A stretch of DNA of 29,037 nucleotides, from positions 1 to 29,037 of the IMG/VR virus record IMGVR_UViG_3300028197_000114. One strand, 5' to 3'. Below the pieces are notes generated by a model. The model did no database searches and had not been told where the DNA came from. It was given only the letters and a program-made list of their open reading frames with translations. Source of the stretch: a virus. Made by a program: the position numbers and the translations under genes. This document shows, piece after piece, positions 1-29,037 of this stretch; within the stretch, counting starts at the first letter, position 1, and each line of letters starts with the position of its first letter.

Positions 1-151
1 GGTTATGGTAAACTGTGAGTTTTGATACGTGTAGCACCATTCACACAGGCAATGCAGAACTGAATAAGTCTTGCCACTTCTTGAACCACCTTGTAAGCAA
101 ACGATACGCGCTTGGCTTCCCTTTACATCGTAGTACGCTTTAGGCTGTTTC
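1..151. repeat. Terminal direct repeat, left copy (circular-genome overlap)
   Basis: These 151 bases recur at the right end (28887-29037) with a single difference, A at 25 versus G at 28911. The repeat lies inside the terminase large-subunit gene, and the difference is synonymous (TAT versus TAC, Tyr). This is what an assembler leaves when a circular or circularly permuted genome is written out linearly. A true physical terminal repeat is possible but less likely, because it would cut the terL reading frame. Confidence 0.93.
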
Positions 152-153
152 AC
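1..153 (-). CDS. terL: Terminase large subunit, 5' end (continues at 28886 across the circular join)
   Basis: This is the beginning of TerL; the rest is the entry ending at 29037. The frame upstream is closed by a stop at 184-186, and no ATG lies between that stop and the Walker A motif. The GTG at 151-153 is therefore the likely start. It overlaps the TGA of the DUF5681 gene (150-152) as GTGA, which implies translational coupling. On the circle the gene is 1,152 nt and encodes 383 residues. This part encodes the Walker A motif GGSRSGKT at about residues 22-29. The ATPase drives DNA packaging at the portal. Confidence 0.9.
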   Translation of the reverse strand, partial: MKQPKAYYDVKGSQARIVCLQGGSRSGKTYSVLHCLCEWCYTYQNSQFTIT

Positions 154-467
154 GTAGTCAGGTTCTCTTCTTCTTGGTCTGTCCTACCCAATACCTCATC
201 GAACCACGAAGGAGGCTTAGAAGCCTCTAAAATGGTTACGTCAGTTTCTACTTGCTTAGGCATGAAGTATGGCATCAAGCCGCTTAAAGCCTTGAGGTAT
301 TTCTCATCGCTGTTCTCACGCAAGATACCTAGTGAGTTTTTAATGTTATCCATCTCACCTTCCATTACCTGCACAAACAATTCTCGTGCCTCACTAGAAA
401 TTTTACCCTTAGCACCTTTTGGTCTTCCATTAGGGTTTCCCGATTGTCCTTTATCGTACTTAGCCAT
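150..467 (-). CDS. DUF5681-type protein in the small-terminase position
   Basis: The 105-residue protein starts with the motif GQSGNPNGRPKGAKGK, the signature of DUF5681, a short basic domain often encoded beside phage terminases. The rest is helical and acidic, without a recognisable catalytic motif. I chose the ATG at 465-467 because it puts the conserved motif at the N-terminus and avoids overlapping the methyltransferase stop; a longer form from 518 is open. The TGA stop overlaps the TerL GTG. Position suggests a small-terminase or packaging-accessory role, but the domain alone does not prove DNA recognition. Confidence 0.78.
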   Translation of the reverse strand: MAKYDKGQSGNPNGRPKGAKGKISSEARELFVQVMEGEMDNIKNSLGILRENSDEKYLKALSGLMPYFMPKQVETDVTILEASKPPSWFDEVLGRTDQEEENLTT

Positions 468-486
468 GTCTGTTTTTTTCTGTTGT

Positions 487-1488
487 TTACAGCAGTTCGT
501 ACTCTTTGATTGATTCAAATATACGGTGTGCTACTTGTGGCACTATGGCATTTCCGTATCCTTTAATGCTTTCGCTTCTCCACTTTGGAAAGGTAATGCC
601 GTCCAATTCTTTGGGAAGCCCATCATCTCCTCCACAAATAGGGGTGACAGTTGGGAAGTTTTCCCACCTATTTCGTACTTCGTCGCTACCCTGTCTGATA
701 GGTTGTTTCTCCCTCGGTCTATTGATGCATTGGCTTTTGCTTGTTGCGCTGTTGGTGTGGGTAGCAACTGATGTATTTGGGTTGCTAGGTTTGGCATCGT
801 TGTTCCGTTCGGGTATTTCTCCATCCTTGCTTTGAACTTCTCCAAGTCGTGAACTGGTTCCGATGTTGTTGGAGTCAGAAGCAAACCTATTTTTTCCATA
901 GTCGGTTTGTATTCGCTCATTACCTCCTGTGCTAACGTTCCCGAATCCCCACTCTTTGGATTCTTCTTGCCGCTGACTACTAGCCCGTCCATTGCTGTTG
1001 GTGTTTTTAGCAACAACCCAAACTCTGTCTCGTCTGTGGGGAGCGTTGACGGCACAAGCAGGAATAATAAACGATTGGACGGAGTACCCGATATTTTCCA
1101 AGTCAGCGCACACTTCCTCGAATACCAATCCGTCCGACCAATTAACAATCCCGCGAACGTTCTCGCCCAAGACCCAACGGGGATTACACTCTCTGATAAC
1201 TCTAAGCATCTCTTTCCACAGATAGCGTTCATCATCTGATCCCTTTCGTTGCCCTGCAAGGCTGAAGGGTTGGCAGGGGAATCCACCGCTAAGGATGTCA
1301 ACTCGTCCATTATACTTAGTTGCGTCGAACTCCTTGATGTCTCCATATTGTTCTGCATTCGGAAAGTGATACTTTAAAATCTTACGTGGAAATTCTTCCC
1401 ACTCGCAATTGAATATGTTTTCAAAGCCTGACCATTCCGCTGCCAGGTCAAAACCTCCAATGCCACTGAACAAACTTGCGTGTGTCAT
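487..1488 (-). CDS. dcm: C5 cytosine-specific DNA methyltransferase
   Basis: This 333-residue enzyme transfers a methyl group from S-adenosylmethionine to C5 of cytosine in a specific DNA site. Motif I is FSGIGGFDLAAEW (residues 7-19). Motif IV is GGFPCQPFS with catalytic Cys72. ENV (109-111) is motif VI and HRRDRVW (151-157) is motif VIII. The C-terminal GYGNAIVPQ is motif X. The stretch from about 160 to 280 is N/S/T-rich and poorly structured, where the target-recognition region is expected. Its start overlaps the upstream winged-helix gene as ATGA. No endonuclease partner is visible, so it probably protects phage DNA from host restriction. A second long ORF lies inside it in another frame. 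Confidence 0.95.
   Translation of the reverse strand: MTHASLFSGIGGFDLAAEWSGFENIFNCEWEEFPRKILKYHFPNAEQYGDIKEFDATKYNGRVDILSGGFPCQPFSLAGQRKGSDDERYLWKEMLRVIRECNPRWVLGENVRGIVNWSDGLVFEEVCADLENIGYSVQSFIIPACAVNAPHRRDRVWVVAKNTNSNGRASSQRQEESKEWGFGNVSTGGNERIQTDYGKNRFASDSNNIGTSSRLGEVQSKDGEIPERNNDAKPSNPNTSVATHTNSATSKSQCINRPREKQPIRQGSDEVRNRWENFPTVTPICGGDDGLPKELDGITFPKWRSESIKGYGNAIVPQVAHRIFESIKEYELL
543..1358 (-). CDS. Overprinted 271-codon ORF inside the methyltransferase gene
   Basis: This ORF lies on the same strand as the methyltransferase, in the +1 frame, and covers about codons 44-315 of that gene. It has an ATG start. The product has three similar proline/threonine motifs (LLKTPTAMDG, LLTPTTSEP, LLPTPTAQQ), a tract LTWKISGTPSNRLLFLLVPS and an ending LSPLFVEEMMGFPKNWTALPF. 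These read like a real protein family. From memory, unverified, very similar sequences are annotated as separate proteins in other phages with this type of methyltransferase. The in-frame counterpart (GGDDGLPKELDGITFPKW) is equally typical of the enzyme, so both frames look selected. No function can be assigned, and expression is unproven. Confidence 0.5.
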   Translation of the reverse strand: MQNNMETSRSSTQLSIMDELTSLAVDSPANPSALQGNERDQMMNAICGKRCLELSESVIPVGSWARTFAGLLIGRTDWYSRKCALTWKISGTPSNRLLFLLVPSTLPTDETEFGLLLKTPTAMDGLVVSGKKNPKSGDSGTLAQEVMSEYKPTMEKIGLLLTPTTSEPVHDLEKFKARMEKYPNGTTMPNLATQIHQLLPTPTAQQAKANASIDRGRNNLSDRVATKYEIGGKTSQLSPLFVEEMMGFPKNWTALPFQSGEAKALKDTEMP

Positions 1489-1868
1489 CCGTTGTTAAAA
1501 ATCATACGCACTTCTGTCTGTCCTCCCCCTTCAGGAACTTGTACATAGACTTGTTCAATCCACTCATTCTTGTATCCCTGCGCCATCCATTTAGTTCGTT
1601 TTTCAAACTGACGCGCTTTAATTACTTCTTGCTGTTCCTGCTCATTTTCGGTCAGCTCATAATCACCGTCAGCATCAAAGCGCACAATGCCTTTGTCGTG
1701 CATCTCGCTTAACCTCGCTGATGCTGTCTGCATCTTTAGTTCTAGTTCCCTTGCTATTGAATGCAAATTCAAAGCCCCTTCTCTGTGTAGGTATATTTGA
1801 ATCCGCTGTTCAATAGATAGTTTCTTTGGCTTAATTTCTTCGTGCGCCTGGTCGCTTGCTTTACTCAT
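1485..1868 (-). CDS. Winged-helix DNA-binding protein
   Basis: This 127-residue protein has a charged N-terminus and then a winged-helix-like segment (about 18-72). In it, LSIEQRIQIYLHREG leads to the helix pair SIARELELKMQTASARLSEM and a wing GIVRFDADGDYELT. The C-terminal third is basic with a short beta-like ending. It overlaps the methyltransferase start as ATGA and the upstream gene by 8 nt, so the three are co-translated. It could be a transcriptional regulator or a replication-accessory protein; the sequence does not separate these. The fold call is moderately sure, the role is unknown. Confidence 0.65.
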   Translation of the reverse strand: MSKASDQAHEEIKPKKLSIEQRIQIYLHREGALNLHSIARELELKMQTASARLSEMHDKGIVRFDADGDYELTENEQEQQEVIKARQFEKRTKWMAQGYKNEWIEQVYVQVPEGGGQTEVRMIFNNG

Positions 1869-2226
1869 CTTCTAGTCTGCTTTTAAAATGTTCAATTATT
1901 AGTTCTGTCTTAACCTTGTAGTAGTCTTTAAATTCTGCGTCCCCTCCCTCCTGCTTGTACAGCTTGTACAGTACAGCACGTAGCCTTTGGCTTTGTGTCT
2001 TTTTCTTGTCGTACAGGTCTAACTCTATCTTGTCTAACTCTTCAAACTCTGTGCTGTCTTCAGGTTCACCTTCTGCCCTAAAATACAATATGCCAAATGT
2101 GTCTAACAAACTGTCAATTTTCATTAGGTCTTCGCTCGTCTGCTCTTGAGTCAGTAAACGTAAACTTACACTCCTATCCTTTCTGCGTTGGTAGCCATCA
2201 AGAATGGCAGGGCATAAGATTTTCAT
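1861..2226 (-). CDS. Conserved-looking early phage protein, unknown function
   Basis: I cannot assign a function to this 121-residue protein. It begins KILCPAILDGYQRRKDRSV, which has no membrane segment, then has a mixed acidic middle and a strongly helical C-terminal half (QRLRAVLYKLYKQ, then a segment ending EHFKSRLEDE). It sits tightly between the zinc-cluster protein (ATGA overlap at its start) and the winged-helix gene (8-nt overlap). The tight coupling and ordinary codon use support a real gene. A small DNA-metabolism accessory protein would fit the context, but this is inference from neighbours only. Confidence 0.75.
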   Translation of the reverse strand: MKILCPAILDGYQRRKDRSVSLRLLTQEQTSEDLMKIDSLLDTFGILYFRAEGEPEDSTEFEELDKIELDLYDKKKTQSQRLRAVLYKLYKQEGGDAEFKDYYKVKTELIIEHFKSRLEDE

Positions 2227-2663
2227 TTGTCACAGCTTATAGCGTATGCCTTTTCGAGTTGCTCCAACTTACCGAGCATACATGACCCACACCTAGTTTT
2301 CTTTAGTCGAATTCCAAAGGTGCGTTGGTACACATCAACCAATGTATCTTGGTAGCTAAGTGTAATCTGTGCGCCTTGTTTAAACTTAGGCTTTAAAACA
2401 CTTTCCCATAGCTTTTGATCGGCTTTGCTCATGCCATCATAACGCGGAAAACGATTGTTTAAATACTCCTTACGTTTTTTACACCCACAATCCTTACCCG
2501 TTATCTGCGATACTTTATCGACCACCTTTTTAATTCCCGTGGCTTCAGTAAGTTTTTCAATATCATCCCCTAACCCTTTTGATTTCTTCGCTCTTGGCTT
2601 GTAAGTGCGCTTGGGCTTTCCTAATGCTTCTGTAGATTGTTTGTCTGTTGATTCCTGTGGCAT
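2223..2663 (-). CDS. Cysteine-cluster phage protein, possible zinc binder
   Basis: This 146-residue protein has a lysine-rich low-complexity start (KPKRTYKPRAKKSKG) and then GLGDDIEKLTEATGIKKVVD. The motif KDCGCKKRKEYLN carries Cys59 and Cys61, and TRCGSCMLGKLEQLEKAY carries Cys125 and Cys128, so four cysteines could hold one zinc. I associate this arrangement with small proteins in Bacteroidota phages and prophages, where it is of unknown function. Its first 101 nt overlap the 3' end of the sigma-like gene in another frame, although both products look genuine there. The basic tail suggests nucleic-acid binding, which is not shown. Confidence 0.78.
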   Translation of the reverse strand: MPQESTDKQSTEALGKPKRTYKPRAKKSKGLGDDIEKLTEATGIKKVVDKVSQITGKDCGCKKRKEYLNNRFPRYDGMSKADQKLWESVLKPKFKQGAQITLSYQDTLVDVYQRTFGIRLKKTRCGSCMLGKLEQLEKAYAISCDK

Positions 2664-3084
2664 CGCTTAAAGTGTTTAATGTGTGACTATGTAAATAATA
2701 GGCTTTGAATAATTCTCTATCAAACCATTTCAATTCTTCTAGCATTTTATATGCTGTACCTAGTTGTTTTTTTTCAAGGTATATAATTTCATGGTCATCA
2801 AGCATCAATTGCTCTATGTTGTGATTCGTTTTTCTGCTGTCGTATTCTAAATACTTCTTGTAAAATTTACCGTCTTTATGATAGCTTGCAATTCGCATTG
2901 CCCGTTTCATGTATGGCAGCATTTCGTTTCGTTGGCACAGACTATCTAATCGTTCCCCTTTTTTCATAAGGGTCATAGCCATGTCATGCACTAAGTCGTT
3001 TGACCAGTACTCACCAACTAAGAGTACAGAGTACCTTATCAATGTGTCATATTCTTTATTAAGGAAGTTTTCGAAACAGTTCAT
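2563..3084 (-). CDS. Sigma-factor-like / HTH regulatory protein
   Basis: This 173-residue protein resembles a minimal sigma-70-family factor. The N-terminal third (TLIRYSVLLVGEYWSNDLVHDMAMTLM, split across residues 14-40) is reminiscent of region 2. A charged helical linker follows. Residues about 136-160 form a region-4-like helix-turn-helix, LNTLSDATGINRQTIYRSIRKAQ. The -10-recognition residues are not clear, so a plain HTH protein remains possible. It may direct host RNA polymerase to late phage promoters. The start overlaps NinG by 26 nt, and the last 33 codons overlap the next gene, so the HTH is encoded in dual-coding DNA. Confidence 0.62.
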   Translation of the reverse strand: MNCFENFLNKEYDTLIRYSVLLVGEYWSNDLVHDMAMTLMKKGERLDSLCQRNEMLPYMKRAMRIASYHKDGKFYKKYLEYDSRKTNHNIEQLMLDDHEIIYLEKKQLGTAYKMLEELKWFDRELFKAYYLHSHTLNTLSDATGINRQTIYRSIRKAQAHLQAKSEEIKRVRG

Positions 3085-3463
3085 TGTAATGCGCAGTCAT
3101 TTCTTGCAGGTCTGCAATGCTGTATTTAGTCATTTGATTGCTCATAAACAGAATTTTATCTGCTGTTCCTTCACCGTAAATTGTGTCTAGCCTTTTTGCA
3201 AAGACAAACTGTTGCCCACCTAAAAACCCATTGCAACGTTTACATTGTGGCATCATATTAACTAACCCTTCTTCGGGCTTATACAACCACCTTGTACTCA
3301 TTTTACCTCGCGTTATAAAGTGTCCGCAATCCATAAGTTTCCAACTTTTGCGATCAAGGCAGGTAAAGCAATTTGCTATACCAAATTCATCTGCGTTAGA
3401 CTTACGGACATAATAGCTTAACGCCTTGTCTAATTTGGCTTTCGCTTTAGTCTTCGTCACCAT
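3059..3463 (-). CDS. ninG: NinG-like recombination protein (zinc-binding, HNH-like)
   Basis: This 134-residue protein matches the C-terminal core of NinG (Rap) from lambda-type phages, a structure-specific nuclease acting on recombination intermediates. The N-terminus is basic (KTKAKAKLDKAL). Visible zinc ligands are Cys32 and Cys35 (NCFTCLD), Cys46 and His48 (DCGHF), and Cys74 and Cys77 (QCKRCNGF). GGQQFVFAKRLD and the helical end complete the family pattern. It overlaps the sigma-like gene downstream and the 36-residue zinc-ribbon gene upstream. Its place between replication and packaging genes suits resolving branched DNA before packaging. Confidence 0.85.
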   Translation of the reverse strand: MVTKTKAKAKLDKALSYYVRKSNADEFGIANCFTCLDRKSWKLMDCGHFITRGKMSTRWLYKPEEGLVNMMPQCKRCNGFLGGQQFVFAKRLDTIYGEGTADKILFMSNQMTKYSIADLQEMTAHYNELFRKLP

Positions 3464-3557
3464 AACTGAAATCTGCGTGTTCTAAACATTCCGAACAAGT
3501 TTCCCAATCAGGATATTTTGGTGCGCCACAGCAAGTGCTTAATAGTTCTTTACTCAT
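3447..3557 (-). CDS. 36-residue zinc-ribbon-like microprotein
   Basis: The protein begins MSKELLSTCCGAP and continues with DWETCSECLEHADFS, so Cys9, Cys10, Cys21 and Cys24 could bind one zinc ion. The ATG (3555-3557) overlaps the TGA of the upstream gene as ATGA, and the 3' end overlaps the NinG start by 17 nt, so it is embedded in a translationally coupled chain. I recall similar CCGAP...C..C microproteins in Bacteroidota phages, where their function is unknown. It is short enough to be missed by gene callers, but the cysteine pattern and junctions support it. Confidence 0.75.
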   Translation of the reverse strand: MSKELLSTCCGAPKYPDWETCSECLEHADFSYGDED

Positions 3558-4138
3558 TTGTCCCATCCATTTTTCTTTTTTAGTCTAGTACCGATACCTT
3601 CCTTCTTTGGCACATGGTCTTTAGTTTGCATCTTGTCGTACAGTTCAACTAAACCCAAAGGCTGTAATGCCTGGTCAGTTCTTTCTGTGGCTTCATGCTT
3701 TTCAACCTTTGCTCGTTTTTCCAAAATCTCAGCACGAGTTTCTCCTTGGTACGTTTCAAGACAAACGAGTATCTCAGGAGTTTTAAAGCGTTCGAACATC
3801 TTTCCGTATTTGCCTTTACGTATCATGTCAAAGCACACACGGATTTCTTCTAGCTTTAAAGTAGGGTGTTCTTCAATTATTGAACGGCAGCAAAACATAA
3901 GTTCTTCATCGCTTTGTATCGTGACCTTGTAGTTCAACTCCTTAATCATTCGCCCTACTTCTGAGACAATCCACCCACGCACCATTTCAGGCGCAACCTT
4001 GAGTGCCTCTTGAATGTTAGTACCTTCTTCCCATGCCTGACCAGGCGAAAGTTGAATGCTCTTATCCTTCAGTAACGAATGACTTAATGTTTTCAGCGTT
4101 GAAGTTTGACTCTTTAAACCCTTTTGTAGCTGTGGCAT
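3554..4138 (-). CDS. Replication-module protein of unknown function
   Basis: This 194-residue, mostly helical protein sits directly after the replication initiator. The core (about 48-138) includes VRGWIVSEVGRMIKELN, an acidic stretch around EELMFCCRSIIEEHP, then IRVCFDMIRKGKYGKMFERF. This last pattern resembles a family common next to initiators in Bacteroidota phages (I think DUF6633-like, from memory). A helicase-loader or replisome-adaptor role is plausible only by position. With the ATG at 4136-4138 it overlaps the initiator gene by 77 nt; the next in-frame ATG, at residue 52, would cut into the conserved part. The C-terminus is basic and low-complexity. Confidence 0.7.
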   Translation of the reverse strand: MPQLQKGLKSQTSTLKTLSHSLLKDKSIQLSPGQAWEEGTNIQEALKVAPEMVRGWIVSEVGRMIKELNYKVTIQSDEELMFCCRSIIEEHPTLKLEEIRVCFDMIRKGKYGKMFERFKTPEILVCLETYQGETRAEILEKRAKVEKHEATERTDQALQPLGLVELYDKMQTKDHVPKKEGIGTRLKKKNGWDK

Positions 4139-4763
4139 CTTTATATTTTTTTTGTCTGCGTACCCAATTTCGCGCTGTTGCTTTCCAATCTTTTATTTTG
4201 TTACCGCCTTTTAACGTCCAACCCGTTTGATCGTACCAATCTTTAAATGCATCTGCTTCGTCGTAATGATTCTCAACTCCTAATTCTGCAAAGTACAAAT
4301 AACATTCTTGAGCATTAGGCATCCTCGTAGGCTTCCCTTCATTCATTGAATTGTTACTTGTATTAGTACTTGTATTAGTATGTCGTACTTTTCTACGGGT
4401 ATCAACCGTAGTTTTCGATGGTTCAGAACGTACTTTTTTACGGGTACGAGCCGTAGTTTTTGATGGGCTAGACTCGTAGTTAAGTACGGTAGTCATCCGT
4501 AAAATTCTACGGCTATGCCCATCGATTGTTTCGTGACTTCTGAGAATGTAACCTAGTTCTTGAACCTTCTTTAATGACTTTTCAATCGTGCTTGCAGAAC
4601 ATCGAATGTGATTGCATAAATGCTCATTGCTTATAAAACACGGTAAGCCATTTCTACTGAATGAATCAATTTCTAGAATGACCAGTTTATCTGTCCAACT
4701 CAACTCATCGTTCAAATACAAATCGCTTGGTATCCAAACGCCTTTAAATTCTCTGTTGCTCAT
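4062..4763 (-). CDS. Winged-helix replication initiator (lambda O / replisome-organizer type)
   Basis: This 233-residue protein has an N-terminal winged-helix domain (about 1-90): FKGVWIPSDLYLNDELSWTD, then CFISNEHLCNHIRCSASTIEKSL as the HTH and LGYILRSHETIDG as the wing. A basic S/T/R/K-rich linker (about 95-140) follows, then a C-terminal segment DWYDQTGWTLKGG ending KDWKATARNWVRRQKKY, typical of phage replication proteins. The linker is encoded by an array of iteron-like repeats, as the lambda origin lies inside gene O. It probably binds the origin and recruits the replicative helicase. Its ATG overlaps the 57-residue gene upstream as ATGA. Confidence 0.8.
   Translation of the reverse strand: MSNREFKGVWIPSDLYLNDELSWTDKLVILEIDSFSRNGLPCFISNEHLCNHIRCSASTIEKSLKKVQELGYILRSHETIDGHSRRILRMTTVLNYESSPSKTTARTRKKVRSEPSKTTVDTRRKVRHTNTSTNTSNNSMNEGKPTRMPNAQECYLYFAELGVENHYDEADAFKDWYDQTGWTLKGGNKIKDWKATARNWVRRQKKYKDATATKGFKESNFNAENIKSFVTEG
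4356..4379. repeat. 12-bp tandem repeat beside the iteron array
   Basis: ACTTGTATTAGT occurs twice in direct tandem (4356-4367 and 4368-4379), four bases before the first 45-bp iteron unit. It is AT-rich and encodes the TNTS-like repeat in the initiator linker. It could be the AT-rich unwinding side of the origin, or simply slippage in a low-complexity linker. Confidence 0.6.
4384..4512. repeat. Iteron-like array inside the initiator gene, candidate replication origin
   Basis: The interrupted palindrome TACGG-N7-CCGTA occurs three times, at 4394-4410, 4439-4455 and 4485-4501, with start-to-start spacings of 45 and 46 bp. A fourth half-site TACGG lies at 4508-4512. The first two copies sit in a near-tandem 45-bp repeat (4384-4428 and 4429-4473) that shares the flanking CGTACTTTT and TAGTTTT stretches. 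The array encodes the initiator's linker. Repeats inside an initiator gene are the classic layout of a phage origin such as lambda ori in O, so I infer the phage origin here. Confidence 0.68.
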
Positions 4764-4933
4764 AGGTATCGATATTGGTTTTTACCTGTTAATTCCTTCA
4801 GGTGCTTATTTATTTTGTGTAACTCTTCTACAAGTATACTCTTCTTATACCCTTGTACCTCATTGTGCAAGTAGTACAACTGAATACGCAGTAGGCGCAA
4901 CTCATTTACGGACAGCCTGTAAATGTCGAACAT
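4760..4933 (-). CDS. 57-residue helical protein coupled to the initiator
   Basis: The protein begins MFDIYRLSVNELRLLRIQL and ends TGKNQYRYL. Leucines recur with heptad-like spacing over most of it (ELRLLRIQLYYLHNEV, then LVEELHKINKHLKEL), so an amphipathic helix or coiled coil is likely. The ATG at 4931-4933 lies inside the end of the HTH gene (32-nt overlap), and the stop overlaps the initiator ATG as ATGA. Coupling at both ends and the non-random composition support a real gene. It fills what would otherwise be a 138-bp gap. Its function is unknown. Confidence 0.72.
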   Translation of the reverse strand: MFDIYRLSVNELRLLRIQLYYLHNEVQGYKKSILVEELHKINKHLKELTGKNQYRYL

Positions 4934-5132
4934 CTGTACAACGCTGCTCTATCATTTCAATGACTTCTTCAACAGGAACATCTCCCCATTTAGCAAGCTG
5001 CTGTACGTGTGTAAAGAATCTCTTAGGGTCTTGATTATACCATCTATTGACAGTGTTTTGACCTAACTCTAGGGCTTCCCCTAGTCTGTTCTGAGTGCCA
5101 AATTTGATTTTAATGAAAGTGTCCAAAGTCAT
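4902..5132 (-). CDS. Small HTH DNA-binding protein (Cro-like size)
   Basis: This 76-residue protein has a helix-turn-helix near its N-terminus (LDTFIKIKFGTQNRLGEAL, then ELGQNTVNRWYNQ, residues about 3-34) followed by a helical acidic tail. This layout fits a Cro/CI-type or YdaS-like DNA-binding protein. It overlaps the 66-residue gene upstream by 23 nt and the 57-residue gene downstream by 32 nt. It lies in the early operon just before the initiator, so it may repress the early promoter or regulate replication. No partner repressor or divergent switch is present, so I do not infer lysogeny. Confidence 0.7.
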   Translation of the reverse strand: MTLDTFIKIKFGTQNRLGEALELGQNTVNRWYNQDPKRFFTHVQQLAKWGDVPVEEVIEMIEQRCTDVRHLQAVRK

Positions 5133-5310
5133 TTCGTAGTTCGTCTAAGGTTTGTAGTAATAACAAGGCATTCTGCTTTGTTTCTTCAGGGCTGTCTGAA
5201 AAGTTAGATGCATGACCAATCGCCCATTTCAAGTCTTCGGGCATTGGTTCATGTACGTATGCATACTCTAATGTCTGCCCGTCTTCAAGTGTTTGCTTTA
5301 GTTTTCCCAT
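5110..5310 (-). CDS. Small early protein, unknown function
   Basis: I do not recognise this 66-residue protein. The N-terminal half (KLKQTLEDGQTLEYAYVHE) may form short strands. The second half is helical (PEETKQNALLLLQTLDELRND). Its ATG shares one base with the SSB-like gene's stop (TAATG), and its end overlaps the HTH gene by 23 nt. The tight junctions support translation. No metal-binding or membrane motif is visible. Confidence 0.68.
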   Translation of the reverse strand: MGKLKQTLEDGQTLEYAYVHEPMPEDLKWAIGHASNFSDSPEETKQNALLLLQTLDELRNDFGHFH

Positions 5311-5756
5311 TAGAAAGGCAGGTCATCATTGGTTACCTGGTCGTACTTAAAGTCATCTAAACCGTCACGCATATCAATAAACATACGCGCTGCCCTAGCA
5401 ATTTCATCGGGTGTTAATTGCCCTGATGATGTTGTGACCAGTTGCAAGTAATTAATTGAAGTGTTGATAGCCCACTGCCGACCAATGCGCAGTTGGTCTT
5501 CAGGAGACTTGCCTCCACCCCCTTTGCTTTGCCACTCTGATTTAGGCTTGCTTAATGACATCCTGCCATTGCCCCCTTTATCTTCCCATTCCTTTGTCAC
5601 TTCGCATTCGTCTCCTACGTTCCAACGCTTTTCGGATTTTGCGCTAACGATACCTGATCGCTCATCATCCAATAGCACTTCAAAATTGTAAATCGTTTCG
5701 TTTTGGTCGTTTGTCCAAGGCTTACCGTGCGACTGTATTTGAATTATTTTGCTCAT
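5310..5756 (-). CDS. OB-fold / SSB-like single-stranded DNA-binding protein
   Basis: This 148-residue protein has a beta-rich N-terminal half (KIIQIQSHGKPW, ETIYNFEVLLDDE, KRWNVGDECEVTKEWEDKG), which I read as a small OB-like barrel. A glycine/lysine linker and a helical segment follow. It ends in an acidic tip, DDLPF, closely matching the C-terminal peptide by which bacterial SSBs recruit replication and repair proteins. The ATG at 5754-5756 is chosen because it leaves one base after the upstream stop; a start at 5810 would overlap that gene. It probably coats phage ssDNA during replication. The fold call is inferred, while the DDLPF tip is visible directly. Confidence 0.72.
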   Translation of the reverse strand: MSKIIQIQSHGKPWTNDQNETIYNFEVLLDDERSGIVSAKSEKRWNVGDECEVTKEWEDKGGNGRMSLSKPKSEWQSKGGGGKSPEDQLRIGRQWAINTSINYLQLVTTSSGQLTPDEIARAARMFIDMRDGLDDFKYDQVTNDDLPF

Positions 5757-5757
5757 A

Positions 5758-6000
5758 TTAATTATGTTGGTTAGAAATTTCTTCGTTGATTTTATCCCAT
5801 TGCAATACACCTAACAAATCTTCTGTTACATTAGTTATATCCATGCGAACGCCTGACTCACTGACTAGTTCAATTTTTACTATCTCAAACTCTTCAGGGT
5901 CAGGCGGTACGTCATAATCATTTGACGCTGTTTGTGGGTAGTATTTATAAGCTACCTCTAAGTGATGCGTTTCGCTCACTTCTATATACTTTGATTCCAT
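5758..6000 (-). CDS. Small acidic early protein, unknown function
   Basis: This 80-residue acidic protein has alternating hydrophobic segments (YIEVSETHHLEVAYKYY, FEIVKIELVSESGVRMDITN) suggesting beta strands, and a short helical end. It has no cysteine pair, membrane segment or known motif. Its ATG shares one base with the upstream stop (TAATG), and a single base separates it from the SSB-like gene, so it belongs to the early operon. Confidence 0.7.
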   Translation of the reverse strand: MESKYIEVSETHHLEVAYKYYPQTASNDYDVPPDPEEFEIVKIELVSESGVRMDITNVTEDLLGVLQWDKINEEISNQHN

Positions 6001-6245
6001 TATTTAAAACTTTGTACAATCCTATCTAATCCGAGCATAAAATTGTCTGCTACTGTCTTTGCGTGTGCTTTACGCAACCTGCTAAAGTCTCCTAATTTAT
6101 CCTCGCACTTTATAAGCAATGCCTTTGCCATCATTTCCATTTCAGGGTCATCACCTGATTCAATTAAATCCTGATGCAAAGCCCAAGCATCTATCGCTCG
6201 CTTTTCCCAACGCCTTTCTGCCCAAATATCTATTTTGTTTTTCAT
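6000..6245 (-). CDS. Small helical early protein, unknown function
   Basis: The 81-residue product begins MKNKIDIWAERRWEKRAI and is predicted to be nearly all helix, with dense acidic and basic residues. I chose the ATG at 6243-6245; a TTG at 6258-6260 would give five more residues and overlap the upstream gene. No domain is recognised. The stop overlaps the next gene's start (TAATG). Confidence 0.68.
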   Translation of the reverse strand: MKNKIDIWAERRWEKRAIDAWALHQDLIESGDDPEMEMMAKALLIKCEDKLGDFSRLRKAHAKTVADNFMLGLDRIVQSFK

Positions 6246-6249
6246 GCTG

Positions 6250-6441
6250 TTACTTGTCAAATCTATATCGTGGCTTCTTCATGCTGCTTGTAAACATTCC
6301 CACCTCATCCCATCCAAGCAATACATAACCTTCGCACTTAGAATTCGCAGCATCAAATACTACCAGGTCAGCTTGACCTAAATGCTGTACTTCTGTTTGA
6401 CTGTACAGTTCTTTCTCTGTGTATATTTTTTGTTTCTCCAT
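6250..6441 (-). CDS. First gene of the early operon, 63 residues, unknown function
   Basis: From the ATG at 6439-6441 this encodes 63 residues starting MEKQKIYTEKELYSQ. It has a beta-like centre (ADLVVFDAANSKCEGYVLLGWDE, split) and a basic end (SSMKKPRYRFDK). I do not recognise it. It is the first gene after the early promoter, whose -7-like box ends only about 4 nt before this ATG, so the mRNA may be leaderless. A longer frame to 6468 is open but would begin inside the promoter. Early placement suggests a host-takeover or regulatory role, which is inference. Confidence 0.66.
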   Translation of the reverse strand: MEKQKIYTEKELYSQTEVQHLGQADLVVFDAANSKCEGYVLLGWDEVGMFTSSMKKPRYRFDK

Positions 6442-6445
6442 AACG

Positions 6446-6476
6446 CTAAGGTAGTGGAAAGTAATCAATAATGCAA
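6446..6476 (-). promoter_or_regulatory. Candidate early promoter, Bacteroidota type
   Basis: On the minus strand TTG (6474-6476) is followed after 20 bases by TACCTTAG (6446-6453). This is close to the Bacteroidota sigma-ABfr pattern of TTTG near -33 and TAnnTTTG near -7. It lies between a terminator and the first early gene, where a promoter is expected. The same TTG-N20-TAnnTTA layout occurs upstream of the ardA-like gene. No transcription data are available. Confidence 0.6.
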
Positions 6477-6496
6477 CATTTCAATTACATAAGCAC

Positions 6497-6530
6497 AAAA
6501 AAAACCCCCACCTCGTTAGGCAGGGGCTTT
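6497..6530 (-). terminator. Rho-independent terminator ending the late region
   Basis: The minus-strand transcript would form an imperfect GC-rich hairpin (CCCC/GGGG with a small internal bulge, then CCT/AGG around an AACG loop), followed by eight U residues from the A-run at 6497-6504. It follows the last late gene and precedes the early promoter, so it separates the two transcription units on the circle. Confidence 0.8.
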
Positions 6531-6588
6531 ACTCGAATGCCATGTTGCAGGAGAAAAAGCAACAAGGAATGTAAAATGCGTCTACAAG

Positions 6589-6753
6589 TTACTTCTTCGC
6601 TCGGTTCTTTCCAAGCACAACTGCCTGTAAAATCCTAGACAGCACGTTCACTATCCGATCGTCTTTCTTCGTTTCCGTTAAAGCCGTTAGTGTTCCTAGT
6701 GCAACAAGAACAACATTTAAAATCTCACTCCAATACATCATTAAAAATTCCAT
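6589..6753 (-). CDS. 54-residue small membrane protein, holin-like
   Basis: The protein begins MEFLMMYWSEILNVVLVALG and continues TLTALTETKKDDRIVNVL. It ends in the basic stretch LGKNRAKK. One hydrophobic segment (about 4-25) is followed by a charged, amphipathic helix, which fits a small holin or lysis accessory. It starts two bases after the amidase stop and is the last gene before the terminator. I recall similar short 'T..TKKDD+' proteins beside lysis genes in Bacteroidota phages, unverified. Confidence 0.72.
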   Translation of the reverse strand: MEFLMMYWSEILNVVLVALGTLTALTETKKDDRIVNVLSRILQAVVLGKNRAKK

Positions 6754-6755
6754 GT

Positions 6756-7169
6756 TTATTTATTTAAAAATTTATACTTCTCCTGCACCTCAAAACTAGG
6801 GCAGGCTTTATTCGAATACTCATTGTGTCCATGAACTGACAAGTCACCAAACACAACACGTAGTGAATTAACCAAATGCAGAAAAGCTAATTCTTGCTGC
6901 ATGGTCATTGTGTCTTGCGGTACTAAGTTATTATCGAGTCCTCCTACATACGCGACACCAACGCTATCATGATTATGCCCCTTAACGTGTGCGCCTTTCT
7001 TTCTTATGTCCCTACCAGTTGCTATCGTTCCATTTGCGTAAATCACATAGTGGTAACCGATTTCTGAAAACCCTCTATCCTTATGCCACTTGTCAATTTG
7101 GGATACATCAAGCTCTTCACCTACCCGTGTTGCAGTGCAATGCAAAATGATTCGGTTCAATAACCTCAT
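6756..7169 (-). CDS. N-acetylmuramoyl-L-alanine amidase (T7-lysozyme type endolysin)
   Basis: This 137-residue enzyme belongs to the Amidase_2/PGRP family and cleaves the bond between N-acetylmuramic acid and L-alanine in peptidoglycan. By alignment from memory with T7 lysozyme, the zinc ligands are His10 (IILHCTAT), His115 (HGHNEYS) and Cys123 (KACPSF), with catalytic Tyr41 and Lys121. GYHYVIYANGTIATGRD and HNHDSVGVAYVGG are also conserved. It has no signal peptide, so it needs a holin to leave the cytoplasm. It overlaps the upstream TM/coiled-coil gene as ATGA. T7 lysozyme also inhibits T7 RNA polymerase; no such polymerase is encoded here. Confidence 0.95.
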   Translation of the reverse strand: MRLLNRIILHCTATRVGEELDVSQIDKWHKDRGFSEIGYHYVIYANGTIATGRDIRKKGAHVKGHNHDSVGVAYVGGLDNNLVPQDTMTMQQELAFLHLVNSLRVVFGDLSVHGHNEYSNKACPSFEVQEKYKFLNK

Positions 7170-7372
7170 TCGATTCCTTTTTTAGCTAATAGGATTTTAA
7201 TTTCATTAACTCCATCAAGCAAGGTTTCTAATGTTTTCTGCACTTGGGTTTCCTGCTTCTCTAAAGAGTAAAGCCGCGCCTTAATCTTCGTTACATCGTT
7301 GGTCATCTTAACCCACGTTGTAAGAATTCCTGCTATCGCGCCTATTGCAACGCTTACTAATTCGTAGTTCAT
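7166..7372 (-). CDS. Holin-like small membrane/coiled-coil protein
   Basis: This 68-residue protein has one hydrophobic segment (about 6-22, VSVAIGAIAGILTTWVK). A coiled-coil stretch follows (TNDVTKIKARLYSLEKQ, then TLETLLDGVNEIKILL). The layout matches small lysis-module proteins such as XhlA-type membrane proteins or holins, although XhlA has the TM at the other end. It overlaps the amidase start as ATGA. I infer that it permeabilises the membrane or helps release the endolysin. Confidence 0.7.
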   Translation of the reverse strand: MNYELVSVAIGAIAGILTTWVKMTNDVTKIKARLYSLEKQETQVQKTLETLLDGVNEIKILLAKKGIE

Positions 7373-7373
7373 G

Positions 7374-8159
7374 TTATGCTCTTTGTAGCATTAAATGCAT
7401 TCCTGCTTTTCCGTCACTTTTTTGGAATGTAACATCAGTTGATCCCGTAGATGTGCTTGCGGGAATCGTGGCAAACTTCCATTCGGATGTTACGTGTGAA
7501 CTTCCACCACCAACGGGAACATCGCCAGAACCGCCAAGTGTAAAAGTAAAGCCTCCATTATTTGACATAGTTATAGGGTCACCGTCTGCACCATCAAAAC
7601 CAACGTAACAAATGAACGTGCCTGCGCTTGCACTTGTTGCAGCAGGGACGGTCATGCTTGTACCACTGCTACTTATAACAGTTGTGTTTGTACCAACGGG
7701 GTTTGTTGTGTCTATGTTCTCACAAACCATTGCCCAAGCCATACCGCCTCGACCATTAAGGGTAAATGCTGCAAAGATTGGCAAAGTTGAACCTTCTGTA
7801 CCGTCAAGAATTCTAGTAAATACGAGAAGGTGATTGTCACTCTGATTACTTCCAACAAACTGCTGCAAAGTCCATCCGCTAGGAGTGGGAGTAAAGTTAC
7901 CACTAATGGGAAAATCATTCGTATATAGCACCATTGCAAAATCGCCTGAAGTTGCAGTACCTGGTAAGGTTACGTTAAAAGGAATGGTTTGGCTTATAGT
8001 CCCATCGAAAGAACTGTACGTCACATCTGAAAACACAATGTCAGACCCACCACTTGAAGGCACATTAACGCCTGCTACATTGGCTATGTTTGCTTTTAAC
8101 GTGTCGTTTGCTTCGGCAATCGCGCTAAAGGAAGTGTCATTTATTTTATCAATTGCCAT
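7374..8159 (-). CDS. Beta-rich virion protein, probable tail fibre/adhesin
   Basis: This 261-residue protein is rich in Ser, Thr, Gly and Val, with alternating polar strands throughout and no enzyme motif. The N-terminus (IDKINDTSFSAIAEANDTLKA, split) is short and helical, suitable for attachment to the previous fibre. The rest resembles a jelly-roll or lectin-like domain (NFTPTPSGWTLQQFVGSNQ, then a C-terminal MHLMLQRA). It lies one base upstream of the holin-like gene and two bases after the larger fibre protein. A receptor-binding tip is plausible. Confidence 0.68.
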   Translation of the reverse strand: MAIDKINDTSFSAIAEANDTLKANIANVAGVNVPSSGGSDIVFSDVTYSSFDGTISQTIPFNVTLPGTATSGDFAMVLYTNDFPISGNFTPTPSGWTLQQFVGSNQSDNHLLVFTRILDGTEGSTLPIFAAFTLNGRGGMAWAMVCENIDTTNPVGTNTTVISSSGTSMTVPAATSASAGTFICYVGFDGADGDPITMSNNGGFTFTLGGSGDVPVGGGSSHVTSEWKFATIPASTSTGSTDVTFQKSDGKAGMHLMLQRA

Positions 8160-8160
8160 A

Positions 8161-9858
8161 TCAAGTTCTTTCTATCCAATCGTTACTTGGGTTGAAATAC
8201 ACTAACGAACGTCCTCCTGCGGTAGTCGCTAAAAAATGTCCTACTACTCGAACGTAAACACCTGAAGGTGTTGTCGGTGCAGTAGGCGTAAATGCTCCTG
8301 ACGTTCCTAGGTATAAAGGTCTACCTGCCGTTGCGCCCGTAATTGCAGCAACTTCAACTGTACCACTAATGACTGCCTGATCCGAGGTAGTTGTCATTAC
8401 ACCTAAAAAATCTTTGCTATTAGCGTCTGTGTTGGTTGCAACCGTGTCTTGTAATATGCTTACAATTTCCCCCGCATTTGCGCTTAAACCGCCGTTTGCT
8501 TCAAAGATTGTATTCTTTGAGTCATTAACCCCCGTATCATCAAAGGGAGCAATAATGTTATTCAAATATAGTTTATCGCTTGAACTTAAACTTCCTGCGG
8601 CAGTTGGTGATGCTGCTGTTATACTTACAGTTTTTGCCGTTCCGCCCGATACTACGATTGGTGCAGTTCCCGTAACGCCCGTTACTGTTGCTTGTGGAAA
8701 AGTTTGAAGTGCGCCCGTACCATCAATATATTCTCCTAATGCACCTGATGCTGTAAGCGCAAGTGTTCCTGCCGTTGTAATTGGTGAACCAGTTACCGTA
8801 AATGCGCTTGGTACAGTCATGGCTACGGATGTAACTGTACCTGTTCCTCCTACTCCGTCCTGCGCGTTTGTGATTCTGCCTTGAGCGTCAACCGTTATAT
8901 CAGCATTTGTGTAAACACCTGCAGTTACTGCTGTACTATCTAAATTAATAACTACGTTCCCTGTTGAAGAGCTTGCGGTTAATCCTGTTCCACCATTTAC
9001 ATCATCGACTGCGTTAACCTCAGCACCTGCTGCAATCCCGTCTAACTTGGTTTTATCTGCTGCGCTCATTGAGCCTGCCGCAGTTGTCGTAGATGCCGTA
9101 ATACTAATAGCAGGAGTTGTACCACCACTAGAAACAATTGGGGCTGTTGCTGTTACCGCTGTTACAACACCCGATGGAATGTCAGTAGTTAAGGCAAGTG
9201 TTCCTGCCGTAGATGGAAGCCCAACTGAAATATCTGCGATTGCTGAAGGATTCTGTCTTAGCCATGTTTCATGCCCTCCTGCATTTTCTAACCGAAATTC
9301 TGTTCCGCTTTTAAGTAAAAGGTGTGCGCTTCCTACTGTAGTCTGACCATTTAAAAACGCGGCATTGTATTGTGTTTCAACTCCTGCGCCACCTGCTGCA
9401 ACCCCAAAAGTCATGGTGCCAGGACTTGTTTGTGAAATATCAATAGTTGTTTCAGCAAGCCCAATCTTTGCGCTTGTAGCCTGTACATCTACAAAGCCCT
9501 TTGAAGTATCGTTTAGTGAGTCAAAAACCTGTGCGCCTGTACCCGATGCCTTAAATCTAGCAAGCAAGGAGTGAAGCCCACTATTTAAAACCCATGTCCC
9601 TGCCGTATAGCTTATGACATCTCCTGTGCTTGGCGTTCCTCCTGCTACGTCATCAAGGTCTTGAACACCTAAAGACACTACCCCTGTTGCCCCATTGACA
9701 GAATCAACCGCACCTGCACTAGCTAACAAGTTGCTTACTGTAATCTTTTTACTTGTCCCTGCTGCACCTCCTGTATCGTCACCTACATCTACAATGTGCA
9801 GTACGTCTGCATCAGCAGTCGTTGTTAAAGGCGTTAAATCTGTTACTTTCGTTGACAT
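8161..9858 (-). CDS. Repeat-containing tail fibre protein
   Basis: This 565-residue low-complexity protein has hallmarks of phage fibres: VDSVNGATGVVSLGVQDLDDV at the start of the shaft (51-71, split), VDAQGRITNAQDG near 323-335, and KLDGIAAGAEVNAVDDV near 271-287. A unit of about 45 residues is duplicated (231-276 and 391-434), each with V.GV.GTAPIV or V.AVTATAPIV followed by SITA...TAAGS.S..DK. The N-terminus probably attaches to the virion. The small fibre gene follows directly. It is likely trimeric and host-range determining, which is inference from family behaviour. Confidence 0.85.
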   Translation of the reverse strand: MSTKVTDLTPLTTTADADVLHIVDVGDDTGGAAGTSKKITVSNLLASAGAVDSVNGATGVVSLGVQDLDDVAGGTPSTGDVISYTAGTWVLNSGLHSLLARFKASGTGAQVFDSLNDTSKGFVDVQATSAKIGLAETTIDISQTSPGTMTFGVAAGGAGVETQYNAAFLNGQTTVGSAHLLLKSGTEFRLENAGGHETWLRQNPSAIADISVGLPSTAGTLALTTDIPSGVVTAVTATAPIVSSGGTTPAISITASTTTAAGSMSAADKTKLDGIAAGAEVNAVDDVNGGTGLTASSSTGNVVINLDSTAVTAGVYTNADITVDAQGRITNAQDGVGGTGTVTSVAMTVPSAFTVTGSPITTAGTLALTASGALGEYIDGTGALQTFPQATVTGVTGTAPIVVSGGTAKTVSITAASPTAAGSLSSSDKLYLNNIIAPFDDTGVNDSKNTIFEANGGLSANAGEIVSILQDTVATNTDANSKDFLGVMTTTSDQAVISGTVEVAAITGATAGRPLYLGTSGAFTPTAPTTPSGVYVRVVGHFLATTAGGRSLVYFNPSNDWIERT

Positions 9859-9887
9859 TATCTAAGTATTTCTGTAGTTTCCAATGG

Positions 9888-10472
9888 TTACGAGTTGTAA
9901 TATCTAATGCCCAAAGCTGTTGCAATTGACTTGATTTGATTGTCAGTGGGAATTCGTGGGTAAACATTAAGTCCTCCAAAGTAATTACGTTGAGAAGGTG
10001 AAAGGTCAGCACCTGTATTTGAAGTGTATTCAGGAAACGAACCGCTGTTAAACTGAAGGTACGTAATCATACGCTGACGGTAAAACATTCCAATTTCATT
10101 TGACTGCTCTACTACAACTTTTATATCTGTTAGGCTTGCAGGAGAACCTTGTTCTGATCCGTTTACTATTACGCTGTTGTTTGCAAACTTCATACGCACT
10201 ACATACGCAACTTCTGTAAATGCAAGCTGCACTAAACAAGGCTGAATGTAATCGTTTAAAAGAGTTGCGTAGGCTTCGTTGCCCACGTTTCCAACCGCGT
10301 CCGTATCAATCAATGCGCTAATTTTGTTTTCTAGTTCCGTACCCAAAGCAGGAAGAATCCACCTGTCTTGTGCAATCTTAATGTAAGGTTGCAAAAGGTT
10401 GTCATCAACCGTACTTCCGAGTGCTGTATCTCGCTTTAGCTTGCTTGAACTAATGAATAGTGTAGTTGCCAT
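9888..10472 (-). CDS. Head-tail connector-like protein (DUF6712-like)
   Basis: This 194-residue helical protein begins MATTLFISSSKLKRDTALG. It continues with LLQPYIKIAQDRWILPALGTEL and DYIQPCLVQLAFTEVAYVV, a pattern I associate with DUF6712 proteins of Bacteroidota phages, which occupy the gp6-like connector position after the portal. The portal stop leads to this ATG through TAAACAACATG, part of the same A-rich sequence used in the accessory cassettes. It probably forms a ring under the portal; this is inferred from family and position. Confidence 0.75.
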   Translation of the reverse strand: MATTLFISSSKLKRDTALGSTVDDNLLQPYIKIAQDRWILPALGTELENKISALIDTDAVGNVGNEAYATLLNDYIQPCLVQLAFTEVAYVVRMKFANNSVIVNGSEQGSPASLTDIKVVVEQSNEIGMFYRQRMITYLQFNSGSFPEYTSNTGADLSPSQRNYFGGLNVYPRIPTDNQIKSIATALGIRYYNS

Positions 10473-10477
10473 GTTGT

Positions 10478-12448
10478 TTAGTTATATGCGCCCCTATTAG
10501 GCATATCAATTGGTGCAATGTATTCTTCTCCCTTCTGTACTACGTCAGGGTTATTGCCAACCCTACGCATTACATCATCCCAATTTCCTTCAATTTCTAT
10601 CATCTCCATTTCCTTTGGTTCACCGTCAGGAGCGTAAATAAAGATTTCCCTTTGCCAACCATGCCTACAGTAAATACCGCCTTTTAGGGTGAACTTATCG
10701 AATCCTTGTGTACCAGGATGGTTGAATTCAGGATTTTCATAATACATATCTTCTATGTCTTCGTAACGATAGATAACACCATCGTCTGAAAGTTCCATCA
10801 TATCCACGCAGTAGTCCCTGCTTTCGTTACTCTGTGCAGGCGTGGTAGCCGTTTCTGCGTATCGATACCTAACCGCAAACAAGTAGTCATCTTTTCCAAT
10901 TACATCGTACTCGGAAACATCTTCTACGTTTGAGTATTCAGCATAAAACAAATGCTTCTTAGCGTGTAGCATTTCATCAAGTCCATCATCATCTACCAAC
11001 TCAGATTTTACGTGGTAGTAATGCTCTCCAAGCCTTGCGTCTAACGCTCGCATTCGGTCTTTTAGTTCAGAGTCTTTTTTTTTTAACTGCGTTTCTGCAA
11101 TTGCTTCTTCCTGAACCTCTTCCTTTTGAACTTCTTTGATTGCGTCTACGCCTTCCAAGAACAAAGCATCTGCTACTTCAGGTGTAAATTGAAGCATCTG
11201 CACTAAGAATACTTTAGCTTGATCCGTGGTAATCAAACCTTCTTGCACCTTTACAAGTACATCAACAGCACTTGAAATCTGCGCTCCATTGTAACTAGCA
11301 TCTTTGTCTGAAGTATCCCCTGCTCGTACAGGGTCAAACAAATTGTCTACCTCGACAAAGGACGCAGGTTTCATAGGAGTAAAGTACAGCTCAAGGGTGA
11401 TGTTGCTTGCCGCAAAGACAGGTCTTAAACCATCAAGTAGTAGACGTTGGAAGGGAAGCACAACTGTATTGTAAAACAAGTCATACGATTCTTTCATCTC
11501 GTCGGCATTGTTTCCAAATCCTCCTCCTGAGTCACGCAAGCCAAATAGCAAGGGACTTGTAACCCTATGCGCTGACAATACTTTTTTACTGCACTCTGTG
11601 CTTAGGTAGTCAAATACCTGGTGCGCGTCTGCTAAATTGAAACTTTCAATTGTAGGTGCTGTGTCTTGTGAGTCATTAAACGTCATCAAGATTTTACCTG
11701 CGTTGGTTGCTCCTCCAAACTTATTGTAAACCAATCGCTCAAGTTCAGCACGTTCTTCTTCTGTCGGTACGCCCGAATTGAAGTTCATGATAGTCGAGGG
11801 AAAGAAGCCTTGGTTTATCGAAGAAAGATGGTAAGCGGCTAGGTCTGCTTCTATCTGTGCGTATGCCGTTCCTGACTCGTAATCAGCAGAACCATAGTAA
11901 AATGACAAAGGAGAATACATTTTAATATGCAGGCATTGCGATGCCGCTGACCTGTCTTTTGTATTATACGCAGGAATTACTAAAGGCTCTTCTTGTTGCT
12001 CCGACCAATTTTTCTTATGGTAAAATAGTGGTACTTGGTCTTCATCATCTGCTATACCACATCGCATAGTTGCGGCAGGTAAGTGATACACTCGACTTAC
12101 TGTTGTCCTGTCTTGACTCCAAATGATGTTCAAGTAGCATTGACCGTACAGCTTAAGGTCAAAGGCTGCTTTTTTTAAGCACGTACCATCACCAAAAATA
12201 GAGTTTACTTTTAGCCACTGTTCAACGTGCTTGTCTTTGGCAATGGCATTTAAACCTTCACCATAAATCATTTCGCTTACGCCCTTAATTATCGCACCAT
12301 GCATACTCGAACTAGCATACAGTTCTTCTAAGTAGTGTGGGTACAGGTTGTTCGCACCCATATCAATCCACAGCTTGTTCTGGCTTTCCTTAAAAATAGG
12401 AAGTAAAGGTGACTGATAGTCTATAACTGAGAAGTTCTGCTTATTCAT
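10478..12448 (-). CDS. Portal protein with C-terminal cysteine-rich extension
   Basis: This 656-residue protein forms the dodecameric DNA gate of the head. The N-terminal 400 residues show a portal pattern: NNLYPHYLEELYASSSMHGA, IIKGVSEMIYGEGLN, LKLYGQCYLNIIW, and a helical crown region with HRVTSPLLFGLRDSGGGFGNN. Residues about 440-480 are a glutamate/lysine-rich coiled coil. From about 540 to 600 there is a separate domain, SRDYCVDMMELSDDG..YRYEDI....GGIYCRHGWQ, resembling a MuF-type C-terminal cysteine domain. No separate MuF gene is present, so a fusion is likely. The start overlaps the upstream gene as ATGA. The position after capsid genes is unusual. Confidence 0.85.
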   Translation of the reverse strand: MNKQNFSVIDYQSPLLPIFKESQNKLWIDMGANNLYPHYLEELYASSSMHGAIIKGVSEMIYGEGLNAIAKDKHVEQWLKVNSIFGDGTCLKKAAFDLKLYGQCYLNIIWSQDRTTVSRVYHLPAATMRCGIADDEDQVPLFYHKKNWSEQQEEPLVIPAYNTKDRSAASQCLHIKMYSPLSFYYGSADYESGTAYAQIEADLAAYHLSSINQGFFPSTIMNFNSGVPTEEERAELERLVYNKFGGATNAGKILMTFNDSQDTAPTIESFNLADAHQVFDYLSTECSKKVLSAHRVTSPLLFGLRDSGGGFGNNADEMKESYDLFYNTVVLPFQRLLLDGLRPVFAASNITLELYFTPMKPASFVEVDNLFDPVRAGDTSDKDASYNGAQISSAVDVLVKVQEGLITTDQAKVFLVQMLQFTPEVADALFLEGVDAIKEVQKEEVQEEAIAETQLKKKDSELKDRMRALDARLGEHYYHVKSELVDDDGLDEMLHAKKHLFYAEYSNVEDVSEYDVIGKDDYLFAVRYRYAETATTPAQSNESRDYCVDMMELSDDGVIYRYEDIEDMYYENPEFNHPGTQGFDKFTLKGGIYCRHGWQREIFIYAPDGEPKEMEMIEIEGNWDDVMRRVGNNPDVVQKGEEYIAPIDMPNRGAYN

Positions 12449-12807
12449 TGTACGTATACTTTGTAGGCATTGGTATCTGTTTCCTCATAAGGCGTGTATG
12501 TTGACTCTTCAAACGCAGGTGTGCTTGAAATAAATGCAAGCCTTGTAGCGTAAGTTACATTGTTTCCAACGTTTTTTACTGTCACCAAATACAAACCTTC
12601 GACGAGTTTAGGGGTAGACGGTATCTGTATTTGAATGGTTGTGTACCTACCGTTTGCTTCTATAGGTGTAACCGATCCAAAGCCTGTCACCTTACTCGTC
12701 AATTGGTTTACCATTGTAACTCTGACGTTTGCCAATGTCGTAGTGTCGTATCCATCTAATTTAAGATAGAAAGACTGGTAACCTGAATCGTTAGTAAGCT
12801 GAATCAT
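12445..12807 (-). CDS. Beta-rich structural protein, unknown function
   Basis: From the ATG at 12805-12807 this encodes 120 residues starting MIQLTNDSGYQSFYLKLDGYD. Strands with a VRVTMVNQLTSKVTGFGS segment and YLVTVKNVGNNVTYATRLAF suggest an immunoglobulin-like fold, common in head decoration proteins. A longer reading from 12867 would be translated through the terminator hairpin and gives a glycine-rich artefact, so I reject it. It follows a terminator and overlaps the portal start. A head-decoration role is only a suggestion. Confidence 0.65.
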   Translation of the reverse strand: MIQLTNDSGYQSFYLKLDGYDTTTLANVRVTMVNQLTSKVTGFGSVTPIEANGRYTTIQIQIPSTPKLVEGLYLVTVKNVGNNVTYATRLAFISSTPAFEESTYTPYEETDTNAYKVYVQ

Positions 12808-12824
12808 AATGTTTTTTTCTAAGT

Positions 12825-12864
12825 AAAAAAAGGGGGAAGGCAAAGCAGAACCTCCCCCCCCTTT
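12825..12864 (-). terminator. Rho-independent terminator/attenuator after the capsid genes
   Basis: On the minus strand AAAGGGGGGGG-AGG pairs with CCT-T-CCCCC-TTT around a TTCTGCTTTG loop, followed by a U-tract from the A-run at 12825-12831. It lies directly after the 179-residue structural gene and before the portal-group genes, so it probably lowers downstream expression relative to the abundant capsid protein. No promoter is obvious between it and 12807. Confidence 0.78.
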
Positions 12865-12884
12865 CATCTAACCCACAAACAAAT

Positions 12885-13424
12885 TTATATGACTGTTACA
12901 CCTGTTACCCCACTCAATGGAGTACCGACTGCACCTGGCGATGCAATCCAAACAGGATTAGATTCTCTCCCTGAGAAATCAATAGTGTAACCCGTCAAAT
13001 CTGCAAAGGATGTTCCTGTAACAAGGTTACCCCCTGTTACATTACATCCAAATTCTGCGCCTAGCAACCACACGTTAGAGTTGTTGTCTTCAACCCAAAT
13101 GTTTGGTCTTCCTTGGCACAGCGCACGTATATCAGCAATATCAGTAGCATCCAATCTTTGGAATGTTAAAGACAATGCTTGTTCGAAAAACGTAGTTCCT
13201 GCGGCAGCGTCACTTGCGTAAGTGACTGTCATAGAACTAGTTTCGGGGCGAACGTCGAATTGATAAAAATCTTGTGCGGCAATAGCAGTAACTGTATCGT
13301 TAGTTACTGCTGCCCACGTAGCGTTATTAATCATGTCCGCATAGTTGCCTATGAATACACGGCTAATTCCACCAATCTGATCTTTACAATCGACTACTCG
13401 TCCGCTTGAAATATCGCAAGCCAT
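12885..13424 (-). CDS. Structural protein next to capsid, probable tail-tube or decoration protein
   Basis: This 179-residue protein begins MACDISSGRVVDCKDQIGG and continues with SRVFIGNYADMINN. It is beta-rich, with FYQFDVRPETSSMTVTYASD and LTFQRLDATDIADIRALCQG. It resembles proteins annotated beside capsid genes in Bacteroidota siphophages, which I think are tail-tube proteins. It starts 10 bases after the major capsid gene and is followed by a strong terminator, both consistent with a high-copy virion component. The tube versus decoration choice cannot be settled from the sequence. Confidence 0.62.
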   Translation of the reverse strand: MACDISSGRVVDCKDQIGGISRVFIGNYADMINNATWAAVTNDTVTAIAAQDFYQFDVRPETSSMTVTYASDAAAGTTFFEQALSLTFQRLDATDIADIRALCQGRPNIWVEDNNSNVWLLGAEFGCNVTGGNLVTGTSFADLTGYTIDFSGRESNPVWIASPGAVGTPLSGVTGVTVI

Positions 13425-13434
13425 CTTATACTAA

Positions 13435-14493
13435 TTAACCAATTACAGCCGTATAAGCACCAACCACAGCATCAGCAGGAATACCTACTTGTACACCACA
13501 TCCGAAGCGCATAGCAATCTTAATGTTGTCTGAACCGTCATACTGCCAAGCATCAATATACTGAGCAGTTGTGTAGTCTGTACTCAAGTTAGAACCAACC
13601 ACCAAGTTTTCACGGTACGTCAAAATCAAAGCATCAGCAGGCATACCTTGGCAAACCTGAATTGGAATACCTAAGTATTGCAAAGAAGCGAAGGCTTGGT
13701 TAGTAACCAAAGAACCTGAACCTGCACCTACCGTCGAAACTGTAGTTGCCCCATCGTGAGAAATACCACCGCCTACTGTAGCCAACGCTTGCATATACTC
13801 CCCTGCAACTTTTGTTCCGCAATAGAATGCGATGTCAGGCTTGTTCAAAATAGCAGGCACTGTACTTACAGCTTTATTATACACTTCGTAAAATGCACCT
13901 GTAGTCTTCAAGATGTTTGCTGCTGAAAATCCACTTGCTGTTACAACCTGTTCAGTTACAGAAGCAGCACCTAAGATAGAAGCATTCCATCCTGCGGAAT
14001 CAAATGCACCATCATTAGATAGGAATCCTTTCTGACCTGCTGCCATACCGCCTGTCCAAATTCCGTTCTCTACGCCTTGTGCTGCATAGCCTGCAACAGT
14101 TGCCATAGAGAAAGTAACAAACTCAGGGTTACCTGCTGTCATTGTTTCCCGTGCGCCAGTCATACCTGCCCACGTTGGGAGCAAAGTACCACGGCACAAA
14201 GCCTCCATTACTGCAAGATCGGTAAGTTCCAATACTCGCTCACCAAGCGTCATGTTATCACCACTGCTCCAATCACAATTTGCGGCTTGAATTACTCCTG
14301 TATCAGAAGAAAAGCTAGAAATTACAGCCTTGTTTTGGATGCCGTCAATTTGACGAACAAAGTTATTGGTTAAGGTGTTTGCCAATTTCAAGGCAGGTGC
14401 AACATAAGGTGCTGCTCGTTCGCCTGCATACGTAGTATCAGGGCTAACTTCAGGGGCAGCAAACTTTCGTCTTCGTGTTAAATAGTTACTCAT
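13435..14493 (-). CDS. Major capsid protein
   Basis: This 352-residue protein follows protease and scaffold genes and has an alanine/glycine/threonine-rich composition. Its N-terminus (RRRKFAAPEVSPDTTYAGER) is followed by LKLANTLTNNFVRQIDGIQNK, an E-loop-like region, then a large alpha/beta body including NKPDIAFYCGTKVAGEYMQA and YLGIPIQVCQGMPADALILT, typical of HK97-like capsid proteins. The end, RFGCGVQVGIPADAVVGAYT, also fits. The ATG at 14491-14493 shares a base with the scaffold stop (TGATG); the upstream GTG is less likely. It builds the icosahedral shell. Confidence 0.85.
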   Translation of the reverse strand: MSNYLTRRRKFAAPEVSPDTTYAGERAAPYVAPALKLANTLTNNFVRQIDGIQNKAVISSFSSDTGVIQAANCDWSSGDNMTLGERVLELTDLAVMEALCRGTLLPTWAGMTGARETMTAGNPEFVTFSMATVAGYAAQGVENGIWTGGMAAGQKGFLSNDGAFDSAGWNASILGAASVTEQVVTASGFSAANILKTTGAFYEVYNKAVSTVPAILNKPDIAFYCGTKVAGEYMQALATVGGGISHDGATTVSTVGAGSGSLVTNQAFASLQYLGIPIQVCQGMPADALILTYRENLVVGSNLSTDYTTAQYIDAWQYDGSDNIKIAMRFGCGVQVGIPADAVVGAYTAVIG

Positions 14494-15017
14494 CACTTAA
14501 AATTATTAATCATGTCCAATGCTGCCTGTGTGCTGTCGCTCACATTTCGCTTTGGTGTAGAATTAGAATCTACATTAGGTGCAGTACGCACACCACGTGC
14601 AGCAGGTGCTGCTCCAAATTCGCGTAGCTGACTACGCAAAGCACGGTTCGAACGCTCTAAACGATTTAATCGTTGTTCCATTTTATCCTCAGCGGATAGT
14701 TCGCGTCGCATAGGACGCTCTGAACGTCGCTCACGAGCAAATTCTGCTCGTCGGTTTCGTCGGTTTCGTCGTTGGCTCGAAGCCTCGACTTTTACTTCTT
14801 CTTTCACTTCTTCAGTGGTTTCTTCGCCTTCACCTGCATCGATTAAATCCATAGCCATCGTATGCACGGCTTCAGCCTGTTCTGCTGACAGCCCCATGTC
14901 AACTAAAATTGATACAAATTGATCGTGGGAGTCGGGGCTTTCTTCCACGGTTTCTTCAGTCACGGTAGTTTCTTCTTCGACAACTACCTCGTCTTCTGCG
15001 AATTTTTTCTTACGCAT
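14493..15017 (-). CDS. Scaffold-like protein
   Basis: This 174-residue protein has an acidic N-terminal half (repeated E/V/T, then HDQFVSILVDMGLSAEQAEAV) and an arginine-rich centre (SSQRRNRRNRRAEFARERR) encoded partly by a tandem CGTCGGTTT unit on the plus strand. A helical coiled segment (KMEQRLNRLERSNRALRSQL) and a short basic end follow. This order, placed between protease and capsid, fits a scaffold that is cleaved and leaves the head. I chose the ATG at 15015-15017, which lies downstream of the previous gene's stop. Confidence 0.78.
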   Translation of the reverse strand: MRKKKFAEDEVVVEEETTVTEETVEESPDSHDQFVSILVDMGLSAEQAEAVHTMAMDLIDAGEGEETTEEVKEEVKVEASSQRRNRRNRRAEFARERRSERPMRRELSAEDKMEQRLNRLERSNRALRSQLREFGAAPAARGVRTAPNVDSNSTPKRNVSDSTQAALDMINNFK

Positions 15018-15039
15018 TGTTTTAAATATATGTTGGTTC

Positions 15040-15306
15040 TTAATACCCATAGTTGGCTTCGTCTAAAAGCTCTACAAACAAATCAAAGTCTCTTGGTAGA
15101 AAAACACCTGATGGTTTCATCTCCTCAAATATGAGATACGCGCGTTCATAGTTTTCCTCAAGAATCGCTTCTTCTATAATGTCTAACCCATGCAAAAAGC
15201 TGTCATCAAACATATAGTCTAATCGAAATTCACCGAGCATTTCAAGCAACTCCTGCTGACTCGTGTTTGTCCATGAAGACCAAATCCTGTTTACTAATGG
15301 ATTCAT
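15040..15306 (-). CDS. Acidic helical protein between protease and scaffold
   Basis: This 88-residue protein is acidic and helical, with RIWSSWTNTSQQELLEMLGE and FDDSFLHGLDIIEEAILEENY. No motif is recognised. Its start overlaps the protease stop as ATGA, and it ends 22 bases before the scaffold start. It could be a head-assembly chaperone by position, or a mobile small gene of the accessory type upstream. Confidence 0.65.
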   Translation of the reverse strand: MNPLVNRIWSSWTNTSQQELLEMLGEFRLDYMFDDSFLHGLDIIEEAILEENYERAYLIFEEMKPSGVFLPRDFDLFVELLDEANYGY

Positions 15307-16220
15307 CCGTATGTGTTGTAGTATTTACGCTTTAAATACGCTGTATAGAACTTTACCTTTCTTTGGTTTAGTTCTACTTTATCCATCTCTACGTTCTCTT
15401 CTTCTACTCGGTCTTCAACAGCCTTGACTTCACCATCGTATTCTGTAAGAACACCTTCGTACACTTCTAATTCGATACCTGCTTCCGTAGTGTAGCTGCC
15501 GTTATCCATTTCAGCAGGCAGTCCTTCTTCGTCAATCTTAAACACTACGCTTCCTGCTGCCAGGCTTTCACCTTCTGTAGCAATGGTAAATCCCTGTGTC
15601 AGCGTTACCTCTTGGTAGAACTTTCGCTTAACAGCAAACCACAATTTCTTAAATATTTTTTTCATGGATAGTGACTGACTCATTTCTTCTACCTTATCTG
15701 AAAAGTAACCTTCAATACTTAGCCCACGTAGTTTGCCGTTCTTTATCTCGCTCCACACCTCATCGTTAGCTACCTGTAATTTTACCATCCAAGTACCCGA
15801 TGGTACAGCAAAACCATAAACCTTGCTTTTATCTAGCTCAGGGTCTTCTACTATCCAACTCTCAACCACGCTTACATCATCTACTTTTTCTAGATGCTCC
15901 TTTGTGTGATCGTTTGTGCGATTCTGTTTTAGAAATAACTCACTAGCTAATTTGACTGTTTCCTTACTGAAGTACACATCGTATTCTTCATCGGTGTTTT
16001 CGTCAATCCTTGGAATGTGTTTGTCAGGAATTAGGGCTGCACCCACCACTGTACGTTGGTCTTCGTCTACAGCCGCTAAGCTCATAGCGCGTGTGTTGCC
16101 GTCCTTGCTAAAGAAAACAAAGTTCTCTTCGATTGCAGGAAACTTTACAAGACTAATTGCCTCTACTCCCCATGCAGTAGAACCTTCTTCAATAAGCAGT
16201 TCAACAAGTTTGCGCTCCAT
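15303..16220 (-). CDS. XkdF-type prohead protease
   Basis: This 305-residue protein matches the XkdF-like serine protease family (S78-like) that matures the prohead. Conserved stretches are VVGAALIPDKHIPRID (59-72), DVYFSKETVKLASELFL (81-97), then NDHTKEH with His105 and His109, ESWIVEDPELDKSKVYGF and a glycine motif LRGLSIEGYF with candidate nucleophile Ser168. The C-terminal 130 residues are acidic and may be a propeptide or scaffold-binding part. It is the first head gene after the accessory island and uses the island's start cassette (TAAATAACAGAGATATG), so the motif is not confined to the small genes. Confidence 0.85.
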   Translation of the reverse strand: MERKLVELLIEEGSTAWGVEAISLVKFPAIEENFVFFSKDGNTRAMSLAAVDEDQRTVVGAALIPDKHIPRIDENTDEEYDVYFSKETVKLASELFLKQNRTNDHTKEHLEKVDDVSVVESWIVEDPELDKSKVYGFAVPSGTWMVKLQVANDEVWSEIKNGKLRGLSIEGYFSDKVEEMSQSLSMKKIFKKLWFAVKRKFYQEVTLTQGFTIATEGESLAAGSVVFKIDEEGLPAEMDNGSYTTEAGIELEVYEGVLTEYDGEVKAVEDRVEEENVEMDKVELNQRKVKFYTAYLKRKYYNTYG

Positions 16221-16231
16221 ATCTCTGTTAT

Positions 16232-16465
16232 TTAGTAATCGCCAATGCCTACAAGCGCATAATTAGAATCTCTTGGGTCACGCTCAACATACAGGACTTC
16301 CGCAAACGCTGAAGCAATGTCGTAAAGTTCATCCAAATCATCACGGCTCATGCCGTTTCCTGTCATATTGTAAACAAGTAACTCCTGATTGTTGCCTTCT
16401 CTGTAGTCATCGTGAACTGCTAAACCAGGAACACGGTTAATTTCGTTAATAATAATCTGTGACAT
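16232..16465 (-). CDS. Small acidic accessory protein A (paralogue of the gene at 18491)
   Basis: This 77-residue protein carries about 15 acidic and 5 basic residues. Its centre, GNGMSRDDLDELYDIASAF, matches GSDWTDRELDMLYDEASRY in the protein at 18491-18709, so the two are probable paralogues about 2.2 kb apart. Each has strand segments before this helix and a beta-like C-terminus. It is the last member of the ArdA-led array. Size, acidity and linkage suggest an anti-defence protein that might mimic DNA, but no homologue is recognised. Confidence 0.72.
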   Translation of the reverse strand: MSQIIINEINRVPGLAVHDDYREGNNQELLVYNMTGNGMSRDDLDELYDIASAFAEVLYVERDPRDSNYALVGIGDY

Positions 16466-16476
16466 ATCTCTTTTGT

Positions 16477-16755
16477 TTATGCTCTTCTTATGTAATCTAA
16501 ATCATCAAGAAAGTCATCAATGTAATCTTCTCTTCCAAATCCTATGCCCATATAGCTAACGCTGTCTTCCACGTAGTCGATGGCTTCTTGTGCTGACATA
16601 CCCTCAACATTAAAAAACGATGCGGTAATCTCAGCAAGTAGTTCAATAAACTCAAAACGATCTTGACCAATAGCAGGGTTTTTGCCATATTCCAATAGCA
16701 AAGCCGATAGCAAATCGTATCGTCTTTCCTTAGTGATATATAGGTCTGTCCTCAT
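16477..16755 (-). CDS. Small acidic accessory protein B
   Basis: This 92-residue helical protein has about 20 acidic and 9 basic residues. The basic residues cluster at the start (TKERR), and the end is strongly acidic (REDYIDDFLDDLDYIRR). No known motif is seen. It has the shortest start cassette of the array (TAAACAACAGAGATG). An acidic terminal helix could mimic nucleic acid, which remains speculation. Confidence 0.72.
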   Translation of the reverse strand: MRTDLYITKERRYDLLSALLLEYGKNPAIGQDRFEFIELLAEITASFFNVEGMSAQEAIDYVEDSVSYMGIGFGREDYIDDFLDDLDYIRRA

Positions 16756-16764
16756 CTCTGTTGT

Positions 16765-16989
16765 TTACAATTCTGACACTGCCGACCATCCATACTCTTC
16801 AGCAAGAACTGCGTATAAGTCATCGCGATCGTAACGGTCTAAATCTCTAGTTCTTACAAGTACGCCATTGTCAAAACGCTCTACGCTCTCAACCATTTCC
16901 CAATACAAGCCATCGCTAGTCATGTCTAGCAAATCAGATACATCATCTACAGACGCTATACCAACAAACATATCTACTGAATACTTCAT
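16765..16989 (-). CDS. Small acidic accessory protein C
   Basis: This 74-residue protein has about 18 acidic and 6 basic residues. It has a helix-rich centre (SVDDVSDLLDMTSDGLYWE), a short strand pair (ERFDNGVLVRTRDL) and an RYDRDDLYAVLAEEY helix, which recalls the RDDLDELYDIAS motif of protein A. A distant relationship is possible but weak. The start cassette is TAAACAAAAGAGATATG. Confidence 0.7.
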   Translation of the reverse strand: MKYSVDMFVGIASVDDVSDLLDMTSDGLYWEMVESVERFDNGVLVRTRDLDRYDRDDLYAVLAEEYGWSAVSEL

Positions 16990-17000
16990 ATCTCTTTTGT

Positions 17001-17231
17001 TTAGCCAATGTAACTACCCATGTAATCTAAAATCTGATTATGAGCGTCTTCTTCTTGTTGCCATGTAGGTTCTTCAACTCCATCATATTCATCAAGAATA
17101 TACTGTGTTACCTCATTGACAATCTCCGCAAAGTCTCTGTCGGTCACCCAATCATATTGACCCATGTCATCAGGGTCTTGGTATATCTCATAGAAGACTG
17201 CCTCGTGTACAAAGTCATAAATCCATTCCAT
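17001..17231 (-). CDS. Extremely acidic small accessory protein D
   Basis: This 76-residue protein has about 21 Asp/Glu and one Arg, a net charge near -20. It also has an unusual number of Tyr and Trp (IYDFVHEAVFYEIYQDPDD, then YILDEYDGVEEPTWQQEED). Acidic, aromatic-rich short proteins resemble DNA mimics such as Ocr or Ugi in composition only. No homologue is recognised. Its upstream junction, TAAACAGCATTGATATG, is the most diverged of the cassettes. Confidence 0.72.
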   Translation of the reverse strand: MEWIYDFVHEAVFYEIYQDPDDMGQYDWVTDRDFAEIVNEVTQYILDEYDGVEEPTWQQEEDAHNQILDYMGSYIG

Positions 17232-17242
17232 ATCAATGCTGT

Positions 17243-18064
17243 TTAAATTGGTTCTGCCAGTAAAGCAAGAACCGATCGGTCTTCAGTTCCTTGTACTCTA
17301 AATTCTAGTGCAGGTACTACGCTCGTTTCACCAACGTTTAATTTTAAAGGCACTGCGCCTGCTGATTCTAGCATAGCGTTTGACACAGTAAACAATGCTG
17401 TATACGTATAGACAACAGTATCGACCGTTTCCGTAAGCGTAACTGAAAGAACATCGCCATTGGCATAGTCCTTACCAATTGTGCTTGATACAGCAGTAGT
17501 GATGAAAAAGCCTGTGTTAAAGTTATTTGTGACAAGCGTAACAACTGTTGTTAACCCACCAACTACAAAGGTTAGTTCATCCCCGACTACGTAGCCTGAG
17601 CCTGCGTTAACGATAGTAACCGATGTAGGATTAAAAGCACCTACTGCTGTCTGCGTAAACGTAACTTCAAAACCCGTACCTATTCCATCCGTAGTTGGTT
17701 TATACGTTGTACTTGGTGCTGCTGTTACTGCCCCTGCGCTTGACGCTGAACCAGGAAATACCCCTATTGTACCATCGGGAGAGTCAGTTACAGTCGTGGT
17801 AATCTTTGCGCCTGTACCATTACCAGTTAAAGCTGTTGCATCATATTCTGTCGCACTTTGCGCTGCTTTTAACTCAGGGCTATAAGGCGTAAGACCTGGC
17901 AATACACTTGTGTTAGTGGCTGCAAATGGTGCGATAACGCTGTTAGCAGGAAAAGGCTTAATGTCTAAAGTAATTACCGCTGCATTGTCATTGTGCAAAT
18001 ACAAAGGACGTGGTAACACTTGGTAATCATCAGTTGCTTTTAGTGCTGAATAGTATCTATACAT
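17243..18064 (-). CDS. Beta-rich structural-type protein within the accessory island
   Basis: This 273-residue protein differs from its neighbours: it is neutral, Thr/Val/Gly/Ala-rich and beta-predicted. It begins MYRYYSALKATDDYQVLPR and has the pattern TIVNAGSGYVVGDELTFVVG, partly echoed later as KDYANGDVLSVTLTETV. This 'G.GY..GD.LT' style is common in phage virion proteins. It might be a head-decoration or tail protein, or a virion-borne partner of the island. It has the same start cassette as the small genes, so the cassette and the protein class are independent. Confidence 0.7.
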   Translation of the reverse strand: MYRYYSALKATDDYQVLPRPLYLHNDNAAVITLDIKPFPANSVIAPFAATNTSVLPGLTPYSPELKAAQSATEYDATALTGNGTGAKITTTVTDSPDGTIGVFPGSASSAGAVTAAPSTTYKPTTDGIGTGFEVTFTQTAVGAFNPTSVTIVNAGSGYVVGDELTFVVGGLTTVVTLVTNNFNTGFFITTAVSSTIGKDYANGDVLSVTLTETVDTVVYTYTALFTVSNAMLESAGAVPLKLNVGETSVVPALEFRVQGTEDRSVLALLAEPI

Positions 18065-18075
18065 ATCTCTGTTGT

Positions 18076-18237
18076 TTAGAATCTTAAGTTATCATACACA
18101 CTATATAAAAGCCTAATTGCTTCGTCTACTTCATCTTGCACTTCCGCCCATTGTATCTCCATTGCGTAGCCTTCTCTTAAGTCCTCAAGGTCGGCAGCAA
18201 TAATTGCCACCTCTCGCGTTACTTTTTTTAAATTCAT
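18076..18237 (-). CDS. 53-residue acidic accessory protein E
   Basis: The protein begins MNLKKVTREVAIIAADLEDL and ends YDNLRF. It is helical throughout and moderately acidic (about 12 acidic, 6 basic). Both its junctions are exact TAAACAACAGAGATATG cassettes, with the stop TAA inside the downstream copy and the ATG inside the upstream copy, which supports the gene despite its size. No homologue is recognised. Confidence 0.75.
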   Translation of the reverse strand: MNLKKVTREVAIIAADLEDLREGYAMEIQWAEVQDEVDEAIRLLYSVYDNLRF

Positions 18238-18248
18238 ATCTCTGTTGT

Positions 18249-18479
18249 TTAGTATTCAATTAGTCTTTCATCGCCACCGTGCCGCAAAAACCAATCTTCC
18301 CATTCTATATCAAAAAGCAATTCTCTTTGATTTAAGAGATAAACGAATTCAGGTTCGTTCACATTAAAGTTATACTCAAAAAATGTTTCTAGAATTGAGT
18401 CCGCTTCATAGCTATTCAAACCAAAATAATCATTGGCTAAATCATATAACTCTTTCCAACTTCTCGGTGTACTGCTCAT
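18249..18479 (-). CDS. Small acidic accessory protein F
   Basis: This 76-residue protein has about 17 acidic and 5 basic residues and many aromatics. It includes SWKELYDLANDYFGLNSYEA and ELLFDIEWEDWFLRHGGDE. It is probably helical. Both flanking junctions are exact TAAACAACAGAGATATG cassettes. It has no recognised motif. The aromatic-acidic surface is like that of protein D. Confidence 0.72.
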   Translation of the reverse strand: MSSTPRSWKELYDLANDYFGLNSYEADSILETFFEYNFNVNEPEFVYLLNQRELLFDIEWEDWFLRHGGDERLIEY

Positions 18480-18490
18480 ATCTCTGTTGT

Positions 18491-18709
18491 TTAAACCCCA
18501 ACTTCTACTTGAGCAACACTAGGGTCATTATAAATCTGACTGATTCGAACGCTATCGTATCGGCTCGCCTCATCATATAACATATCCAATTCTCGGTCTG
18601 TCCAATCGCTGCCGTCAGGCTTTTCTATTTCAATTGTGCGACCAATAACCGCATCAACGAAGTAGCCCATACGTTCAAATAATTGTGCAATTTGTTCTGT
18701 AGTTTCCAT
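18491..18709 (-). CDS. Small acidic accessory protein G (paralogue of the gene at 16232)
   Basis: This 72-residue protein has about 16 acidic and 6 basic residues. It begins METTEQIAQLFERMGYFVDA, then has GSDWTDRELDMLYDEASRY, which aligns with GNGMSRDDLDELYDIASAF of protein A, and ends in a strand (SVAQVEVGV) like that protein's NYALVGIGDY. The alpha/beta order suggests a small common fold. Duplication followed by divergence within the array is the simplest explanation. Confidence 0.72.
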   Translation of the reverse strand: METTEQIAQLFERMGYFVDAVIGRTIEIEKPDGSDWTDRELDMLYDEASRYDSVRISQIYNDPSVAQVEVGV

Positions 18710-18719
18710 ATCAAGTTGT

Positions 18720-18893
18720 TTATAAAGACTCTGCTTTTCTTAAAGCGTCAGCTAGGTTGTCAAACTCCCACACACTCCCACCTCGTGTATCAGACATAAG
18801 CCAATAGTTTGTACCGTGCGGTTGGTATATCTCAATGTTATTCACTTCGATATACGTTGTGCCTCGGTCTTCGTATCCGTCAAAATTTACCAT
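18720..18893 (-). CDS. 57-residue accessory protein H, beta-rich
   Basis: The product begins MVNFDGYEDRGTTYIEVNNI and contains YQPHGTNYWLMSDTRGGSVW and a C-terminal helix LADALRKAESL. It is mildly acidic. Strand-strand-strand-helix is likely. It follows the ardA-like gene after one base, and its stop is the TAA of the next cassette (TAAACAACTTGATATG). It could be part of the ArdA functional unit. The function is unknown. Confidence 0.74.
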   Translation of the reverse strand: MVNFDGYEDRGTTYIEVNNIEIYQPHGTNYWLMSDTRGGSVWEFDNLADALRKAESL

Positions 18894-18894
18894 A

Positions 18895-19608
18895 TTAATA
18901 GCTGCTCCAAATATAACCGCCTACCTCTCGATAGCCTTCGTATTCTAAGTCCCGTGCAAATTTCTTGTAATCGAAGAATTTTTTGATTGTTTCTATTCCT
19001 AATTCGGCAACATCTCCAATCATATCAATATACCATTCTGCGATGTCTTCGTTTCGCATACTGCTAATTTCTTCATACACCGCTTCTGCTTCTACAAGGC
19101 TGTCATATCGGTCTTCCCAATCATCAAGAATGAGCATATTTAAATCTCCGTTGACATCGAGCGCGTAACCGAATGCGTCATAATCAAAATAGGTTTCGTA
19201 TTGGTCATCACTCAATTCGATTTCATCTAAGAGTTCGTAAGAGAAATCTAGAACGCTATCACCTTCTCCCCTATAGGCGTTTTCTACAAACTCCTTAAAG
19301 TCATCTTGGTAATCAGCCGCATCTACAATTACGTTCGCAGGGATGCCGTACTCTTTGGATACTTCAAATAGCTCATTCCATTTGTTCCATACGTTCTCAT
19401 CTCGAAGGATAGAATTAGCATCCCCTGAACTTAGGTAATCCCAATCGACCACTTCATAGTCCACAAAATTTACTTCTTCTGCTTTCTCATTAAAGTCATC
19501 TTCAAAATCTCTATGACTTCTATACTCTAACGGATTGAAATTAACGTCAGTCCCCCCTCCTGTGGGTAGATAAATTCGATACCAAACGGTTATATCAGTT
19601 TTATTCAT
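18895..19608 (-). CDS. ardA: ArdA-like antirestriction protein (DNA mimic)
   Basis: This 237-residue protein is extremely acidic, with about 61 Asp/Glu against 18 Lys/Arg. It contains the ArdA pattern: FVENAYRGEGDSVLDFSYEL (107-126), then YFDYDAFGYALDVNGD (140-155). A second similar unit follows at about 187-235 (ending FFDYKKFARDLEYEG and YREVGGYIW), suggesting a duplicated C-terminal module. ArdA mimics bent B-DNA, binds type I restriction enzymes and blocks restriction and modification. The N-terminus (TDITVWYRIYLPTGG) is less like classical ArdA. It is the first gene of the accessory island and has a promoter-like sequence upstream. Family assignment is from memory but fairly sure. Confidence 0.82.
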   Translation of the reverse strand: MNKTDITVWYRIYLPTGGGTDVNFNPLEYRSHRDFEDDFNEKAEEVNFVDYEVVDWDYLSSGDANSILRDENVWNKWNELFEVSKEYGIPANVIVDAADYQDDFKEFVENAYRGEGDSVLDFSYELLDEIELSDDQYETYFDYDAFGYALDVNGDLNMLILDDWEDRYDSLVEAEAVYEEISSMRNEDIAEWYIDMIGDVAELGIETIKKFFDYKKFARDLEYEGYREVGGYIWSSY

Positions 19609-19625
19609 GACTTAGTTCTGTGTCT

Positions 19626-19656
19626 ATAATATACATATAAAGAAGCGTAACACCAA
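19626..19656 (-). promoter_or_regulatory. Candidate promoter for the ardA-led accessory island
   Basis: On the minus strand TTG (19654-19656) is followed after 20 bases by TATATTAT (19626-19633), in the 57-bp gap between the tape-measure stop and the ardA-like ATG. This is the same TTG-N20-TAnnTTA layout as the early promoter. It also fits sigma-70 spacing (TTGGTG-N17-TATATT). Transcription would start about 10-14 nt before the ATG. If real, the island can be expressed early, apart from the structural genes around it. Confidence 0.55.
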
Positions 19657-19665
19657 CCCGTAAAA

Positions 19666-21531
19666 TTAAAGGGTAGTTTTGGAACTTAATTGCGCTGACT
19701 GCATTGCCTGTCCTTCAAGCTGACTCTGTACTACATAGGCTTGCATCCCTTCGGCTGATTGTAAACGTGAAGGCATCGGTGCTGTGCTTTGGGTATCAAA
19801 GCCTGATCGCGTTTGTCTTGATGAACCACCACCCACACTACCGCCTGATGTTCCTGCTTGGTCTAAGATTCCTTTAATACTTGCAAAGCTACTAAGCACA
19901 CCACCTACCATAGTCGTAATAAGTACGGCTAAAGAGATAGGGTCTTTTGCATTTTCTGATGCTCCCCTTACTGCGTTTGCCATTGCAATAGCCTGGTTAA
20001 GTAAAACATCTGCCACAGCTAATGTTTTCTGCTCTTGGCTATTTTGTTCGGCTAACTTACCCATTTGCTTAAACACCCCACTCACCCCTTTTGCTAGTGC
20101 CTGCCTCCCTTGAATTTCTAGGTCAATTACTTCTTGGTTTTCGTCAATCTCTTTTTGCTTAAACTTCTCGTTTATAGCATCTTTCTGTTCCTGATAAGCT
20201 TGGAATGCTTCAAGTAGCAAAGCATCGTTTGTACCTGCTAACTCTTCTTGTCTTTCAAATTCAGCAAAGGCTGCTTCTTCTTCTAGCTGCTTGTCGGTCA
20301 AGTCCTTTTGTCGAAACTCTTCCGCTAGTTGCGCTTCCTTATCTAGTCGTTCTTTTTCTTTAGCGTTCTTTCTATCAAGTGCTTGTTGTTCTAAAGCCTC
20401 GACATCCATATCGTACTGTTGCTTTAAAACTAGCAACTGAGAAAATACTGCACCCCTAGCTTTTAGTTCTGCTTGGTCTGCTTCGTACTGCAACCTGCGC
20501 CTTTCCTTCTGCTGCGTGATGTCATCCTCAATCATAGCCAGATACATTTCTTCCTGTATCTTCAGTAAACGATTAGCTACAAATTCCGCATCTTGTTCTC
20601 TTTTCCTAGCCGCATCATCTCGTTTCTTTTGGGCTGCTTCTTCTGCTTGCTGCTCCTTTTTATTGGCTTGTAACTGATAGCCTGCCCGTGTGTTTTCTAA
20701 CTGCTGAAGTTGCCTTTCTGCTTCATCGATTGCCTCTTGACCTTCTTCTTCTATACCTTCAGGGTCAAACAGCAGGTCACCAACACCTGTATAGAATCCT
20801 GCTGCTAAGTTTGTTTTTTCTGACAGCACGCCAATTCTTACTAGTCCTTCACTAATGCCATCGATGGCAACTAACGCTGCTGCGACAGGTGCGGTAATAA
20901 GCATTAAAAGACCTGCGACTACATCGCTTGCTGTTTGTGCTGCTTTAGCTTGCTCTTCTTTTTGAGTTTTCAAAGACTCAATCATAACTCTTTGCGCTGC
21001 GATTGCCTCATCAGTAGCTGCCATACGCAGTTCTAGGATGTCCTCCTCTGTTGCTCCTTGCAGTTTCAAGATGTTCTCAGTAGCACTAATTGCTTCTAGT
21101 TGGTCATTGGCTGCTTGAACTAACGCTTGGTTTTCTTCAACAAGTTTGTCTGTTTCATCTGACGCACCTGTTATTGCTCCCGATATTTCATCCCAATAAC
21201 CTACAATTGTACCTAGAGCAACAACAAGTAAGCCTATCCCTGTTGCAGCAATAGCACTTTTCAATCCTTTAAAACCCTTGCTCAACCGCGCAACCGATCG
21301 CTGAGTTGATTTAAACTGTCTAACAGTGCGCGATAATTCCCTAGGCAGTATTCCTCCAAATAAATCCGCAACCCCTCCCCAATCTTTTGTTGCAGTTTTT
21401 CCTCCCTTTCCGATTCTCTTACCTGCATTATCTGCTTTCTCACTAAGTTTATCTAATGATTTTGTGGCTTTTTCAGCAGCAGGCGTAACCTTATCAACTC
21501 CGATGAGGTTAAAATTCATGTCATTACTCAT
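19666..21531 (-). CDS. Tail tape measure protein
   Basis: This 621-residue protein has the layout of a tape measure: a basic N-terminus with VTPAAEKATKSLDKLSEKAD, a hydrophobic segment (about 88-112, AIAATGIGLLVVALGTIVGYW), another hydrophobic stretch (about 200-225), a long charged coiled coil (about 270-470, repeated E/Q/K/R/A), and a C-terminal hydrophobic region (ISLAVLITTMVGGVLSSF). It sets tail length. At about 1.5 angstrom per residue, the usual rule for siphophages, the tail would be roughly 90 nm. The upstream 54-residue gene overlaps its ATG (ATGA). It is the last tail gene before the accessory island. Confidence 0.9.
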   Translation of the reverse strand: MSNDMNFNLIGVDKVTPAAEKATKSLDKLSEKADNAGKRIGKGGKTATKDWGGVADLFGGILPRELSRTVRQFKSTQRSVARLSKGFKGLKSAIAATGIGLLVVALGTIVGYWDEISGAITGASDETDKLVEENQALVQAANDQLEAISATENILKLQGATEEDILELRMAATDEAIAAQRVMIESLKTQKEEQAKAAQTASDVVAGLLMLITAPVAAALVAIDGISEGLVRIGVLSEKTNLAAGFYTGVGDLLFDPEGIEEEGQEAIDEAERQLQQLENTRAGYQLQANKKEQQAEEAAQKKRDDAARKREQDAEFVANRLLKIQEEMYLAMIEDDITQQKERRRLQYEADQAELKARGAVFSQLLVLKQQYDMDVEALEQQALDRKNAKEKERLDKEAQLAEEFRQKDLTDKQLEEEAAFAEFERQEELAGTNDALLLEAFQAYQEQKDAINEKFKQKEIDENQEVIDLEIQGRQALAKGVSGVFKQMGKLAEQNSQEQKTLAVADVLLNQAIAMANAVRGASENAKDPISLAVLITTMVGGVLSSFASIKGILDQAGTSGGSVGGGSSRQTRSGFDTQSTAPMPSRLQSAEGMQAYVVQSQLEGQAMQSAQLSSKTTL

Positions 21532-21692
21532 CGGTTCTTCAGTATTAAGTTGATTTTCTTCAACGCGCTAACCCTTAAATCGTGCCTGCCGTACCAGTGC
21601 AACCACATTTTTTTCCCTTTTTGCTCTTTCTCTTGCGCTAAACGTACAGCTAAAGGAAGCCCGTAACCTATGGCGTTTATCCAATATTTCAT
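21528..21692 (-). CDS. 54-residue basic protein before the tape measure
   Basis: The product begins MKYWINAIGYGLPLAVRLAQ and ends VSALKKINLILKNR; it is basic and helical, with a hydrophobic first 20 residues. The ATG shares a base with the previous stop (TAATG), and its TGA overlaps the tape-measure ATG as ATGA. Coupling at both ends makes it a probable gene. Its role is unknown; a small tail-assembly factor fits the place. Confidence 0.7.
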   Translation of the reverse strand: MKYWINAIGYGLPLAVRLAQEKEQKGKKMWLHWYGRHDLRVSALKKINLILKNR

Positions 21693-24600
21693 TAGTTAAA
21701 TTCTAAGGTTTGTGTAGGGCTTACGTTCAATGTAATCTGTGTGTCAGGAGTTTTATTAAAATAAGCATCCCCCCCAATGACTACAACAGCATCATTTATT
21801 TGAACTACCTGTACTGTTGCACGGATAAACCATTGCTCAATAACGTTTGCTTGCCCTGCACAGAGCAAGGAATATGTAGCTGTTGCTCCTGCGCTTCGCT
21901 GCAGTGCCTGAATGCTTATAGTTCCATGTGTACCTCCGTCGCTTTGATTGTTCAGGATTGTTGGGCTTCCAATATTGCGTAAGGTGCAAGCAGTTGTAGC
22001 AGATGTTCTCGTGTTTGCTATAGCTGTTCGCGCTGTAAAGTTGGCTGAATTCCCGTGCGTTCCATTACTACCGCCTACTTCAATTGTAGTTATGTCGTAA
22101 GTGATATATGTTATTGTGTCCTGCCCTGCGTTAAATACTGAAAGCCCTTCGTTATTAGTGGCTGATACGCTTGAAGCATTTGTAGTTTGTGCAAATAACT
22201 CTAAAGAGTATGTAGCCCCTGATACCTGCAATCCATTGAACGCATGGGTCACTACGTTTGTACCAATGCCTGCATCGTTTTGGGCGTTAGTAAATCCGCT
22301 AATAGGCTCAGGATAAGTTCCAATTGGATTTGTTCCGCCTCCTCCATTTTCGTTACCTGGTGAAATAAAACATTGTTGCGCTGACTCACTCCAAACGTAG
22401 CCATTTATTGTACAGCATTCAGCAGTTGCAGGTGTAGATACCCCTGTCTTAGCATCAACAAAATTTACTGTTCCGTCATCGTTGAACGAATCAACTTGCA
22501 AATTACAGCCTCCATCTATTCGTGAAGTAGGTGCATTAATTACTTTGATCAGTTCTGCATTGCACAATTTTTCACCGTCAAGCGTAAAGTTTTTTAAAGT
22601 GAGTAGTTTCCAATATGCGCCTTCGATGTACAGTAAGTCGTTAAACTTTAAGTCATATATATCAGTAGCGTTAAGAGAAAATTTAGCCGTCATCAATCGG
22701 CTTTCTTCGCTGTATATCTCATTCATCATACGTAGCCAGTACGTATTAAAAAGATATTTCTGAGTGTACCCACCAACGGCAGGTGAGTCAAAATTGCTTG
22801 GGTAGGAATAACCCCACTCTAAAGAATTAGTGCTAGTTGTTACTCCGAATGTATTGTACTCAGCAAAATAAGGGTAGGTTGTATACCCTGTTCCCCCATA
22901 ATTAAATGTTGCGCCATTGCCTATGTTTTGTAATCCGTTGTAGTACGCTAATACAGGTTTACAAGCTACAGGTTCTTTAAGGTAAATACTTCCACTGCTT
23001 CCGTCAGACCAAACCCAAAACGCAGGACACAGCACATTAGGCACAAAGCTCGTCCCTGTATTTTGAATCCAACTGAAGATTTTCCTGTTGCGTAGTGGTT
23101 GGAATATATCACTCGTCTCCATCTCACCCGTTGCAAAATCGTTGTCTTCGTTCTCAAATATGTACGTTCCTTTTACTCGTTGGTTATGGTGCTGATACCA
23201 TTGATTTAAAAAGTCCTCGCCTTCACCGTCTGAAAACGTAATTGACTTCTTTTGATACTTAGTCGTTGGTTCGATTGTTATGCTGTCTGCATCTACTTTG
23301 TTTGTCCAATCTTTATTTACCCCTGAGTCCCACCACGTTTCCCAAGGCTCGACATATATAGTGCCTACTGAATCGCGATCAGTAATCATGCGTAAGTTAA
23401 ACTTTTCAAATATGGCTTTTAGCCATTTATCTACAGTTACATCATTTGGGAAATTAGCAGACACATCAACAAAACCAACTGACCCTGAGAAATTAATAAG
23501 GTTAAAAAAGGACTGACCATTGATTGCGTCTGAAGTAATCTGTACTGTATCAAATGAGTTATCCGAAAGCGCAGAAACAGAAACTACATCTCCTACGTTT
23601 AAGTCTAGCCAGTATTGATGGTCAACTGTGTTTACTACCGTTGGGTCACATGGTACGCTGTAGTATTGCGTTCCCGTATTGTTGACCTGCATACGAACGG
23701 TCATATTAAAATTAGTTTGGCTCGTTGTCGCAATGGTTCTAACAAATAGGCGTGTAGCTAAAAGGTAAGAACCGTCATAAGGTGCTGTAAATACTCCGTT
23801 AGTTACTAGTCCGTCAGGGTCATAGTATGGGCTGCCTGTTTCATAGTCAAACACAAGGTCTTGGTAAATGCCTGCTTGAGCAATAGGAATGTTTACTGCG
23901 CTACTTAGCCCTGTGCGAAATCCGTATGTAGCCCTTGATTTTACACGCTCTGTTTGTGTAGCAAGAAACATATAGATTTTCTGAAAGTCTGCACTATCGA
24001 AAAACGCGCTGTTGTATACAAAGCCTGCGTACTGAAAAATGTATTTGATTAGGTACTGTATGCGTATAGCAGGTTTAAAATTTTCCTGCTTCAATGATTG
24101 GGTAACATCATTGTCATTGTCCATACCAGTTCCTGCACCGTGGTATGTAAACCCTGTACTTGTCCCTTCGTTGTTTGCGTTGTTCGTAGCGTTTAATCCA
24201 TAATCAGCCAACGGGTAAACAATGACACCATCGCCTACGCTTCCTGACGTTACATCATTGGTTAGAGTCCAACTATTAATAATGTTTGTCCACGACAAAG
24301 AATGGTCTAAATCAGTGTCTACCGTTCCTGCTTCAGTAATAAATAGCTGCTCCCATGACAAGTCTTTTATCGTTTCAAACAGCTTTGCCAATTCTTCAAA
24401 AACTACAACTGTATACTCTTCTTCTGTAGCGTTTAGTAGCTGCATAATACCTGACATGACCAAAACCCCGTTGTCGTAAACATCAACGTTAGTACGCTTG
24501 GTTGCCTTGAATGTTCCTAAGTTAACGTTGTAGTCATAGTAGAAAGAGAAGAACTTTAGATTCTCACGAGTAGCAGGCAGCTTGAAATTAAAGCTGTAGG

Positions 24601-24724
24601 GCGTTCGGTTGGCAAATGGCTTTGCTAAATCTTGGAAATGGAAGTTTAGCTGAATCGGTACTTTAGGCGTATCTAACTGTACTTGATCGCTTCCGTCTTG
24701 TGAAGTAGCTATTAATTGTACCAT
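21692..24724 (-). CDS. Large tail/baseplate protein, possible receptor-binding complex
   Basis: This 1,010-residue protein is the largest in the genome. The N-terminus (VQLDTPKVPIQLNFHFQDL, then NRTPYSFNFKLPATRENLKFF) matches a type I associate with Bacteroidota phage tail proteins near the tape measure. The middle includes a Dit- or Tal-like region with IFEKFNLRMITDRDSVGTIY and YDLKFNDLLYIEGAYWKLL. After about residue 740 a cysteine-containing part (GGCNLQVDSFNDDG, ATAECCTINGYVWSESAQQC) leads to beta-rich C-terminal domains that probably face the host. It overlaps its neighbours by one base at each end. A tail-tip hub is the likeliest role. Confidence 0.78.
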   Translation of the reverse strand: MVQLIATSQDGSDQVQLDTPKVPIQLNFHFQDLAKPFANRTPYSFNFKLPATRENLKFFSFYYDYNVNLGTFKATKRTNVDVYDNGVLVMSGIMQLLNATEEEYTVVVFEELAKLFETIKDLSWEQLFITEAGTVDTDLDHSLSWTNIINSWTLTNDVTSGSVGDGVIVYPLADYGLNATNNANNEGTSTGFTYHGAGTGMDNDNDVTQSLKQENFKPAIRIQYLIKYIFQYAGFVYNSAFFDSADFQKIYMFLATQTERVKSRATYGFRTGLSSAVNIPIAQAGIYQDLVFDYETGSPYYDPDGLVTNGVFTAPYDGSYLLATRLFVRTIATTSQTNFNMTVRMQVNNTGTQYYSVPCDPTVVNTVDHQYWLDLNVGDVVSVSALSDNSFDTVQITSDAINGQSFFNLINFSGSVGFVDVSANFPNDVTVDKWLKAIFEKFNLRMITDRDSVGTIYVEPWETWWDSGVNKDWTNKVDADSITIEPTTKYQKKSITFSDGEGEDFLNQWYQHHNQRVKGTYIFENEDNDFATGEMETSDIFQPLRNRKIFSWIQNTGTSFVPNVLCPAFWVWSDGSSGSIYLKEPVACKPVLAYYNGLQNIGNGATFNYGGTGYTTYPYFAEYNTFGVTTSTNSLEWGYSYPSNFDSPAVGGYTQKYLFNTYWLRMMNEIYSEESRLMTAKFSLNATDIYDLKFNDLLYIEGAYWKLLTLKNFTLDGEKLCNAELIKVINAPTSRIDGGCNLQVDSFNDDGTVNFVDAKTGVSTPATAECCTINGYVWSESAQQCFISPGNENGGGGTNPIGTYPEPISGFTNAQNDAGIGTNVVTHAFNGLQVSGATYSLELFAQTTNASSVSATNNEGLSVFNAGQDTITYITYDITTIEVGGSNGTHGNSANFTARTAIANTRTSATTACTLRNIGSPTILNNQSDGGTHGTISIQALQRSAGATATYSLLCAGQANVIEQWFIRATVQVVQINDAVVVIGGDAYFNKTPDTQITLNVSPTQTLEFN

Positions 24725-26088
24725 TACCTAGTGGGGCGTAAGCGTGAAATATCTACCTGTAACTCATAAGAAGTCAAGCCATCATTCACAGATGTTTTGC
24801 GTTGAAACGAACCATCCGCTACTACAACTCGTACAGCTTTGTTCTTGTCTGCCCCTGTCGAGTTTGTGCCGTAGTTATCGCTGCCTGTCATGTATACTCG
24901 CTCGCTATTCAAAAGAGACATCATCAAAGGACTCAAGGTAGCAGGATTTCCAAAGGCTGTATTTAACTTAAACGAAGTAGTTGTTACGCTACTTGCTTGG
25001 GTCTTCCCTCCTTCGTAGCTGTACTTGTTGTAAGCCGTTGCTCCTACACCATTTGCATCATAACTGTTGCCTCCAATCTCCCTGTACTCCGTTCGTTTAA
25101 TCGATTGGCTTAATTGCGACTTGCCATTAAAGACTAGGCTATCCAATCCGCCTTTGCTGTTCCACCAGTGCAACGTATAAAATTGTCCTGCTTGTTCAAA
25201 TTTGTTGCAGTCTAAACGCTCAAATCTATATGTGGCAGAAACTGCATTTCCCCAAGGGTCACCTAGGTTATCTGATAAAATAATGTCATAGTGTGTCCAA
25301 CCTGAATTTGTTGGATTTGCAGGTGAATACGTGCCTGATTGACCATTCAGATTTGCTGTGCCAATTCCAAGATATAGAAGTCTTTCAGTGTCTGCCGTTA
25401 CAGTGCTAGGGGTTGCACCTCCATTTGTGGTTTCGTTAGCAAATGTGTTTTGACTTAACACGGTAGTTTCATTGTAGTATCGAATACTTATGTAGCTCGC
25501 ATCAGAATCTGTAGTGTTAATGAAAGCTAGTGTTGCCCAAGTCGTTTTGCCTGTATCATACACCACGTAATTTTTATACACTCCCCCTACTAAGGGTGTA
25601 TCAGAAAGAAACAAAGCAGATGAATCATCGGGTACGTATGATGCGCTGTCTGTTGTTTCAATTACCGTTGATGTAGGTAAGGTAAAATTGCCTGATACCA
25701 ACTGCACAATTTGATGGTAAGAAGCACCAAGCAATGTAAGGGTAGGTTCTAAATTCGCAGATGCTGCGTATTGATAGCCAGGTATAATCGTAACCGTTTT
25801 AAATGCAGATGTGTTTGTGCTAAGTAAGTTGCTTGCTGCTTGACCTAAAAACCACTTGTCTTCGTCGGGCTTGACAAACTGCGCTGCAACAATTCTTGGG
25901 TTAAATACCGCACAGTCTGCGTTGTTTGGTAGCTGACGAAGAACGGCTCTTGGATCATTGTCTATATTCACGGAGCAAGCATACCTGTATTTAGGTTGTG
26001 CTGTATTTGAAGTGTCTTGAAACACGTAGATTAAATCATCATACGCGCCTCTTAGACCTATACTCGTTTGGTTTATTACAAATGCCAT
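24724..26088 (-). CDS. Tail protein, beta-rich (baseplate/tip-like)
   Basis: This 454-residue protein starts MAFVINQTSIGLRGAYDDLI, then has YRYACSVNIDNDPRAVLRQL and AVFNPRIVAAQFVKPDEDKW. Later comes CNKFEQAGQFYTLHWWNSKG, then GLDSLVFNGKSQLSQSIKR. I recall this order in marine Bacteroidota phage proteins next to the large tail gene. It shares its start and stop bases with both neighbours. Strand-rich composition suggests a tip or baseplate component; an enzyme motif is not visible. Confidence 0.75.
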   Translation of the reverse strand: MAFVINQTSIGLRGAYDDLIYVFQDTSNTAQPKYRYACSVNIDNDPRAVLRQLPNNADCAVFNPRIVAAQFVKPDEDKWFLGQAASNLLSTNTSAFKTVTIIPGYQYAASANLEPTLTLLGASYHQIVQLVSGNFTLPTSTVIETTDSASYVPDDSSALFLSDTPLVGGVYKNYVVYDTGKTTWATLAFINTTDSDASYISIRYYNETTVLSQNTFANETTNGGATPSTVTADTERLLYLGIGTANLNGQSGTYSPANPTNSGWTHYDIILSDNLGDPWGNAVSATYRFERLDCNKFEQAGQFYTLHWWNSKGGLDSLVFNGKSQLSQSIKRTEYREIGGNSYDANGVGATAYNKYSYEGGKTQASSVTTTSFKLNTAFGNPATLSPLMMSLLNSERVYMTGSDNYGTNSTGADKNKAVRVVVADGSFQRKTSVNDGLTSYELQVDISRLRPTR

Positions 26089-26699
26089 TACCCTAGATTA
26101 AATGTAACTGTGTATTCTTTGCCAAAGTTGCTGTTAAAGAATGCCTGTAAGTCCCTTGTTAGTGCTGCGCCTAACTTTCGCTGTGCTTGTTTTTCTGCAT
26201 GGTCAAAGGCTAGAGCGTAATAACCTGTCGGCTTAATGCCTGTCAAGTAAACGCTTCTTGCTATCCTCTGTGACATAGCATCGTAACTTAAAAACCTACC
26301 TTTCTTATCCCTCCAAGTTTGATTACTAATGCCCCGATCAGTTATCCATTTTCGAATAGCAGGCTTTAACGCTCCCTTCTGTCCTGTACCGCTGCCAAAT
26401 TGATATTCACTGTTAGGTGCTTTTAGAGAAGATGCTGCACCTTTTACCCCTTGCTCTACAAAATCCCAATACGGCACATCAGCACCAAATGACATCGTTA
26501 AGCCTGTAGCGGTTTCTACTAGTTCAAACCCTAGTGACTCCGATAACGCACCTGTAACTACTTTGTCTTTTTCTACTAAAACGCTTTGTGCTTTAGACAC
26601 AACATATCCTCCCAACTCGTTGATAGCATTTAGAAACTTCGGCATCTTCAGTAGATACCTATTTTTCCCTACATTGATTTCTACCTCTAGCTTAGTCAT
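26088..26699 (-). CDS. HK97 gp10-like head-tail joining protein
   Basis: From the ATG at 26697-26699 this encodes 203 residues. The N-terminal half fits gp10-like proteins (KAQSVLVEKDKVVTGALSES, then PYWDFVEQGVKGAASS), where an amphipathic helix precedes a conserved 'TG.L..S' and a 'Y....E.G' stretch. The C-terminal half is basic and helical (RKWITDRGISNQTWRDKKG). It joins tail and head in siphophages. It overlaps the upstream tail-completion gene by 8 nt. A TTG at 26706-26708 is an alternative start. Confidence 0.75.
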   Translation of the reverse strand: MTKLEVEINVGKNRYLLKMPKFLNAINELGGYVVSKAQSVLVEKDKVVTGALSESLGFELVETATGLTMSFGADVPYWDFVEQGVKGAASSLKAPNSEYQFGSGTGQKGALKPAIRKWITDRGISNQTWRDKKGRFLSYDAMSQRIARSVYLTGIKPTGYYALAFDHAEKQAQRKLGAALTRDLQAFFNSNFGKEYTVTFNLG

Positions 26700-27153
26700 A
26701 GGGAGCAATGCAGAGGTTCAATGGCGTAGGTAGCTTAATTTCAAACTGCGTACTCCACCCTGTAAGCAGGTTGTCAAACCTAGCTGTAAAAGGTGTGCAG
26801 TTTAACGGCAAGGAAAAACTCCAAGCATTAGAGATTTCGCTTCCTTGGTTTACATTAAAAACAAACTGGCTTGCTACATCTTGCAGCAACAGATAAGTTT
26901 CCGTGTATATCTGTGTAATGACTTCTTGCTGTTTCTCTATTACAAGATCGCCTACTATGATTTCATACGTGAATACTGTAGCCCCCCCTTCCATTGTTGC
27001 GCCTGTACATTGACCATACAGCAACGGGTAGTCAGTTACGTTCAACTTGTCCATGTCCAACGTATCAACGGTATACGTATGGAAACTTTTTAAAATCAAA
27101 TGGTTGTCTACGATAGTTTGTAGGGCGTTGTTAATGTCTTGTATTGTCTGCAT
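26692..27153 (-). CDS. Tail completion/terminator-like protein
   Basis: This 153-residue protein begins with an amphipathic helix (QTIQDINNALQTIVDNHLIL). A strand-rich centre follows (ATVFTYEIIVGDLVIEKQQE), then a helix TETYLLLQDVASQF and beta hairpins. This matches the alpha-beta pattern of tail-completion proteins (gpU/gp17-like) in the same place as the gp10-like gene. Its ATG lies inside the end of the frameshifted chaperone ORF. Confidence 0.66.
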   Translation of the reverse strand: MQTIQDINNALQTIVDNHLILKSFHTYTVDTLDMDKLNVTDYPLLYGQCTGATMEGGATVFTYEIIVGDLVIEKQQEVITQIYTETYLLLQDVASQFVFNVNQGSEISNAWSFSLPLNCTPFTARFDNLLTGWSTQFEIKLPTPLNLCIAPYD

Positions 27154-27891
27154 TCATCTTGATGTTTTGAGATACTCGAACGTCTTTTTCGTATGAAAGG
27201 AAAGCCAGTACATCTTCTATATACAATTCTGTTACACGCTGAATACTCAAGGGATTTTGATTCGCTAATTCATAGATAGTGGCATACCATCCCCACTTGC
27301 TGTGAATTGTCTTTGTTTTTTGGTCTGCGTCTTTTTGCTCAAAGAGCGTTGCATAGTGATAGCTAATTCCTTTTCGATGTTGCAAAAAAAAACCAATGCT
27401 CCAATAGCTACATCCATCTTCAAGTTAAGCATTTCTGCCTTTCTTTCCTTGCTTGGGGCGTATGTTTCTATCTCGTAACTATCATGTCGTTCAAGCGCAA
27501 TTGGTCTGTAAAGTATAGACATAATGATGTGCAGGTTATCAAACATACCTTGGTTGCAATACGTGTCAAGGTCTGCAAACTCACCAACCGTTAACGTTGA
27601 CCAATTAGGTATGAATCCGTACCACCTACCATTGAGCTTAACCTTGTTTTGTAAAGGCAACTTTAAAGACGAAGCATCAGGGTCAGAGATAAACCACGCA
27701 AGAAGTTCACCTGCCTTTTCTATCTCGTGCCATTGAGCATTTTTTAACGTGCCAGGCTCTAAGCCTCCTAAACATTCGATAGCTAGTCGCACTGCTTCGT
27801 GAGCGTTCATAGACTTCTCGTATGCCTTCCACACGTTTTGGTATTGCTCTATGCTTATTTCGTGGTAACCTTCAGGTAGGCTTACTTTCAT
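27131..27891 (-). CDS. Tail assembly chaperone, -1 frameshift product (GT-like)
   Basis: A -1 shift at the T9 tract (27384-27392) would join residues 1-169 of the G-like protein to an 84-residue extension (LQHRKGISYHYATLFEQKD and so on), giving about 253 residues. The extension frame has no good start of its own; only a TTG at 27383-27385 lies inside the slippery run. It ends in HSKWGWYATIYELANQ, typical of a helical T domain, and the 3' end overlaps the next gene. The overlap of 121 nt with the zero frame is too long to be incidental. Transcript slippage on T9 is an alternative route. Confidence 0.7.
27265..27891 (-). CDS. Tail assembly chaperone, zero-frame product (G-like)
   Basis: This 208-residue protein begins MKVSLPEGYHEISIEQYQNV and is mostly helical, with EAVRLAIECLGGLEPGTLKN and LTVGEFADLDTYCNQ. 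It sits right after TerL (ATGA overlap) and before tail genes. Codons 167-170 (V-F-F-C) run over a T9 tract where a -1 shift would change frame. Siphophages make a short chaperone in frame and a longer shifted form that together coat the tape measure during tail assembly. The order here fits, although no residue proves it. Confidence 0.75.
   Translation of the reverse strand: MKVSLPEGYHEISIEQYQNVWKAYEKSMNAHEAVRLAIECLGGLEPGTLKNAQWHEIEKAGELLAWFISDPDASSLKLPLQNKVKLNGRWYGFIPNWSTLTVGEFADLDTYCNQGMFDNLHIIMSILYRPIALERHDSYEIETYAPSKERKAEMLNLKMDVAIGALVFFCNIEKELAITMQRSLSKKTQTKKQRQFTASGDGMPLSMN
27384..27392 (-). other. Slippery T9 site for -1 frameshifting
   Basis: The minus strand reads GGTTTTTTTTTGC; in the zero frame this is GTT TTT TTT TGC, containing the heptamer T TTT TTT. 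Sliding back one base gives TTT TTT TTG CAA and opens the 84-codon extension. The run is the longest T stretch in a coding region that I noticed, and is otherwise unexplained. Confidence 0.72.
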
Positions 27892-29037
27892 CTTACGTAG
27901 TATGAACGGTTTCTGTGTGACAATTTATTCAAGCAGCAGTATCGAATTGCATCTATTCCATGATTCCAAGCGTCTCGTGGGTGTGGCAGTATACGCCCGT
28001 CCCGATCTGTACTCCACTTGTAGTTCCTAAACTCCTTTTGCAAGTTTAAGCTGTCTGACTTAATGAACAGCTTGTGCCTTCTCATTATGTCAATTCCATT
28101 GCGTATGCTGTCTGCTCCCTTACGCGCAGGCTTGACGTTAAAACTCATGCGCGATAACTCAGTAATGCTTTTTGGTTCTGCGCTGTCCGCTATGATTTCA
28201 TCATGCCTCCCTATATCCCAAGCCTTGAACTTCTCCCCTAAGTCTTGATTGGTTAAGCCTCCGCTGTATATCAATTCCTCCATGTACAGTTCATCCCCTC
28301 TTTGACTAACTCGAACCAATGCAGCAGGGTCAGCAGCGAATCCAAAGTCTAAGCCGTAGGCAATGTGCTTGGCGTTTTCAGGCAGTTCGTCGTATACGTG
28401 TGTTTGAAATATAGTTTCCTTACTTATGCCTCTCTCTCCTAGTCCATAGATTCTCCAATAGTTTTCGTCTGTTTCCTTCAGTCTTTCAATCTCATCTATT
28501 ACCTCCTTGTTTAAGAACGGGTTGTCTAGGTACGTAGACTTAAAAAAGTCGCAGTCATCCCTAGGTATTACCGTGTCATAAATCCAATGGAACTCTTCTG
28601 ACGGGTTGAAATCGATGAAAATTTTATACAGGCAGCGCATAGAAATTTGGACAAAAACCTCCTTAGCTATTTCTGTACACTCATTGAGAAAAACGAAGTG
28701 ATGCTTTGCTCCCCTGAATTTGTCAGGCTGATCTGCGCTTATGAATTGAACCAGGTTGCCAAACAGATTATAAGTGTTCTCTGTCTTGTTATGGTGCTTC
28801 TCTTGATACCATCCTGCTTCCTGTATGATGTTAAAGAAGTCACGCATCACACTAGCACGAAGCGAAGGAAAAGACCTGCGTATGATGGTTATGGTAAACT
28901 GTGAGTTTTGGTACGTGTAGCACCATTCACACAGGCAATGCAGAACTGAATAAGTCTTGCCACTTCTTGAACCACCTTGTAAGCAAACGATACGCGCTTG
29001 GCTTCCCTTTACATCGTAGTACGCTTTAGGCTGTTTC
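27888..29037 (-). CDS. terL: Terminase large subunit, main part (5' end wraps to base 153)
   Basis: The gene continues to the window end and, on the circle, starts at GTG 151-153; numbering here is for the full 383-residue protein. TerL powers DNA packaging and cuts the concatemer. Walker A is GGSRSGKT (22-29). The Walker B-like FVFLNECTEI has Glu120 in the catalytic position, preceded by Asn rather than Asp. The C-terminal nuclease shows Asp231 (YGLDFGFAADP), Asp285 (IIADSAEP) and Asp363 (HGIDAIRY). The stop overlaps the chaperone start as ATGA. The fold is closest to Terminase_3-type proteins. Confidence 0.95.
   Translation of the reverse strand, partial: KQPKAYYDVKGSQARIVCLQGGSRSGKTYSVLHCLCEWCYTYQNSQFTITIIRRSFPSLRASVMRDFFNIIQEAGWYQEKHHNKTENTYNLFGNLVQFISADQPDKFRGAKHHFVFLNECTEIAKEVFVQISMRCLYKIFIDFNPSEEFHWIYDTVIPRDDCDFFKSTYLDNPFLNKEVIDEIERLKETDENYWRIYGLGERGISKETIFQTHVYDELPENAKHIAYGLDFGFAADPAALVRVSQRGDELYMEELIYSGGLTNQDLGEKFKAWDIGRHDEIIADSAEPKSITELSRMSFNVKPARKGADSIRNGIDIMRRHKLFIKSDSLNLQKEFRNYKWSTDRDGRILPHPRDAWNHGIDAIRYCCLNKLSHRNRSYYVR
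28887..29037. repeat. Terminal direct repeat, right copy
   Basis: This is the right-hand copy of the 151-bp overlap, offset by 28,886 from the left. It differs at one base (G at 28911, A at 25), a synonymous change in terL. The break falls inside the terL frame, which joins correctly after circularisation, supporting a closed genome rather than two partial genes. Confidence 0.93.

Follow-up and report, generated by a model that had tools for sequence, protein, structure and literature searches.

Two overlapping reading frames of a phage locus probably encode the catalytic and the target-recognising subunit of one C5-cytosine DNA methyltransferase

An arrangement in which overlapping frames encode the catalytic and the recognition part of a methyltransferase has been reported for a few bacterial enzymes. 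For M.EcoHK31I, Lee et al. are said to have described in 1995 that a different frame within the large-subunit gene also encodes the small subunit. In this enzyme, motifs I-VIII and X reside on the large subunit and motif IX on the small one, while the predicted TRD was assigned to the large subunit (PMC3404938). Multispecific Bacillus phage enzymes, on the other hand, bear several recognition domains in tandem (PMC8936443).

Here, we analyse a nested locus in a virus record of 29 kb. The whole stretch of 29,037 nt, referred to as the window, encodes terminase, portal, tail and replication genes. We consider it very probable that the two frames of this locus specify the two subunits of a single C5-cytosine DNA methyltransferase, with the second chain (beta) in charge of target recognition. 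The long frame would yield alpha, i.e., the SAM-binding, catalytic large domain with motifs I-VIII and X, which would be unstructured where other enzymes carry the target-recognising small domain. Ribosomes that initiate separately on a +1-frame ATG inside the gene would produce beta, which would supply the missing small domain, i.e., a core, one to several swappable L-P-T-P cassettes and motif IX. Both chains may then assemble on the DNA such that beta chooses the sequence via its cassettes and alpha methylates the cytosine, which would probably shield the phage DNA from host restriction. The two genes are arranged as follows.

487..1488, minus strand: C5-cytosine methyltransferase gene, putative alpha (catalytic) subunit, 333 aa (PF00145, phrog_363, AF2, Foldseek)
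543..1358, minus strand: nested +1-frame gene, putative beta subunit with cassettes and motif IX, 271 aa (ORF, PHROG, selection)
1356..1358, minus strand: ATG start of beta (alternative-frame ATG also found there in relatives, see below)

The first-pass annotation had reported a 271-codon ORF overprinted on the methyltransferase gene. This ORF is present with an ATG start and lies wholly within the enzyme gene; its first base is 130 nt into that gene in the +1 frame, i.e., an alternative codon consists of the enzyme codon positions 2,3,1'. The LL.TPT repeats and the NWTALPF ending noted for its product are both there, and the methyltransferase motifs said to be intact in the same DNA were located in alpha. 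The surprise expressed at the ORF's length was justified in part. In 1000 versions of the enzyme gene with shuffled synonymous codons, the +1 frame is never open as long (276 codons observed; shuffle mean 123, maximum 259), but the assumed null of one stop per 18 codons exaggerates the effect, since the +1 frame offers few stop-compatible contexts. By the same measure, the openness of the +2 frame is ordinary.

With regard to alpha, the protein matches phrog_363 (E 2.1e-74) and PF00145 (E 1.1e-48, far exceeding the cut-off). Motifs I-VIII and X are present (I, IV, VI, VIII and X located), while motif IX is absent from alpha. The AF2 model is confident for the large domain, with pLDDT <50 for residues 167-287 and 295-311, and Foldseek comparisons with M.HhaI and M.HaeIII cover about 167 columns, i.e., the large domain only. 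That is, alpha fails as a complete single-chain C5 methyltransferase with small domain and motif IX, the small domain being without a model. Its features are:

1261..1287, minus strand: alpha motif IV, GGFPCQPFS (catalytic Cys)
1009..1044, minus strand: alpha motif VIII, APHRRDRVWVVA
628..990, minus strand: alpha stretch without predicted structure (residues 167-287, AF2), opposite the beta cassettes
529..558, minus strand: alpha motif X, YGNAIVPQVA

Almost the entire hidden-frame product aligns to PHROG 1008 (beta residues 6-260 on profile positions 24-286 of 329, E 5.5e-23). No beta match was found in Pfam or NCBIfam, and searching PDB sequences with a profile of beta gave chance hits only (E 1.6 or worse). 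AF2 models beta alone poorly (mean pLDDT 51), and the model was left out of the fold search; its core appears in the weak model as a two-strand hairpin. The following elements can be distinguished within beta.

1299..1325, minus strand: TQLSIMDEL close to the beta N-terminus; QxSLF takes its place in many relatives (motif count over 214 loci)
1014..1172, minus strand: conserved core ahead of the cassettes, SWARTF...ALTWK..GT..RLLF.L.PST (near-invariant alignment columns)
885..1013, minus strand: putative recognition cassette 1, type E (LLKTPTAMDG...)
768..884, minus strand: putative recognition cassette 2, type A (LLLTPTTSEP...)
651..767, minus strand: putative recognition cassette 3, type D (LLPTPTAQQA...)
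588..650, minus strand: motif IX-like element, LSPLFVEEMMGFPKNWTALPF (hhalign)

At its C-terminus, beta has LSPLFVEEMMGFPKNW, which can be aligned with motif IX of canonical C5-methyltransferases. The direct hhalign comparison is weak alone (probability 6%, P 0.006), while actinobacterial in-frame sequences link both sides (hhalign P 2e-9 to beta and P 3.1e-6 to canonical IX-X); in these intermediates, motif X shares the frame of the motif IX-like element. In Tsukamurella (record recovered by an unfiltered HMMER run), a single chain runs from motifs I-VIII through LPTP cassettes to motifs IX and X. Cassettes, IX and X are found on a second ORF in Twister, Geodirt, KBurrousTX and Streptomyces plasmids. 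Two Chitinophagaceae genomes have an extra beta-like ORF directly after an alpha with nested beta. These free-standing copies (L399 2320-2905, L407 2501-3068; E 1.5e-19 and 2.4e-23) show 50% mutual identity and have no enzyme frame beneath; they are possibly extra specificity subunits.

The cassettes sit between the core and motif IX, start with L-P-T-P and comprise 30-45 residues (median 39). Their order in the window's beta is E-A-D. Most members have one to four cassettes, and up to about nine were counted by eye in KBurrousTX. Overall, the 191 cassettes from 76 proteins represent at least 26 groups, arranged in 54 orders. Judged from this analysis, the cassettes would be interchangeable target recognition units that set sequence specificity, and they would offer a readable code to tie to methylation targets.

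The QxSLF motif near the beta N-terminus resembles a sliding-clamp-binding motif, and a clamp role is suggested by its sequence. When ignoring the kinship of the loci, the strict form of QxSLF / QLTLxxL is found in 78 of 214 loci (3.4 expected) and the loose form in 133 of 214 (9.5 expected). As a separate observation, a putative sliding clamp gene (L322 1765-2301) is located two genes past the nested methyltransferase of Klebsiella phage RSU-F4K5.

Beta is coding, it carries motif IX and a domain common to fused methyltransferases, and alpha has no modelled small domain. As far as sequences can tell, beta is most likely the target-recognising half of the enzyme. Alternatively, the hidden-frame protein might be real without being an enzyme subunit, e.g., an overprinted anti-restriction or replication protein. 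We regard this as unlikely: although selection proves coding and not function, beta alone models poorly and the clamp-binding-like motif could signal a separate role, the same domain is fused in frame between VIII and X in Tsukamurella, Twister, Geodirt and KBurrousTX have IX together with X in a second ORF, and alpha is without motif IX and small domain.

To follow both frames through related genomes, relatives were collected by two queries, i.e., the enzyme and the hidden frame. The +1 frame is open for 190-354 codons over the equivalent stretch in 76 of 78 distinct complete genes. The two remaining ones are Tweety, in which it is not open, and CheeseTouch, in which it is open only in part. 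We rejected a reading of both as losses of beta, since motif IX sits there in the enzyme's own frame. In the Mycobacterium phage Tweety (L155), the earlier cassettes are in the +1 frame and the last cassette and motif IX in the enzyme frame, as if a state between split and fused forms had been caught. Among 214 distinct nested loci, the median is 272 open codons and the minimum 190; this set was picked partly by hidden-frame similarity, while the enzyme-query set is free of such selection. A non-overlapping beta match in one further locus (L055) was rejected as a domain-boundary artefact. In summary, we found the nested family spread over hundreds of phages and prophages from several phyla.

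An ATG near the beta start is found in 72 of 73 close relatives compared to 39.8 +- 4.0 expected from shuffles, and in the Firmicute member Diva a GGGAGG is located 12 nt upstream of the internal ATG. Both frames could also be joined, as the first-pass annotation had asked, by a programmed +1 frameshift past motif VIII that connects the first half of alpha to the hidden frame, beta having no start of its own. The same strand and the +1 offset fit such an event, and the actinobacterial fusions prove such a chain workable. We nevertheless do not favour it because the internal ATG is conserved. In a sliding window, furthermore, constraint is strong at enzyme codons of about 91-305 and weaker from about 46, i.e., selection on the hidden frame extends back to about codon 46-90, well upstream of motif VIII. 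The shifted product would also be without motif X, and free-standing beta copies occur, such that we deem a frameshift very unlikely.

Selection was measured in pairs whose enzymes are 75-90% identical. Third positions diverge by 0.21 within the overlap compared to 0.40-0.42 in the flanking parts, while first-position divergence is 0.21 within and 0.08-0.17 outside. First positions freed and third positions frozen are as expected, since the enzyme's first positions are the wobble positions of the second frame. While these pairwise rates pool related sequences, 26 independent pairs agree: dSN/dSS is 0.17 inside the overlap (0.73-0.96 outside) and dNN/dNS is 0.53 inside (0.97-1.92 outside). That is, synonymous sites of the enzyme are strongly constrained in the overlap only. 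The first-pass annotation had named stops in relatives or neutral change as arguments against a second gene; the outcome favours coding, the frame being open apart from Tweety and, in part, CheeseTouch. These patterns identify the hidden frame as a conserved protein-coding gene under selection.

The same annotation had supposed that the enzyme's variable N/S/T-rich segment is shaped by double coding, and the data agree. Over enzyme codons 161-270, identity is 39.5% for the hidden frame and 26.0% for the enzyme, while 17.3% is expected for the hidden frame when derived from enzyme and codon usage. In addition, changes that are silent in beta and alter alpha exceed the reverse (NS>SN) in 500 of 500 bootstraps. 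Given both, this segment of alpha is best seen as a shadow of beta. In this locus, the low complexity and rapid change of a segment in one protein are clearly accounted for by selection on another.

The idea that the long frame is a chance ORF, i.e., a mere reflection of how the enzyme is conserved and which codons it uses, is refuted by the following tests and has next to no probability left. The offset does make stops rarer than in random DNA (cf. the null mean of 123 codons), but we count 14 alternative-frame stops in 73 close relatives while about 327 are expected from codon-shuffled controls. Alternative-frame identity is about twice the codon-shuffled expectation within the overlap and close to expectation outside. 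Canonical methyltransferases from viral contigs (n=63) have no long frame (median 71 codons) and normal third positions. Finally, homologues exist that have no enzyme frame underneath. Selection on RNA or DNA structure rather than on a second protein, which by itself would fit the lowered synonymous change, is rejected as practically implausible, since the signal follows the codon phase, with free first and frozen third positions, and since the hidden-frame protein is also conserved where it stands alone or is fused.

Coming back to the two-subunit enzyme, a bolder version would be that recognition has moved wholly to the second frame, that cassette swaps generate multispecific enzymes and that beta maybe docks to the replication sliding clamp such that new phage DNA is methylated while it is being synthesised; we put this forward tentatively, with its chances a little short of even. 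In practical terms, alpha cloned alone would probably be an inactive enzyme. Since annotation pipelines usually list one gene of the pair, databases lack one half of many phage methyltransferases. For Salmonella phage W5_chr3 (L323 757-1686), the hidden frame alone is annotated ('Mte8-like'), while for the E. coli E21 prophage (L428) and a Bacteroides phage it is the enzyme frame alone. Elsewhere in the window, a protein at 18895-19608 matches the anti-restriction protein family PHROG 2059 (E 1.6e-9), and the head protease gene at 15303-16220 also matches phrog_1530 'DNA methyltransferase' (E 4.5e-19), a label that probably reflects a mislabelled or fused family.

Among the known systems, M.EcoHK31I (YGGCCR) is the precedent for the window locus in terms of motif layout and nesting: the locus has the same motif split and the second chain is nested in the other frame. 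It differs in that the selection evidence here places target recognition in the small subunit. Neither cassette shuffling nor a phage-wide spread was found for M.EcoHK31I in the open-licence literature. M.AquI is likewise an enzyme in two chains, the small one of which comprises the distal variable region and motif IX (PMC3404938), but it also carries motif X, which is part of alpha in the window; the M.AquI layout is thus resembled by the actinophages Twister, Geodirt and KBurrousTX and not by the window. The Bacillus phage enzymes of SPR, phi3T and H2 are multispecific with tandem recognition domains as in beta (PMC8936443); they are likened by layout and are single chains in one frame, in contrast to the beta cassettes in a second frame. 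The ShiLan domain of actinophage methylases is also an out-of-frame protein within a phage methylase gene, but it represents an inserted HNH homing endonuclease and no enzyme subunit (PMC11855218). PHROG 1008 and gp50 of Paenibacillus phage Diva ('g49 internal gene') belong to the same family and show the same nesting, while their records are labelled just 'DNA methyltransferase' or internal gene, without role or mechanism. No account of a phage-wide nested methyltransferase family was found in the open-licence literature. The kind of arrangement is already known, and depositors had annotated nested ORFs in Paenibacillus phages. What appears to be new is its spread, the shuffling of cassettes and the hidden frame as the site of target recognition.

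What the first reader, a model, noticed from the sequence alone, without database searches (positions are those of the whole stretch)
16232..19608. ArdA-led array of tiny acidic genes with a common start cassette: candidate anti-defence island
Seen: an ArdA-like gene followed by eight genes of 53-92 codons, most strongly acidic (one has about 21 acidic and one basic residue in 76), plus one beta-rich gene, all inserted between tape measure and prohead protease. ArdA is an established DNA-mimic inhibitor of type I restriction. Inference: the small acidic proteins may inhibit further host defences, several by DNA mimicry, forming an undescribed modular anti-defence locus. The island's own promoter-like sequence fits early expression.
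Basis: partly seen in the sequence, partly recalled or inferred. Interest (0 to 1): 0.85.

Follow-up and report, generated by a model that had tools for sequence, protein, structure and literature searches.

The report
Swappable acidic-gene cassettes in marine phages
Beside its head-building genes this uncultured phage carries a row of tiny, very acidic genes, each joined to the next by the same 17-letter stop-and-start sequence, and comparison with relatives shows that single genes of this kind are swapped between distantly related phages exactly at that sequence; an adjoining anti-restriction gene suggests, but does not prove, that they disarm bacterial defences.

Summary
On the minus strand, between tape-measure and prohead-protease genes, lie an ArdA homologue, eight acidic genes of 53-92 codons and one 273-codon beta-rich gene. 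A stop+start repeat, TAAACAACAGAGATATG, or a variant, links most of them and also starts the protease gene. The exact repeat recurs in IMG/VR: 33 non-redundant arrays, about 80 small-protein families, none net positive; 142 junctions have exactly 11 nt between a TAA stop and the next ATG. In 23 gene pairs at least 90% identical in DNA, from phages whose protease, capsid or tape-measure proteins are mostly 25-68% identical, identity falls to random exactly at the repeat. So single genes move as units. A sister lineage uses a different leader at the same locus; more distant relatives have no island. ArdA is in 13 of 32 array records, and three times the prohead protease is naturally fused to ArdA or to an island protein. 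An anti-defence role is the best reading but rests on context. DNA mimicry and early expression are not shown. Known analogues are mycobacteriophage start-associated sequences and T4 PeSLs; this is a new variant with unusually precise single-gene boundaries.

The parts
18895..19608 (-). ArdA-like antirestriction protein, 237 aa, net charge -43; no start cassette
   Evidence: PF07275 E=1.9e-9 and phrog_2059 E=1.6e-9; same family in 13 of 32 array records
18720..18893 (-). 57-aa acidic protein, no cassette; relatives in L121, L112, L130, L099
18707..18722 (-). variant cassette TAAACAACTTGATATG before the 72-aa gene
   Evidence: sequence
18491..18709 (-). 72-aa acidic protein; relatives in L100, L106, L132, L139
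18477..18493 (-). exact cassette TAAACAACAGAGATATG (stop of the 72-aa gene + start of the 76-aa gene)
18249..18479 (-). 76-aa acidic protein, 91-93% identical in phages with 57-62% identical protease
18235..18251 (-). exact cassette
18076..18237 (-). 53-aa acidic protein, no relative found
18062..18078 (-). exact cassette
17243..18064 (-). 273-aa beta-rich protein, probably virion-type; in some relatives it lies without cassette between the 15040-type gene and the scaffold gene
17229..17245 (-). degenerate cassette TAAACAGCATTGATATG
17001..17231 (-). 76-aa protein, 21 acidic and 1 basic residue; relatives in L121, L085 and under another leader in L203
16987..17003 (-). cassette TAAACAAAAGAGATATG
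16765..16989 (-). 74-aa acidic protein, predicted ferredoxin-like fold (pLDDT 88)
16753..16767 (-). cassette with 2-nt deletion TAAACAACAGAGATG; the deletion is shared by all homologues of this gene, so the leader travels with the gene
16477..16755 (-). 92-aa acidic protein; 84-96% identical DNA in 5 other contigs (4 distinct settings), flanks unrelated
16463..16479 (-). cassette TAAACAAAAGAGATATG
16232..16465 (-). 77-aa acidic protein
16218..16234 (-). cassette TAAATAACAGAGATATG at the start of the prohead protease gene
15303..16220 (-). XkdF-type prohead protease, array border; naturally fused to ArdA or to island proteins in L096/L098, L144 and L123
15040..15306 (-). 88-aa acidic gene (net -14) conserved in the locus, no cassette in this window
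19666..21531 (-). tape-measure protein, other border of the array
   Evidence: phrog_24676 E=4.8e-13

Best explanation
The region is a modular accessory array in the head-gene operon of a clade of uncultured, mostly marine phages (hosts probably Bacteroidota). Its unit is one gene bounded on both sides by a 17-nt repeat that holds the stop codon of the gene before and the translation start of the gene after (TAA-ACAACAGAGAT-ATG). SHOWN: units are exchanged singly between diverged phages with breakpoints at the repeat; the encoded proteins are small, extremely diverse, acidic and under purifying selection; the array keeps company with ArdA. INFERRED: the repeat works as a non-Shine-Dalgarno translation start that makes any newly acquired gene immediately expressible, and as the short homology at which recombination (for example by strand annealing) swaps genes. 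INFERRED, less certain: the proteins are a rotating set of inhibitors of variable host defences, each directed at a different enzyme, with ArdA as a frequent companion against type I restriction. SPECULATIVE: because they lie in line with head genes and have been fused three times to the prohead protease, some may be loaded into the prohead and injected, as T4 internal proteins are.
For: Cassette excess and arrays in many contigs, also found without using the motif by de novo search of protease-retrieved loci. 142 junctions with exactly 11 nt, all with stop TAA. Single-gene exchange: 23 pairs at least 90% identical in DNA between phages with diverged core genes, identity about 0.95 inside and about 0.25 outside, changing at -15 and +14; worked example 16477-16755. 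Combinatorial: 149 adjacencies, 7 seen twice; one of 33 arrays holds a family twice. No conserved sequence upstream of the cassette, so it is not a promoter. A at -6, -12 and -13 matches positive determinants of initiation in Flavobacterium (PMC6847099). ArdA in 13 of 32 array records and 8 of 9 sister-lineage arrays; DUF7249 and DUF3846 also occur. Protease fusions. The window phage also has a C5 DNA methyltransferase. Purifying selection. Acid bias specific to the island.
Against: No small protein has a demonstrated or database-assigned anti-defence role. No common N-terminal targeting sequence. ArdA is missing from 19 of 32 array records (several are fragments). Location in the structural module would also fit virion proteins. 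No recombinase was identified in the window: the search was limited and the record is 29 kb and linear.
Confidence: 0.6

Rival explanations
1. The small acidic proteins are head-assembly or virion components (acidic core, scaffold or neck pieces) that vary for structural reasons.
For: Same strand and operon as protease, scaffold and capsid genes; the beta-rich member resembles virion proteins (low-confidence model); an 88-aa acidic gene, 15040-15306, is constant in the locus; fusions to the prohead protease.
Against: Content differs almost completely between phages with the same head genes, and distant relatives have none; a structural set would be conserved. No PHROG structural match for any small family.
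Confidence: 0.17
2. The array encodes host-takeover proteins (inhibitors of host transcription, replication or metabolism), not counter-defence.
For: Many phage small acidic proteins act on host enzymes (general knowledge, not tested here); no defence-specific homology except ArdA, which need not share the function of its neighbours.
Against: Fast turnover and almost one member per family per phage fit variable targets such as defences better than conserved host enzymes; ArdA association.
Confidence: 0.2
3. Head-packaged, injected counter-defence: the array proteins enter the prohead with the protease, are ejected with the DNA and act before any phage gene is expressed.
For: Protease-ArdA fusion in two assemblies and two further protease fusions; adjacency to protease and scaffold genes; T4 internal proteins are small injected inhibitors with one-to-one specificity (PMC12373910; PMC9026906); ArdA and DarA domains are discussed among injected polyvalent proteins (PMC5512222).
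Against: No shared N-terminal capsid-targeting sequence; T4 internal proteins are basic, these are acidic; neighbouring genes can fuse by chance loss of a stop codon (the L144 junction reads a decayed cassette in frame).
Confidence: 0.25
4. The repeat is only a strong translation start copied by local duplication; apparent shuffling is ordinary mosaicism.
For: Adenines at positions known to help initiation in Flavobacterium; the core TAAACAAC also precedes the unrelated gene 9888-10472.
Against: Breakpoints fall at the repeat on both sides in 23 pairs; families in one array are unrelated to each other, not duplicates; a shared cassette variant moves with its gene.
Confidence: 0.08

Closest known systems
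Start-associated sequences (SAS/ESAS) of cluster K mycobacteriophages (PMC3203893)
   Same: Short asymmetric repeat, 11-19 copies per genome, a few nt before ATG of genes of different families; the upstream stop codon may lie inside it; proposed role in translation initiation
   Different: 13 bp GGGATAGGAGCCC with Shine-Dalgarno-like core; restricted to the non-structural genome half; in the passages read, exchange of single genes at the repeat is not reported. Here: 17 nt, no Shine-Dalgarno, in the head-gene module, with single-gene exchange at the repeat
T4-type mobile regulatory cassettes (PeSLs; Arbiol 2010, known here only through PMC4503421)
   Same: Repeated regulatory elements between small accessory genes that mediate shuffling
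   Different: PeSLs are promoter plus terminator stem-loops; this repeat has no promoter or hairpin signature and includes the stop and start codons themselves
Integron gene cassettes (from general knowledge)
   Same: Single-gene units exchanged as modules in an array at a shared repeat
   Different: No attC-like element conserved at the border (conservation stops at the 17 nt) and no integrase seen in the window genes scanned; units lie in a phage operon
T4 internal proteins IPI-IPIII (PMC9026906, PMC12373910)
   Same: Sets of small, variable, non-homologous phage proteins tied to the head, each specific for one restriction enzyme
   Different: T4 ones are basic and share a capsid targeting sequence; these are acidic with no common N-terminus; packaging not shown
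ArdA antirestriction family (PF07275)
   Same: Sequence family membership of 18895-19608, acidic
   Different: About 237 aa, with the Pfam profile matched in two stretches; here near the prohead protease and once fused to it
Anti-CRISPR / anti-defence gene clusters of mobile elements (PMC7648647, abstract only)
   Same: Clustered small accessory genes next to an established anti-restriction gene
   Different: No Aca-type regulator seen; no known anti-CRISPR family; linked by an identical stop-start repeat

Membership tests
ArdA (PF07275) | Profile match above the curated cut-off | tested here: met
   38.8 bits against cut-off 27; 13 of 32 array records over the cut-off
ArdA (PF07275) | Inhibits type I restriction by DNA mimicry | not testable with these tools
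   needs an assay
ArdA (PF07275) | Small island proteins are ArdA relatives or fragments | tested here: not met
   hhalign of the ArdA profile against 85 profiles: small families at about 10% probability or less; the single strong match is a 233-aa profile that is ArdA itself
DNA-mimic proteins | Strong, island-specific net negative charge | tested here: met
DNA-mimic proteins | DNA-like spacing of surface charges or a fold match to a known mimic | tested here: inconclusive
   one family modelled; generic ferredoxin-like matches only, VIA Z at most 7.6; surface charge not computed
Cluster K SAS | Repeat immediately upstream of ATG of unrelated small genes | tested here: met
Cluster K SAS | Sequence GGGATAGGAGCCC with Shine-Dalgarno core, in the non-structural genome half | tested here: not met
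   different sequence, located between tape-measure and protease genes
T4 PeSL | Early promoter plus terminator stem-loop in the repeat | tested here: not met
   positions -60 to -15 carry no conserved sequence; no terminator-like site inside the array
Integron gene cassette | attC-type recombination site and integron integrase | tested here: not met
   conservation stops at the 17-nt repeat; no integrase among the ten window genes scanned against Pfam outside the island
T4-type internal head protein | Common N-terminal capsid targeting sequence | tested here: not met
   no conserved codons after ATG
T4-type internal head protein | Present in virion and injected | not testable with these tools
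   needs proteomics
Anti-CRISPR locus | Contains a known anti-CRISPR family | tested here: not met
   83 representatives, no hit in NCBIfam, no anti-CRISPR hit in Pfam

The most novel reading that the evidence does not exclude
An integrase-free, integron-like system of phages: single-gene cassettes whose only shared part is a stop-start translation signal are swapped at that signal, building in each phage a different set drawn from some 80 or more families of acidic counter-defence proteins, made with the head and possibly carried in it and injected.
Probability: 0.3. Interest if true: 0.9.

Novelty: new variant of a known kind. Interest (0 to 1): 0.72.

Why it matters
It marks a compact, recognisable locus holding dozens of families of unknown small proteins under strong exchange, next to a known anti-restriction gene. 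The 17-nt motif (and its 18-nt sister) can be used to mine metagenomes for candidate anti-defence genes of what are probably marine Bacteroidota phages, where little is known. It also offers a clean natural case for asking how short repeats drive single-gene mosaicism in phages.

Tried and rejected
Known-family scans of 83 small-family representatives: Pfam only DUF3846 plus chance hits, NCBIfam none, PADLOC only weak SIR2 (E 0.006), PHROGs a few families of unknown function. tblastn of 14 island proteins against 50,697 phage records: none; ArdA likewise none. PDB sequence search: none meaningful. Cassette as promoter: rejected. Own promoter in the window: sigma-70 scan equals chance, strict Bacteroidetes promoter found in the tape-measure/array gap of 3 of 22 arrays but not here. 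Cassette in cellular genomes: 34 hits in 257 Gb, only one multi-copy, a 5-kb MAG contig sharing sequence with phage locus L094. Small proteins as ArdA pieces: rejected. All-against-all profile comparison of small families timed out, so the number of true superfamilies is unknown. The beta-rich protein model is poor (pLDDT 69, pTM 0.44), so its fold match to a virion protein is only a hint. Fold search of the 74-aa protein lists two T4-type internal head proteins far down (E 0.15-0.19): not evidence. No named fold or family is excluded by its absence from the VIA list.
Full report
WHAT WAS CHECKED. The window is a 29,037-base virus record. All genes concerned lie on the minus strand. Between the tape-measure gene (19666-21531) and an XkdF-type prohead protease (15303-16220; PHROG head maturation protease E=3.2e-15) lie an ArdA homologue (18895-19608; PF07275 E=1.9e-9), eight small acidic ORFs and a 273-aa beta-rich ORF. 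The motif AAACAACAGAGATATG, with up to 3 mismatches, occurs 9 times against 0.57 expected; eight of the nine lie in this stretch at gene starts, including the protease start.

THE CASSETTE. An exact scan of IMG/VR with TAAACAACAGAGATATG returned 66 stretches, many with 3-7 copies about 250 nt apart. After removing redundancy, 33 arrays remain, some on truncated contigs. Of consecutive junctions, 142 have exactly 11 nt between the stop and the next ATG, and all 142 use TAA. Conservation is confined to the cassette: positions -60 to -15 and the codons after ATG carry little information. Inside-cassette conservation is partly built in by the search, but a motif-free search of protease-retrieved loci recovered the same repeat. 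In 257 Gb of cellular genomes the 17-mer occurs 34 times and only once in several copies, on a 5-kb MAG contig that shares sequence with a phage contig. The cassette therefore joins the stop of one gene to the start of the next. With A at -6, -12 and -13 and no Shine-Dalgarno sequence it fits translation initiation as measured in Flavobacterium (PMC6847099); the other favourable position there, -3, is A in that work but G here.

THE GENES. 176 proteins under 130 aa start at cassettes; none is net positive, median charge -0.146 per residue. Counting all small ORFs of the islands, 246 have median -0.141 and under 1% are non-negative, against -0.016 and 45% for 67 other small ORFs of the same loci (p=4e-29). 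They fall into about 80 BLAST clusters. Their coding status is firm: 550 synonymous against 263 nonsynonymous single-base codon changes, ratio about 0.13 of neutral (pairs are not independent). C-termini are enriched in aromatic residues (Tyr last in 26% against 7% overall), unexplained. No small family has an informative database match except DUF3846 once and DUF7249 for a cassette-less first gene of other islands.

SINGLE-GENE EXCHANGE. 100 pairs of array genes from different phages are at least 75% identical in protein; in the subset where all comparable core proteins are under 75% identical, gene DNA identity reaches 94-99% while protease, capsid or tape-measure identity is mostly 25-68%. 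For 23 such pairs with at least 90% DNA identity, identity is about 0.95 in the gene and drops to about 0.25 at position -15 before and +14 after it, the outer edges of the two cassettes. Example: gene 16477-16755 is 92-96% identical in L228, L229 and L230, whose 120-nt flanks beyond the cassettes are 18-33% identical to the window; all its copies share a 2-nt deletion in the leader, so the leader moves with the gene. Searches found relatives of this gene only in array-carrying contigs of this phage group. Of 149 gene adjacencies only 7 recur, and only one array has a family twice.

THE LOCUS ACROSS RELATIVES. Arrays lie between tape measure and protease, or between protease and scaffold/capsid genes. 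A sister lineage (protease mostly 62-68% identical) has the same locus with another leader, TAA-AACAACTTAAAG-ATG, spacing 12 nt, 24 small proteins all negative, and ArdA after the protease in 8 of 9 arrays; some families are shared across the two leaders, up to 75% identical, so leader type goes with lineage. Protease relatives outside both groups (L018, L038, L049, L058, L075, L024, L069) have no small-gene island. The nearest cultured relative, Nonlabens phage P12024L (protease 37%), holds small genes in this slot on the opposite strand without the cassette. None of 14 island proteins matches any of 50,697 phage records. The host is therefore only inferred (Bacteroidota).

WHAT IT DOES. ArdA is in 13 of 32 array records. 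In L096 and, identically, in L098 from another assembly, the protease is fused to ArdA in one 544-aa frame. In L144 the protease is fused to a small island protein (58% identical to a stand-alone one), its linker being a decayed cassette read in frame. In L123 the protease ends in a domain like the stand-alone small genes of L097 and L099. These fusions and the position among head genes raise the possibility that the proteins enter the prohead, like T4 internal proteins, which are small, variable, injected, and each specific for one type IV enzyme (PMC12373910, PMC9026906). But no common N-terminal signal exists, and neighbouring genes can fuse by accident. I put anti-defence at about 0.6, injection at about 0.25, and DNA mimicry by several of the proteins at about 0.3; the last is untested.

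WHAT REMAINS ORDINARY. The 74-aa protein is a generic ferredoxin-like fold. The beta-rich protein is probably virion-type (weak). A promoter of Bacteroidetes type is clear before some arrays (3 of 22 gaps by strict consensus) but not in this window.

COMPARISON. It works like SAS repeats (translation-start repeats, PMC3203893) combined with PeSL-type shuffling, but matches neither by sequence nor by structure. It is best filed as a new variant of repeat-linked modular accessory loci in phages.

Noticed in passing
L096:16-1650 (-), L098:11777 onward (+): Prohead protease and ArdA are one 544-aa open frame, found identically in two assemblies.
   Followed up: partly
L144:12532-13764 (+): Prohead protease fused to a small island protein through a decayed start cassette read in frame; a perfect cassette follows directly.
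   Followed up: partly
L123, protease at about 10344-11540: C-terminal extension of the protease resembles stand-alone small island genes in L097 and L099.
   Followed up: partly
L203, L209, L214, L218, L224, L226: Second leader type TAAAACAACTTAAAGATG builds similar arrays in a sister lineage.
   Followed up: yes
window 487-1488 (-): C5 cytosine DNA methyltransferase (PF00145 E=1e-48), possible further anti-restriction function.
   Followed up: no
window 10465-10480 (-): The core TAAACAAC stands directly before the ATG of the gene 9888-10472, outside the array; possible origin of the cassette.
   Followed up: no
L165 (JAFMIA010000163.1): Contig binned as a Pseudomonadales MAG shares sequence with phage locus L094; probably mis-binned phage.
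   Followed up: partly
island proteins of all arrays: C-terminal residue is Tyr in 26% against 7% overall; aromatic in the last two positions 55% against 25%.
   Followed up: partly
L181 (NC_018272) 33158-35521: Cultured Nonlabens phage P12024L has eight small leftward genes in the corresponding slot before the protease, with mixed charges and no cassette.
   Followed up: partly
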